From positions 477,435-541,434 of the forward strand of contig NW_012236510.1 of NCBI RefSeq assembly GCF_000787575.1: a DNA stretch of 64,000 nt, written 5' to 3'. Under the pieces are notes generated by a model. It was not told where the DNA came from, did not search any database, and was given only the letters and a program-made list of their open reading frames with translations. This document shows, piece by piece, positions 1 to 64,000 of the stretch (the stretch's first letter is position 1; each line of letters opens with the position of its first letter). The translations under genes and the position numbers were made by a program. This DNA comes from Acytostelium subglobosum LB1 (taxonomy: Eukaryota > Evosea > Eumycetozoa > Acytosteliales > Acytosteliaceae).

Positions 1-1577
1 ATGTTCCTCTCGGCATCGTCCGACACGCTGCGGCCCAGCAGCAGACGCTTGGCCAAATGCTGCTTGTAGTACTTCTCAAACACGTCCTTCTCTTGGATGA
101 AGCGGAACAGCATCAGGATCTTGTCCAACAAGATATCCACCTCCTCCTCGCTCACACCTTTCAATCCCTTCTTCAACTTCTCATCGATGAACAGTGAAAT
201 GTACTCTGGCGACTTTGGATTGAGATTGATAAAGTACTCAAATGCCTATGTTGTCGGTTGTTGGTTGTTGTGCGTGTCAGTTACTAGTTGCCATCAATCA
301 ATCAATTGAACTACATACCCTGTAGAGTGAGTTCTGGAACTGCTTGTCATTGTAGAAGGCTTCAACGTGAAGTCGGTCATATTTGTCTTTGAGATCCAGC
401 AGGTTCTGGAAGTATGTGCCCTGCTCCTTTGTCTTCTCCTCGTCCATAACAATCTGTTTACCAATGTCTCTGATGTGATTGCTGATCACCTCCTTCATCA
501 AGTTGAGTCCATCAGACACTCGACCAAACAAGTTATACATTCTCTTCAAGTCCTCTATCTTGTCCTCCTGGAGCATACTGATCAATCCAGAGTTCTCCAT
601 CTTTTCATATGATTGAGTTAGTGATTGAGCGAATGAGTGGATCACTCAAGAGTCACGTGTATACATACATGTATCAATGTCTTCATGTGATTGGAGATCA
701 ATTGCTTCTCGGTCACCTCCTTTACTCTGGCCTCTGAGCTGCTGTCGAGGTAGTGTGAGACTCTCTCCATCTCCTCCTTGAGACACACCTCAACCTTCTT
801 CATATAGTCAGGACAGCTACACGACGAGATGAACGCCTGTGAACCCATCTGATAGTGAGTGGCGGTGGTCGTCAAGAAGTGACTCTCAAAGTCCTCCTCA
901 TACACAATCTTGGAGTTGACACCAAGATCGATAAGCATCTGTGTGATGTTCTTTACCAGGCCCCTATATATGTATGTTGATCAATCAATCAAACATGTTA
1001 GTATACGATGATGCCCAACTACATCACATCCTCACTCATTCACTCACCTGTCAATCATCTCTCCAGTTCTCTCTTGTTGTATTAATGAGAGTAGGGTCTT
1101 GAGAAGACGGTCTTTGATCGATTTGGAATGGACGACGTCGTTGCGGAAGAGGATGAGACCCATTTCGTAGACGGTGGGTATCTTTGATTGCTCGACGTAG
1201 GTCCTGTCCATGTACATGAGGATGTCGCGCACCATTATCATTGAGGTCTTGTGATCGTTCCAGCTGGTGTTGAGCTCGCCCAAGAACGCCTCCTCCTTGG
1301 CGGCCTCGACGCGCTTGGCCACGTCCTTCAGGTGGCCATCGATCAGCTTGCTGAGGTTATTGTAGAGGAACTCACCGTTCTTGTGCAGCACCAGGTTGTA
1401 GGCGTTGCGATATAGTTCCTCGAATGACAATGAAGATGCATTCTTTAGATGTATAGTCTTTATAGCGTCCTCTAGCAGCTTCCATGCCTTCATATTTGCC
1501 TGAGGATCGGCATTACCTGCACCTGGGAAGAATGACTTTGATGACGTAGGTAACAATTTGCCTGGCTTTGTAGACAT
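1..1577 (-). CDS. cul3: Cullin-3, N-terminal part (runs off the left edge)
   Basis: Scaffold subunit of BTB-type CRL3 ubiquitin ligases; it binds BTB adaptors through its N-terminus and RBX1/E2 through its C-terminus. Exons 1577-1048, 963-669, 600-319 and 245 to beyond 1 join in phase. The start [14 protein letters not shown] is followed by the cullin repeat signature [20 protein letters not shown]. The last exon in view has the very conserved [18 protein letters not shown] stretch and then SVSDDAERN. These match CUL3 better than CUL1 or CUL4. The C-terminal cullin-homology domain and the NEDD8-acceptor lysine lie outside the window. The upstream side carries a (GAGTT)16 tract. Family assignment is certain and the paralogue is very likely. 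Confidence 0.93.
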
Positions 1578-2669
1578 CTTGTAACTATTATCTATATTCT
1601 CTATATCTATATATATGTACTATTATATGTTTGTTGTGACTTGTATGATTGAGTTGAGTTGAGTTGAGTTGAGTTGAGTTGAGTTGAGTTGAGTTGAGTT
1701 GAGTTGAGTTGAGTTGAGTTGAGTTGAGTTGATGTTGATTGAGTTGATGCCTGTTATGTTATATTCTATACTGATACTACATGTATAAGTTAGTTAATTA
1801 GTTTGTTTGTTGATAAGTATGATTAATGTGCACAATCCAATCAATTCAATTCAATTCAATCCAATCAATAATAATAATTATAATTATGTTTGGTGAATGT
1901 AAACAGAACAGAGTTGAGTTGTTGTGTTGGTGAATGAATGAATGAATGAGTGAATGAGTGAGGTAGGTAGGTGTGGATGGTTGAATGGATTGATTGATGG
2001 ACGGTGCTTTTTAAATGGCACACCACTCCTTTCTTAAACACAACATGTGCACTGCATACACATAGTATGTCAACAACCCTGAGTGTGATCAAACATCTAA
2101 ACAAACACACACAACATACACATAGACCACGCGTAACCACATCGATCAATCAATCAATTACCACTATAACTACTACTATTACTAATACTCACATTTAATA
2201 ATGATGATTACTATTGTTCTTCGTCTTTGAGATAAATAATATAAATAAATAAGATTGAGTTTTGTTGTTATATGTTATATGATATGATGGTGTAAATAAT
2301 AATAAAGGGTCATAATATTAATGGTAAAGTGAACGGATATGGATGAAGAAAGGTGTTTTAATTTAGCAACTTTTGGTTCCCTTCCCCTTCATTTCACCGA
2401 TTTGGACAATAATAACCAAGTGGTTGTGTTTTGATTCATACACTTCTTTTTTTATACTTATTTCCATTCACACCACGAATGATCAACCACGCGTGTGTGT
2501 CCACATCGATCACAATGACAAAGGCATGCCATCTTCAACAGTGTCATCAGGTACACCAGGCCACCCAATGCCCAATAACAACAATGCAAAGGTTGATATC
2601 AGAGGAGTATTTATTATTTACATGTATACATCTGATCTGACTGATCGATCAGTCAGTCATCCATTATGA
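1578..2669. other. Intergenic region with repeats; no gene seen
   Basis: Lies between the start of cullin-3 and the end of MLH3. It holds a pentanucleotide tract at 1651-1730, short GAAT/GATT tetranucleotide runs near 1930-2000, and AT-rich spacer. Short open frames here have repeat-like content and I see no credible exon in them. Confidence 0.6.
1651..1730. repeat. (GAGTT)16 pentanucleotide microsatellite
   Basis: Sixteen uninterrupted GAGTT units, about 75 bp upstream of the cullin-3 start codon. A perfect tract of this length should vary between strains and may lie in the promoter or 5' leader. Confidence 0.97.
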
Positions 2670-5600
2670 TCATCCGACAAGTTGTTCAATATCTTTGATA
2701 CTCTGTGATAGTTTACCAAAGTCAACGAGTGACACTGAACTTGGTCGACCACTTGATTGATTGAGTGAGTGAGAAAGTGAGTTAGTGAATGTGATCACAA
2801 TGAATGATTGATCGAGTGACCGAACTTAAAGATACATACTGAGCACAGTGGAATGGATCGCCACATTTGGAAAGCTCTTTGAGCAAGGTGACCGCTCGCT
2901 CATTGGTGACCTTGTGACCGAATTTGATGGCTCGGGTACAGGCATGGGTTTGGCGAATGCGATGGAATGCTGGTGGAGCGTTGACAACGCGATCACTCAG
3001 CGCAGACAAGAACTCGTGTAGATGGTCGACGTTGAGTGACTGCGAGCATACTTTGGGCACAGTCTCCACAGTGATCGTGGACTTGTGTGATTGCCAACGG
3101 AAGCCATACTTCTCAATGGCCGACTTATGCGATGCCAGCGTGTGCATCTCGTCGGGCGTCAGCGACCAGCGTGTGCCATGCGGCATGGTCTGCGTGTCAA
3201 ACTCTGGATCGAGCTTTGTGTAGTATTCCAGCTTGATGCGCTCAGACACTGCGTGCTGATCTAGTACAAATAGAAGGCCCTTTGAGGCACACAACAAGAA
3301 CTTCTTGTCCACCTGTGCGATGAATCGGACGTCGTCCAAGTGTGAGCGGGCCACCCTGTCGCCATCCTTTCGCAGCCGCTCCATTATCTTGCGCACCGCT
3401 TCACTGCGTTCTTTCATTCGTCTGGCCTTCTCTTGGTACTCCCTGGCAATCCTCTCCTTGGCCTCCTGGTCGTGGCCCTCGGGTGATCGATCAAAGTATG
3501 GGCTGAGTCGTGTTCCATCCTCCAGCTGCACAACTGGGCGCAGTTCAAATAGTGGCGCAGACATCATGATTTGAGGTGTAGTTGGTAGGGCGGGCATACC
3601 ACCGTCATTGCTGTTGTTGATGCCAGAGTTTGGCGAGTATGTGAACGACATGATTGATGGCGTAGATGACACTGATTGACTAGGGCTGGACATGTTTGAT
3701 AATGGCTGTGATTGTGGCTGGGATGGGCTCTCACCCTCTTCCTCTGTGCTGTCATCTTCGTCTTGTTCGATTGGTGTCATGATTGTGTCGTGATGATGAT
3801 GGACGTCATCACAGAATGATGAGTCGTGCTCCTCAAACTCTTGGTCTGGCACCCATTCCAAATCAATGATGTCCTCTTCACCATCCAGTGCAATTGGGTT
3901 CTCGCTCGAATTTGGGACGAATGGTGACATCTTCTGATCCTCACTTTTGACCAACTCGCTCTTGATAGCAATGTCGTCGCGATTGAATGGTCTAACTTTC
4001 TCAATCGAGGCGAATCTTAGGCTCTTTGGTGACTTGGCGTGTTTGGAAACACCAATTGGAGAGGCTGTGGATGTAGCTGTGTTGTCATTGTCTGCGACCT
4101 TTGGCTGGTATTGGTCTTGGATTTTGACTGTTGGTGATATTGGAGTAGTTGGTGTTGTTGGAATTGTTGATGCTGTGGGTGTTGTTGGTGTGGATGGAGT
4201 CGAAGGGTATGTTGTTGCAAGGATAGATGTGATTGATTGTTGTTTCAGAGCTGGTTGAGTTGATGCAGGTGGAGGAGGAGTTGATTGGCTTGGACTTTTA
4301 AAGAACTTGGATGACGCGCCACCACCGCCAACAACATCAAAGTGTGGTGAGGTAGTGGTTGTTGGACCATTGTCAAAGTACTTGGATCTTTGCTTCTTGT
4401 TGGGTGATGGACTTGTCTTCTTGAGAAGGAGACCACCTGCACCACCTGGTGACCTCTGAGTGATTGGTGACATACCACCAAACGACCACGATGGATCTGT
4501 CGATGGCCATCCTGTGTTGATTGATGGCCATCCAGGGTCTCCACCAGAGTCCGGTGCAGGTGATGGACTGCGATCGGACGTAGAGAACATTGGCGGAGAG
4601 TGGGGCGGGGAGTCATTGAACAGGATGTCACTATCAATGTGCGACCTCTTTGGTGATTTTGACTTTGGTGAGGGAGTGCTGTTGAGGCCACCGCCGCTAT
4701 GATTGTGAGATTCGTCTACACTGCTATCCATCTCCATCTTGACTTGTGTGAGGGGTGCGGGTGGTGGCGTGAGAGTTAGGTCGAGAGGCTTTGACACCAC
4801 CTTTTTGTTTGTCATTGTCTTGATCACCGTTGTGATTGTTTTGATGTCAAGTGAATCGACATCAATCACCTCATTCACCAGTGTCTCAGTCGTGCACTCC
4901 TCCAACTCCTCAACCTCTGAGTATAGTCTTGGTCCAATATCATACACTGGCTCGTCTTTGACCTTGATATCCTCTTGGCTGGACTGATGTTGATGCTGCT
5001 GTTTCAGATGTGAGTTGGGTGTGGCTGGACTTGGCGGTACGCTACCGACACTACCACTATCAATGATTGAGTGTGAATGTTGTGAGTCCATTGCGTCTCC
5101 ATCATCACTCATATTGTTGATGTTGCCATCAGCACCAGTCGATGATGATGGAGTGCTGTTGGCGACAATATTTGCCTGAGGTTGATGCTTGACCAGAACA
5201 GAGTGAGTGGAGAGAATGGATAGTGGTCTGATGTCAGATGCTTGAGAGAGTTGAGATAGAGGCACTGGCTCCAATGGCATTGCCTCATCTTCATCGTCAC
5301 TATGATGTGTGGACCCTGAAAGGTTGCCAACATTGTCATCTACGTCCATGTCGAATCCACCTCCCATGTGATCATGTGACACTCCCTCGCTATCAGACAA
5401 CGCATGACCATCACGATCACCATCATGATCGTGGTCATTGTCACTGTTCTCCAACAACATTGATTGTTTGTCCAACAGCTCTTCGTTTGAGGTGTTGTGC
5501 GATACAGTGTCGACACGGTTCTTTGTCAAGAAGCGTGTGAGTGCCGAGCGGATCAGGTCTGTGGGGATGTTCCAATTCTTGAACTCGAGGAATGTCCTTC

Positions 5601-6653
5601 CAGATGGATCATATGATCGCTCGTACTCTGTGAATGGGCACTCGATGAACAATACAAACAATGGATATACATCAATGACCTCTCGTCTAATCTTTCCACC
5701 ATTCATCTGTGCCATCTTTTGTCCATTGAACATCCTAAAGTCCTTGTACAACTGGTTGATCTGTCGATGTATCTTTGTCGCGAGTACTACCCTTTGATTG
5801 ATGACTGGAGATGTTGTTGTTGATGTTGGGTCAGTTCAATGAATGATCGAACGATTGAATGAGCCTGGCGACACGTACAAACAAATTGGAGTGATTGATT
5901 GGGATGACCTTTCTTTGTGGGGATTGAGCAGTATCCTTTGATCTTGAAATCTGATGTGCGGCCATCTGTTTCGACGAGCTCCATCATGTCTGCTTTGTCA
6001 GGACCGTAGAACTTAGAGAACAGTGAGAGGAAGCTGTTGCGTTCGTGTGGCATCATTGATGGCGTTATGAGTGGACCCTTGGACTCCTCAAACAGTGTGA
6101 TGCTGATGTGTGGATGTGACAGTGCGATGATCTCCATGCGCTTGCGTACAGATTGTCTGAGCGTGGAGAAGTTGATGCTCTGGCGTCGAACGGGTACGAA
6201 GCGGAACAGGTCTCGGACCTTGACCAGCGTGCCATAGTCCTTGAGTGAATCGAGTTGCTTGACCTCCTCCTCGTTGCCAAAGCGTATCAGCTTGCTGCAT
6301 GTTTGATTGGTCTCGCGTGGTGTTGTGACGATCTCCAGTGCAGAGATCAGGCCTATCGATGCCAACGATTCGCCGCGGAATCCAAACGTGGCTAGATGTG
6401 CCAGGTCTTCGGTACTGTTGAGCTTGGACGTGCAGTTGCGGCTGCCAATCAACTTTAGATCTTCATATACTATTGCATTGCCGTCGTCCTTTACGTCGAA
6501 TGACCATTGTGTCAAGTTGACATTTACAAATATAGTATGTGAACATGCATCTATTGCATTATACACCACCTCTTCCAACGCCTGTTCATAAGATACAATT
6601 GACAATGTTGATCTTATTGCCTGAGCAACATCATCTGGTAATCTATTTATCAT
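2670..6653 (-). CDS. mlh3: MutL homologue MLH3
   Basis: MutL-family ATPase/endonuclease that pairs with MLH1 in mismatch repair and meiotic crossover resolution. Exons 6653-5875, 5791-2840 and 2751-2670 join in phase to about 1270 residues. The N-terminus has the GHKL ATPase motifs: EEVVYNAIDA, then KDDGNA, then FGFRGESLASI. The C-terminus has the metal-binding endonuclease motif DQHAVSERIKLE, then TRAIKFG, and FHCAHGRPS, the Cys-Ala-His-Gly-Arg-Pro form typical of MLH3 rather than PMS1/2. CAHGRP is created only by the last splice (CA|T). Between the two domains lies about 550 residues of Ser/Thr/Pro/Asp-rich linker. The first donor is the least certain: the phase-correct AC|GT at 5875 is used, and a better consensus donor at 5879 would break the frame. 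Confidence 0.92.
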
Positions 6654-7026
6654 TCTGTGTTTGGTTGGTATATTGTTGTTGTAGTATACTTATGGTGATG
6701 TTGTTGGATAGCTATTCATGAATGATTGGCCTTGTCGTGTATGTCTCTATCTCTGTTGCAATGAGGCAAGTCCATTCATTAAACACTGTTGTTCATCATT
6801 TCTGAGAACATGTATGACTGAATTTCGGATTTGTGATCCCAGCGCCAATGTTTTTTTTTTTGAACCCCAACACTCTTGTGGAAGATCGATTCTCTCTGAG
6901 TCCACTGACTGCAGACAACTTGAAGCCTGAACATCAGTTGATTGATAGACTACTCACACCTTACCCTACCCTTTATAACTTAACTTTGATTCAAAGTAGT
7001 AATAGTAGTAATATTACAAAACTACA
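6654..7026. promoter_or_regulatory. Divergent intergenic region between MLH3 and the Rieske gene
   Basis: The two genes are transcribed away from each other, so this 373-bp segment must hold both promoters. An A/T-rich stretch with a run of T lies near 6850. I see no distinct motif or RNA gene. Confidence 0.45.
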
Positions 7027-7993
7027 ATGTTGTCAAGATTCGTCTCAAGATGTAAGTAACTACACTACATGACCACTCAATCAATCAATCAGTCAAATCA
7101 ATCAAAGTCATGTGTTAGACAGATCAATGAATGCAGACATGATGTCACCTCTTACGAACAACGATCAACAATTACGAAATATATGAAGATGACAACAACA
7201 ACAACAACAACAGCAACAATGACCTCGATCAACAGCCAGCGCAATATTGAATGAATGATGAGTGAACGAATGATCAGATGATTAACATGGCTACCAACCA
7301 ACACCCAATCAATCAAACGACCGAACGAATGAACGAACGAACGAACGAATGAACGAACATACAATTACAGGCAATGCATCATTGGTCAGAAACTATTCGA
7401 CCTCTCACTTTATGACCAACAACACAACTACATTCCCAACTGGTCACTTTGAGAAGTACAAGACTGAGCCACAGACACTCGACCCAGAGGGACGCGGTTA
7501 CTCCTACCTGGTGGTTGGTGGCGCTGCCGCCGGTCTGGCCGCGATGGCCAAGAACACCGTCGTCTCCGCTCTGTCGACAATGTCGCCAGGTCAAGATATT
7601 CTGGCGCTGTCCTCCGTGGAGATCGACCTGTCCTCGATCCCCGAGGCCACCGCCGTCACTTTGAAGTGGCGTGGAAAGCCTCTGTTTGTGCGTCATCGCT
7701 CTGCAGAGGAGATCGCCTTGGCCCAATCGGTCGATGTCAGCTCCCTTGTCGATAAGGAGGCAGACAACGTTCGTGCCAAGGACCCAGAGTGGGTCATCCT
7801 GATTGGAGTGTGCACACATTTGGGTTGCATCCCCATTGCTGGAGGTGGTGACTTTGCCGGCTGGTACTGTCCATGTCACGGCAGTCACTATGACAATGCC
7901 GGACGTATTCGCAAGGGTCCAGCTCCACAAAACCTCATCATCCCACCATACAAGTTCATTGGACCACAACAGATCATTGTTGGAGACGAATAA
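7027..7993 (+). CDS. Rieske iron-sulfur subunit of mitochondrial complex III
   Basis: Carries the 2Fe-2S cluster that passes electrons from ubiquinol to cytochrome c1. Exon 1 is tiny (7027-7051, MLSRFVSR plus one base) and exon 2 is 7371-7993, giving 215 residues. The N-terminus is basic and Ser/Arg-rich, as expected for a mitochondrial presequence. A hydrophobic membrane anchor follows (VVGGAAAGLAAMAKN). The cluster ligands are plain: CTHLGC and then CPCHGSHYD, the Cys-His pairs of the Rieske fold. The protein ends GPQQIIVGDE. The 319-nt intron is filled with CAA and GAAC-type repeats. The product is certain; the exact transcription start is not visible. Confidence 0.96.
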
Positions 7994-8637
7994 GCAATAT
8001 CAAAGATCTGCGTAGTTGCAACATTTCAGTGACCGAACGTCACATCCTTCAATTCATTTACTTCACCTTCAATGCTCGACATCGAACGAATCAATCATAT
8101 CCAGCACCACCAACAATAACCAACATGTTACTATAACCTCACTCAATCAATCAATCAATCAATCATTTTATCACCATCATTCACAACCAAGCCTCTGTCT
8201 TGCGTGCGCAACAGAGGGAAGTATGCCATCGCAACATCATACAAGACGATTGAATGGCCCTGTATCAATCAAGGTCACAACATCATTAATTAAACTTTTT
8301 TCTCTCTCTCTTTCCCTCTTCACAATACCAAAGTAATAATTTATTAATAATAATGTAATCTACAATAATTATCGGTAAGTCATAGATAGACATTGATTCA
8401 AAGAGTAGTTTGTTGGTGTGATGTATAACGGTGTTTGTAGTTGGGGCCAATCGAGTTTGATCACTCGCTCGAATAACACAACATCGATACAAATCATTTG
8501 TAGATTGATTGTATATTTAAATTTCCGGTGTTTATTATTATTATGTCATATTGCCAAAGTATTTAATGTGATATATAATAGTATTTAGATTTCAAGTGTT
8601 GGAATAATTATTATTATTATTACTAAATATATATATA
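7994..8637. other. Intergenic region downstream of the Rieske gene
   Basis: Holds the Rieske 3' untranslated region, a GC-rich hairpin at 8193-8216, CAAT repeats and an AT-rich upstream region for the small secreted-peptide gene. The stretch 8421-8461 resembles 9129-9173 farther downstream, suggesting an old local duplication. No gene seen. Confidence 0.5.
8193..8216. other. GC-rich hairpin in the Rieske 3' flank
   Basis: CTCTGT, TTGCG and their complements CGCAA, CAGAG are arranged as an inverted repeat, with a 1-nt bulge and a 2-nt centre. It lies about 200 nt after the stop codon in AT-rich DNA. It may be a 3'-UTR or processing element, but it may be chance. Confidence 0.4.
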
Positions 8638-9001
8638 ATGAAGTTATTTATTTTATTACTAATAATGTTTGTTGCAACTACGATAATAAGAGCAGAAGAA
8701 ATGTAAGTACTTGATCTAAATAATAATATTAAAGATATATATTAATCATATCATATTTTATATTTATAGGAACTATAAATACAAACCAGGTACAGTCAAT
8801 TAAGTATATGATAGTGATGTTGGAAGTGCTATAAACCATATGGCCAATTTAATCCAAGGTGAACCCGACAATCCTAATGTTGCACAAAGTTCTATTGACA
8901 ATACCATCAACAACAATAATATTAATAACTATAACAATTTTCAACAATATAATGGAGGAGCAAACGTACTTAGTCAGCATACTGATTCCCAAAGTTCATA
9001 A
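8638..9001 (+). pseudogene. Small secreted-peptide gene with in-frame stop
   Basis: Exon 1 (8638-8702) encodes a clear signal peptide (MKLFILLLIMFVATTIIRA, then EE). An AT-rich intron ends at 8769, and exon 2 continues MNYKYKPGTVN before a TAA at 8801-8803. The same frame then stays open to 8999-9001 for 65 more codons with secreted, Asn-rich content (start VYDSDVGSAINHMANL, later NNNNINNYNN). The gene therefore either makes a 32-residue peptide, is a recent pseudogene, or the stop is bypassed. The stop lies within a 15-nt segment 8790-8804 that begins GT and ends AG and whose removal keeps frame. Such an intron would be far too short for a dictyostelid, so a real nonsense mutation or a base error is more likely. 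I do not recognise the family. Confidence 0.6.
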
Positions 9002-9151
9002 TAATAAACTACTTTATTCTTCAAATACCAATACATTGCCCGTGAAATCAATTCCCATTAAGTAGCTGAACACAATCATTCGGATTTCGAGTGTGATCGA
9101 AGAAGAGTTATGTTTGTAGATAGTAGTGGATAACGGGTGTTGTAGTTGTAG

Positions 9152-9316
9152 TTGGGCCCAAGGAGTTTGGTTAACCCTAGTGATCCTGGAAGTAATAGTA
9201 GAAATAACAATTATTTTCCCCGCCAAGGTAGTGGCGCCAACTCTCTTAATTATGATCAAACTTCTAATGATAATTCAAACGACAACTACAACAGTAAATA
9301 CAATGTTGATTACTAA
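9152..9316 (+). pseudogene. Relic of a second copy of the small secreted-protein gene
   Basis: An open, Asn/Ser-rich frame without a start codon encodes NPSDPGSNSRNNNYF and ends SKYNVDY-stop. The DNA after its stop (GATTCCCAATGTTCTTAATAATAAAC, shown in part) closely parallels the end of the preceding gene near 8985-9008. Both copies are followed by a similar ATTGCCCG element (9037, 9404) and by TTCGAGTGTGATCGA (9081, 9452). I infer a diverged tandem duplicate that has lost its signal-peptide exon. Confidence 0.45.
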
Positions 9317-9625
9317 TAGTACTTAGGATTCCCAATGTTCTTAATAATAAACAATAATAATAATTATTATTATTATTAAAAGATATCACATTTTTATATC
9401 AATGCCCGGGCAATCAATTCGAAAAGATGAAGCTAAAATTGGTAGGTCGTACTTCGAGTGTGATCGAGAAAGTTAATGAAAATGTATTTTTTTCAATTCT
9501 TTTTCATTTTTGAACGAGATGTGGGCGATAGTCGACTAACTCCCATCCAAGCTCGAGCTTGAAGTGAATCGTGCAAGACATTTGTATTCTTCCTTTACCT
9601 TACTTGTGATACAACGAACAGAGAT
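9317..9625. other. AT-rich intergenic region upstream of RPS16
   Basis: Contains ATT trinucleotide runs, the second TTCGAGTGTGATCGA copy at about 9452, and a T-rich segment near 9487-9513 before the RPS16 leader. A pyrimidine-rich leader (CTTCCTTTACC) just before the start would suit a ribosomal-protein promoter. No gene seen. Confidence 0.45.
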
Positions 9626-10475
9626 ATGTCGGCCTCAACCACCACCACTACCACTGCCACCGCTGCCCCAGCCAAGAAGTGTGTCCAGACACACGGAAAG
9701 AAGGTACAGTACAAAGATTGACATGTGATGCGATGCGATACGCTATGCGGCGATGACAACACAACACAACAATCCTATTCCCCTTCCCAAGTAGCATAGG
9801 CAAGCAAACAGCAATGGGCGCTTGTTGCAAGCAGCCATCTCTGCTACACAGCGAGCACGCACATCGAGCCAGCAGCCAGCGACGCACTCTTTTATACTAT
9901 AGAAGCAGCAGCGAGCAGCAGCAGCCAGCCGCATGCAACAAGCGCCTACTACTGTGCGCAAGCACACGTCACTTGGGTAGTGGATTGTGTCGTTGTGTCT
10001 GTCGGAGAGTGGAGAAGAAGACAACACATATTGCTTAGGAACAGTCGTAACTCACACTTGTGTTCATTCACACATCTATTAGAGAAACGCTGTTGCCGTT
10101 GCTTACACTACCCCAGGTAAGGGCTTAATCCGCGTCAACGGTGTCCCCCTCGAGTTGATCCAGCCAACCACCCTCAGACTGAAGGTCTACGAGCCACTCG
10201 TCCTCTTGCCACCAGCTGCCTACAACCAGATTGACATCCGTGTCCGCGTCAAGGGTGGAGGTCCCGTCTCCCAGATCTACGCCGTGCGTCTGTCCATCGC
10301 CAAGGCCATCGTTGCCTTCCACCAGAAGTACGTCGACGAGCAGTCCAAGAACGAGATCAAGAAGGTTCTCCTCGCCTACGACCGCTCCCTCCTCGTTGCT
10401 GACCCACGTCGCTGTGAGCCAAAGAAGTTCGGAGGTCGTGGTGCCCGCGCGAGATTCCAGAAGTCCTACCGTTAA
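9626..10475 (+). CDS. rps16: 40S ribosomal protein S16 (uS9)
   Basis: Small-subunit ribosomal protein whose C-terminal tail reaches the P-site tRNA. Exon 1 is 9626-9703 (26 codons, Thr/Ala-rich N-terminus, then CVQTHGKK) and exon 2 is 10083-10475; the join is phase 0. The 156-residue product contains [34 protein letters not shown] and the invariant basic C-terminal tail ending RFQKSYR. Codons are the most C-ending in the window, as expected for a highly expressed gene. The 379-nt intron is long for this locus and holds a GC-rich inverted repeat. Confidence 0.97.
9786..9977. other. GC-rich imperfect foldback inside the RPS16 intron
   Basis: The 13-base arms GGCGCTTGTTGCA (9817-9829) and TGCAACAAGCGCC (9934-9946) are perfectly complementary. 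The outer arms CCCAAGT (9786-9792) and ACTTGGG (9971-9977) pair as well. The interior is rich in AGC/CAG triplets, unlike the AT-rich TCAATCA introns elsewhere. Candidates are an intron-encoded structured RNA (a snoRNA is a common guest of ribosomal-protein introns, though I find no clear C/D or H/ACA boxes) or a small foldback element. Confidence 0.4.
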
Positions 10476-10656
10476 GCCCCTGTACCTACCTCAGGTCACA
10501 GAAGGTTATATCGGTTTGGTTCATCTGTCCAATCACAATATACTCTCTCACATATCCTCTATGTGTGTTCACAAACAATCCATTCAATCGTTCATTCGTT
10601 CGTTCATTCTTTCGTTTTATTCATTCTTTCATTCAATCAATCATTCGATCGATCAA

Positions 10657-11954
10657 TCACTTTGTTTGTATTGTCTCAAAGTATTGTAGACGATTGAGAA
10701 GGCTTGCAGATATAGTTCGTCGAGGGCCAGGGGGCGAGAGTGAGGATGGACGGGATGATTCCATTGGTGGCGTGATTGAGCAACAAAGCTCACCAGAGTC
10801 GCCTCGCCACAGTTGGCGTGGTGGTGAGCTGGCTGATCCCGAGCCATCGCTGCCCGTCTCCATGTGAATATGTACAGATGTTGTTGTTGTGGAGCATTGT
10901 TCACCAGTCTCGGATGGTGACTCCATTAAGTTGTTGAGTGAATGTACATTGACTTGTGGGAGTGGACACCAGTATTGGCCGTGATACTGGACGTCTCCCA
11001 CTCCCATCGTGTTGCCCATGTTCTCGAGGTAGAATGACCGCATGATCTCGACGTCCAGGGTCTTTAGTTGGTACTCCTTGGCATTGGCAACACTCCTACA
11101 ATAAAGATGATCGTACAATATCTTTCGGAACTGTTGTTTGGTCAACAGGCTATGTGGCGAAACAGAGAAATACAGGTCCTCACGTCCATTATCACACAAC
11201 AATATTGGGCGGCCATCAGTCGTGAATCGATCGAAACCAAAGTAGAACGATACCTCTTCCACCTCAACTTGGTAGTATTGCTTTATCAGTTCCTTCTTGG
11301 TTGGTGCTATAATATTTGATTGATTTAGTGAGTGGGATTCCTGATGATTACTTCGAAAGAATACATACCTCTATTATATTTACAGTAATGTTCGGTCGTT
11401 AGTTGGATGATGGTCTCGGATGGATCTTGGATAATGGTGCCCAGGAGTACTACTTTCTTGGTGTTGTGCTTGGTCAACTCCATGATGGTCTCAAACGTGT
11501 TGAGTAGTTTATAATCATTGACTCTCATCAGTAATTGTTTGTAATCACCATAGAATATTATACGAACGCCAGAGTTGAGGTAGGCCTCTAGTAACAGGGC
11601 ATTGTTGAGTAGTTCACCTAAGCCGCGGAGGTATCCAATGAACTTGGGCAGGTACTCTGGACCGCGTTGTTCCAAGGTGTAGAACCACATTGGATAGATG
11701 ATGGTGTGGATGCCCTGATCAAACATCATCAACAGGTGGTCCAATAACTTTCGGATGGCACTCTGGGAGTAGATGTCATAGTCGATGCGTACATTGTCGT
11801 CGTGTGGATTTGAGTTTGAATTTAGGCCATGCTCCATCAGGTAACTTCGTCTTGTTCCATCGAACGCATAGACCACGGACTTTTTGGATCCGGTCGACGA
11901 TACCAATTTGGCCACAGACTGATCAGATTGTTCCAGAAATTGAGTAAGCTCCAT
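10657..11954 (-). CDS. Rv3378c-like diterpene synthase/transferase homologue
   Basis: Exons 11954-11369 and 11306-10657 join in phase (AATAGAG|CACCA) to a 411-residue protein. From memory of the family, its order of motifs follows Mycobacterium Rv3378c, the tuberculosinol / tuberculosinyl-adenosine synthase with a cis-prenyltransferase fold. Seen here: AFDGTRR near residues 30-36, whose Asp is the expected catalytic residue; an Asp/Tyr-rich helix (RIDYDIYSQSAIRKLLDHLL); IIFYGDYKQLL near 130-140; PTKKELIKQYY; FYFGFDRFTTDGRPILL; and FRKILYDHLYCR near 255. About 110 extra residues at the C-terminus are Ser/Pro-rich and have no counterpart that I recall. No partner class II cyclase is visible nearby. 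The spliceosomal intron argues against contamination. The family call is fairly strong; substrate and product are unknown. Confidence 0.8.
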
Positions 11955-14026
11955 GATGTTGATATTATTGGATTGGAAAATGTTGGTTGAATAATTATTG
12001 ATTTGTTGATTGAGTGATTGGTGGAATAATTATTGATTGTTTGAATGAATGATTGGATTTAAAGGAGTTAAAGTTGAATGTGGTTGATCAGAATAAACTG
12101 ATTGATGGACAGTGAGTGACGGTGACAGTGACAGTTGGCTGATTGGATTATGTTATGTATATTTAGTTGTTGTTGGCGAATATTCAGATTGATGGTTGAC
12201 TACTACTTATTTGGATGGTTGACTGATTGACTACGTGATCAAACAATCAATCAATCAAATGGCAAGTTGGCAATGAGTAATAATATGTTGGTAGGAGTAT
12301 ACACTTGGGAAAGTAAATTGATGGATGGATGGTGCTGCTTTCCAGAGTTGATTATGAGTGAATCTGCCACAACTACACACCTCACTCTCACTTGCTCTCT
12401 TTGGTCAACTCCTCACTCACCCTCAAGTTGCTACACTCACTGTCTATTCACTCTCTCTCACTCACACTCTTTCTATCACCTAGGTGTCCCCGCCCACGAT
12501 AATATTGCAGTGACTCTCAGTATCTCGAGGTGACCTGGCCAAACCTAACCCGACTGAATGACTAGGACTATTATGAACTGACTAACTGAGACTGACTGTG
12601 GGTGGTACTGGATGGATGGATGATGACGATTAACTGAATAGGTTGTGTTGTGTTGTGTGTCTATGTGATGATGTGAGATGAGATTGATGGATTATGAGGG
12701 TGGACTGGATTGATGTAGTTGACAAATACAATTGTGTACTGGATTGTTAGTTTGATTGATTGATTGATTGATGGAATGGCGGGCACGTACTATAATGTGA
12801 TGGTAATGAATGGTGTTGTTGGTCGATGATGCAGTCAGTCAGTACACGGTATAATAATGTAAGATTGGAATTAAGAGATGCATAGCATTCATCCATCCAT
12901 CCATCAGTCTACCATTGTCACCTTCCTTCTCCTTTCCACCCATCATCATCTTTCAATCAATCCAACGATCATCATTGTTTTTGCCAATGTTGCCAACACA
13001 TTGTAGCGATCATTCTTTCATTCTTTCCTTTCTTTCATTCATTCATTCACCTTGGCGGGCAATAACAAAACAAACACTTTGGCAAAGGAAAGGAGGGGGT
13101 AGACGGTAAGAAGGGGAGGGGATGCGACCTTAGTCTGGTACATTCGCACTTGTGCTCCACAATCTGTATATTGAATGAACGACATCCACATCAATCAAAG
13201 TGCGAGATTTAACTTGTTGATTGGAGCACGGGTGATTGACGGAGGGAGGGGGAGGATGTGGCGCCGCGGCCAATGTCAGAGTGATTGTTTCCCCTGGTGT
13301 GGTGGTGTCAGCTGATGGGGTAGTGTGAGTGTGTGTGGTAGTGAATGAGTGATCACAAGTGATCACCCCCCGTCATGGCATTGCGTGTCCACTTGCCACC
13401 TATCCCAAGGTGATCGCATCGATGCGATGGAATGGCATCGCGGTGCGCCTCACACTGCGCCTCTTTGCAATCTTGTATAACAACTATAAGCACACTACCC
13501 CCTTAGGACAGGGTTTTAAACTTGATGTTCTGTTAATCGTTAATGTAGTCTTGTGAGTTAAGTGTTGTGTGTGTTATCTGTGTTGGTTGTGGATTGTGGT
13601 AGTTGTTGAGATTGAGTTGCAATCATGTGATTGAGTGAATTAGACCTGTGTGCGTGTGTGTGAGAATGATCAAAGTGATCAGAGCGTGGTTATTTGTTGT
13701 CCATATCAATGGAGTTGGCGGGCAACCTGTAATATGATGGATGCCCTGTCAGAACTCTTAGTTTTGTTTGACGACACGGTATTTATGATCGGGTGTATTT
13801 GATTGATTGTTTGATTGGTTGGTTGAATAAGCACCCGCAATATGGTTGGTAACAATTTTATTATTATTATTATACACACCTTCCATCCAATCCAGTGGTG
13901 TTACCAATTGAGAACTGGGAATTATTAATATATAGGGTTGTTGTTGTCGATTCCCTTCATTACAATGACCTGATATTGACTACCCTTATACCCTTATGGC
14001 CATACTCTTACCTTAACCCCCCCCCC
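11955..14026. other. Long intergenic region with simple repeats; no gene seen
   Basis: About 2 kb of ATTGATTG, GATGGATG and ATTCATTC tetranucleotide runs with patches of higher complexity near 12340-12560 and 13380-13530. The latter includes the palindrome GATCGCATCGATGCGATGG. Open frames here are short and repeat-derived. The region ends in a run of C abutting the assembly gap. Confidence 0.5.
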
Positions 14027-14126
14027 NNNNNNNNNNNNNNNNNNNNNNNNNNNNNNNNNNNNNNNNNNNNNNNNNNNNNNNNNNNNNNNNNNNNNNNNNN
14101 NNNNNNNNNNNNNNNNNNNNNNNNNN
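14027..14126. other. Assembly gap of exactly 100 N
   Basis: One hundred consecutive N, the usual placeholder for a gap of unknown size. It is preceded by a poly-C run (14017-14026) and followed by CATCATCACC repeats. An exon could be hidden here, so absence of genes around it is not secure. Confidence 0.99.
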
Positions 14127-14546
14127 CATCATCACCATCATCATTCATCAGATCCTCAAAGGTTGATCTGAATATGAATCATACCAGATTCACACATTGA
14201 GGTGATTGGTGTGCATTGAGTAATCATACTTCAATGGAGATGGGGAAATAGTACCAACATCATTGTAATTTGGTTGTGGCATCAATGAGCTAGCTCATTG
14301 TACTTGGAATATTTAAAACTCGGATATCTGATCATGATGATTGTGATGACAATGATGATGATGAGTATGATGTTGATGACGATGATCGAGTTATCCAGAG
14401 ATAGTTCCGTGCAGGGTGATACCAATCTCGTCCAATCCATCTCAATGTATTCCAACACAATCCAATGCAATCCAGCGAAGTCCAGCGCAACTCGTTGATC
14501 AGATTGATTGTGTACATGTACAACAGATTGATGATGTTGTTGTGTT
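14127..14546. other. Region between the gap and ATG14; no clear gene
   Basis: Begins with CAT repeats, then about 200 bp of ordinary complexity that could be the 3' end of a gene lost in the gap, then GATGATGA repeats. Positions 14430-14480 repeat TCCAATGCAATCCA-like decamers. Not assigned. Confidence 0.4.
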
Positions 14547-15873
14547 TTAGTATAATATCCTTTCAAGTTGTTCTACAACTTCCTCTGGCTGATCTGGTGT
14601 TGGTGCAAAGAAGTCTATGAACTCCCATTCCTCCTTGGATTCACCTTCGTCCAACGTGGTGTACTGAGTGCTGGTCGCCGGTGATTGTCCAGAGGCCAGT
14701 CGTTGATAAGTGAATGGACCCGATGAGCCAAGATTCGGTGAGGCCAACAGTTCGACCAAGTTGTGAAGGAAGTGCAAATGTGTGTCGGCAGGTGTCAGAA
14801 TGCCCTGTTGGAAGCGCAAGTATGATATATTCTCTCCAAGCAGGAACAATGACTTTTGATAATCTCTAGTCTTGGTCTTGTTGTTAAAGTACAAAGGGTA
14901 TTGTTGTTTCCTTTGTTGTTGTTGGGTGATGTACGCATGTTAATGAATGAATAGTGTCCATCGTTGGACGAGGGTGGGTTGGTACCTACGTTGGATCATC
15001 ATTCTGTTGTATGGTCGACTTTGAGCCAATGAATCGCATCTTGTGAGGCAGGGGAATGGAGAGGACTGTCGCTATCATGTCGGTAAGCTTGACAATATAG
15101 CCAAGTGTAGCTGATACAATGTCCTTTGGGTATTCTGATTGATTGATCGAGGGTCAGCATTGGGGTGTGTCCATGGCCACACTCACTCAATCCATTGTTA
15201 TACATACTCTGTAGTTTCTTATCGTTAATTACAATATTTACAATGATCACGTTGTCTGGTTCAACTGGTGACTGCATGATTGGAAGTATCTGGTTGGTGA
15301 TCTGGTCGATTACCTGTCGTCGTCGCAGAGTAAGCTTCATTCTGTTGTCATTGAGATCCAATCGTATACGTTCAATGCGCTCAGGCAGTAGGGTACACTC
15401 TGACTTGTCCGAGTTGTCATATGTAGCCTTATTCTTTTTGAGTAGATTACGTCTTGAACTTAGATATCGTTTCTTTGCTTCGATCATCTCGTGGTCGGCC
15501 TCTATCTCTTGTTTCATCGTATCATTCTTTTGTTTGAGTTGTGATAATTGAGCGCGACGACCAATAATATAAGACATCTTGGTCTCCCTTTCAATATCCT
15601 TTCTATGTGATTCCAAGTGATCCTCAATCAATCTCTTCATTGCCGTATTTACAGCACGTTTCTCTATAACATTCTCAATAAGTTCAAATACTCTGGTTTG
15701 ATCTGTTGTTATCCTTTTGTATGTCATACATATAGTTGTTAATCAATCATTCATTCATTCATTCAATCAATCAATCAATCAACTATTACATACTTTGTTA
15801 AACAATATTTACAATATGATTCTTGGAAGTTGTAATTTGTATTACATGAGCTACAGTTGAAGAAGAAGTCCAT
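14547..15873 (-). CDS. atg14: Autophagy protein ATG14 (PI3-kinase complex I subunit)
   Basis: ATG14 directs the VPS34-Beclin 1 complex to autophagosome initiation sites. Exons 15873-15794, 15713-15208, 15134-14990 and 14910-14547 join in phase to 364 residues. The 80-nt first exon supplies a paired zinc-binding motif, CSSCNTNY then CKYCLTK, as in the ATG14 N-terminus. It is followed by a long Lys/Glu/Arg-rich coiled coil (about residues 40-165; DHEMIEAKKRYLSSRRNLL). A globular part follows with YPKDIVSATLGYIVKLTDMI and PLPHKMRFIGSKSTI, the conserved ATG14/UVRAG (Vps38) region. The C-terminus (GENISYLRFQQGI) is also typical. UVRAG is the main alternative, but the N-terminal CxxC pairs and the absence of a C2 domain favour ATG14. 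Confidence 0.88.
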
Positions 15874-16437
15874 CACTTGATATTATATATGTTGATAGCA
15901 TTCTGCTGTCTATCTCTATAAAACTATTCTTTCTATCTATCTATCTGTCTATCTCTTTGTCCTTGGACATGAACCATTTGTGTAAATGAAGACAACCTTG
16001 ATCTTCTCAACTTATTTCATGACCTCCCCCCTTCATTTATTTCATTCCTCTCCTTACCAGTCAACAAACACACACAACTCATTCACACACACAACACAAC
16101 TCCAATCAATCAATCACTCTACTCTAAGTTTAAATGTGGTGGGTGGAGTTGATTGAATGAGGGTGTATTTATTAATGATAGTGTATGTGTGATTGTCATC
16201 CAAGTCACTACATGAGGCTTGGAGTAAAGCCAACATGTTGACTGGATGAGCACATATACACTCTCCAACAACTCTGACTCTCTCACAATGAATGTGTTGG
16301 AGTTGTGTTGTGTGTATGATGCTGCTACTATCAATCAATCAATCAATCAATCACTTAATCACTCAATCATCTGATCATACTTACTTTCCTTTATTATTAT
16401 TACATAGATATATATACATATTAGAAAGAAGTATAGG
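15874..16437. promoter_or_regulatory. Divergent intergenic region between ATG14 and the fucosyltransferase
   Basis: Must hold both promoters. Contains CTAT tetranucleotide repeats near 15930, a pyrimidine-rich stretch at 16022-16060, CAAT repeats, and a TATATATA element at about 16410, some 30 bp before the fucosyltransferase start. No gene seen. Confidence 0.4.
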
Positions 16438-18708
16438 ATGAAAGGAACACGTAACTGGCCTCGTAGGCCAATACTTGTTCTATTCTTATTGATATTGATA
16501 ATACTTGGATTCAGTGTTTCAAGGAATAATGCAGTCAGTGTATTAGTTTGGTCAGGAATAAATTGGTCTGGACTTGGTACCAGACCCTACAACACTCCCA
16601 ACTATGTTGGTCAAGACATTGACAAAGAGAAGACATGCAAATACCACTGTGACTTTCTATGTAAGCCACTCACTCATTCACTCACTCATCCAATCAATCA
16701 ATCACTCCGATCTCGAAATATTTCCACCAACCACACAATCCTGGAACAATTCCAAACACTCAATCATACTAACTTTTGAAAAAATAGATGACAAGTCGAA
16801 GCTGCCTAGCGCTGATGTGATTATGTTGGAAGGTCAACCACTTACAAAGGGTCTGTTGTATGAGTATCTTGAGAAGATACCGACGATTCCTCAAAAGGAG
16901 GTAGGCCAGACATTTTTGAATTATGGAGTGGAGCATGGTCGTTTCTTCCCAATCACTGAAGAGCCTAGATTCCTCGATCACATTGATCTCAACATGACCT
17001 ATCGTCTAGACAGCCAAGTGCCCATAACCTACGCCTGCTCGTGGGGTATGTACGCCAATGGCTCCATCAACAACTTCCCGGACGCCAAGGTCGTGCCCTT
17101 CAAGAAGAAGAAGAAGTCCGTCGCCATGCTCTCGTTCAACTGTGGTGTGGGCGGTGCCATCTTCCGAAGCTCGTACCTTGAGCACCTTATGGTGCACTTC
17201 CCGCTGGCCAGCTACGGCAACTGCATGCAGAACACCAAGTTGGACGCCGACGACAAGATGCCCGTCGAGACCTGGACAGACCTGGGTATGCAGCTCATGT
17301 ACAAGTCAAAGACGATGAGCAAGCATCTGTTTGGCGTGGCGTTTGAGAACAACAACCTCACAGACTACGTCACAGAGAAGGTGTACAACGTGTTGCTCGG
17401 TGGAACTGTTCCATTGTACATGGGTGCGCCCAATATCAACGAGTTTGTTCCAGAGAACAGTATCATCAATGTGGCCGACTTTGAGAGTCCGGCTGCACTT
17501 GGCAAATACCTCAAATACCTCTCTGGCAATGAGACCGCCTACAACGAATACTTTGCCTGGAAGAAGAAGCCCCTACCCCAATACTTTATCGAGAAGTACG
17601 AACAATGTATCTTCTATCAAGGTGAATGTCGTCTATGCACACTCATCACTGACAGGTTAGTCAAGGTATGTTTGGACACTGGGTGGGTGGGATATTTCCA
17701 GCCTCCAGCCCTCCCCATCACACTCTCGCCCACACTAACCCAATCAATCTATCAATCAATAACTTGTAGGAACACTATGAGAAGATTGAGAGGAATGATA
17801 AGCATCGTATTGAGTTTGGTGAGCCTGCTGCCATCGCATCTCAACTCAAGGGTGTACTTATGAAGCCCGAAAGTTGTATCAAGACTGTTGCCAAGGATCA
17901 TATTCAATCTATAGACGATCACTTCACATTCGAAGCATGGTTAATCCCCGTGAAGATGAAGAAAATGAGGTATGTCAATCATCCTCCATCACTCTCCCAT
18001 CACCTAACACTCACTCACTCACTCAATCAATCAATCATTCAATCAATTGATCAATCAATTAGGTTGTTCACAATTACAAAGGCATTGAGTGTTGAGATTA
18101 TTACAGAGTTCAACAGGAACTATTTACAGGTGTGCCTGGATCAAGTTGGTGAATGTTTGGTCAGTGAGAGTCCATTGGAGTATGGTCAGTGGAGACATGT
18201 TGCCGTCTCAATTGAGAGAGTTACACAAGGTCAAATCCGCATCAGTCTCTACATCAATGCTGCACTAGACTATCAAAAGGATGTCCACTTCTCATCGTTC
18301 AAAGTATTGCCAAAGTTTGACATGTTAGTTGGATGTCACGAGGGTATGTACCATCACACTCAATCACTCAATCACTCAATCACATTCACTTACTTTTTCA
18401 ATCAAACAACTTTAGCTGGATATGATGGTATATTGGATGATGTTACCGTGTGGAATAGGACATTGAGTGAGAGGGAGATATCGAAATCAATGTTCAAGAA
18501 GTTTAGAGGTGATGAGGCTGGTTTGATGTTGTACATGACGTTCAATGGACCAGCACCATTCGATTACTCTATCAATCGTCATCTGATCACTCATGAATCA
18601 TTGGAGGTGATACCGTTGGATCACAAACCATTGAACCTAAATTGTTGCAGTCAATTGACCAACGATACAAAGATATTGAATCCATATAAACCAGAGACAA
18701 TGGTATAG
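16438..18708 (+). CDS. GT10 alpha-1,3-fucosyltransferase with C-terminal LamG-like domain
   Basis: Likely Golgi type II enzyme that transfers fucose from GDP-fucose to glycans. Exons 16438-16660, 16788-17665, 17770-17969, 18063-18343 and 18416-18708 join in phase to 624 residues. Residues 12-27 (ILVLFLLILIILGFSV) form the signal anchor. The GT10 catalytic region spans about 75-370, with VAFENNNLTDYVTEKVYNVL (the family donor-site motif), GTVPLYMGAPNI and EYFAWKKKPLP. Residues about 390-590 look like a concanavalin/LamG jelly roll: FTFEAWLIPVKM, YGQWRHVAVSIE, GYDGILDDVTVWNRTLSERE. Fusion of a GT10 enzyme to LamG-like sequence suggests a glycan-binding module on the enzyme. Acceptor is unknown. 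Confidence 0.9.
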
Positions 18709-18984
18709 GTACCAGTCTCCAACATTCAATATCACTTTCCAAGTCTACTATTTATGGCGGTCCGCGTGGGACCCAAGAGAATCGTCGTTCTGATGAATGA
18801 ATGCTTAGAGGTTAATAATTTCCTGAATAGGTGATTGGTATTCATTCCAATGATTAATTAATAGTATAGTTTTATAATATAATTTATTAAGCTTCATCAC
18901 TTTATTTAGTCAATCTCTTTTATAGATAGTGATATTTATATAATAGATAAATATATCATTAATATCACATAATAATCAAAAGAC

Positions 18985-19718
18985 ATGGGATCCAGGAATA
19001 ACTCACAACTTCAACAAGTTCAGTATTATCAATATCAACAACATCGCTTAACTTTCAAAGACTCACTATATAACTTCTTAGGTATATTTATTGATATTTA
19101 TGATTATTCTGTACATTGTTATACCAAGATAAGTAATTATTCTTAATATAATAGTTGATATATTTAGATTTTATTAACTTAAATATTCTTTAATTAGTAT
19201 CAAAGTTTTGGTATGAGAGACATGTTAGGGATGTATTCAAAAGACTCAACTTCCCTCTACCAGATGGTCCAATGATTACAGCGATGAAACAAGCAATGAA
19301 TGATGATTGCATACTTATTGTGATTGATCCAATTAATCAAGGTGTCCAGGCCAGAATAGATATGGACTCCGTCCCTCCCCGTCCTGATTCTACCACAGTG
19401 TTGCACCAACTCAACACCATTTGGGATCGCTCAGGAGCCGTACCCCTTCTCCCTAACCAGGATCGAGTCTGGATATACTCAAGTCATCTTCACTTTGATA
19501 TCGGATGGTTGTTCAATCATCAACAAGACTGGATACGACACCAGGAAGGTTCTCCTGATATGGCGCACTTAATGGTCTGGTACCCTTTTGGAAAACGCCA
19601 AACCCAGAATCTCCAGCTCTTCAATGCCAACAACAAAGCTGAATTGAGAACTAGAATTCTGGAAGTGAATCCAAACCCAATCTCAACTAATACAATCACT
19701 TCAACTAAAAATGATTGA
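18985..19718 (+). CDS. Unrecognised 205-residue protein
   Basis: Exon 1 (18985-19081) and exon 2 (19198-19718) join in phase (G|TA). I do not recognise the family. The N-terminus is Gln/Tyr-rich (LQQVQYYQYQQHR). The body has a mixed alpha/beta look: WYERHVRDVFKRLNFPLPDG, DDCILIVIDPINQGVQARID, and HLHFDIGWLFNHQQDW. The C-terminus is Asn/Thr-rich. There is no signal peptide or membrane segment. Codon use matches neighbours. The 276-bp spacer before it contains a small GGTCC-GCGTG-GGACC hairpin at 18759-18773, in the 3' flank of the fucosyltransferase gene. Confidence 0.75.
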
Positions 19719-19845
19719 TTGAACTTCAAAATTCAAATTAATAGACGATGAAGTAAAATGGGAGAGGGCAAGGGTTGAACTTAGGACAAGTTCATTTAAT
19801 TCGCGCGCGCATTCATTACAGGGTACAGATAATATATAGATAGAT

Positions 19846-22760
19846 ATGGAGGACGACTCTAACAACAACAACAATAATAATAATGTTGATGAACTTGGTG
19901 AGGAGGAGTTTGAGGATGACGAGGAGTTCGCAAGCTTGGATATGCGTATAGACTCTGCTGCTGCGTCTTCACGTAGCAAGCTCCCTGCACAGTTTGAAAT
20001 TGACAATATACCAGGACTTTCTAGAAAGAAGAAATCAAAGAAGAAGGATGGAGAAAGCAATCCAGTATGATCATCTATGTCAATCAATCATTCAATCACA
20101 TCATTCACTCACTAGCTCACTCAATCAATCAATCAATGAATCAATGTATAGTTGACTAGACTACCAGAGAAGACAAAAGAACTTATTATGAAGGGAATGC
20201 AACAGTATACAGCCGGACAGTATCAAGAGGCATTGGACTCATTCTTTAAGGTGATGGAGTTGTCACCTAGATATCCTAGAACATACACGATGATGTCACT
20301 CATCTATCAGGACATGGGCAATGATAAGAAGGTGGCGTGGGCATTGTACCTCGCCGCCGAGGTCGGTGGTCGTTTGCCCGAGCTCTGGAAGCGTGCGGCA
20401 AAGGCATCGGTCAAGGTCAACGACTATGCCACGGCGATCAAGTGCTACAAGAGAGTGCTGCGACAGGACAAGGAGGACCTTGAGTCAATCTACGACCTCT
20501 CGTGTCTTTATGCCAACGAGGGCATCTACGACAAGGCCTACCTTGGGTTCAAGTCCTTGCACGCTCTGCGACCAGAAGACCCCTCTGTAATCACGTACCT
20601 GGTCAGCGTGGCGATATCTCTAGACAAGCTCGATGAGGCCATCGAGATCGTGGAGGCGGCCATGGACAATCAGTTTGGCAGGGACTTTGCTGAGCTGGAC
20701 CTGGACCTGTTCAACATCATGATGGAGCTCTATAACAAGGCGCGCGAGTTTGAAAAGACCGTGGACTTCTTCCCGCGAGTGCGCGCGCTCTTCCCCGACA
20801 ACATTGAGATACCACTGGACATCGTGCTCAATGCGGCCATCGCCTATTATTCAATGGGCGAGGAGAAGATGGGCGATGTATGCTATCGACAGATCATGAA
20901 GAACGATGTCAATTCAATTGGAGACATCTATTTCTCACTTGGTGAGAAGCTCAAAGAGCTAAACATGCTACAGAAGGCATTACCATTGTTCTTGGCATTG
21001 TTGAGATCTGACAATGTAAGTGGACCATTCATTCATTCGTTCATTCAATCAATCACTCACTCAATCAATCAATGTAGTTCGAGAAGAAGCAAGTATTATA
21101 CTATGTTGGATCGATATACAAGGACCTTCATGACCCTGTGACCGCCTCCAAGTATCTAGAGATTGGTATGTTGTTGATTGGATCGCTGGATCCCTCGACG
21201 TCCTATATGCGCGCATCACCCACTCACTCACTCAATCAATCAATCAATCAAACATAATAGCCGTCGAGGATGACCCGACATTCAAGGAGTCTGCCCTGCT
21301 GTTGTCAGACATATACAAGGAGCTGGGGCAATATGACATGTCCCTCAGCTTGCTGACAAATCTAAAGTCAGGTGATGGTATGTTGTCCAAGCTCGTCCGA
21401 TGATGGCTCACTCACTCACTCACTCACTCAATCCATCAATCAATCTAGGCACACAAGCAGGAGATGATGAGACTGAGGAAGAGAGATATAATTCAACTTT
21501 GAAGGACTTGGAGTCGAGGAAGGAGACATTGACATCGCAGGACGTTAGGGAGTTGACAAAGATTGCCGAGGATTACTTGGCACTGAAGAAGATTCCACAG
21601 TATCTTGGTATTGCGAGGGCTTTATTGCATGGCTCTACAAACGACATACGACTGCGCAATCCTAGTAAGCTGGCTGCTGCCCTCAATGAGGCCTACTACA
21701 ACAAGAAGAAGCGTGAGAACAGGAAAGAATACACCTATGTGCGAACGATATCCGATCGTCCAAACATCCCATTCGCAGAGAAGATGGAAGAGGATGACTA
21801 TTTCAAATTGGTCAATGATGTAAGTATCGATCAATCACTAGATTGAATGATTGATCACTGACATGGAATGGTTCCATTTCCACCCATCCCTCTCCCTCCC
21901 AATCGATCAATCAATGAATGAATATAGATGGCCAAGGTATTGTGCGCCAGACAAAGACATGATGAAGCAGCACAGTTGATTAGATATGCTTTGAAGAATG
22001 TCAAGTTGAACAATCCATCATACTCGCATCAGCTCAAGTTCTTCCTGGTGGGAATAGCCTACCAGCAGGACAAGCCATTCTTGGCATTCAGATACTTCAA
22101 GTACGCCTGTGACAGGAAGCCCTACAGCCACAGACTCTGGAACCTCTTCAACAAGGTGGTGAATTGGTCCAAGGGCGACTACTATATCTCCAACAAGCCA
22201 TTCCTCAACGTGTTGATGGAGAAGTATCCAAAGAGTTTGCCAATACGTATTATTGCCGGCAACTTTAGTATGCACAGCACGCCCAAGTGTTCACTGATCG
22301 AGTACCTCAAGGCCTACAAGTACAATTCCAAAGAGCCACTTCTCAACCTACTCATTGGCATCACCATACTCAATCAGGCAGCCAGCAGGAAGCAACCAGA
22401 TCGTCACAAGTTGGTCATAACAGCATTTACATTCCTCTACAAGTACAAGCAGTATGTATTATCAACCATGGACACTCTATCAATCACTCACTCACTCACC
22501 CAATCAATCAATCGATCTTATTTAGTGGACGACTTCCAGAAGAGACTCAGGAAGCATATTATAATATGGGTAGGGCAGCACAGCAACTTGGTATATTCTA
22601 CTTGGCCATTGATTATTATAACAAGGTACTGCAGTGCAAGGAGGAGAGTGAGGCCAGATATTCACTCAAGGCAGAGACTGCATTCAACCTTTCACTGATG
22701 TACAAGAAGGATAATCCAGAGTTGGCCAAACATTTGTTGGATCAATATTGTGTCATCTAA
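19846..22760 (+). CDS. TFIIIC TPR subunit (TFC4 / GTF3C3-like)
   Basis: Tetratricopeptide subunit of RNA polymerase III factor TFIIIC that bridges A-box binding to TFIIIB recruitment. Exons 19846-20064, 20152-21015, 21078-21165, 21261-21377, 21449-21819, 21928-22451 and 22526-22760 join in phase to 805 residues. The N-terminus is acidic and Asn-rich (DELGEEEFEDDEEFASL) followed by a Lys patch, as in TFC4/GTF3C3. TPR units then run from MKGMQQYTAGQYQEALDSFF onward; later blocks include KRVLRQDKEDLESIYDLSCLY and a C-terminal set ending HLLDQYCVI. It is slightly shorter than animal GTF3C3. Another TPR scaffold is possible, but the order of acidic N-terminus, central TPRs and C-terminal TPRs fits well. 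Confidence 0.85.
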
Positions 22761-22954
22761 TAACCTGCCTAATAATGACATTGTAAATACACATCACATC
22801 ATTCAAATAAATATCACCAGGACCTGTCTTGTCCAAGTTTGACAAGTCTGGTCGCGCGACCACAAAAGTGAACATCACACCCCACTCAAGCTCATTCATT
22901 CAGACTCATGCATGCAAGTATCTCAAACAGATACAGATAGCACGACAGATCAAG

Positions 22955-25900
22955 ATGGTATTGTCAGCATTAAGTAGACATTGCTATCACTTACAAACAG
23001 TGACACGTCTGTCTTGGACAAGACTACCCATTCATCATCACTTTGCAAACGGCATCATCAGACATGCATCCACTTCAGCCGCAGCAACAGCAACAGGAGC
23101 AGCAACAGTACTATCTGCATCGAGGAATAGGATCAAAGTGAACAAAACAACAACAACATCATCAACAACGGTGGCTGCTACAGCAAAGACTACTGTTGTG
23201 AATGTGAAGACTGAGCCTGACGTCTTGGAGACAGACTCTGAAGAATCAATCGCAAGGAGGAAGAGACTCAAGATGAAGATGACCGAAGAGTTGGATGGCG
23301 AAAAGGATGTACCACCAACATTGGATTATGGACATCCGGGTAGTGCAGCACTCACACCTGCAATGATGCAGTATCATCACTTCAAGAAGAAGTATCCCAA
23401 TCATATATTGCTGTTCAGAATAGGTGACTTTTATGAGATGTTCTTTGATGATGCTGTCACTGTATCATCACTGCTACACATCACGCTGACCACTAGAGGT
23501 GTCAAGTCTGCCAAGACCGACACACCAATGTGTGGCTTCCCTCAACATGCTGCCGACACCTACATCGAAAAGTTGATCAGACATGGAAAGACCGTGGCCG
23601 TATGCGACCAAGTTGAAGAGATCAAGCATGGCAAAGCAGTCAGCGGCAACAAGGTTGTGAAGCGTGATGTTGTGCGAGTGTAAGTGTACCCTTACCCTAC
23701 CTTTGCCCTTCCCTCACTCATTCATCCTCCATCAACATCACAGTGTAACACCTGGCACAGTGTTTGAAGACAGGTTCCTTCAACCATTCAACAACAACTT
23801 CTTGATGTCAATAGCTCCAGCTGGAATCAAACCTGCCGCACTCTCTGTCATGACCCCAACACAATCACTATCACCAACCCAACTGTTCTCCCTTGCGTGG
23901 CTAGACCTCAGCACAGGTCACTTCTTTGTTTCAGAGACAACACGTATGTTAATCCAATCAGCTTCTCTGGCATGCCCACTCACCTTACCCATCCAAACAA
24001 TCAATCAGTTGACTCACTCTCTGGTGAGTTGTATCGCGTATCACCTAGCGAACTATTGCTGCCACAGTCACTGGCAGCCAATGAACAGCTGTCTACATTG
24101 CTCAAACCTTATCATGTCACTGTTCAAGATGCTACATCATTCAGCTTGGACAACAATGCCAAGATGTTTAACGAGGCCTATGAGATTGAGCCCAATGACG
24201 TCGTGGAGGAGTTCCCATCGATAACAAAGCATCAACTGGGCGTGGTCGGCTCAGTACTCAACTATGTATATAATACTCAACTTGGCAAGATACCTCACAT
24301 TGATCAGCCACAACTATTCTCAGCGCAGACCTCCATGTTCATTGACTTCTCCACCAGGAACTCATTGGAGATATCAAAGACCTTCCAAGGACTGAGGAAG
24401 GGCAGTCTACTCGACACAATCGACCGAACACTCACATCAACCGGCAGTAGGTTGCTTCATTCAAGGATACGTATGTCATTTCATTCATTCGCTCTATCAA
24501 TCATGGGATCATCCCTGACTGACTCACATTGCCACAAATACAGAGTCACCTTGCCTCTCAATCAAAGAGATTGAACATCGATTGAATGCCGTGGAGTTCT
24601 TTTATCATCGACCGGAGTTGGTTAGGGACTGCAGGAGACTGTTGTCAAAGTGCTACGACTTGGAGAGATGTCTACAACGTGTGTTCATTGGTCGTGCTGG
24701 TCCTCGTGACCTCGCTTCAATTGGTGCAACACTAGTCGCTGCCACAATGCTCAAACAAAGATTGATCGATGCACTACAGACTAGCACTGATGCTGCGTCT
24801 GCTGCTGCTGCACAGGCATCGACGAAGACCAAGGCATCATCAAAAGTAAAAGTATCCCATGATCCTATACTAGAGGTGGCACAATCACTGGTCGATCAGA
24901 TATCAGACTTTGATGGATTGTTGGCCACATTATCAGAGGCATTGGTTGACAATCCACCATATTTGGTCAGTGATGGAGGATTCATTCAGAGAGGATATTC
25001 AAAGGAGTTGGACGACACGATGACATTACGCGACAAGAGCAAGGACATCATTGACAGCATACAGGCAAAGTACAGGAAGCAGCTGGGCATCCCCTCGCTC
25101 AAGATCAAGCACAATCAAACCATTGGATACTTTGTGGAGATAATGTCGCAGAATAGAGAAAAGGTGCCCAACACATTCATACATGTACAGACACTCATCA
25201 ATCACATGCGATTCAAGTCCAAAGAGATGATTGAGTTGGAGGAGCGTATAAACAGGGCGTCGTCCGAGGCATTGGAGATTGAACAGACAATATTCAGACA
25301 ACTATGCACTGTTCTATCTTTGGACTATGGTGATATGATCAAGTCAACAAGCAAGGTATTGGCCACAATAGATATATCATGTTCATTTGGACTTATTGCC
25401 AAGGAGAGAGGTTACAACAGACCAAAGCTAACTGAGAAGTATGTGGTCATTCATTGAATCAATCAATCATTGTTACTCACACACTCGCTCTCAACCAATC
25501 AATCAATCAATCATATAACAGACCAATATTGAACATTGAGGGTGGAAGACATCCAACAGTGGAGATTGCAAAGATGGAGAAAGAGGGTTCAATCAAATCA
25601 TTCATTACAAATGATTGTCACTTGGATTACAACAAGGACTCTTTGTTGTGGCTTATCACTGGTCCAAACATGGGCGGAAAGAGTACATTCTTGAGACAGA
25701 ACGCATTGATATCAATAATGGCACAAGTTGGAAGCTTTGTACCAGCGGACAAGGCAGAGATTGGAATCATTGACAGTATATTTAGTAGAGTTGGCTCCTC
25801 AGATGACCTGGCTAATGACAAGTCAACGTTTATGGTCGAGATGATTGAGACTGCATCAATTCTCAAGAAGGCCACTTCCAAATCCTTTGTGATCATGGAT

Positions 25901-26230
25901 GAGGTGGGCAGAGGTACCAGCACATTGGATGGACTGGCAATCGCACAGTCTGTCATCGAGCATCTCTATCATGGCATCAAGTGTCGCACACTATTCGCCA
26001 CACATCATCACGAGCTCACAAAACTGTCACACACAATGAAGAAGATCAAATGCCATGCTTTGGCCGTCAAGGAAGACGATGGCGAATTGCTATTCACGCA
26101 CAAGATCCTTCCAGGCATCTCCAACAAGTCCTACGGTATCTTTTGCGCCAAACTAGCTGGTATCCCAGACCAAGTGATCAAGCGTTCACAGGAGATACTT
26201 GCCACTCTGGAGTCGTCTTCGAAAGAATAA
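22955..26230 (+). CDS. msh1: MutS homologue, mitochondrial type (MSH1-like)
   Basis: Mismatch-recognition ATPase. Exons 22955-23679, 23744-23943, 24009-24470, 24544-25438 and 25522-26230 join in phase to 996 residues. The start at 22955 gives MVLSALSRHC and a basic, Ser/His-rich, acid-free leader typical of a mitochondrial presequence; an in-frame ATG at 22829 is less convincing. After a Thr/Ala linker comes domain I with RIGDFYEMFFDDA (the mismatch-binding Phe-x-Glu, as FYE) and TPMCGFPQHA. The ATPase has Walker A GPNMGGKST, Walker B FVIMDEVGRGTST and the His switch FATHHHELT. Sequence style is that of bacterial MutS and mitochondrial MSH1 rather than MSH2-6. It converges on the Mei2-like gene with 110 bp between stops. 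Confidence 0.9.
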
Positions 26231-26340
26231 ACATGGAGCTATTGATGCTCAATTTAATCTACCATACTCTAATATTAATAGATAAATATGTCGCGCACAA
26301 GCGCAATTTCTTTACTAACAAACTAACTAACTATAACAAA

Positions 26341-29290
26341 CTAATATTGGAAGGCAACTTCGCCACAAGTTCCATCTGGATTGGCGACGAAGATCACTGG
26401 TGTCAGATTATTCTCACCGGCCATGCTAAGGAATGAAGCCTTGAGATGTTGGATCAAGTTATCCTTGCCCTGTATCCTCGCATAAGTGATCTCGACGATC
26501 TTGGCGCAGAAGTACGTCTCCCAAGTTCTCTTATTGTTGAACTCTTGGTAAAAGGACACGATTGAGTCTATATCGATAAAGTTGATGAAAGCGTATCCAT
26601 AGTTATGTTTGGTCTATAATTGATTGATTGTTTGATTGGTTAGTGATTGATCAAATGAGATAGTTCCACTCATTATTGATTGGATCACTTACAGTTGGAT
26701 CGATTGGTAAATAAAGGTAGTCGTAGGCTCCTTTGAAGTTCTCATCTAGGACGTTGAGGAGATGTGACTGGGTCATTCGGTTGGGGAGGTTCTTGATCAT
26801 GAGACTGGTCCTGGCATCGAGTCGTGATTTAACTTTCTCAATGGAGAGGATGTACTCTTGGCACTGCATCAAGTCCTTCATGCTGCCGCGTGGACTACGT
26901 GGACTCTTGCCACTGTTCTTGGACAATGAGGTCACACGAGGCGACGAGCCGGCTGATGGTGGCGATGCCGTGGCACCACCCATCACGTCAGACGTGATGA
27001 CGCCACCACCGCTATCAAGTTGTTGTTGTTGTAGTAGCTTGAGCTTCCAACCCGCTGGCAATGGTACTGCTGGATGTTTGTTTGATGAATGTATACTGTT
27101 GATTGTTACGCTGCCACTCAAGTTGTTGATGAAGCTATTGCTGAGATTGTTGATGATGCTGTTGTTGTTGGCATTATTGTTGATATTGTTATTATTGACG
27201 CTATTGTTGTTGTTGTTATTATTGTTGAAGCTATTGTTGAAGCTGTTATTGAAACTGTTGTTGAAACTGTTGGACGCCGATCCACTGTTGAGGCTGAGGT
27301 TTGATGATGACCCTTTGGGTGGACTGCCGGCTGGTGGAGTGGACGAAGGACTGTTGAGCATCGGACTCTTGAGCCAGTCGGCTTGTTCAAAGAGTGGAGT
27401 GATGTCGATTCCATTGGGATCGTTTGTGATTGACGCCTGGTTGGACAGCTTTTTGAGCGATCCGGCCCTCGAATGTTGGATCTTCATCGGCTTGCCGGCG
27501 ATCTCTGTGCGATTGAGCGAGCGTAGTGCCTCGACGGCGTGACGCTGGTCGTAGTACTCGATAAACTTGTACGACTTGTTGGAAGCCTCGCGCATATCCT
27601 TGATGTGTCCAAACTCTCCAAACAGTCTGAGCAGCATGGCGTTGTTGACCGAGGGATCCATGTCAATGAGCACCAATGTGCCAAAGTCGCAGTTGAGGTC
27701 TCTCAACGTCGTGTAGCATATCTCCAACTTGCGCTTGTCCAGCTCCATTCCATTGAGGTTGCGATGTGCAACGGTCGCGTGTCTAATATCATGGTAGTCA
27801 ACGACAATGAATCCACGATGCTTGCATCTGCTCATTATAGACTTGACCTCGCCGTATGACGAGAACAACTTGCGCAACGTCGAGTCCTCTAGACGCTGGG
27901 TGACATTGCCCACAAACAGCGATCGTGATGGTGCGTCCCTGAGCAGGTAGGTCTCGGTCTGGTACGGGTTGTGATTGGCCGCCAGGGTTGGAGGTGTGGA
28001 TGGTGGGGTGGTTGGCTGTCTCAGACCGCTGGCGGGCAATGGCGTCACGTGGACAGAGGGTGGCGGCGACACGGACTTGGTGGGAGAGGCATTGGGCACG
28101 GTCAACAAGGACAGAGGTGGAGGTGAGAAAAGGTGGGCCGAGTTGGGCATGTGTGGTCGTGGCGATGGCACAGACTGGTCAATCACCAGCTGTGGCGATG
28201 TGCTACCGCCAGCCAGTCGAGGCGACACTATTGGGCTACAGTCGAGAATGCTTAGATTGACGGGGCTGTCTCCGGGTTGGTAGTGCGAGTTGTTGCCACT
28301 TAATGGTGTGTTGTTGCTATGTCCGTTTGTGTTATTGTTGTTGTTGTTATTGTTGTGATGTAGTACTGTGCTCTTCATTGCTTGTAGCCTCATATGGAAC
28401 TGCTGTCGCTCGACATCCAAGTTGTGTATCCTGTTCTCCATGGCCATTATTGGGTTGGCTGGTTGTTGTTGCTGTTGCTGTTGGCTAGGCTGTTGCTGCT
28501 GATGTTGATGATGATGTTGGATGAACTGAAGTTGATGTTGAAGGTTCTGCAGCTCCATGTCCAACTCATTCACCTTGTTTTCTATTGTTGCCAGACCTGA
28601 GAAGTTGGGCAGTGATGTCGATGTTGGCACTGATCTCTGATGTTGTTGTTGATGATTATGTTGTTGATAATGTTGTTGGTGCTGTTGTTGTTGAAGAGGT
28701 TGATGTGGTAGCTGATGATGGAATGGTGGAGAGTGTACTCTGGTCACCTCTGGCACTGATCCAAATATTGAGTACTCGCCACCACCTCGTGGACTTAGGA
28801 AGTTGTTGTTGTTATTGTGGTTGGTGTGTTGATGATATTGTGCCAGAGGTTGTTGGTAGCCTGTGGACAATGGGTTCAACTGTTTCCAAGATGTCATTTC
28901 ATATCTACTCTGTATCTTTGGATCGCGCTGTGGTGTGAGTCCATCAATGCCAACTACTACATTACTATTATTATTGTTGTTTGAGTTGTTGTTTGAGTTG
29001 TTGTTGGACAAGCCATAGAGATGCTTTGGTAATGCTTCATAGTTGTTGTTAAACAATGAGTAACTTGACATTGGATTGTTATGGATGTTGTTGTTGCTGT
29101 TACTGTTGACGTTACTGTTGTTGGACTGCAAGGGTGGTGATGGTGATGATGGTGATGGATTGGACAAGGTAGGTCTGTAATTTAACAATGAACCTGAAAT
29201 ATCACTTAGAGAACCATTGCTCTCGTCATTGAATTGGTAACCATTCCTCTTCAATCCATGTTGGTGTTGATGGTGGGTGTGATCCATCAT
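26341..29290 (-). CDS. Mei2-like RNA-binding protein
   Basis: Mei2-family proteins have three RRMs and control meiosis or cell-fate RNAs in yeast and plants. Exons 29290-26693 and 26613-26341 join in phase 0 to 956 residues. The first 440 residues are His/Gln/Asn/Ser-rich. RRM1 starts near residue 457 (RSLFVGNVTQR, RGFIVVDYHD), RRM2 near 538 (GTLVLIDMDPS), and the diagnostic C-terminal Mei2 RRM3 near 825: SLMIKNLPNRMTQSHLLNVL, YDYLYLPIDPT, then across the intron HNYGYAFINFID and TYARIQGKDNLIQHL. Between RRM2 and RRM3 lie long Asn tracts. RRM3 would be lost without the second exon. No symbol assigned because no amoebal ortholog name is known to me. Confidence 0.9.
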
Positions 29291-30119
29291 CGTTCAATAG
29301 CCCAAGGCCCTTTGTCACGAGAGTGGAAGTGTGTGTGAATGAGTGAGTGAATGAGTGAGGTGTCAATGTGATCGATTGATTGGTGTTGGTGTTAGGCCTT
29401 AAGTAATAAATAATAAAGTAAGAAGTATATAAATAGTATGTGTGTTTGTGTGTGTGCGCGTTTATCTCCGTCTTTGTTAGATAGAGTGCTCCACCAAGTT
29501 GGAGAGCAAGTCTAAAGAGTTGCTTGATTGATGTGCGGAAACGACTGTATTAGAACGATATTTTAGTCCAAAATGAGCCAACAACTCCAAAACGCCAATC
29601 GCTCGCGTTCGTCTGTGGGTTGGTCCAACCAACATCATCTGTCTGTGGTAGATGGCGTGGGCCTGATGGGTATTGAAGGGGGCTATAGTGGTGGTGGGGT
29701 CGAGGACCACACAAAGTCCTTCCAAAGTTTTTTGATGATGGTGATTAGAATAACGAGTAAGTCGAAGGCATGACCAATGCCCAATCAAATAATAGATTGG
29801 ACTCATCATATCGTGTGTTTTTTACAACTATCAATCACTCGTTTGTTAATTAAAATCAAATTAATTAATAAAATACGGTGTGATTGTGATTGAATTGATC
29901 CATTATCATCGATTTAGTAGATTGTAAACTATATATAAATCTCGTTGTTATTGTGATTGATTGAATGAGTCCTGGGTGATTGATTGATTCGTGACCCATC
30001 ACACCACACACTCACACAAGGCAAGGGTCCAAGTCTCGAGACATCACCCCGAGGTGAGAAGGAAGCATATTCTATTTATGTAATCCAGTCGACTTTGTAC
30101 TAATTAGTAAAAGATAGTG
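29291..30119. other. Intergenic region with one doubtful ORF
   Basis: Upstream region of the Mei2-like gene and downstream region of the helicase. It contains a 110-codon minus-strand frame at 29477-29809 (listed separately), AT-rich DNA at 29820-29960 and GATT repeats. Confidence 0.4.
29477..29809 (-). CDS. Possible small protein, low confidence
   Basis: An open frame of 110 codons whose second half is of ordinary protein-like complexity (HQAHAIYHRQMMLVGPTHRR, GVLELLAHFGLKYRSN, SLDLLSNLVEHSI). I do not recognise it. A 66-codon frame on the opposite strand (29573-29773) is equally intact, so the coding strand is ambiguous. It could be an exon of an unresolved gene, or chance. Confidence 0.25.
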   Translation of the reverse strand: MMSPIYYLIGHWSCLRLTRYSNHHHQKTLEGLCVVLDPTTTIAPFNTHQAHAIYHRQMMLVGPTHRRTRAIGVLELLAHFGLKYRSNTVVSAHQSSNSLDLLSNLVEHSI

Positions 30120-32661
30120 TTAATCTTCATCCACTACCAACTTGTTGTCAATACACCATTTGGCAAATTTACACCATTGCTCACATGGACATTTGGCAAG
30201 ATGATGGATGTTGCCAACTACTAATAGTCCACGCTTTGATCTTGTCAGTGAGACATTGAGTCGACGCCAATCATCTAGGAATCCAATACGATGACCTTCA
30301 TTCGATCTGACCGTTGACAGAATTATAATCTCCTTCTCTCTACCTTGAAACGAATCCACTGTTGCCACAGTCGGTAATTGTTTGGCAAACTGTTTCTCCG
30401 CTTTAAGTTTATCAACAATCAATCTTGATTGTGATGAGTATGGTGTAATTATTCCAATGTCCTATGTTTGATTGGGTGAGCGAGTGAGTGAGTGAGTGAT
30501 TGGAATGATTCCAGTTAGTGATGGCCCAACAACATACATTGATTCTGAGATCCTTGTTGCCTGCTACCAAACACTTCAATAGCTCGACTACTTTGTTGGC
30601 TTCCTTCTTGTTGGAATATGAATAGTTCTGGATCTTCTCCTTTCCATTGATGTGTACAAAGGCCACTGGCCAATCCTGGACAGGCCATCCAATGCCTTTT
30701 GGAATTGGTCTATCATCATCATCGATACCATTCTAAATATTGGAGGAATAGTGATTCATCGAATGAGTAATTGATTGAATGATTGATTGAAGGAGACATA
30801 CCCTTAGTTTGTTCTCGTAGAAACATAATGATGGGAACTCGGCTATTCGAGAGTGCATGCGATATTGGATGTCGAGGAGATAGGGCTTAATGCCCTCTTT
30901 GACAAGTCGCTGGAATAGTCCCTGGGACAGTCCACCAAGGTGTGCCTCATTGGAACATACTGTTGGCGCCAACTGATTCTGATCACCAAATAAGAACAAC
31001 TGTTGTGATCCTTTGAGTAGTGGAACGAGGATGGCCGGCTCCATCGCCTGGGTGGCCTCATCCACAACGACAATGGGGAATGTCTCGTCGTCCAGCATCG
31101 GATGGCCGGCCGATATGCATGTCGTACATATCACATCGACCTCGGCGATCAATCTCGACTTGACATCTCGCTCAATGCCCGCTTGATCCTGTCTGCTCTT
31201 GTACTGCAGCATCTCCTCCTGCAGTCGGTAGTCGAGTGTGGCTGATTGGAGGTCGGCGCGAACACTTGATGACTGGCCCAGTCGCAACACTTTGACGCCA
31301 CACGCCAACAATCGTTCGAGAAGGTTGTCGACGCCAGCATTTGTGTAGGCCGTGACCAGGATCTTTGAAGAGCTCTGACATTGATACTTGAGATAGATGA
31401 GCAGACGCACGAGACTGACCGCCGTCGTAGTCTTTCCCGTGCCAGGTGGTCCTTGTACCAATGACACTCGCCTCTTCACACAACTCTTGATCACAGTGCG
31501 TTGTGTCTCGTTCAGTTTCCACTCCTTAAAGTCATGTGGCAACATCTCGCCCTTGGCGCGCTGTGTTGGAAGTTTGTAAATGTCCACTTCCTTGGCACAT
31601 GCTGCCTCCAATGTTGTGCCGCCCCTCAGATGTCCTGTTATAATATCATACAACTTTGTTTTGTACAACAACTGACTTGATTGAATGGCATGCAGACCAT
31701 CCATCATCCTCTGTATCGTTATGCAGTTGGTTCCATGGTCCACCCTCTTTAGATGTTTGATTGAGTGTCCAGTGTGAGTGGTGCGGAGAGAGTGTTAGCC
31801 AGGCCACGCGGTGACATGTTCGTGAGCATTGTGATACCTTACCCATGGCTTGGTGTTTGTGAACATCTTGGCCATTTGGTCGGCCTTGTCATCACATTTT
31901 AGTGAGACTTTGAGTGCTTTGGAGGATAGCTCGAGGAGCATGCCCTCGAAGACATCGTCATCCTTGAGGGGATCAACTCGACTTATAATGACAGGTTCAC
32001 CAACCTTGAGTTTGAGTGAGCCAATGTCCTCGTCGTCGCCAACGTCCCATTTCAGGTCGACCAGATCGTTGGCCACAAACCTTATTATCAACTCGCCATA
32101 CAGACGGCCAGAGACCAGTGCAGTCATGCCAGCCACGGCCAGTCCACTATTGCACAAAGCATGTATACTGCTTCGTAATAGACGCCTTTCAATATTTGAC
32201 TTCTCGGCCTTGGCTTCCTTCACCAATAGTGATTGGAATTTATTAAAGTACTCCTGTTTCTTCTCATAGAATGCACCGCCCATTACAACAGGTAGCTGAG
32301 TGCCACCATCTGTTGTACGACGTTCCTTTGATCTATCTGCTGCCGATGTAGCATTGGCCAATGATATCTCAAGAGATCTAAATATAATTAAATGCGTCAG
32401 TGAGTCGGCGAGGGAATGAATGAGCGAGGAAGTGAGTGTGGACACATACTTCCAACCATTGCCAACTTGGTAAGGTCTCTCTTCTTCATTCTCATCATCT
32501 CTGGATCTCTTCTTCTTATCCTTATTCTTATTCTTTTTGTTATAGTCCTTTGACTTTGATGAAGATGTTGACGAGGTGGATGTTGTTGAAGTGGATGGTT
32601 TATCTCGGTCAATCAAGTCAACATCATCAACTTCAATCTGTAATGGTCGAACTGCATCCAT
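30120..32661 (-). CDS. UPF1/SMUBP2-like superfamily 1 helicase
   Basis: ATP-dependent RNA/DNA helicase of the SF1B UPF1-like group. Exons 32661-32450, 32377-31843, 31746-30802, 30732-30538 and 30461-30120 join in phase to 742 residues. The N-terminus is Ser/Thr then Lys-rich (KDYNKKNKNKDKKKRSR), a likely nuclear signal. A 1B-type beta-barrel region follows. Helicase motifs: Q-motif LNETQRTVIK, Walker A VQGPPGTGKTTT, Ia VTAYTNAGVDNLL, II VVVDEATQA, III LFGDQNQLAPT, IV LLDIQYRMH, V VATVDSFQGREKEIIIL, VI NVSLTRSKRGL. The protein lacks the UPF1 CH zinc domain and the SMUBP2 R3H/AN1 domains, so it is a shorter relative. The role (RNA decay, translation or DNA repair) cannot be told from sequence. 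Confidence 0.9.
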
Positions 32662-32868
32662 CTTATTATCTGTATCCCGGATATATATATAAATAATGTT
32701 GAACAAGTAATAATAATGCTGGTGAACATGTTAAGGATTTAAATGAAAAGACGAACGAGACCACAATTCAATCTACAAGGTATACCTTCATTTCCTCGAA
32801 GTTGAGATCTTCATTCATTGACACACAGACACACAGACACAAGGTATCTCTTAAAGAAGAAGAATAAG

Positions 32869-33859
32869 ATGGTCATCAAAGAGTTGGGAACATTGATACG
32901 TGGCAGTATGTATATCACATATTATGATGTGATTGAACACACTTGTGATCATATGATACCAACCAACCAACAAAACAATCCGACTGCATTGCATTACAAT
33001 ACATTAGTTGTTACACTTGACTTCCTCAAACCTATAGAGGACAAGGTATTATACTCATTCAGATCACCGACATCTGTTGCAAACTGGTCAATCATATCTG
33101 ATAAGAAACAAATAGGTGGATATTCAACTGGGTCATTCGAGTGGAACCCTGAAGGATACGCATCGTTCAAGGGTAATCTATCATTAGCACTGCCTCAAGA
33201 CAATCCCAAAGTTACAAAGTCTGGTTACGTTGGTGTATACTCACCTGTAAGTGTGTATACCTTGCCCGTGCATGTCACAGTCACTGACACATCAATATAC
33301 ATTAGGAGAAGTCATTTGAGTTCAATGTTGGCGATTACAAGTCTATCAAGATCAGAGCATGTACAGTATGTAATTTCAATCATTAATTCAATCAATCAAT
33401 CATACTCATTCAATCAATCATACTCATTCAATCAATCAATCAAACATATTTAAAGGAGGGAAAAGCATATGGTATCGGTATATTGGAGAAGGGCAACAAT
33501 AGAATGGTTTACAAGTCAATGTTTACAACAATCCCCGATAGATGGGAGGAGATGGAGGTAGGTGTACACATCAAACTGATATACATTGTATGACTTACCA
33601 ACTTCAATAATAGATACCTTTGACAGACTTTTATAGGATTGTCAAGGGTAGTGTATCATTGGATCTAAATCCAATGGAGTTGGAATGTATTGATAGGATT
33701 GGATTCATACAAAGTGAGCGACATGATGGACCATTCCATCTAAAGGTGGACTATATCAAGCTGATACCAAAGTTTGACAAACCTTTGGACACATTCAATC
33801 AACGAAGACAAGCACTATCTCGCGATCAATCGTCATCATCAAACAATGGAATTGAATGA
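32869..33859 (+). CDS. ndufaf1: NDUFAF1 / CIA30 complex I assembly factor
   Basis: Chaperone for assembly of the membrane arm of mitochondrial complex I. Exons 32869-33246, 33306-33365, 33456-33557 and 33614-33859 join in phase to 261 residues. The CIA30 domain spans about residues 50-240: NWSIISDKKQIGGYSTGSFE, ASFKGNLSLALP, then FEFNVGDYKSIKIRAC formed across introns, then YKSMFTTIPDRWEEMEIPL and ECIDRIGFIQSERHDGPF. Start at 32869 (MVIKELGTLIRG) is chosen; an in-frame ATG at 32818 would add a His/Thr/Lys-rich leader. The gene is divergent from the helicase, with about 200 bp between start codons. Confidence 0.9.
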
Positions 33860-34816
33860 ACATAGACAGTATCTATCATTTTTGATAACATAGCATTGTT
33901 ACGATCATGATCTGATCGACTGATTGAAGAAGTTCAAACAACATAGTTTCGAAGTAGCCCTCACACACACAAACGACATCGCCCCAACCAACACACGCTA
34001 CCCACTACCAGGGTGCGCTTCCAACTTTGTTCTCATTTAAGTGGGAACTGGTTGTGTTCATCTTGTGAAAACATTTCTTTTAAAATCTTTTAATTAATCA
34101 TCACAACACCAACAATGGAATAGATTGAGAGAGTGAGTTGGTGAGTGATGTGAGGGCTGTCTGGCAGACGGGCATTCGAGTCAGAGACACGTGTGTGCGT
34201 GGGCACAACGCGTCAGGCTTCCCTTCCCCCAGGAAGGAGAGATAGAAACAACAACAACAATATCAACATCGTGAGTTGGCAAACAAAGCTCTAAGCATAG
34301 AGCAATCACCTGTTATTGTTGGAATGAACTGTGTAGCGTCAAGTTTGTTTGTTATTGTTGTTGTTGTTTGTAGTGTTGTTGTTCAACAATAGAGAGAGAT
34401 TAGTTTAGTCATTCATTAAGTCATACCATAATCTAGCTTGAGTGAGCTCACTCACACCAAGAAGATCGGACAACCATCAACCTTCATATCTTACTATTAT
34501 TAATTTATTATTATTCCTTTCTCAATCTATTCAACCTTACATACATATACTATATATTTATATATATTATATCAATCTATTATCTATCTTTAACAAACTT
34601 AAGTTTGTTGACCATCTACAACAACATCATCATCATCATTGAGGGCTCATCAAGCTATCTATCAAGCTGCACCCTCGCACACACTCACATAATCTCATTC
34701 ATCCTACTTAAGCCATCAATATTACTTGATGTGACATCAGACACCTTAGGCACTGATCCATCATTCATTCATTCATTCAATACAAACATACAAACATACA
34801 AATAACTAATATTACA
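33860..34816. promoter_or_regulatory. Long upstream region of the RRM-protein gene
   Basis: Nearly 1 kb without a gene. It has a higher-complexity part (33930-34270), CAA repeats, then a strongly AT-rich stretch near 34490-34600 with TATATTTATATATATTATAT, and a His/Thr-codon-like CAT run before the start. This likely includes a long 5' leader. No RNA gene recognised. Confidence 0.4.
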
Positions 34817-35951
34817 ATGTCTACTCCTACATTCAACTCAAATGACTCATCGCCACACTCTTCGCCATTGTCATCCAAACACTTAAACAACAACTACCAT
34901 AATAATAATAATCATAATCACGGTATTGGCAATGGTAGTGGCAGCGGCAATGTCAACGGCAATGGACACCATCCTAATAAGTTGTTCGTTGGTGGAATTA
35001 GTTGGAGGGCCGACGAAGCTGGCCTGACCAAGTACTTCTCCACATTTGGCCCCGTTATCGAATGTAAAATAATAATAGACAGGAGTACGCTCAAGTCCAA
35101 AGGTTATGGATTCGTCACATTCGAGAAGGAAGACAGTGTTGCCAAAGTCAAGAGTGCTTCAAACCTTACCTACATGGGGAAGAATGTATGTACCATACAT
35201 CATTGTCCACGTGGACAAGGCCACCACAGGTCACCACCAACTCACACCCTCACCTTCGCCCTCGCCCTCAACAACTTAGATGAACGTTGGCGACGCAATG
35301 AGAAAGTCCGAACTAGTGTCTATGAACTCTGGCGCCAGTGGTCAGTCGAGTAATGGCCAACAGCACATTTCGAATGTGGTGGCGCAGCATGCTGGAGAAG
35401 AGCCTATGCCAATGTATCTTAGCGACGAGGAGGTGCCTTCCAACGAGATGTTGGAGCCACCCTCAATGCCTTATGGCCAACCAGGTGGTGGTGGCTACTA
35501 CGTATTCTACGACGTCAATGGCAATGTATACTTCCAACAGATGACACCGCCATTTCAAATCTTCACCACGGTACCCTACCACTACCATCATCAGACACCA
35601 CAGCAGCCGCAGCCACACCAACAGCAGCAGCAGCATTCTCAACAGCAGTATCTACCGCCTCCTCAATATTATCCACAGCAGCTACCACCACAACAGCAGC
35701 AGCCACATCAGCACTATTCAGTACCCAACAATAACAACAATAATAGTTGGGGGCGTGCCAACCAGACGGTGCCATCATACATACGTTCACCAGCGCCACA
35801 ACAAGACCCACAACTGGCCAACAATGGCATCAGCGTAGCACATCGACCACCACCAACAACAAGCAGTAGCGGCAATCAAACAAAGAGTACGATGAAGCAA
35901 CAACAACAGTATCACCAATCACCTGACCACTCTCCAACCAGCACCAACTAG
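34817..35951 (+). CDS. Single-RRM RNA-binding protein (BOULE/DAZ-like RRM)
   Basis: Exons 34817-35185 and 35280-35951 join in phase 0 to 346 residues. The N-terminus is Asn/Gly-rich. One RRM spans about residues 54-130: RNP2 LFVGGISW, RNP1 KGYGFVTF, and after the intron NVGDAMRK, which completes the last beta-strand as in DAZ/BOULE and hnRNP A-type RRMs. The remainder is Gln/Pro/Tyr-rich (QQYLPPPQYYPQQ), a low-complexity tail typical of translational regulators and granule proteins. A cytoplasmic mRNA-binding role is inferred. Musashi or hnRNP-like identity is the alternative. Confidence 0.85.
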
Positions 35952-36410
35952 CAATGTCACTGCTAATCAACTTGCACATACACATACACATACACGATGA
36001 CATAACACGACACTACACTACACTACACGACACGACACTTGCATTGTGCTCTACACGACGAGCACTACATCGTAGTTTATATAATAGTAAACTATTCACC
36101 ATCATCCATCACTTCACTCTCATATCATTCAATCATGTCCATCATCCATCCTCATATCATCATCTTCAATCAAGGACAAATAAACTGTATAACAAATGTA
36201 CATACATAAACAAGATATCTCGCGAGTGACTGATATGTTTGACATCCTCGCGTCTGTTCAAAGGGTGGGTTCATGGAGGTTGTTGTTCAGCATCATGAGG
36301 GAGGGCAAGTTGTTTTGACGAGTGTCACCCAAAGAGAGTGATAGTTAGTTACTTCTATACATGTAGTATACATACATATATGTACATAAACTATTAAACA
36401 AACAAACAAT
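35952..36410. other. Intergenic region; no gene seen
   Basis: Begins with ACAC and CGACACTACA repeats (36004-36040), continues with CAT-rich sequence and ends with an AT-rich promoter-like stretch (TATACATACATATATGTACAT) about 40 bp before the transporter start. Confidence 0.45.
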
Positions 36411-38135
36411 ATGTATATAGTTGAACAAGAAGTATTGTTAAAGTCAAATACAAGAGTAGACCCAAGATATGACTATGATTCAGCATACTCTCAAGTGGTC
36501 GGCAGGAAGACACCAAGACGTTTCTGGTGCGCTCTAGGTATAATACTATGTACAAACCTATCACTTGCAATAATAACTCTTACAATGTGGCCATACTTAT
36601 TGGTTGTAAGTAAACATACTGCCTCCCTCGACCAATCATTCAATCACTTACTCGTTCATTCAATCAAACAAACAAATAGAATGTACAAAGCTTATATATA
36701 ATGGCAGTTAGTGTTGCCGCTTATTACACTGGTTGTGCTGTTGGACAGAAGGCATTCACGAGGATGTCAGAGCGTAGTCAAGATCATTGGTCACATGTTT
36801 GTATTGCTGCTGGACTATGTCTGTTGGGCGATCTCCTCTATGCATCATATCCCAAACAGATAGTTATTGTAACAGGTCGATTCATAGCAGGTGTTGGATC
36901 AGGCAATATGGTCGGCCTGCAATGCATCCTCGTTCAGAACAATGACAAGGCGACTCGTATGAGTAGGCTGGCATGGATATCAAACTCAGTGTCATTGGCG
37001 CATATTGTCGGACCTGCTTTGATTGCCCTGTTGTCCAACTTCCAGATGGACAAGACATTCAATGTGTCTGAAGACTATGGCACCATATCATTCTATGGTT
37101 GGATGGCTGCATTCTTCTCATTGGCTTCACTCATCCTTGGCATTGCCGGCAAGTCACTCGACAGAAACAAAGGTCCAAACCTTGATCGACCCATTTCAAA
37201 CAATGAGAATGAGATGTATCCCTCAGGTAAGGTCACGCCTCAATCAATCAATCAATCAATCATACTGACTCACCTCACATCACTCTAGAGTCTCCGGTGA
37301 GCACGGGTCAGTATAGGAACTACTTCAAACAACAGTCTTGTATACTGTCGCCGAGGATCACATTGTATGCTCTATGCTTTGTCCACTTCTTGTTGTATAA
37401 TATTGGAATGATTATGGAGACAATGTTCATACCTTATATCATTGACACTGGAGGATATAGTGCCTACAATTGGACATTGACACAGATATCCTTGTTCTTC
37501 ATTGGCGTTGGCGTAGCAAGTGCCGTCTCCTCATACTTTTCACGACGTGTGGACAATAGATACTTGTTACTCGTTGGATCATTGGCCACTGTATTCATTG
37601 GCTTTGCATTAATGACTACATGGACCTTTGTTAAATATGAAACCGTACCAGAATCACCATCTCCCAACATTGTCCGATTCATGCTCGGTGTTATCCTTGT
37701 CTGCATTGGCTTCCCAGTATCAGTTAGCAGTTCAATATCATTATTCTTTGAGATAATGTCAACTGTTCACATTGTAAGTTCTTGGACGACTGTGAACATC
37801 ATCATGATTGTTGCTGACTCACTGTGACTCCCTCCTTACTCATTCATTTGTAGCAAAATGCATCTTCTATATTCATTATGGCCAGTAGCTTTGGAAGACT
37901 ACTTGGGCCTTTATGGGCAACATTGATATTCGATAAGATTGGACCAAACTATGACTTCTTCTTTGGCGCAGCGGTCAGTATTGGAACCTTGATCATACTG
38001 TTGTCACTGGGACGATCGGTCACCGACCTTACGGTACGCAGCGGAAACTCTTCCTACTCCAACTCACAAAAGGAAACCTTGATGATGGATGCCATCATGG
38101 AGGAAGGCGAGGTGCATCTACACGAAGATGTATAA
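36411..38135 (+). CDS. Major facilitator superfamily transporter (MFSD8/CLN7-like)
   Basis: Polytopic membrane carrier. Exons 36411-36605, 36680-37226, 37289-37773 and 37854-38135 join in phase to 502 residues. About 12 hydrophobic segments are visible, starting ALGIILCTNLSLAIITLTMW, then MAVSVAAYYTGCAVGQ, with a loop-2/3-like GRFIAGVGSGNMVGLQ and ISNSVSLAHIVGPAL, as in MFSD8-type lysosomal carriers. The central loop (about 247-270) is hydrophilic. The C-terminus has an acidic tail (MMDAIMEEGEVHLHED) but no clear dileucine signal. The substrate cannot be told. Other MFS subfamilies remain possible. Confidence 0.82.
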
Positions 38136-38545
38136 AACCCCCTTAAATTTAACTTGTTATTATTATTATCGTTAACAACGCATCCATGTTTGTGGTGTGT
38201 AGTGAGTGTATGTACTGTTACTTCACATCATTGACATCCACTTGTAGCTGAAAGAAACAATGGAACGACCGACAGTGTGGCGCAGTTTGGGAACTGCCTT
38301 CGTTTTGTTGCCATCCACCTCCAAATTGGGAGTTTTTGTCCCAAGAACCCCCACGATTTGAACGATTTTCCAGTTTCGCCAATCTTGTCAAAGGATCTTG
38401 GACAACAATACTATTCCTGATTAAAATTTGCAAAGGGTAACCCTCAAGTATAAATACATTTGTTAACAATTAGTATAAGTTGTAGACTGTATATATATTT
38501 ATAATTAAACCAAGGAATATTAATAATCATAATAATTATTTAATA
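38136..38545. other. Intergenic region; no convincing gene
   Basis: The first 30 bases are AT-rich. Positions 38240-38420 are of normal complexity and hold an 83-codon minus-strand frame that I do not trust. An AT-rich run precedes the hydrolase start. Confidence 0.4.
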
Positions 38546-39868
38546 ATGTCACAAATTAAACTGTATTTTGACGAGACCAATGAGGAGCATCTCAACAGAT
38601 TGGAATTTTGTCCATCCTTGTACAGGAAGTCTGATTATGAAGTTGAGAGCAAGGATGATGTTGATGCACCATCGGTAGAGAATGCCGCAACCTATGACCC
38701 TCCATACTACTTATACAACCCACATGTTATGGTCTACTACTCAACCTACAAGATCAAGAGATTGAATTTGAAAAGAAATAGGTAATTATCTAATTCAATT
38801 TCCAAATCATAAATATATACGATCATACTAATTTTATAATTATTATTATTATATTATAGAGAGGATGTCGTTAATCCAGTAGATGGTGGTACTGTATCAC
38901 TTGATTGGTTCGACTTTGGAAATGAATTTGCCGAGGACACTCCAACTATCTTGGTATGTCATGGATTGACGGGTGGTTCCCACGAGCCCTATATCCAATA
39001 CCTTGCTCATCATGCCTACGAGTCCAAAGGATATCGCACAGTAGTGTTCAACAACAGAGGATGTGCTGGAAACAAAGTTACTGTATGTATAAATACTTAA
39101 CCGTTTGATACTTCAATATTCTAATTTCATTCTTTTGATAAATGTAGGCTGATGTTGGATACTGTGGCACCAAGATTGATGATATGGAGTTGGTCATTGA
39201 GAAGATTAAGGCCAAGATACCAAATGCACCATTGTTTGTTGTTGGATTCAGCTTTGGATCAGTGATCATGGTCAACTACTTGAGTGCTCACGGACATGAC
39301 TCTCCATTTTTGGCTCATGTTTCAATCTCAAACCCATTCTGTTTGTACGAGAGCCAGAAGCACTTGAGCAACTCATTCCTTGGAGGATACATCTATGGTC
39401 AGGGATTGGCAACCAGCATCAAGAAGTTGTTCTACAAGTTTGGTGATAGAATTGACAAGTATGCCACAAAGGAGCAGATCCAAGCTGCCAAGTATACCTA
39501 CGAACTCGATGAGTTGGTAACACACAAGATGTTTGGATATGAGTCAGCCAAGCACTACTACTTGGAAGCAAGCACAAACAAACATATTCCAAAGGTTAGT
39601 ATTATTATATTGATGTACCTCACAATCAACTCTATCATATCTAACACATACTTTCATCATATAGTTGAACAAACCTATCCTGTTCATCAATGCTGAGGAT
39701 GATCCATTGTACAATATATCGACACTTCCATTTGGAGAGATCAAGAACAATCCAAACACTATAATGGCAATGTCCAAGAGAGGAAGTCATCTGGGCTTCA
39801 TCAGTTACACTGATTGGAAGTCATGGTCTGATAGGGCCACCGTGGAGTACCTCTCTACATTCTTGTAA
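38546..39868 (+). CDS. Alpha/beta hydrolase, ABHD1/ABHD3 (YheT/EMB8) family
   Basis: Serine hydrolase, probably a lipid esterase or phospholipase. Exons 38546-38781, 38860-39082, 39148-39594 and 39665-39868 join in phase to 369 residues. The family hallmark VCHGLTGGSHEPY (oxyanion loop) and RTVVFNNRGCAGN come first, followed by the nucleophile elbow GFSFGS. Next are the Asp region INAEDDPLYN and the His region KRGSHLGFISY, completing a Ser-Asp-His triad. The N-terminus has PSLYRKSDYEVESKD instead of the strong membrane anchor of animal ABHD1/3. Substrate unknown. Confidence 0.9.
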
Positions 39869-39917
39869 TAAATAGTTCTAATATTGTTGTTGTTTTACAA
39901 TTAAATGTATATATACT

Positions 39918-42900
39918 TTACTGGAATGATGATGATGTAAACCTTGTTCCACACTTCTTCCAATAGTGATGTGATGCTTGGATATTGCCCATCTGATGAA
40001 GATTGTTGCCATACTCTTTGAATATGATCTGCACCAATTGCTTCATTGTGAATCCACTTGTGAGTTGAGTGATTGGAGTGTATCCAAGGTCGCCACTATC
40101 ATCATTGTTGCCATCCTCGTTGTTTGTTATAAAATGGTGCTCACATGCTTCAATGAGATGTGATGCTTCATCGTATTGTTTGTTCTCGTAGAGCAGTTGG
40201 ATAACAGAACAAAAGTCACCCATTGACAAAAGTATCTCGATTGCCTGTTCATATCGCTTCAGCTCCACCAAGTGCAGTGCCCACGCTCGGTACACTACCA
40301 TGTACTCTTCCTCGCGCAGACTAGTCTTGGCCAACATGGCAGCCTCATTCCAACGTCCAGCCGCCTGCAGATACTTGCATGCGTCCAATGACTTGTCAAT
40401 GAGGCAAAGGAACTGTACTCCTTCATCCAGCTTGCCCACGGCGATAAGGTTGTTGGCCAACAACTTCATTGTGCTCTGGTAGTACTCTTGTGAGATCGAT
40501 GCTGCAATGACACTAGCCTTGACTGCCAACATGTAGAAGTCGGGATGGTCTGGCGTGGTGTCCAGCAGGAGGTTGATGGCTCGATGTGATCGTCCCAGTG
40601 ATATATTACGATCGATCAATCTACGTGTCAGCTCGGCATCAGGCTTCTTGCGCTCGTGCATGTCCGCTCGATCTAGCTCTGACGATCTCAACACTGATGG
40701 CTCTGTGAGTAGGTCGTAATAGACTGGCAATGAGGCCCCAGCTGTGGCTGGAGCAAAGCTCACGGCACCAGAGAATGCCAACGAGGATGATGCAGGACTG
40801 ATTCCACTGCTGCTCAATGTTGATGCTGTCATTGCCATCGTTGTCGATGCTCCCAAGAAATCAAAATGTGATTGTGATTGAAGCTGTGATGACACTGAGT
40901 GGAACATTTGAGATGCTGCCAAAGGGTTGGATGTCGAGGATGTTGCTTGGTTGGAGGAGGATGATGTTTGGTTCTGTGAGGTGGATTGAGTGGCTGAGGT
41001 AATGTTGTTTGGTGTAGGAGTCACGTTGTTTGATTGTTTTGGCATTGTCTGATCATTCTTTGGAGCTGGGTTGTTGTTGGGTATTGATGCCTTTGAAGTC
41101 AGACCCTGTGTCAGTCCTCCAAAGAACGAGGCAAATGACTTCTTTGCTTGTGGCTGCTGCTGTGGTGATTGATGCGGCTGTGGATGAGGTTGTGATTGAG
41201 TCTGTGTGCTTTGCTGCTGTACATTCGTTGTAGTGGTCGTTGTTGTCAATGGAGTTGGGTTGATAAATGGATTGTTTGATTGATCCTTTGTCGGTGTGGC
41301 CATCAGCGGTGAGCCAGGTGCAGAACCAGCAGCATTGTTATTCGATAAAGTTGTTGCCGTTGATGTCGTGGATGGGTGAGTTGTTGAGGTTGAAGGAGTG
41401 GCTGTGGTCGATGAAACTGTGGATGTTGGTTCATTGATTGGCACTGGTGGTTTGGATGGAAGCTCGTTATAATATGTCATGATCTCTGTGTTATATAATG
41501 ATGTGCAGGGTGTGCGATCATTATAACGTTGTAGGGCAAAGAGTACCAATCTCCAAAACTTGATCATGTGATGATCGCCAAAGAACTGTGCGATCGCCAG
41601 GCAACCCTCGGCTGTAGTGCATCCTGCAAGGTAGCTCAACAGACGCTCGTCCACAAGTGATAGCAATCGAGTGTTCTTCTCCAACTGGTCCATCACCAAC
41701 ATTGAGGTCGCTTGTGATTTGTTCAAATCTGCGTCATTCTGCTCGTTGGCTGCGCCGGCTTGGATCGAGGAGCGTTGGGCGTGCAACAAGTTCTTGAGCT
41801 GCAGCGCGCAGAATGGAGAGAGGAGTAGCGGGGAGTACAGGAACGCTTCGAATATGTTGGCTGTGGACGTGGTCGAACTGCCTCCAATGGTGTTGTTGAC
41901 GGGCGAGTTGGAGAGGCAGAGCGAGTTGTCCAGGATACGAATTGAATAGTCCGAGGCCACGACGATTGGGTTGGAGTCGGACAGCCACTCAATGTCCAGA
42001 ACCTTGATGTCGCGCTCGGACAAGTAAGTGCCGGACGCGGTGCGCACGCCCGCCAGCACATCCCATATTCCAAACTCTCCATTCACAAATAGAACGAGCA
42101 GTTCGATGCTTGTTGGCGAGGGCGAGAACCTGATCTTCTTGATGGCCGCCTTGCTCGTGGTGAATGATGAGACCAATCGCTTCTTCTCACTGCTCCACAC
42201 GTTGATGGCGCCTGAGACATCGGCTGCCACCATAAGGTCGCGCTTGACGGCGTGAGCGAGCTGAGGTGTCACGCTGCCGCCCAGCGCACTGAGTGGCGAG
42301 AAGCCCTCCATGGGCATGTCGTTCAGCGTCACGGAGTTGCCCTCGATCGTACAGCACTTGATCTGCGTGCTATCGGATGTGAAGAATATGAACTGTTCCT
42401 TGGCTTCATACTTGGTGGGGTCCTGGGAGATGGCCACCTCGCTGTCCTCCAACGAGGGCACCCACTCAAGTCCGGTGACATGTGAGAAGGCCTTGAATGA
42501 GCGGAGACAAGTGAATCGCTTCATCTCCCATAGTTCAAAGGGACGGTCGCGCACCAGTACCACGAGGAACTTGCGAGAGTTGGACAGTTTGAGGCCGCGG
42601 ATGGGAGCCGTCTCGTTGGCGGCCACCTGACGTATCTCGCGCACCCTACCCGAGCGCAGATCAACGAATGCCAATCGATTGTGGAATACCTTGCCTGTCT
42701 CCACCTCCTCGTATGAGTAGCAAATCACTCGGCCAGGTGAGGCCCAGCGCAGACCAAATACAGGCTGCTGCCAGATGAATAGCTCCTTTTGTACCTTGAG
42801 TGTCGTAGCGTTGACAAGTTGAATCGTACCATTGACTGTACCAATTGCCAACAATGACATGTTGTTGCGATTGGCGAATGGATATACAGCCATTGATGAG

Positions 42901-44521
42901 ATTGGGGATGATATCGAGTCTGACATTCCTGATGCACCAAGCTTAACCACGCCATTCAATGGCTTTACCGACAGACTACTCAGTCTTGCTGAGAACTGTT
43001 GTGCGCCACCAGATAACATCTCTGATGTGAAGTCCCATTTCCAACTTCGATTGATTGAGTGATTGAATGAGTGAGTAAGTGAGTCTTGGGACATGGTCAA
43101 TCAATCATACATACATTATACCATCTCCACCGATAGTGAGTAGGGTCTGCTCGTTGAATGGATGATGTGTGATTGAGTAGAGTGGCAGACCTTTCTTCTT
43201 GCTCTTCATGTGATAGTGTGACAAGTCGGAGACACATAGTTGTTCATAACTATGAGTGTTGGTCACATCGATATACTTCCTGCTCCATGATGTGATGCTG
43301 TTGTTGATGTGTTAGTTGTATGGGTGGCGGATGGGATACAGGCCAAGATATGACATACCTTCCATCTTCATGAAGTGAGAACATTAGGTTTGGATTCTCT
43401 CGACATAGGATTACCATGTTGAAACTGGATTTCGAACGATCCAGTGCTGTGCTGCCAAATGATTGATTGGAGGTGATGTCGTGCACGATGATCTCGCGAG
43501 GGAAGACGTAGTAGACAAAGTTCTTTGTGATTGGTGAGTAGATGATCTTTATAAGATCAGTTGGTGTTTGTACATGTTTGTTGTTGTTTGATGTCGTCGT
43601 TGAAGAGCTACTTGATGATAATGATAAGCTTGGTCCATTACTATTTGAGCCTGAGCCAGATGAAGTTGAGGTCGATGCTTGGTGAGACGTGGATATACTG
43701 CCACCCGCGTAGCCAGACCCATTCGGGAGCAATTTGCTTGTTATTCGATTGATAAAGTTGATGTTGATTCCACTGCTACCATGCTCAGAGTCCTCATCGG
43801 GCGACGGAGATACACAGACAGAGTGCACCGATCCATTGGCCGCGCCCACCAACAGCTTTGTCGTGATGTTGCAGAATGGGTCGACTTGTAGCGAGACACA
43901 GGGTGCGTCACAGAGATCCCGACGCCATACTCGCGAGCCATTGGTTACAGACCAGAGAGTGATGGCACCGCCCATGATTGAGAACAACAGGTTGTTGTCT
44001 TCTGGGTGCCATTGAAGATCCCTGACGGGGTGTGGCGATCTATGCTCGGCACCCAACGATTGGATCACGCTGCCCGCCAGGACGTCCCATACTATAATGG
44101 TGCCGCCTGTGTCTGCCGATGCCAGACGGGCCATTGGCGCGATGAGCTGATAGTGGTCGATACCGGGGGCTGCTGTCTGCTGCTGCTGCTGTGCCAGTGC
44201 GTCGCTTTGCTTGACGGCGCCGCTGATGGTGTCGCGTGACCAACGCACCAAACAGACATTATGACGATGTTCGTCCAGTGTCTGAACGAGATTGAGATAG
44301 GCAGGGTCGATGATGGCCACATGACTATGACAGCCATAGGCCAACAGATTCTGCCAGCTCCAATCTGAAGCACATCTATTATCTTTATGTAGTCTACCTG
44401 GTAATATCTTTGGTGTTAACTTTGGTTGTTGATATTGTTGTTGTTGATGTGTATTCTGTGTTGTTGATGATTGTTGTTGCATCATTGCATTGGTACTACT
44501 AAATAATGCATTTGAAGACAT
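39918..44521 (-). CDS. wdr11: WDR11-like WD40 trafficking protein
   Basis: WDR11 forms a complex with FAM91A1 that tethers endosome-derived vesicles at the trans-Golgi. Exons 44521-43359, 43297-43115 and 43044-39918 join in phase to about 1490 residues. WD-type blades begin at PGRLHKDNRCASDWSWQNLL, with SADTGGTIIVWDVLAGSVIQ and GGAITLWSVTNGSRVWRR; the second intron join gives TIGGDGIIWKWDF. A second propeller follows (GTVNGTIQLVNATTLKVQ, FVNGEFGIWDVLAGVRTASG). The C-terminal half has helical repeats (YKRYEQ-type: VELKRYEQAIEILLSMGDF). It is longer than animal WDR11 because of Ser/Thr/Gln tracts near 41000-41450 and 43570-43690. It ends about 50 bp from the ABHD gene (convergent). Confidence 0.88.
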
Positions 44522-45107
44522 TATATATTATCGATCAATCGATCAATCAATCAATCACTATCACTAATATATATTACACAATCTTTGCATAAACAACTTT
44601 GAGGAAGATGATCTTGAATCAAACCCCATGAAGAGCTCATCCCTATGATTTCGAACTTCACTTGAACAAATAAATATTTATTTCAAAATAAATAATAATT
44701 ATAATGATAAAGTATGATGATGTATGATCACCTCATTAAAATAGTTTATTGGACTGATGAGATAAAGGTTAACCAATAATATTTAATAATTGTATAAAAT
44801 CGTTACCTATTTAAGACAACCAAGTTGGTGGGTGGGAGACAGGATGACCATTGTCTTGTCGACCCTTTGTCCTAGCCCACCACAATGTTGAACAACAACG
44901 ACAACAACACAATACACACTTGGTATCGATTTAATTGGGAACATTACCATTTTAAGATTCTTTAGTTCCATAGACTATGTCTGTGAGTACTTCATTGTTA
45001 GACGATAGTGATAGACATTCACTAAAGCATGAATGACGCATAATATATATAACAATTATTTATCTACAAACAAGATAATCAAATAAAATATTAATAATAA
45101 TAATAAA
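44522..45107. promoter_or_regulatory. Divergent intergenic region WDR11 / phosphatase
   Basis: Contains CAAT repeats next to the WDR11 start, AT-rich DNA, a complex segment at 44820-44900 and (ACA/AAC) repeats. It must hold both promoters. No RNA gene seen. Confidence 0.4.
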
Positions 45108-47163
45108 ATGACTAATTCATTAACTCCTCAATTTGAGGAGATGGAGCCTGTTGTAGGTTCCTCAAATGTTAATGTTACTCCTGACCATTGTAAGTTTGAA
45201 ACTTATATCTCCTCAATATATAACACTAATATTTAATGATTGACCATGATTTGTAGCCATCAAATTGGAAGCAGTTTTAAACTTTAGAAATCTTGGTGGA
45301 ATGCCTATTCAAGGTTCAGAGTAAGTTTTATTTATTATAAATTGATAGTTATTTGTATACAAAATACTAATATAACTTATCATTAGCGGTAAATTGGTTA
45401 TTCGTCCAGGTGCAGTAAATAGAACAGCATCACCAACAAAGGCAACACTAAGTGATGAGTTCTGGTTGTTGGAAGCACTGTCCATAAAGACATTAGTATG
45501 TATTTCTTGGAACGACAGAACAGTTAGATGACTTAGCTGACCAATTCAACCTATAATCATACATATATGTGAAGATTGACTTTAGGACATCATGGGAGAA
45601 TAAGACTATATCACCTTTGAAGAGGTTTGAAGATAACTTCTTAATGTTTGCAATTAAGAAGGAGGATAAGGAGAGTATATCTATCCCCGCTTCAACCGGT
45701 TGTCAATCAATCAATCATTCACCAAAGGATGAGTCGAACAACTTCACTGTGACACCACAGGCCCCAGAGACACCTCCTGCTCCCAAGCTATCAAGACGTC
45801 ACAGTATATCACATCTGGGTCAGTCGGGTGATCAGATCAAGTCTCCACTCAACAGGAGTATCAACTCATTCAATGCCAGTCCAAGATTATCGACCGAACA
45901 ACCTCAAACCATCACATCTGTCATATCATCAACGACTACAACGACTTCATCAACAGTTGAGTTGAGAAAGTCACAGTCGTTGGCACATTCACAGTCGTCG
46001 CCATTACAACAATCACATACAGATGGCTCTGTTGATCAGATTATCAATGATATGCCTACAATCAATGTGTCAGAGACAACGACTACTACAACTGCTACTA
46101 CAACAACTGTCATTGATGCAACTGCCTTGGGTCTGGGCATCAAGGAGAAGTTCATGGAGGAGCAGAGAAACAACATCATCTGGAGGATATACAATAGGAA
46201 TGTGCCAGAGTCCGACCTGGCCAAGATGAGGCGACACTCCTCCGGTGCACAAAGGAAGAGATACTGTATCCCATTAGTCAACAACAGAATGTTCATGGAA
46301 GGTGTCTACCAAACTGCGCCACCCAATGCCCAACTGTTAGTGTCTTTTACTCAGTCATTCGTTTCTTTTAATCACTAACTCAATCAATGAAACAAACATA
46401 TATAGTAAGTGCAAGGTATCGAGATACCTGTTGTTCAATGACAAAGTTGGTGCACTCTTGTTGATGACCCATCTCAATGATCTTGGCATGCTGGAGATGT
46501 ACAAGCTAACCCTAATCTACACTCAAGAGGAGATATTGACTGTAAGTTGGAGTTGACATTTCATGTCCAAGTCCATTGATACTTACTAAATCAATCACTC
46601 AGATATTCAGAATACTCAAGAACAAGGACAACTATCCTATTATGTACTTCTGCTCACTTGGAAAGGATAGGACTGGTATGGTCACAGCTTTGTTGCTGTC
46701 TTGCTTGGGTGTGCCACGTGACTTGGTCGTGGAGGACTACTCCAAGTCAGGGGGCAACCTAGCCGCACACTTGGCCGAGATGAGAAAGTACTTCATCAAG
46801 GTCGGCCTTACCAAGGATGAGTTTGTACAGTCGCCTCGCCACATCATGGCCGATATGCTCAGCTGGGTGGATGAAACCTATGGATCAGTGCCCAACTACC
46901 TTGCCACGATTGGATTCTCACACGAGGAGCAAGATGAGCTGCGCAAGAATCTGATCATCACAAAGGAGGAGTACGATCAGATCATGGACCAGTTGCGTCA
47001 GACCAATGTCGAGCAGTTGATCAGGGAGCACGATCAGTATGTGGCAGAGCATCAACCCAAGGTAGAGCCGAAATCCATCTTTAGCAGAGCCTTGGACAGC
47101 CCAAAGTTCTGGCGAAGGCTATCCATTTCCAAGGACATCATTAAGGGTCCACATGACAGATAG
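45108..47163 (+). CDS. Tyrosine-phosphatase-like protein (Y_phosphatase3 / LipA type)
   Basis: Exons 45108-45189, 45257-45320, 45387-45495, 45575-46335, 46406-46541 and 46603-47163 join in phase to 570 residues. The N-terminal signature NFRNLGGMPIQGSDGKLVIR and the following TLIDFRTSWE are those of the bacterial/fungal LipA-type tyrosine and lipid phosphatases. The catalytic P-loop is YFCSLGKDRTGM (Cys-x5-Arg with GKDR), near residue 400. Between them about 200 residues of Ser/Thr/Gln-rich sequence are inserted (45690-46110), splitting the phosphatase fold. After the P-loop, LLLSCLGVPRDLVVEDYSKS is typical. The C-terminal helical tail is charged. The Lys-Asp pair in the loop suggests a phosphoinositide or dual substrate, but this is inference. 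Confidence 0.85.
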
Positions 47164-47247
47164 CTGATTGGTCATAGATGGACTGACTGACTGATACATA
47201 CATGAATGATTGAATGAATGAATGTAATATCTCTCCAACTAAATCGT

Positions 47248-48989
47248 TTATTGGCCATTCGCCAACATCAACTGTTTCTTCTTTTGTTCCAATAGCTGTT
47301 GGACCATTTCAATCTCTTCAAGACTGAATGAATCGATCATCATACTCAATGAGTCTGCCAACATTTTGCTCTCCTTGGAAGGTGATATCATCTTTGGTTT
47401 GGACCTAATGTCTGGTGATAATACTGGAGTTGATGCCCTTGGTCTGATTGGAGATGGTGGGGCATCCGGTTGAGATGTTGCCTTTGATAATGTCGAGGAA
47501 GATGGAGTTGATGAGGTGGTAGACTTGATCCTGGATGTGACAGGTGATGAAGGAGAAGAGGTCGAGATTCTAGAACTCGAGACTGGTTTGGCAGAGGTAG
47601 GTGATGGGGATGGTGGTCTAATGATTGGCTTGTTGGAAAGTGGCGCTGGTGAGGTTGGTCTAAAAGCAGTTGTTGTTTTGGAAGAAACAATAGTTGAGGT
47701 TGGTGATCTTGGTTTGGATGATGTAGACGATGAAGTAGTAGGTTTGGATGATACAATAGTTGAGGTTGGTGATCTTGGTTTAGATGGCGATGTTGTCGTA
47801 GTTGGTTTGGATGATACTATGGTTGAAGTCGGCGACCTTGGTTTGGAGGTGGTTTGATTATTTGAAGAAACTTGGGAAGTCGACTTTGATGAAGAAACCT
47901 TGGATATTGTAACTGGTATGGTAGACTTTGATGCTTTTGTTGTTGGAGATGTTTGAGGTGCAGGTGAAGTAGGTCTAAGATTCGATTTGATTGGAGTTGG
48001 TGAAGCATTAGATTGAACAGCTGCTGATGGTGATGATGCTGATGAGGCCAAAGATTGTGGAGCAGGTGAAGTTGGTCTAATAATTGGTTTGGAGGGGGTA
48101 GGAGTTGGAGATCGAACTGGAGTTGGTGTTGGAGTTGGAGTTGGTGCTCGAGCTGGAACTGGTGTCGGAGTTGGTGATGGACTTCTTCCTGGAGCATGTT
48201 TAATATTCATGTAGTTGTTGTTGTTGTTGTTGTTGTTATTGTCATATTCTTTATCACTCAACTGGTACTTTTCCTTCAATCTTTCAATCTCTTCCCTATC
48301 CCAATTGCTTAGTTCAAGTTCTTGCCTCCTACTCTTTAACTCTGAACGAATGAATGAATGAGTGTTGACTACATTCCAAGAATGATGGACCTCTCTCTGG
48401 TCAGACCCAACTTACCTTTAAAGTTGTAATATATCAAGTTTGGAAAGTCCCTTGGTATTATAGTTGCAATATCAATGGGATGATTCTTTGGCTCGACCAC
48501 CGAACCCTCCAGACATATATGTTGGAGAGTCTTTACCCTTTTCAAAGACAGCAAAGTGTCAAACAATGTTTGCTTGTCTACAAACACACAGTTCCTCAAA
48601 TAGACCTCTCGCAGCTTGGGCACTGTGCTGAATGGTACCTCCATATGTATCTTTGTACTACTCATTATAATACATTCACAATTCACCAATCTATAGAATA
48701 GAGGGAACTATATTATTTGTTAGTAAAGTTAGTATACTTATAAGATGATTGAGGTTTCACTTACATAACGATATACATTCTTCTTTTGATATAGGTCTAC
48801 ATTTATCACATTGACTAATGATAATGCGCAACCTTGTTGTTGTAAGAACTCTCTTTCTATATCTGTCATTGTTTGTTTGTTAGATTGTTTGATTGATTGA
48901 TTAATTGATTGTTGGATGGACATACAAAAGACCTGGAACTGATCACTTTTTTGCAAACTCGAACGTCTCTTTTCCAACCTCACACTCAT
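47248..48989 (-). CDS. Pro/Ser/Thr-rich protein with small leucine-rich N-terminal part
   Basis: Exons 48989-48926, 48862-48765, 48707-48416 and 48341-47248 join in phase to 515 residues. The N-terminal 150 residues contain LRR-like strands (PKLREVYLRNCVFVDKQTLF, VKTLQHICLEGS, FPNLIYYNFKG), like the tail of an F-box/LRR protein. A short charged helix follows (REEIERLKEKYQ). The long C-terminal part is disordered: PTPTPVRSPTPTPSK-type repeats and at least three near-identical SKPRSPTSTIVSSK units, then a final helix EEIEMVQQLLEQKKKQLM. Repeated S/T-P sites suggest phosphorylation by proline-directed kinases. I cannot assign a function. Confidence 0.75.
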
Positions 48990-49183
48990 TCAATCACGTG
49001 ACATATATTTGATGGAGTTATGATCATTGTAGTTTATTTGTATACATATGTGAACTTGTTGTTGTCTGGTATGAGTGTCCAGTGATGTGATCTGTGTCGA
49101 TGTTATTTACATGTGATGATCGAGATTGAGGAGGCGAAAAGGGAAGGAGGAGGAAGGTATTGTAATGTTACTACTTGTCACTA

Positions 49184-51114
49184 TTATGATGATGGTGTGT
49201 TTAGAAGTGCTGTTCTTCCTATTGACACTACCGGTGTCCATATTGAGGAGGATGACAACTGATCAATGTGATCCTTGTCAACTATAAAGTTACCAAATGA
49301 TGATGTGATTGTCGATTGATACATCATATCATTTGATATCATACTATGTCTGAGTGGTGATCTGGCCTTTGGTGACTTGAGTAACAAACTATTATTATTA
49401 CTATTACTATTATTACTATTATTATTACTGTTACTGCTACTACTACTACTGCTACTACTACTGTTGTTGTTACTACATTGTCCAGGTGATTGAACAAAGA
49501 CACCTTGGTTGAGTGATGGTGAGAGGTTGGATGGTGATGGTGACTTTGATGTGGTGGCCGAGCTGATCGATGCTGGTGAGAAGTGGACGGGTGATTGACG
49601 ATTGGGACTGCTGACGTAGGGTGGTGTGATTGATGACACCTCTATATCGGTACAGATGTATCCCATTCGTTTGGTTACCGGGTTGATCACAAGGTTGCCA
49701 CTGCTGTTGCTGTGTGTCAGTGTGAAGCGGCCGCTGAAGCATCCCACGCCACCGCCGCCACCTTCGAGCTCCAGGTGGTAGGATGACTCGTCGTCCGACT
49801 CAATGTCTGACTCGTCGTCACAGATGGACAGTGGTGAGGCAGCCTCTTGGCGCCGTCTGATCAGACGTGGCGAGAGCAAGGGAGAGCTGAGCGGAGTTTG
49901 AGCCAAAATGCGCAGTGGTGGAAGGATTGGAGAAGCGGGAGACAGGCGCTTGGTCAAGCTCTTTAGTCGCTCGGTGATCTCTTTGAATGTGGGTCGCTTC
50001 AGTGGGTCGTACTCAGTGCAGTCCAACGCCAGCTTGAGGAATGGGGGCGGGCAGTCCCTCGGGATCAGAGGCAGGAGGACGTCCACGTCCAGGCCATACT
50101 TGAGTGAGAATGGTCTCATCAATCCAGTGATCTCCAGTCTTGTAATGATCTCGGCCAACACAATGCCATAAGAGAATACGTCGCATGCTTGATTGTAGTC
50201 CTCGCCAAGCATCACCTCTGGAGCCATCCAATTGTCCGTGCCACATATTGTCATGCGCTTGGCCTTGCTGAGTGGGCTGGCAGTGCGGGCAAAGCCAAAG
50301 TCGCAGACCTTTATCCTCCAGCTCTCGCCTACCAACAAGTTGGTGGACTTTAAGTCGCGATGAATGACCTGTCGCGAGTGAAGATAAGTCATGGCGCATG
50401 CAACGTCATACGCAATCTTTATCCTCAGTGGCCAACTCATGTTGACCAGTCTCTCTGTGCTGTTGTTGTCGCCTGCCAGTGTATCACTCGCACCTCCAAT
50501 GCTCATCCTCTTGTTTACAAGTCTGTCGCAATATTGTTGCTGCTCGGGTGTTGTTGGACACAGTGTGTTGCTCTCCTTGTTCTTGAACAGATAGTATGCC
50601 AGGTCGCCTCCGGCAACAAACTCTGTCACTATATATATGCATTGAGCTCGCTCTGCGATACCAATGAACTGGACCAAATTAGGATGAGAGAATCTAAGCA
50701 TGGCCACCTCTCTCTGTATAAACTTGACCATGTCCTTATAATGTGATTCCTTTGGTGACAATGATATCTCCTTTATGCCAACTGGTGTACTATTAATGGT
50801 AAGAGTTGGATCAGTACAAGTATATTCATTAACCTGTCTCGGGGACCCGAGATAACATACCCAAAGTACTCTCCCTTGAATATCTTGCCATAGGCGCCCT
50901 TTCCAATCTCTGGTCCAAACTCCAAGTCATCGATATTTATCCTAAATGCATTGGCACCATCTGGTAATCCTTCAGCATCTATTGATTGATTGTGATTGAT
51001 TGATTGATTGAGTTAGTGAGTGGGAGTTGGATGATTCCATCCTGGATGTGCTGGAAACATACCAGAATTACCTGGACATAGATGTCTATCGATAAAGGTC
51101 CTTTCCATGTCCAT
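49184..51114 (-). CDS. TKL-group protein kinase, LIMK/TESK-like
   Basis: Exons 51114-51063, 50978-50861 and 50789-49184 join in phase to 591 residues. The kinase domain runs from about residue 34 to 330: P-loop GKGAYGKIFKGEY, catalytic Lys63 in VGIKEI, HRDLKSTNLL (Asp202), DFGFA (Asp220), GTDNWMAPEV, and DVFSYGIVLAEIITR, the LISK-type pattern. A 45-residue insertion (PTTPEQQQ to NSTERLVN) sits between the N-lobe hinge and helix E. The C-terminal 260 residues are Ser/Pro/Asn-rich with no known domain. All catalytic residues are present, so it should be active. The first intron pair is short and repeat-filled. The first 33 residues come from two small exons, and the ATP-binding loop needs exon 2. 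Confidence 0.9.
50790..50860. other. Short kinase intron carrying a GC hairpin
   Basis: This 71-nt intron contains TCTCGGGGACCCGAGA (50837-50852), a perfect inverted repeat, immediately after the 5' splice site on the sense strand. In such a small intron the stem could bring splice sites together or mask the donor. Effect unknown. Confidence 0.45.
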
Positions 51115-52855
51115 GTTATTATAATAATATAATAATAATAAATAAATAGAGTATATATATAATATATATAAATTTGAGTGTGATTGATTGAATGATTGTT
51201 ATAACAACATCTAATCGATGATCACTTGTGAGGTTTGTTTGATGGTTGTTGTTGCTATTGTTCCTTCTTTCTTTCTTTGGTTGTTGTCTGTTGCTATTAA
51301 CTACACTTGAACCGCAAATGATCTGTAAGTACGTTTGACTTGTTTGATTGATGACTGATATGATATGAATGTTTGATTGATTGGTTGGTGGTCAGTTGGT
51401 TAGATGGATTGATTGAAGGACTGACTGACTGATGGATGGATGGACTGAATGATGGATGTCAACACAAACAAACAACTACAACAACAATAATAATAACAAT
51501 AATCAACAACAACAACAACAACAGTTGCAACAGATATCTTGATTGATTGATTGATGGTGGCACACAAACAATCAATCAATCACATCATACGCGTACATCG
51601 CAGACATATATAACATAAAGTTTATGTTGCTAATGGGTAGTGGCTATGTAGTGCAAGCCGTTCCACCATCCAACTAACTCCAGCCAGCCAGCCATCCAGC
51701 CTGGATGCCAGTGATCCTATCTGTCAATCAATCAATCATTCCAATGGCAGTGTGATGAGTGAGGTGAGTGTGGTGAATGTTCGTAAATGAACGTGTACAC
51801 CTTTGGTGATAGGTTGGTTGGGATGAGTGATTGTGAGTGTGAGTGTGAGTTTGATGGGAGTGCGAATCTGATCAGAGTGGTGGTAACACATAAACACACA
51901 CATAAATACATAATGATTGATTGATGGGTTGAGGGGGAAGTGGTGTCGGGGTTATCTATTAGGTGTTGTTGTCGACCATGTATATATGTTTAGAGGGTAT
52001 GGGCAACAGTACTTGATTCGATTAAACTTTAAATGATTATGTGTTTAGATATTCACTCTAATATGAGAGTATCATGATACCTACTACTATGATTGATTGA
52101 TTGTTTGATTGTTTGATATATGATAATAATGTTGTTGAATACGTATTTGAGAGATATAGATAATTAATGGTCAAACTATAATAATAATAATAATAATGAA
52201 TGATTGGAATTGAAAGGATATGAATTGTGTGATTGATTATTATTACACTCGCGTAGACCCAGACCGTTGTTACTCCCTCGACTGGAACATCCATCCCAGG
52301 TCAGTTAGATTGGTGGGTAATAATAATATAGTCCAAGTGGTTGGTTGGATGGATGGATACATGGGGAGGGGGGTGAGGCGGAGGCCGCATCCATTCAGAC
52401 AAAGCTTCATTTAACCACGTTGAAAAAACATCGTTATGTTTGTGATTGTATTTGTGATCGTGTGTTGGGTGTGAGCGCATGATGTTATTATTACCTTTTC
52501 AAAACAAACTTGGGAAGAGTCTCTTTATGTGATTGATCAAAGTGTCGAGCGGAGACGACTGATGGTTTGAGATTGGTTGTTGATTGATTGATTGATTGAT
52601 TGATGGTTGGGTCGGGATGAGATGTGGAGTGGTCGTCTTTGTCAAGGTGATTGCTGCCGGTTCAAAGTTCTTGAGATTGGTTGATTGATTGATTTCCTGT
52701 TCTAAATTATTTGAATTGATTTGATCAATGGATTGATTTCCAAAAAATATAACTTGATCATGATCTGATTGATTGATATTGAGTGATGTTGATGTTTACC
52801 TTAAGGTGATGTTGCTGGAAGCATGGCAATAGCAACAACAACATATATGTATGTG
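51115..52855. other. Long repeat-rich intergenic region; no gene assigned
   Basis: Mostly GATT, GATG and CAA/AAT simple repeats. A 60-base patch of normal complexity at 52245-52305 (frame reading YYTRVDPDRCYSLDWNIHPR, or on the other strand VPVEGVTTVWVYASVI) might be an isolated exon. Evidence is too thin to call it. Confidence 0.45.
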
Positions 52856-53114
52856 TTAGAATGTGAAGGTGTGGAATTCGAAATCAGTAAAGAGGTTATA
52901 ACATAACAACCATTCCATTGTCGTCCTTTCCGGTCCATCATACAAGAGTACACATATCGATGACCTAAAGTTGTTGAATGTTATATATCTCTCACTCTTT
53001 GGTATACCTGAGTGTGTGTGAGAGTGTGTATCTCTGCTCATGTCCCTCCATATACTCATCGATGTTGTTACCCATGAGGATATAGAGATCCCACGGAACA
53101 TCAGCAGCGATGAG
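52856..53114 (-). CDS. Unrecognised gene, last two exons (5' part unresolved)
   Basis: Exon 53114-53008 starts after a good pyrimidine-rich acceptor (TGTGTCCTCAG) and reads LIAADVPWDLYILMGNNIDE then YMEGHEQRYTLSHTL. A 43-nt intron with GTATAC...TTTAG follows, then exon 52964-52856: SSICVLLYDGPERTTMEWLL, then CYNLFTDFEFHTFTF-stop. Both stretches are of good protein-like complexity within repeat-filled DNA, and the join is in phase. The start is uncertain: ATG at 53184-53182 would give MSVM joined through a weak donor, for 75 residues in total. Alternatively a candidate first exon at 53614-53527 (MTTTTMNNDNNDN..., ending G|GTATGT) may belong, but it needs a missing middle exon. A TATA-like run lies near 53327. 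Family not recognised. Confidence 0.45.
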
Positions 53115-53934
53115 CTGAGGACACACAAACACAAAAGAACAGAGAATCGTTGTTTGATTGAACAACCCCAACCATCACACTCATCAACCAACACCTGATC
53201 AATGAACTGAGTTGGTCTGTCTGTGTGTGAGTTGTGTTTGTTTGTTTGTTTGAGTGAGTGTGTGAGAGTTCGTTAAGTATGGTTATCGACAATGGAAGTG
53301 AACTAACTTAGTTCACTCCATCCACCTTATATATATATCTGGATTAGTGATCATATGATCACGTTTGATCGTTCGTTTGTCTGCTGTCTAGTCTACTGTC
53401 TTCCAGTCTGTATGTTGCCTGCCTGCCTGTCTGACTTGCTTACTTTCTTGCATTACTTTGCTTGCTTGACCTTCTAAGCACCTAACATTTTTAATTAATT
53501 AAGATGTTGTGTAGTCTACAACATACCATTGATTATAATTGTAGGATAACAATCTCGATTGCTCACCACACAAATATTATCATTGTTATCATTATTCATT
53601 GTTGTTGTTGTCATTGTGTGTTCAACAAACAAAAAAGAGGTGTGGCGTGAATGAATGAACACAAAGTTGTGATGATATTTGCAGGTGAAGTTCATTCACC
53701 TAAATTAAAAAATATCTTTGTCTGATTTTGGAGTGGAAGAATAATTAAAAATAAATTTTCATTCTTGTGGAGGTGGGTTCAGGAAAGTGAAGATCCCAAA
53801 CTTGGGGTTCACTCCATTCCCCACACTCTCACTCATTCCATTCCATTCATATCATTACATTACTTGTTTAATCTTCACAAACATATATTATATTACTTAC
53901 TTATACACACTTTAATCAATCAATCAAATAAGAA
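53115..53934. promoter_or_regulatory. Upstream region of the cystatin gene
   Basis: Contains a TATATATATA element near 53328 (probably serving the minus-strand gene), CTG/CTTG-type repeats at 53370-53470, a candidate exon on the minus strand at 53527-53614, and a 7-bp-stem hairpin AGGTGAA/TTCACCT at 53683-53701 about 235 bp before the cystatin start codon. Confidence 0.4.
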
Positions 53935-54292
53935 ATGACTCTCGGAGGAATCAAGGAAACCCACCCAGCTGATGCTGATGCCAACGCTGCCGTCGCTGCC
54001 GTCAAGGCTGACCCAAAGCTTGCCCACTTTGCCAGCAAGTTGGTCCCAGTCTCATACGCCACCCAGGTATGTTGGTTGTTGTTGTTGTTGTTATGTGTAC
54101 ATACAACATAGATACTAACTTACAACAACACAATGACTTTATTAGACTGTTGCCGGAACCAACTTCTTTGTCAAGGTTCAGACTGAGCATGGATACATCC
54201 ACGTCAGAATCTTCAGAGACTTGCACCAGCACTTCTCCCTGCACTCCATCCAGGAGAACCAGACTGCTGAGTCCCCAATTGCCTACTTCTAA
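53935..54292 (+). CDS. Stefin/cystatin-A-like cysteine protease inhibitor
   Basis: Cytosolic inhibitor of papain-like cathepsins. Exon 1 53935-54066 and exon 2 54146-54292 join in phase 0 to 92 residues, the normal stefin length with no signal peptide. The inhibitory loop QTVAGTNFFVKV matches the QxVxG cystatin motif and is split exactly by the intron after Gln. The N-terminus has a conserved Gly region (MTLGGIKE) that also enters the protease cleft. The C-terminus ends LHSIQENQTAESPIAYF. Dictyostelids carry several such genes (cpi family). Codon use is C-rich, suggesting strong expression. Confidence 0.93.
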
Positions 54293-54747
54293 ACGGTGTG
54301 TTTGTTCGAACTCCCCCAAAAGAACTGGACGAGATGCATTCATTGGCATGCATGATCGCCATGCCAACACAATACATCCTTTGTTTATTTGTTATATACA
54401 TCTTCAATGACTTCCTACATACCTACTTGATCGACTGACTACAGACACAATGATGATACACTTCTTATTAACAAGGATATATACATGCAATGCTGTTGAG
54501 TCAGCAAGCAGGAGGATTGTTTATTGATGTACAAAAGCGAGTTGTTTGGCTCACAACGAGAGAGAAAGAGAGTATAGCACATTATAATATACATTGGTGG
54601 TCTAGACAACAGCAGCAACAGCATCAATAGGCCTAGCCTATGACACATTCAAAGGCCGAGGGAGCCAGTCTGACCTCCGCCTCCTCAACACATACATACA
54701 CAGGGGGCACATCCAAGATGGATGGACCAATCAATCACTCCAGTAAG
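54293..54747. other. Convergent spacer between cystatin and the next gene
   Basis: 3' flanks of two convergent genes. Normal complexity, no long frame of note, and no RNA gene recognised. Confidence 0.5.
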
Positions 54748-56435
54748 TTAACTGATGATGATACCATTCTGGTTGTTGTTGTTGCTGGCGGCCGTTGGTG
54801 ATTTGCTCCTCTTCCACTGCTTGATGAATGAGGACATGGCGGCAGAACAAATCACCTCATTAGTCTGACAGTCACGCAACCATAGATGCACCACCAGGTT
54901 GTTGTTGCTATGATGCTTGGAGCAACACATTATCTTGATCTGCGCAGAGAAGTAGCCGTTCTTGAGGTAGGTCGTCACGTTGCTCTTGACCAACACCAAC
55001 TTCTCCTTGCACTGTGGGTTATTGGCAAAGTAGAAGCGCGACTGGAAGTACTCCTTGCAAAAGGGACACTGGCCCAGCGGGTTGAACTGGCAATCGAGCA
55101 CCTGGGCATCCAGGCACAAGGCAGTCTCATTGATCTGTGGCTTGTTGATGAACTTCTTGGCATTGCCACTGTAACCCACAGTGTCTGCAATGTATATGCG
55201 CATGTTCTGGTAGCGCAGTTGTACCTCAGGGTCAGCCACATAGAACTCAATGTTATGGTAGAAGTTCCTGAACATTGGAGCACTGATCGATGTATACACA
55301 TTAGGCAATGGTATGCCATTGGACTTGGAACTATGTTCACTGGCTGTACAGAACCATGGTATCTCTGAAGTCCTATTTGATTGAATGTGATGAGTGAGTG
55401 ATTGATTGAGGTGATTGATTGTGAATGATGTAAACATACTTGTTGGGCTGGGTCAAGGATGACTCCAGTCGTGGACTGTCCAGGATACCTAGGGATGAGG
55501 GTGGCACCATGGGCATGCCATCGGAGGTCTTGAATGGACTGGAGTGAGGGGTAGATGGCGGTGTACCTTGGTTGGATGGGACAAGTTCCGGTGTTGATAC
55601 AGGTGTGTTGTTATGGGGAGTGGCCGCACTACCAGACTCCATAATATAGGCCATTGGCATTTGTTGTAACATCTGAAGATGATGATGGAATGGGTTATTT
55701 GGGATGGTTGAGGTTGATGGAGATAAAGGGAATTGTTGAGATTGTACAGGAAGTTGTTGTGGATAAGGTTGAGGCTGTTGTGGCAATTGTTGGAGCACCA
55801 TTTGTTGTTGCTGAAGTTGTTGCTGTTGTAGTTGTTGTTGTAGTTGTTGGAGTGGAAGTTGGGGTATTTGGGGAAATACTGGAGACATTGGCATTGGTGA
55901 TCCCATAGCCCCAATACCAATATTAGGATTGATAACATATGCATTGGTATTGTTGTTGCCATTGATTGATGGAATCATTTGATTATTATGATTGATATCC
56001 ATTGGTGTTGTTTGGAAATTACATCCATCAACAAATGGTGAATACTTGGGTACATATTTAAGTTGATAATTAATTGGAATTGATCCAGATTGATTATTAA
56101 TATTATTATTAATGTTGGATTGTTGTTGTTGTTGGTTAATGTATTCCCTAAGAATGATTCAATGTATGTCAGTAATGGAAGTATCAAACATATTTGATAA
56201 TTGTATTTGGATACTTTACATGTTTGATTGATTGTTTGATTAATAGTATTATTGACAAATGAATGAATGAATATTGATACCAAGATCACATTTGACCAAT
56301 GGTTGTTGATTGCGGAGACTTGAATGTTATATAATCAATTGATGGATGAGTTAAATACTGGATCACTGTTGTTATTATTGTTTTCTTGATTGATGGATAG
56401 GTAGTAGGTGAGTCTAGGGTAGGTTCAAACACCAT
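54748..56435 (-). CDS. Putative DNA-binding transcription factor, possibly CudA-like
   Basis: Exons 56435-56290, 56147-55440 and 55372-54748 join in phase to 492 residues; the first exon was found by phase and ends ATTGGTCAAAT|GTGATC. The middle part is Gln/Pro/Asn-rich (QQLQQQLQQQQLQQQQ). The C-terminal 190 residues form a well-ordered domain: SEIPWFCTASEHSSKSNGIP, PMFRNFYHNIEFYVADPEVQ, QCPFCKEYFQSRFYF, LKNGYFSAQIKIMCCSKHHS, VVHLWLRDCQTNEVI, then Lys/Arg. This beta-rich, Cys-containing region looks like an immunoglobulin/STAT-type DNA-binding domain, and I suspect the dictyostelid CudA family. That name is from memory of the family style and is tentative. The gene model is firmer than the function. 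Confidence 0.7.
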
Positions 56436-57979
56436 TGATCAAAGTTGTTGTCTACAATTATTATAAAGTATGATAAAGATGGTTGATTGGTTATATCTAT
56501 CATAATTACTTGTTTGACTTCTGCCGTTGACAATTGACTGACTCAATCAATCAATTATTAAACACAATATCATGTGTTACAAAGTAAGATAGTTAGTACT
56601 CTTTGGAGTATGTAGTATGGAGGTAGGGTAGGGTAAGTATCTATCCAAACGACATCGTTCACACACTCACAAGATATAAGTATGTATATACCTAGGTCGC
56701 CCTTTGATTACCGTTGTCAACATCGCATCGCACACTCTAATAGTTCTGCAGTCTCAGGGCGTCAACCAAGTCAAGTTCTCAAACATTCGAATGTTTGATG
56801 GGCTCGCCAGTGATCATGGCCATCCATACCGTCATCCAATCAAACTTGCTGATTAAGAGGGTGCTGTGATACCACGTTCCTCAAACCAACCAACCAACAA
56901 GCCAGGGCTACCAAGCGACTGGGTTTTGGCCAGAGGTGATCAATGAACACTCTACAAAATGAGGCTCGAACCTCATAGTGCATGGGGAGGCTCCAGGCCA
57001 TTGGTACTCATCTTGACAGGGGATACAATTTCTGATCACCAAGCAATCTCTACTTGATCTTCATTCTCAATTGACCGGTGCTGATAGTGGTGAAGCTGAC
57101 CAGACATCCTCCTCCGACATTGCTGTGGCGACCCGTCGACATGTTATCTCAAGCGTCTAACACCTTGGAGGACATCATGTTGTGGGTAACTTGTTGAAGG
57201 ATGGGAGTTGTGACACAATCTAGATTAGAGTTGATTCGATTCAAAGTACTTCAGGCCCATCTGTACATACTCTGCCCCATCCTTCTATATTACAATGAGT
57301 GTGTTGTGGGGAAGAGAGAGAAAGGATGTTTGTTAGCAATACACAACAGGCTATCGTCGTCAAATGTGGTTGTTGGGCAGCCACCACATCCAACAACAAC
57401 CAGACAATGCCGACTTACACACCCATTCAAATAAGGGGGTCATTCATTTATTCATTCATAGGTAGGTGTATGTGTTTGTGTGTTAAAGTAAAGAGTGAAG
57501 AGAGAAGGGTGTGTTGGTTGATGTTCACCACACCCCTTTACAACAACAAACAAATGAAGGCATCTCTTGACCTTTCAAAGACTGGACTGGGCAAAGTAGG
57601 ATACCTTTATTGTGTGGACAGATCATCTATCTTTATACAGCTAATACACATAATTTTATACATGCATCCATGGACAAATAGGTCTCAACAAATGAATGAA
57701 CATCTATTCTATTTGGGTCAGGAATAATAGTATGTCTTTCACTTCATTTAGTCTATCATTTCATATCGGTGTTAATGTGTTTGTTTGTTTGTGAGTGTGA
57801 GAGAGACAATGACTGGAAGTGGATGAAGGCTACGAATAGAGAGAGAGAGAGTAGATAGGAGGGGAGTAAGTGTTCATCATCATTGTCTCTTATTAATTTA
57901 AACTGATTATCTATTACATACATATTTATTTGTTTACTTACTCTAACTTATACACATAATTATAAATTATTTCAAAAGA
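56436..57979. other. Intergenic region with a decayed coding-like segment
   Basis: Flanks are AT-rich and repeat-like. The part 56700-57190 has normal codon-like complexity and is listed separately. The part 57400-57960 is a GTGTGTT/GAGA-rich promoter-like region for the S53 prodomain gene. Confidence 0.4.
56700..57190 (+). pseudogene. Decayed coding-like sequence, possible transposon relic
   Basis: About 490 bp without simple repeats and with higher GC than the flanks. Two plus-strand frames look protein-like in turn: one reads NQVKFSNIRMFDGLASDHGH up to a stop; another reads QSNLLIKRVL, then YQATGFWPEVINEHSTK, then LITKQSLLDLHSQLTGADSG, then SDIAVATRRHVISSV, with several in-frame TGA codons between. 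I see no introns that would remove these stops. It may be a dead gene or mobile-element fragment, or a non-coding RNA. Family not recognised. Confidence 0.3.
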
Positions 57980-58552
57980 ATGTCTGCTCCTCACTTTGTT
58001 AAATACACCAAGGACTTGGGTAATGCTGATCCAAACCGTGAGATCACCTTTACAATTGTAATGAAGTTGAGAAACAAGGAGTGGATTGATCAACAAGTAA
58101 GTATTTGTTAAATATACTCTGGAGTCCATGTACTTAAACAACAAATTTGTATAGTTGAAGGAGACCTCAGATCCAAAGAGTGAGCACTATGGACAATACA
58201 AGTCAAAGGAGGAGGTGGAGAAGATGACAAGACCATCCCAAGAGAACTTTGATCGTGTTATCCAGTACTTGAAATCACATCATCAACTAGATGCCCGCCA
58301 GGAGGGGGACAACTTGAAGGTAACATTCATTTGGATTGAATGATCTATCATATCATATCTAACAATCAATCCGTTAATCATATTTAGATCACAACAACAA
58401 TTGCCAAGGCTCAAGAGCTGTTCCATACTCATATTCACAAGTTTGGAATCCCAGATTCAAAGAATGCTGACGATATTATCCTTAGAAGAGAAGGAAACAT
58501 GACCATTCCAAAGGATATCTCTGATTATGTTGACCTTGTTGTTGGATTCTAA
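57980..58552 (+). CDS. Stand-alone S53 (kumamolisin/TPP1) protease prodomain
   Basis: Exons 57980-58096, 58155-58319 and 58388-58552 join in phase 0 to 148 residues. The fold signature of the Pro-kumamolisin activation domain is clear: LKETSDPKSEHYGQYKSKEE then TRPSQENFDRVIQYLKSHH, preceded by REITFTIVMKLRNKEWIDQQ. In normal S53 proteases this domain is followed by a catalytic domain with a Ser-Glu-Asp triad. Here the protein ends (ISDYVDLVVGF) and no such domain follows in the next 200 bp. There is no signal peptide. It may act as a free inhibitor or chaperone of an S53 protease, as propeptide-like inhibitors do for subtilisins. Function is inferred. Confidence 0.85.
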
Positions 58553-58755
58553 AGGTAGAGTCAAGTCAACTTAGTCACAGCTGTTTAGTTATTTGAATCA
58601 ATCAAACCAGTCCATGGACAAGTCTTGAATAGACCAGTTACGCATTGTATATATTATAAAAGGATTTGTCAAAGGTTGAACCATGACATTACCCAACAAA
58701 CATATACATAGGAGTAGTTTGAATTTATTATTACTATACACATATAAGTGGATAC

Positions 58756-60077
58756 TTATATCTTATAAATCTCAATGATCGTTTCCATACAAGGTCTAAA
58801 GTCCATATCATGATATCCAATGCTACAAAGAGTGGAGTGAGTGATGAGGTTAGTGAATCATCCAAGTCCACTCATTCAATCAATCATTACATACCAACAA
58901 TTCGAATTTGCTTTCTGGAAGTAATCCAGTCCTCTACCCAGTCGAATCATTATTCCATTGTTAACCTCAATTGATCTGTCGTGAAGTGTTGATGAGAATC
59001 CATAATCAAACAGTATATTGTGTTCCATCAGACTCAGTTTGATCTATGAGTTTGGTTGATGGGTTGGTTAGTCACAGTCTACACTCAATCAATCCAATCA
59101 ATCCAATCAAACTTATCAATCATACCGTTTGTAAACTACTCTTAACTTCCTCTTCTTGTGCAGGGGATTCGGTAGAGGTTGTAAGTTTGATCTGTGCAGG
59201 ACGTCCTTGGTTGTTGGACTTCTTGACGATGAGCTCACAGAGACGAACAAAGTTCTCAATCTGATGTCTGACGCGAATGTAAGGATCTTCGATCGAGTAA
59301 ACTGTGGCACCAGCCAGGTATTTGCCAAAGAGTGTGTCATAGCTGCAGCCAGTCTGTCCAAACGTGATATTGATCTTCTGTATCAACACTGTCTGTGTTG
59401 GGCGACCCGCCTGTTGATGTGGTGGCATATAAGGTGTTTCAATGATAGGTGCTGTTGGTTGTACTACATAATCGTCTATGATAAACGATGTTAGGTCTGC
59501 TGCTCCCTTCAATCAGTCCATTCAATGAGTTGCTTGCTTACTCTTTCCAGGTTGGAATGTTGGTACACTTGGTAATATTAGACTGTTATTTGGTACACTT
59601 GGTAATGAAAGTTCACCTACGCTTGATCCTTGTGCGGTGGGACAGCATCTACATTGCATTGATTCAAAGTGTTTGGGTCAGTATTGATATCCAACATCAT
59701 GATGTTGTCATAGTGATTATAATGAATGATTCATACGGTTCATGATGATGCCCAGCCTGTCTTCCCTCTATAATATCCTTTAAAGTCTCTGCTCTATCCA
59801 TATACTCTGTCATCTTTTGTTTCAATGTAGCTCTAACTCTTTCATTCTTCTCAACTTAAGTTTGATTGTTCGTTGTTTGTTAGACTTCAATCTATCACAA
59901 TCATTCAATCAATCGATCTAATAAAGTATAAGACATACTCTTTAGGGCACTGACAAAACCTTCCAATGAAGTAAGGTACAATCTTAAAGCCTCTTGGTAG
60001 TTTCCATTTCTATCATGAGTCGTAGCCTGTTGTACCAATACATAAGACTGTTTCAATAGATTCGAAGCGTCTCCCAT
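58756..60077 (-). CDS. mitd1: MITD1-like ESCRT-associated protein
   Basis: MITD1 binds ESCRT-III tails through its MIT domain and membranes through a phospholipase-D-like domain, and acts in the abscission step of cytokinesis. Exons 60077-59939, 59854-59737, 59648-59542, 59499-59126, 59043-58895 and 58822-58756 join in phase to 317 residues. The MIT three-helix bundle is residues 1-80 (HDRNGNYQEALRLYLTSLEG, MTEYMDRAETLKDII). A Pro/Ser linker follows. The C-terminal domain has QKINITFGQTGCSYDTLFGK, YSIEDPYIRVRHQIENFVRL and MEHNILFDYGFSSTLHDRSI, ending GYHDMDFRPCMETIIEIYKI, all typical of MITD1. About 150 bp upstream of its start lies the left end of the transposon. Confidence 0.9.
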
Positions 60078-60226
60078 CCTGTGTGTATTCTAGCTGAATG
60101 TCTTGTGTATGTATATATTTTTACCAATCAATCAAATAACTAATGTAGCACAATTAACAGATTGGCCTTGTTTCTTTACCTTGCGGACTTGAGTGCGCGT
60201 CTCTGTGATGCCCTTTGGGAGGAGAG

Positions 60227-60244
60227 TTGGTTGCTGCTAAGGTT
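60227..60244. repeat. Left terminal inverted repeat of the transposon
   Basis: TTGGTTGCTGCTAAGGTT, complementary with one mismatch to 62753-62770. CTGCAGGG follows directly at 60245, whereas at the right end 11 extra bases intervene, so the ends are not identical. Confidence 0.65.
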
Positions 60245-60446
60245 CTGCAGGGGATAGTCAAGGTTACGCAGAGAATTCATTTTTCAGCGGTCTCAATCCT
60301 TGGGTTCGAGCTGGTTCGACCCTGGACAACCCTTGGAACAGCAAGGGGAACCCTTTCAAACCTTATCTGATGTTAATTAAATATTTATATTTTTATTGTT
60401 GTTGTTGTAGTTGTTGTTGTGGTTGTTGTTGTTGTTGTATGATAAA

Positions 60447-61544
60447 TTAGACCTTAAAGAAATCGTCGTCTCGTCCAAAGGAGTGGAACATATTGGTCAA
60501 ATATGCGATAATTGTCCAGAGTGCGTTGTGTCGTTGAATGTTGTCAGAAAGGTCGCCAAGTGATCTGATTGTGTCTGACAATATGTTCCATTTCTTCATC
60601 TCTCCAAAGACATTCTCAATGATGATCCTCACCTTCTTGATTCGATTGCTCTCATCTTTCTCTCTCAGGATACGCTCGGCATCGAATCCTTCTTTGGTGA
60701 CCTTGGCTTCCAATGCCTTCAACTTCTTAGATACCTTGGTCGCCTCCTTTCCTTGACGCAGGCGATGCTCATCGAGCGTGCGTTTTCTGATCATCTTGTC
60801 TGTGTACTCCATATGATCGATCAATGAAGCCGACTTGATCTTGGGGGTGATGGTGTTGGTGTAGTACTTCTGACCTCCTTTGAATCCTTTGTCACCGAGA
60901 ATGACAATATCTTCATCGAACAGAGCCTGTAGTCTAGGTGCAGCATCCTTGTAGAGCGAGACGTCAGGCTGGGCGCCTCCCTCTGTCTTACCTACATACA
61001 CGATCTTGCCACGTATATCGCAAATGACCAACACTGCCAAAGAATACATTGATTTCTTGCCAGAATAAACAAGATCCTTGATCGTCTTGTGTGGCGGCAC
61101 TTGAATCCTCTGCTCTGACCCGTCCACAATGAGATGAACATTGTGCTTAATACCATCTTTCCATATTTCTGCATGATTGTCTCGAAGCTCTCCATTGTGA
61201 ACCACATCCTGGAAGTACCCATGGCAGTACGACTTCAATCTATCGAACACCTTGGTGAATGAGTACCTGAGCTGAGCGATTGTCAATTGATATAGGAACA
61301 CACGCTCCATCATGTACCAGGGAAGGTTGTGGCGGCACCTCATGAGGAAGACGAGCATGTCCTTGTGTTCAAAAGAGTGCTTCTCACAGAGCTGAGACAC
61401 TTGACTATGGGAGAGCTTGAAGTAACTTGTGTACTCTTCATCTTGGTTGAACCATTGATCTGTAAGTGCAGAGTTGAGGGTATGGCATTTGTCAGTTAAT
61501 GGACTTAGCTTGCTGGCAGCATATTTATTCTTCACCTTCTTCAA
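60447..61544 (-). CDS. DDE transposase (DDE_Tnp_4 type)
   Basis: A 365-residue intact frame. The catalytic triad is visible: Asp141 in LIVDGSEQRIQVP, Asp218 in VILGDKGFKGG, and Glu310 in IIIENVFGEMKKW. The surrounding KTEGGAQPDVSLYKD and SGKKSMYSLAVLVICD are family-typical. An N-terminal helix-turn-helix is plausible (LSHSQVSQLCEKH, then LVFLMRCRHNLPWYMME). Its first ATG lies 20 bases inside the end of the upstream ORF, in another frame. No disabling mutation is seen, so it may be active. Whether it is translated from its own start, from a splice, or by a frameshift from the upstream ORF is open. Confidence 0.88.
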   Translation of the reverse strand: MKKVKNKYAASKLSPLTDKCHTLNSALTDQWFNQDEEYTSYFKLSHSQVSQLCEKHSFEHKDMLVFLMRCRHNLPWYMMERVFLYQLTIAQLRYSFTKVFDRLKSYCHGYFQDVVHNGELRDNHAEIWKDGIKHNVHLIVDGSEQRIQVPPHKTIKDLVYSGKKSMYSLAVLVICDIRGKIVYVGKTEGGAQPDVSLYKDAAPRLQALFDEDIVILGDKGFKGGQKYYTNTITPKIKSASLIDHMEYTDKMIRKRTLDEHRLRQGKEATKVSKKLKALEAKVTKEGFDAERILREKDESNRIKKVRIIIENVFGEMKKWNILSDTIRSLGDLSDNIQRHNALWTIIAYLTNMFHSFGRDDDFFKV

Positions 61545-61574
61545 GGGTATTGTTCTTCCTCTTATTGTTCCTCC

Positions 61575-61606
<32 letters not shown>

Positions 61607-62604
61607 GGTGTTGGTGTTGCAGCTGCTTTCTTGGCCTTTGATTTAGACACTGGTTTGGTTATTGCTGGGCTTGGTGCTGCTGGGCTGGGTGCTGGGATGG
61701 GTGGTGATGTAGTTGTTGACATCGCATTATCGTCGATATCTATCGTTGCCCTGCTGGAGATACCGGTGTTCGCTTCGCACCATTGAGTCCATTTCTCTCG
61801 TTTGTTGGTTAGATACTCGACAAGGCAGTTCCATCGACAGAAGTATACAAAGACGCCAAACGTGCTGTCTGGATGGCAACACTTCAAGATGCGAGAACAA
61901 CCCTTTGAACAGTTCTGGCAATGTTGGACAGAATCTCCAATGATAGGCTTCTCTGGATCGTGTTCTCCAATCGCAGGTACAGCAAGCTTCAAATAGGGCA
62001 TTGACCTGGTATGGTTTGTAATATGTCCAACACTGCACATCATCATTTTTTGGTCGCCATAGTAGACAATGATCTTCTTCTCGATCTTGTTCTCTGGTGA
62101 ATTGCAAGTCGCCTCTACTATAATCCGGTTGGGATTGGTTGGGTCTCGAACGTTGGAATGCAGGAAGCACTTGGTTTGTTTGCTAGTCTCTCCATCCATC
62201 AACTTCTTGGTATGTGTGATATTCATCAGCTCTCTATTGTTCTCTGCCGCACCTTGTTTGGTTGGCGTCTTCATTTGCTGAAGCGTGAGTGTTGATGACA
62301 ACGATGTTGGTTGTGGCTGTTGTAAAAAAAAAAAAAAAAACAAAAAAAATGGTTGTTGTTGTTGTTGTTGCGATAATGACTTGATGATTCCCTCTAACTC
62401 CTCTATACGCAGCCTCAACGTGTGAGTCTCCTCCTGTGATTCTTTAGTCTGGAACATATCAATGATGATATTGTAACACAGTTTGGCGCACACGGGCAGG
62501 TGTTTGCCCAAGACCCAGATATCCAACTCAGTACCGCAGAAGAAGCATTTGACACCTGCTTGCTTAACTCTGGTGACTATTAACTGGGTTAGCTCCTCAG
62601 ACAT
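61525..62604 (-). CDS. Transposon accessory protein, Cys-rich (upstream ORF)
   Basis: A 359-residue frame. The N-terminus has a zinc-binding look (KCFFCGTELDIWVLGKHLPV then CAKLC), followed by a coiled coil (LRLRIEELEGIIKSL), a Gln tract and a Phe run encoded by A17-C-A8. A second Cys-rich block is in the middle (HCQNCSKGCSRILKCCHPDS, then CRWNCLVEYL). The tail is Pro/Thr/Lys-rich with a basic patch (TRRNNKRKNN), a likely nuclear signal. It probably binds the element ends or DNA, by analogy with the second protein of Harbinger elements. It overlaps the transposase ORF by 20 nt. Confidence 0.7.
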
Positions 62605-62617
62605 CAGATGTTGTATT

Positions 62618-62772
62618 ATATATATGTATTAATTGGTCGCTATTACTATGTTGGAGGTTGCAAAGGGTCATCACGGGTCGGACCTTGGATTCCAAAACAA
62701 ATATTTGAAGAATCCACCCACAACACCCGTTGAACCCTGCAGAACCCAAGCTAACCTTAGCAGCAATCAAGT
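62618..62772. repeat. 155-bp direct repeat, copy A (right end of the transposon)
   Basis: Identical over 155 bp to 63611-63765. It starts 14 bp upstream of the accessory ORF start codon and ends with the right terminal inverted repeat. It probably contains the element promoter. Confidence 0.95.
62753..62770. repeat. Right terminal inverted repeat of the transposon
   Basis: AACCTTAGCAGCAATCAA, the complement of the left end with one mismatch. The same sequence is present in copy B at 63746-63763. Confidence 0.65.
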
Positions 62773-63041
62773 CTTGTTGTTACCCCCAACAAAGCAAGCA
62801 CATTTTATTCAACTCTCGCGGTGGTCTTGCGAAACCAAGTGCGAACTGACTCCGAGAGTAGCAAGATTGCCACGGAAAGGGAGAATGTCTGGAGTGGAAT
62901 GACTGGATTCTCAGGGTAGCACATCATTGCACCTATCTCTTGTGGTCCATGTAATCATCTGTCTTGACAGACGTTGATTGATTGGATGGATGTCTTGACA
63001 TATGTTGATCGACCAATTTGTTGATTATGATGATCATTATA
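62773..63041. other. Spacer between the transposon and MED22
   Basis: The first 130 bp are of normal complexity and contain CTCTCG/CGAGAG complementary hexamers near 62814 and 62852. GATT repeats and AT-rich DNA follow. No gene seen. Confidence 0.4.
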
Positions 63042-63609
63042 TCATATGCGAGAAGATGATTGAATCGATTGAAAGGGGAAGGATGATGTTGATGAGGATG
63101 ATGAGGATGAAGAGGATGAAGAGGAAGGAGGTTGCTTATACTCAGAGTTGTAATATTCATTCTCCAACTCTAGAATTGATCGTGATATATCCTCAGAGAT
63201 GGCCTTGATTGACTTTGTTGACTTTGCATTCTGTTTCTGATAAACAAGACTCTGTAGCCTGACCTCTTCAGTCATATTAACAAAGTCATTCAATATTATA
63301 TTCTGTTTCAACTCTTCTACAATCTTTAACAGTGCTTCTGCAGAGTTTAACTTGATAATATATTTGTTAGTATAAAATACATGTACATCATCTTGTTCAA
63401 GATGAAATAGATCAACATACTATATTAGTTGTACGAGTCTCCATTTCGTATATCTCTGATGAGTTCTGTGCATTCTCATTGACCTTTGCTATCTTTATGA
63501 TTGAGTGATAGTTGTCCAACATCTGATTGGTCTTAATCTCGATCTGTTTCTGGAAGTACTGTTGATCCCTAAACAATGTCTCACCTCTTGTCTGAGGTTG
63601 TTGTCCCAT
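63042..63609 (-). CDS. med22: Mediator subunit 22 (SURF5)
   Basis: Head-module subunit of the Mediator coactivator. Exons 63609-63421 and 63350-63042 join in phase to 165 residues. The start MGQQPQTRGETLFRDQQYF is followed by KTNQMLDNYHSIIKIAKVNE. Across the intron come ALLKIVEELKQNIILNDFVN and MTEEVRLQSLVYQKQN, the conserved MED22 helices. The C-terminus is Ser-rich. An in-frame ATG at 63612 would add one Met, but its middle and last-but-one bases already touch the 155-bp repeat, so the gene's whole upstream flank is repeat sequence. The gene thus sits between two direct copies of a transposon end. Confidence 0.88.
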
Positions 63610-63610
63610 C

Positions 63611-63765
63611 ATATATATGTATTAATTGGTCGCTATTACTATGTTGGAGGTTGCAAAGGGTCATCACGGGTCGGACCTTGGATTCCAAAACAAATATTTG
63701 AAGAATCCACCCACAACACCCGTTGAACCCTGCAGAACCCAAGCTAACCTTAGCAGCAATCAAGT
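63611..63765. repeat. 155-bp direct repeat, copy B (solo transposon end)
   Basis: Exact match to 62618-62772 in the same orientation. It begins within or next to the MED22 start codon and ends with the terminal sequence CAGCAATCAA. No transposase follows on its outer side, so it is a solo end, MITE-like remnant or local duplication. Confidence 0.95.
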
Positions 63766-63845
63766 TGATAAAGACTATTTATTGATGGAATTTCCATTTT
63801 TAATCCATCTTGTCAAGATCTTTGTGTTGGGTGATGTCAATCGAG

Positions 63846-64000
63846 TTAGAGGGGGACGACGCAGCTTGAACCTACTATGGGGTTCTTGATGCAGACCTGG
63901 CCAGAAGGGCACCCCATTGGACCGCAGTTGCCAAAGAGCTTGTAGCATGCTGGGAGAGGAGTGTTAGAGAAGAAGTAGCAGACAGAGTCGGATGGGCAGC
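63846..64000 (-). CDS. Cysteine-rich, probably secreted protein, C-terminal fragment (runs off the right edge)
   Basis: The last 51 codons including the TAA at 63848-63846. The fragment has seven Cys in EGF/follistatin-like spacing: CPSDSVCYFF, then PACYKLFGNCGPMGCPSG, then QVCIKNPIVGSSC. Such modules are common in dictyostelid spore-coat and extracellular-matrix proteins. The rest of the protein, and any signal peptide, lies outside the window. Confidence 0.6.
   Translation of the reverse strand, partial: CPSDSVCYFFSNTPLPACYKLFGNCGPMGCPSGQVCIKNPIVGSSCVVPL

What the first reader, a model, noticed from the sequence alone, without database searches (positions are those of the whole stretch)
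10657..11954. Amoebal homologue of the mycobacterial tuberculosinol/tuberculosinyl-adenosine synthase
The spliced 411-residue protein follows Rv3378c from AFDGTRR through FYGDYK to FGFDRF and ILYDHLY. In mycobacteria this family takes a cyclised C20 diphosphate and either hydrolyses it or transfers it to adenosine. I know of no described role in amoebae. A eukaryotic intron and a new 110-residue tail suggest an old transfer with later adaptation. It could make a diterpenoid or prenylated nucleoside signal or defence compound. No class II cyclase partner lies in the window.
Basis: partly seen in the sequence, partly recalled or inferred. Interest (0 to 1): 0.85.

Follow-up and report, generated by a model that had tools for sequence, protein, structure and literature searches.

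The report
Amoebal relative of tuberculosinol synthase
A soil amoeba carries two intron-containing genes for enzymes related to the one that makes the tuberculosis terpene-adenosine lipid, but with no sign of the partner enzyme that bacterial relatives usually have beside them, so what the amoeba makes with them is open and testable.

Summary
A two-exon minus-strand gene at 10657-11954 encodes 411 residues, of which 5-301 match Rv3378c, the M. tuberculosis tuberculosinol/tuberculosinyl-adenosine synthase (E 4.8e-39). By fold, Rv3378c comes first and cis-prenyltransferases second (exon-1 model). The diphosphate-site residues are kept. A diverged paralogue shares the intron's position and phase.

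Relatives found here are Chloroflexota, where a class II diterpene cyclase is on the same locus in 20 of 23 cases, once fused. Rv3378c nests among them; joining the amoebal pair to Rv3378c is disfavoured (AU p 0.022). So this is probably a separate, old branch, not a mycobacterial import. Genome searches found no class II diterpene cyclase in the amoeba, only a cycloartenol-synthase-like gene.

Most likely it ionises a linear allylic diphosphate and lets water, or less likely a nucleoside, take the cation. Product and role are not shown. Prior art: a 2014 review (PMC3982062), citing Mann and Peters 2012, mentions 'a hypothetical protein in amoeba' as the only relative of Rv3378c. New member of a known kind.

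The parts
11369..11954 (-). Exon 1, residues 1-195 plus first base of codon 196
   Evidence: AlphaFold2 model mean pLDDT 79.2, best PDB fold match Rv3378c
11307..11368 (-). Intron, 62 nt, GT...AG, phase 1, 31% GC; same place and phase as intron 2 of the paralogue on contig C20
10657..11306 (-). Exon 2, rest of codon 196 to residue 411 and stop (10659-10657)
11847..11861 (-). DGTRR, residues 32-36 (Rv3378c D34-R38), diphosphate-binding motif (role recalled)
   Evidence: both Arg in 39 of 39 rows; Asp in both amoebal rows, Rv3378c and 2 outlying rows, Asn in 23 of 23 main Chloroflexota rows
11769..11771 (-). Tyr62, equals Rv3378c Tyr51
   Evidence: Tyr in 35 of 39 rows; Y51F and Y51F/Y90F Rv3378c proteins were crystallised with substrate (PDB titles)
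11652..11654 (-). Tyr101, equals Rv3378c Tyr90
   Evidence: Tyr in 39 of 39 rows
11538..11555 (-). FYGDYK, residues 134-139
11095..11127 (-). RKILYDHLYCR, residues 256-266 (Rv3378c R241, D246, R251 equivalents)
   Evidence: these Arg, Asp and Arg in 39 of 39 rows
10945..10980 (-). GQYWCPLPQVNV, residues 305-316; motif shared with the paralogue and several Chloroflexota homologues
10660..10944 (-). C-terminal tail, residues 317-411; gene-specific, no similarity to the paralogue's tail
   Evidence: (low-confidence model, no conclusion on fold)

Best explanation
The gene is a eukaryotic, vertically kept member of the Rv3378c family of cis-prenyltransferase-fold diterpene synthases/terpenyl transferases (shown by sequence, and for exon 1 by fold). 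By homology it binds an allylic prenyl diphosphate with Mg2+ through DGTRR and the conserved arginines. It ionises the diphosphate and lets an acceptor held near Tyr62 and Tyr101 capture the cation (inferred). No class II diterpene cyclase was found, so the substrate is most likely a linear diphosphate the amoeba already has (GGPP or FPP) and the acceptor most likely water, giving a prenyl alcohol such as geranyllinalool or geranylgeraniol (inferred). The gene was acquired long ago from a bacterial lineage like that of Chloroflexota, independently of the mycobacterial acquisition, gained an intron, then duplicated (inferred from tree and introns). Rough likelihoods (my estimates): family membership 0.97; active enzyme 0.85; linear substrate 0.65; water as main acceptor 0.55.
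For: Sequence: E 4.8e-39 over residues 5-301, only Rv3378c sequences hit up to E 10. Fold: the exon-1 model's 14 best PDB matches are all Rv3378c chains (E 2e-10 to 3.9e-9), next are cis-prenyltransferases from 8.1e-6. Catalytic-site residues kept. Paralogue with the same intron position and phase. Host genes on both sides, with the ribosomal protein S9/S16 frame ending 181 bases away, convergent. Whole-genome searches: one squalene/oxidosqualene cyclase gene only, with DCTAEG; two bacterial class II cyclases as queries found nothing, while a bacterial Rv3378c homologue from one of the same two loci finds both amoebal genes. Prenyl diphosphate synthase genes are present at five places. Both amoebal copies have Ser for W39 and Asp for F213, each constant in Rv3378c and 23 of 23 main Chloroflexota rows; this fits a changed substrate, but whether these residues line the pocket was not tested.
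Against: No activity, expression or metabolite data. The genome search may miss a class II cyclase split by introns, very diverged, or in unassembled DNA. The two cyclase queries did not ring even the genome's oxidosqualene cyclase, and the tool itself warns that an empty answer without a positive genome shows nothing; the PF01397 search had no positive control. Most bacterial relatives carry a class II cyclase on the same locus, which argues for a cyclised substrate. The amoebal Asp32 matches Rv3378c, whose acceptors include adenosine. The amoebal pair's place in the tree is weak (next to L028, 62/94), and the AU test was chosen after the tree was seen.
Confidence: 0.5

Rival explanations
1. 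It transfers a prenyl or terpenyl group from its diphosphate to adenosine or another nucleoside, as Rv3378c does, making an amoebal prenyl-nucleoside signal or lysosome-active base.
For: Of 39 rows only Rv3378c, the two amoebal copies and two outlying Chloroflexota rows have Asp at position 34; the clade whose gene order fits the kolavelool (water-adding) cluster has Gly (10) or Ala (1), the main Chloroflexota clade Asn (23 of 23). Rv3378c is an adenosine transferase (PMC11476799 passages).
Against: One characterised enzyme on each side is no test. The acceptor-site residues of Rv3378c were not available here. The Asp is also the general cis-prenyltransferase residue (recalled) and may only serve Mg2+ binding. 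The data disfavour joining the amoebae with Rv3378c.
Confidence: 0.2
2. It acts on a cyclised C20 diphosphate made by a class II cyclase that the searches missed, giving a halimane-, clerodane- or labdane-type alcohol.
For: 20 of 23 main-clade loci and 8 of 11 loci of the [GA]G[ST]RR clade hold a class II diterpene cyclase on the same locus; one is fused. All 13 genomes have one.
Against: No such cyclase found in the genome by PF13243, PF13249 or two bacterial cyclase queries.
Confidence: 0.2
3. A conserved but non-catalytic or repurposed member (regulator or lipid-binding protein).
For: Two residues that are constant in Rv3378c and the main bacterial clade differ in both copies; long branch (1.34 changes per site).
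Against: Diphosphate-site residues are intact in both copies although these are only 46-47% identical.
Confidence: 0.08
4. Bacterial contamination or assembly artefact.
For: Relatives found in these searches are otherwise bacterial.
Against: Spliceosomal introns in both copies at one shared place, flanking eukaryotic genes, two contigs.
Confidence: 0.01

Closest known systems
Rv3378c, tuberculosinol / tuberculosinyl-adenosine synthase, M. tuberculosis
   Same: Homologous over residues 5-301 at 32-35% identity, depending on the alignment; D34, R37, R38, Y51, Y90, R241, D246, R251 all kept; same fold by the exon-1 model.
   Different: Eukaryotic gene with intron; W39 to Ser and F213 to Asp; a two-residue insertion just after the TDGRP stretch; GQYWCPLPQVNV and a 95-residue tail; no class II cyclase partner found; separate branch of the tree.
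Chloroflexota homologues (L019-L031, L040-L049), mostly beside a class II diterpene cyclase
   Same: Family core at 29-33% identity in alignment A6 (up to 35%); some share the WYPLPQV motif.
   Different: Asn instead of Asp before GTRR in 23 of 23; cyclase on the same locus in 20 of 23 (16 directly next, 1 fused, 3 with a gap of 0.9-1.6 kb).
Kolavelool synthase Haur_2146 of Herpetosiphon aurantiacus (enzyme named in PMC8131916, passage seen; the gene number is recalled)
   Same: A water-adding terpene synthase of the cis-prenyltransferase family. In the [GA]G[ST]RR clade 8 of 11 loci (L051-L057, L059) have the order cyclase, homologue; in the two loci read on (L051, L055) a methyltransferase-like reading frame follows; Pfam was run on L051. 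That fits this cluster.
   Different: No Asp in the motif; 82-130 bits against the family profile.
cis-prenyltransferases (PF01255)
   Same: Fold: second-best structural group, E 8.1e-6 and weaker.
   Different: No PF01255 match by sequence; the amoeba has a separate PF01255 locus on contig C28.

Membership tests
Rv3378c family | Full-length sequence homology | tested here: met
   phmmer 4.8e-39, residues 5-301 to 8-287
Rv3378c family | Catalytic-site residues D34, R37, R38, Y51, Y90 (roles of D34, R37 and R38 recalled; Y51 and Y90 from PDB titles) | tested here: met
   D32, R35, R36, Y62, Y101
Rv3378c family | cis-prenyltransferase-like fold closest to Rv3378c | tested here: met
   exon-1 model, top 14 matches; exon 2 modelled poorly and was not searched
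Two-gene pathway (class II diterpene cyclase plus Rv3378c-type enzyme) | Class II diterpene cyclase partner in the genome | tested here: not met
   none found, with the limits of sensitivity told above; usual in the bacterial loci, but not a feature of the enzyme itself (3 of 23 main loci show none on the stretch held)
Tuberculosinol / tuberculosinyl-adenosine synthase (activity) | Turns tuberculosinyl diphosphate into the alcohol or the adenosine adduct | not testable with these tools
   needs enzyme assay
Mycobacterial origin | Clade with Rv3378c | tested here: not met
   AU p 0.0219, log-likelihood 16.66 lower (test chosen after the tree was seen)
cis-prenyltransferase PF01255 | Profile match over cut-off | tested here: not met
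   one search lists no PF01255 up to E 10

The most novel reading that the evidence does not exclude
Social amoebae, which live by phagocytosing bacteria, make their own prenyl-adenosine (or other prenyl-nucleoside) with this enzyme pair, from a linear prenyl diphosphate and without a class II cyclase. It would be a eukaryotic counterpart of the tuberculosis lipid that disturbs lysosomes, used as a developmental signal or a phagosome-acting compound.
Probability: 0.13. Interest if true: 0.88.

Novelty: new member of a known kind. Interest (0 to 1): 0.55.

Why it matters
It shows that the enzyme family behind a major tuberculosis lipid is not limited to bacteria. It gives a gene pair in a group of amoebae whose best-studied species are grown and manipulated in the laboratory (general knowledge), where the product can be sought by simple knockouts. 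The comparison also bears on a question in the tuberculosis literature: PMC11476799 (section 12 read) says that initial efforts to find orthologues outside mycobacteria failed and suggests a plasmid origin. Here a Chloroflexota pair (L044) matches both mycobacterial enzymes, in the same order (mycobacterial order from gene numbers, recalled), and Rv3378c nests among its kin.

Tried and rejected
Led nowhere: tblastn of the protein in plasmids and phages, no match; two scans of viral contigs, no relative; first scan of genome contigs with alignment A2, 0 of 91 stretches, its patterns being badly placed; the second, on the exon-2 motifs, gave 13 of 36. Rv3378c itself did not appear in either genome-contig scan although its letters were in the patterns, so absence of a group there is no evidence. 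A literature search for substrates of Rv3378c gave nothing useful. The exon-2 model was too poor to use (pLDDT 47.5).

Considered and rejected: contamination (introns, neighbours); direct transfer from mycobacteria; a conserved C-terminal anchor helix in the two amoebal tails (no better than shuffles); the nucleotidase beside the paralogue as a functional partner (no evidence beyond adjacency).

Rows dropped before counts: L036-L039, which repeat L019, L023, L024 and L021.

Full report
What is there. The window lies in an unnamed 30.7 Mb, 56-contig genome. The gene contents (introns, FNIP repeats, eukaryotic ribosomal S9/S16, Rieske, MutS and cullin genes) fit a dictyostelid; the species is not shown. 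On the minus strand, 11954-11369 and 11306-10657 join across a 62-nt GT-AG intron into 411 codons and a stop. The neighbouring ribosomal protein gene converges on it (reading frame 10083-10475).

Is it real? Among 177,635 distinct PDB sequences the protein hits four up to E 10, all Rv3378c, at 4.8e-39 to 5.4e-38. A profile of the family (Rv3378c included) gives 7.5e-118 for Rv3378c and nothing else better than 0.12. No Pfam or NCBIfam family reaches its cut-off, so annotation pipelines will tend to call it hypothetical (inference). The AlphaFold2 model of exon 1 (pLDDT 79.2) has Rv3378c chains as its 14 best PDB matches, then cis-prenyltransferases. Exon 2 could not be modelled well.

A second copy. 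The same genome holds a 367-residue paralogue on contig C20, about 157525-158756, minus strand, 47% identical over the core. Its second intron is at the same codon and phase as the window gene's only intron, so intron gain came before the duplication. It has one more intron, which the window gene lacks.

Relatives. A pattern scan of a collection of 84,980 bacterial and archaeal species gave 13 loci, all titled Chloroflexi or Anaerolineae/Anaerolineales. Of 400 genomes drawn from that phylum, 24 have a match, 27 matches in all; four of the 24 were already known. In 20 of 23 distinct loci of the main clade a class II diterpene cyclase lies on the same locus: directly next in 16, fused in one 828-residue frame in L022, and 0.9-1.6 kb off in 3. 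L028, L046 and L048 have none on the stretch held; for loci that stretch is at most about 1.5 kb each side. All 13 genomes hold such a cyclase somewhere. A deeper clade (11 loci) has [GA]G[ST]RR; in 8 of 11 a cyclase is on the locus, upstream of the homologue. In L051 and L055 a methyltransferase-like frame follows (Pfam run on L051), which fits the O-methylkolavelool cluster of Herpetosiphon (paper cited in PMC8131916, passages seen; gene order recalled).

Tree. In a 39-row tree the amoebal pair is one clade (100/100). It lies on the side of the main Chloroflexota clade (branch 75/95), with weak attachment near L028 (62/94). Rv3378c groups with L043-L045 (99/94). Forcing the amoebae with Rv3378c lowers the log-likelihood by 16.66 (AU p 0.0219; the test was chosen after the tree was seen). 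A 16-row tree also has Rv3378c among Chloroflexota (within a group at 87/94) and the amoebal pair on its own long branch. So mycobacteria and amoebae each have a separate branch of a family whose diversity, as far as these collections show, is in Chloroflexota. Other phyla could not be sampled by the whole-genome tool. The long amoebal branch (1.34) makes the donor uncertain.

Residues. R37, R38, Y90, R241, D246 and R251 (Rv3378c numbers) are in 39 of 39 rows; Y51 is in 35 of 39. D34 is Asp in Rv3378c, both amoebal copies and two outlying rows, Asn in 23 of 23 main rows, Gly in 10 and Ala in 1 of 11 rows of the deeper clade. W39 and F213, constant in Rv3378c and 23 of 23 main rows, are Ser and Asp in both amoebal copies. 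That Y51 and Y90 matter follows from the crystallised Y51F and Y51F/Y90F proteins (titles); other roles are recalled, and no ligand contacts were examined.

Partner. The genome's only squalene/oxidosqualene-cyclase-like gene found is on C54, with DCTAEG as in cycloartenol-type synthases (motif meaning recalled). Two bacterial class II cyclases found nothing at E up to 10; nor did they ring that C54 gene, so single-protein searches reach only so far. The control, a bacterial Rv3378c homologue from one of the same two loci, finds both amoebal genes at 1.6e-25 and 4.8e-24. PF13243 scores real Chloroflexota cyclases at 4.4e-14 and 1.9e-9, so a similar cyclase would probably have rung unless cut up by introns. 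PF01397 also found nothing, but its controls did not ring either. The genome does have prenyl diphosphate synthases, four class I terpene synthase-like places (PF19086, five matches, the fifth overlapping a prenyl diphosphate synthase locus) and one cis-prenyltransferase locus.

How it most likely works. Mg2+ and the DGTRR arginines hold the diphosphate of an allylic prenyl donor; loss of diphosphate gives a cation, which is captured by an acceptor near Tyr62 and Tyr101. Family and residues are shown; reaction, donor and acceptor are inferred. Without a cyclase a linear donor is the simplest choice. Water is the acceptor in the two cases that PMC8131916 names (tuberculosinol and kolavelool synthases; passages). 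The shared Asp keeps nucleoside transfer open.

What is in print. [quoted passage not shown] So the bare homology is not new; the 2012 paper itself is not held, and which amoeba it meant is not known here. PMC9814783 (section 10 and passages read) reports a 126-member terrabacterial Rv3377c family and that 44% of the clusters with Rv3377c homologues have Rv3378c equivalents. PMC11476799 (section 12 and passages read) says initial efforts to find orthologues outside mycobacteria failed. My searches (listings, and passages of some papers) showed no study of the amoebal gene's function, no paralogue, and no statement that Chloroflexota hold the nearest kin of the mycobacterial pair; the library lacks most subscription journals.

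A by-product. The L044 cyclase matches the crystallised 'Cyclase' 6vpt at 1.8e-150, next best 2.4e-45; that 6vpt is Rv3377c is recalled. Its neighbour is 48% identical to Rv3378c over 285 columns. This makes a Chloroflexota-like source for the mycobacterial pair worth testing.

Verdict. Real, ordinary as homology, unexplained as biology. New member of a known kind; interest 0.55.

Noticed in passing
L022:7425-9908: One 828-residue open reading frame joins an Rv3378c-like domain to a class II diterpene cyclase (DADDTA motif): a natural two-step fusion in a Chloroflexota MAG.
   Followed up: partly
L043-L045 (homologue and cyclase), e.g. L044:1438-3894: Chloroflexota gene pair nearest to the mycobacterial pair: the L044 cyclase matches 6vpt at 1.8e-150, its neighbour is 48% identical to Rv3378c; candidate for the kind of source sought in the tuberculosis literature.
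   Followed up: partly
L060:1504-2430, L061:118-1188: Two outlying Chloroflexota homologues with DGSRR/DGNRR and no cyclase found on the stretch held; they lack the Y51 equivalent.
   Followed up: no
L030:8282-11347: Two class II diterpene cyclase genes in tandem after the Rv3378c homologue.
   Followed up: no
L028:3035-7057: The homologue nearest the amoebal pair in the tree is flanked by an MTTB-type methyltransferase and a radical SAM protein with a B12-binding match (just under its cut-off), not by a cyclase.
   Followed up: partly
L017:2077-3168, reading frame perhaps continued to 3875: A 5'-nucleotidase family gene lies next to the paralogue, 3' to 3'; probably chance.
   Followed up: no
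window:14027-14126: A run of exactly 100 undetermined bases: most likely an assembly gap of unknown length.
   Followed up: no
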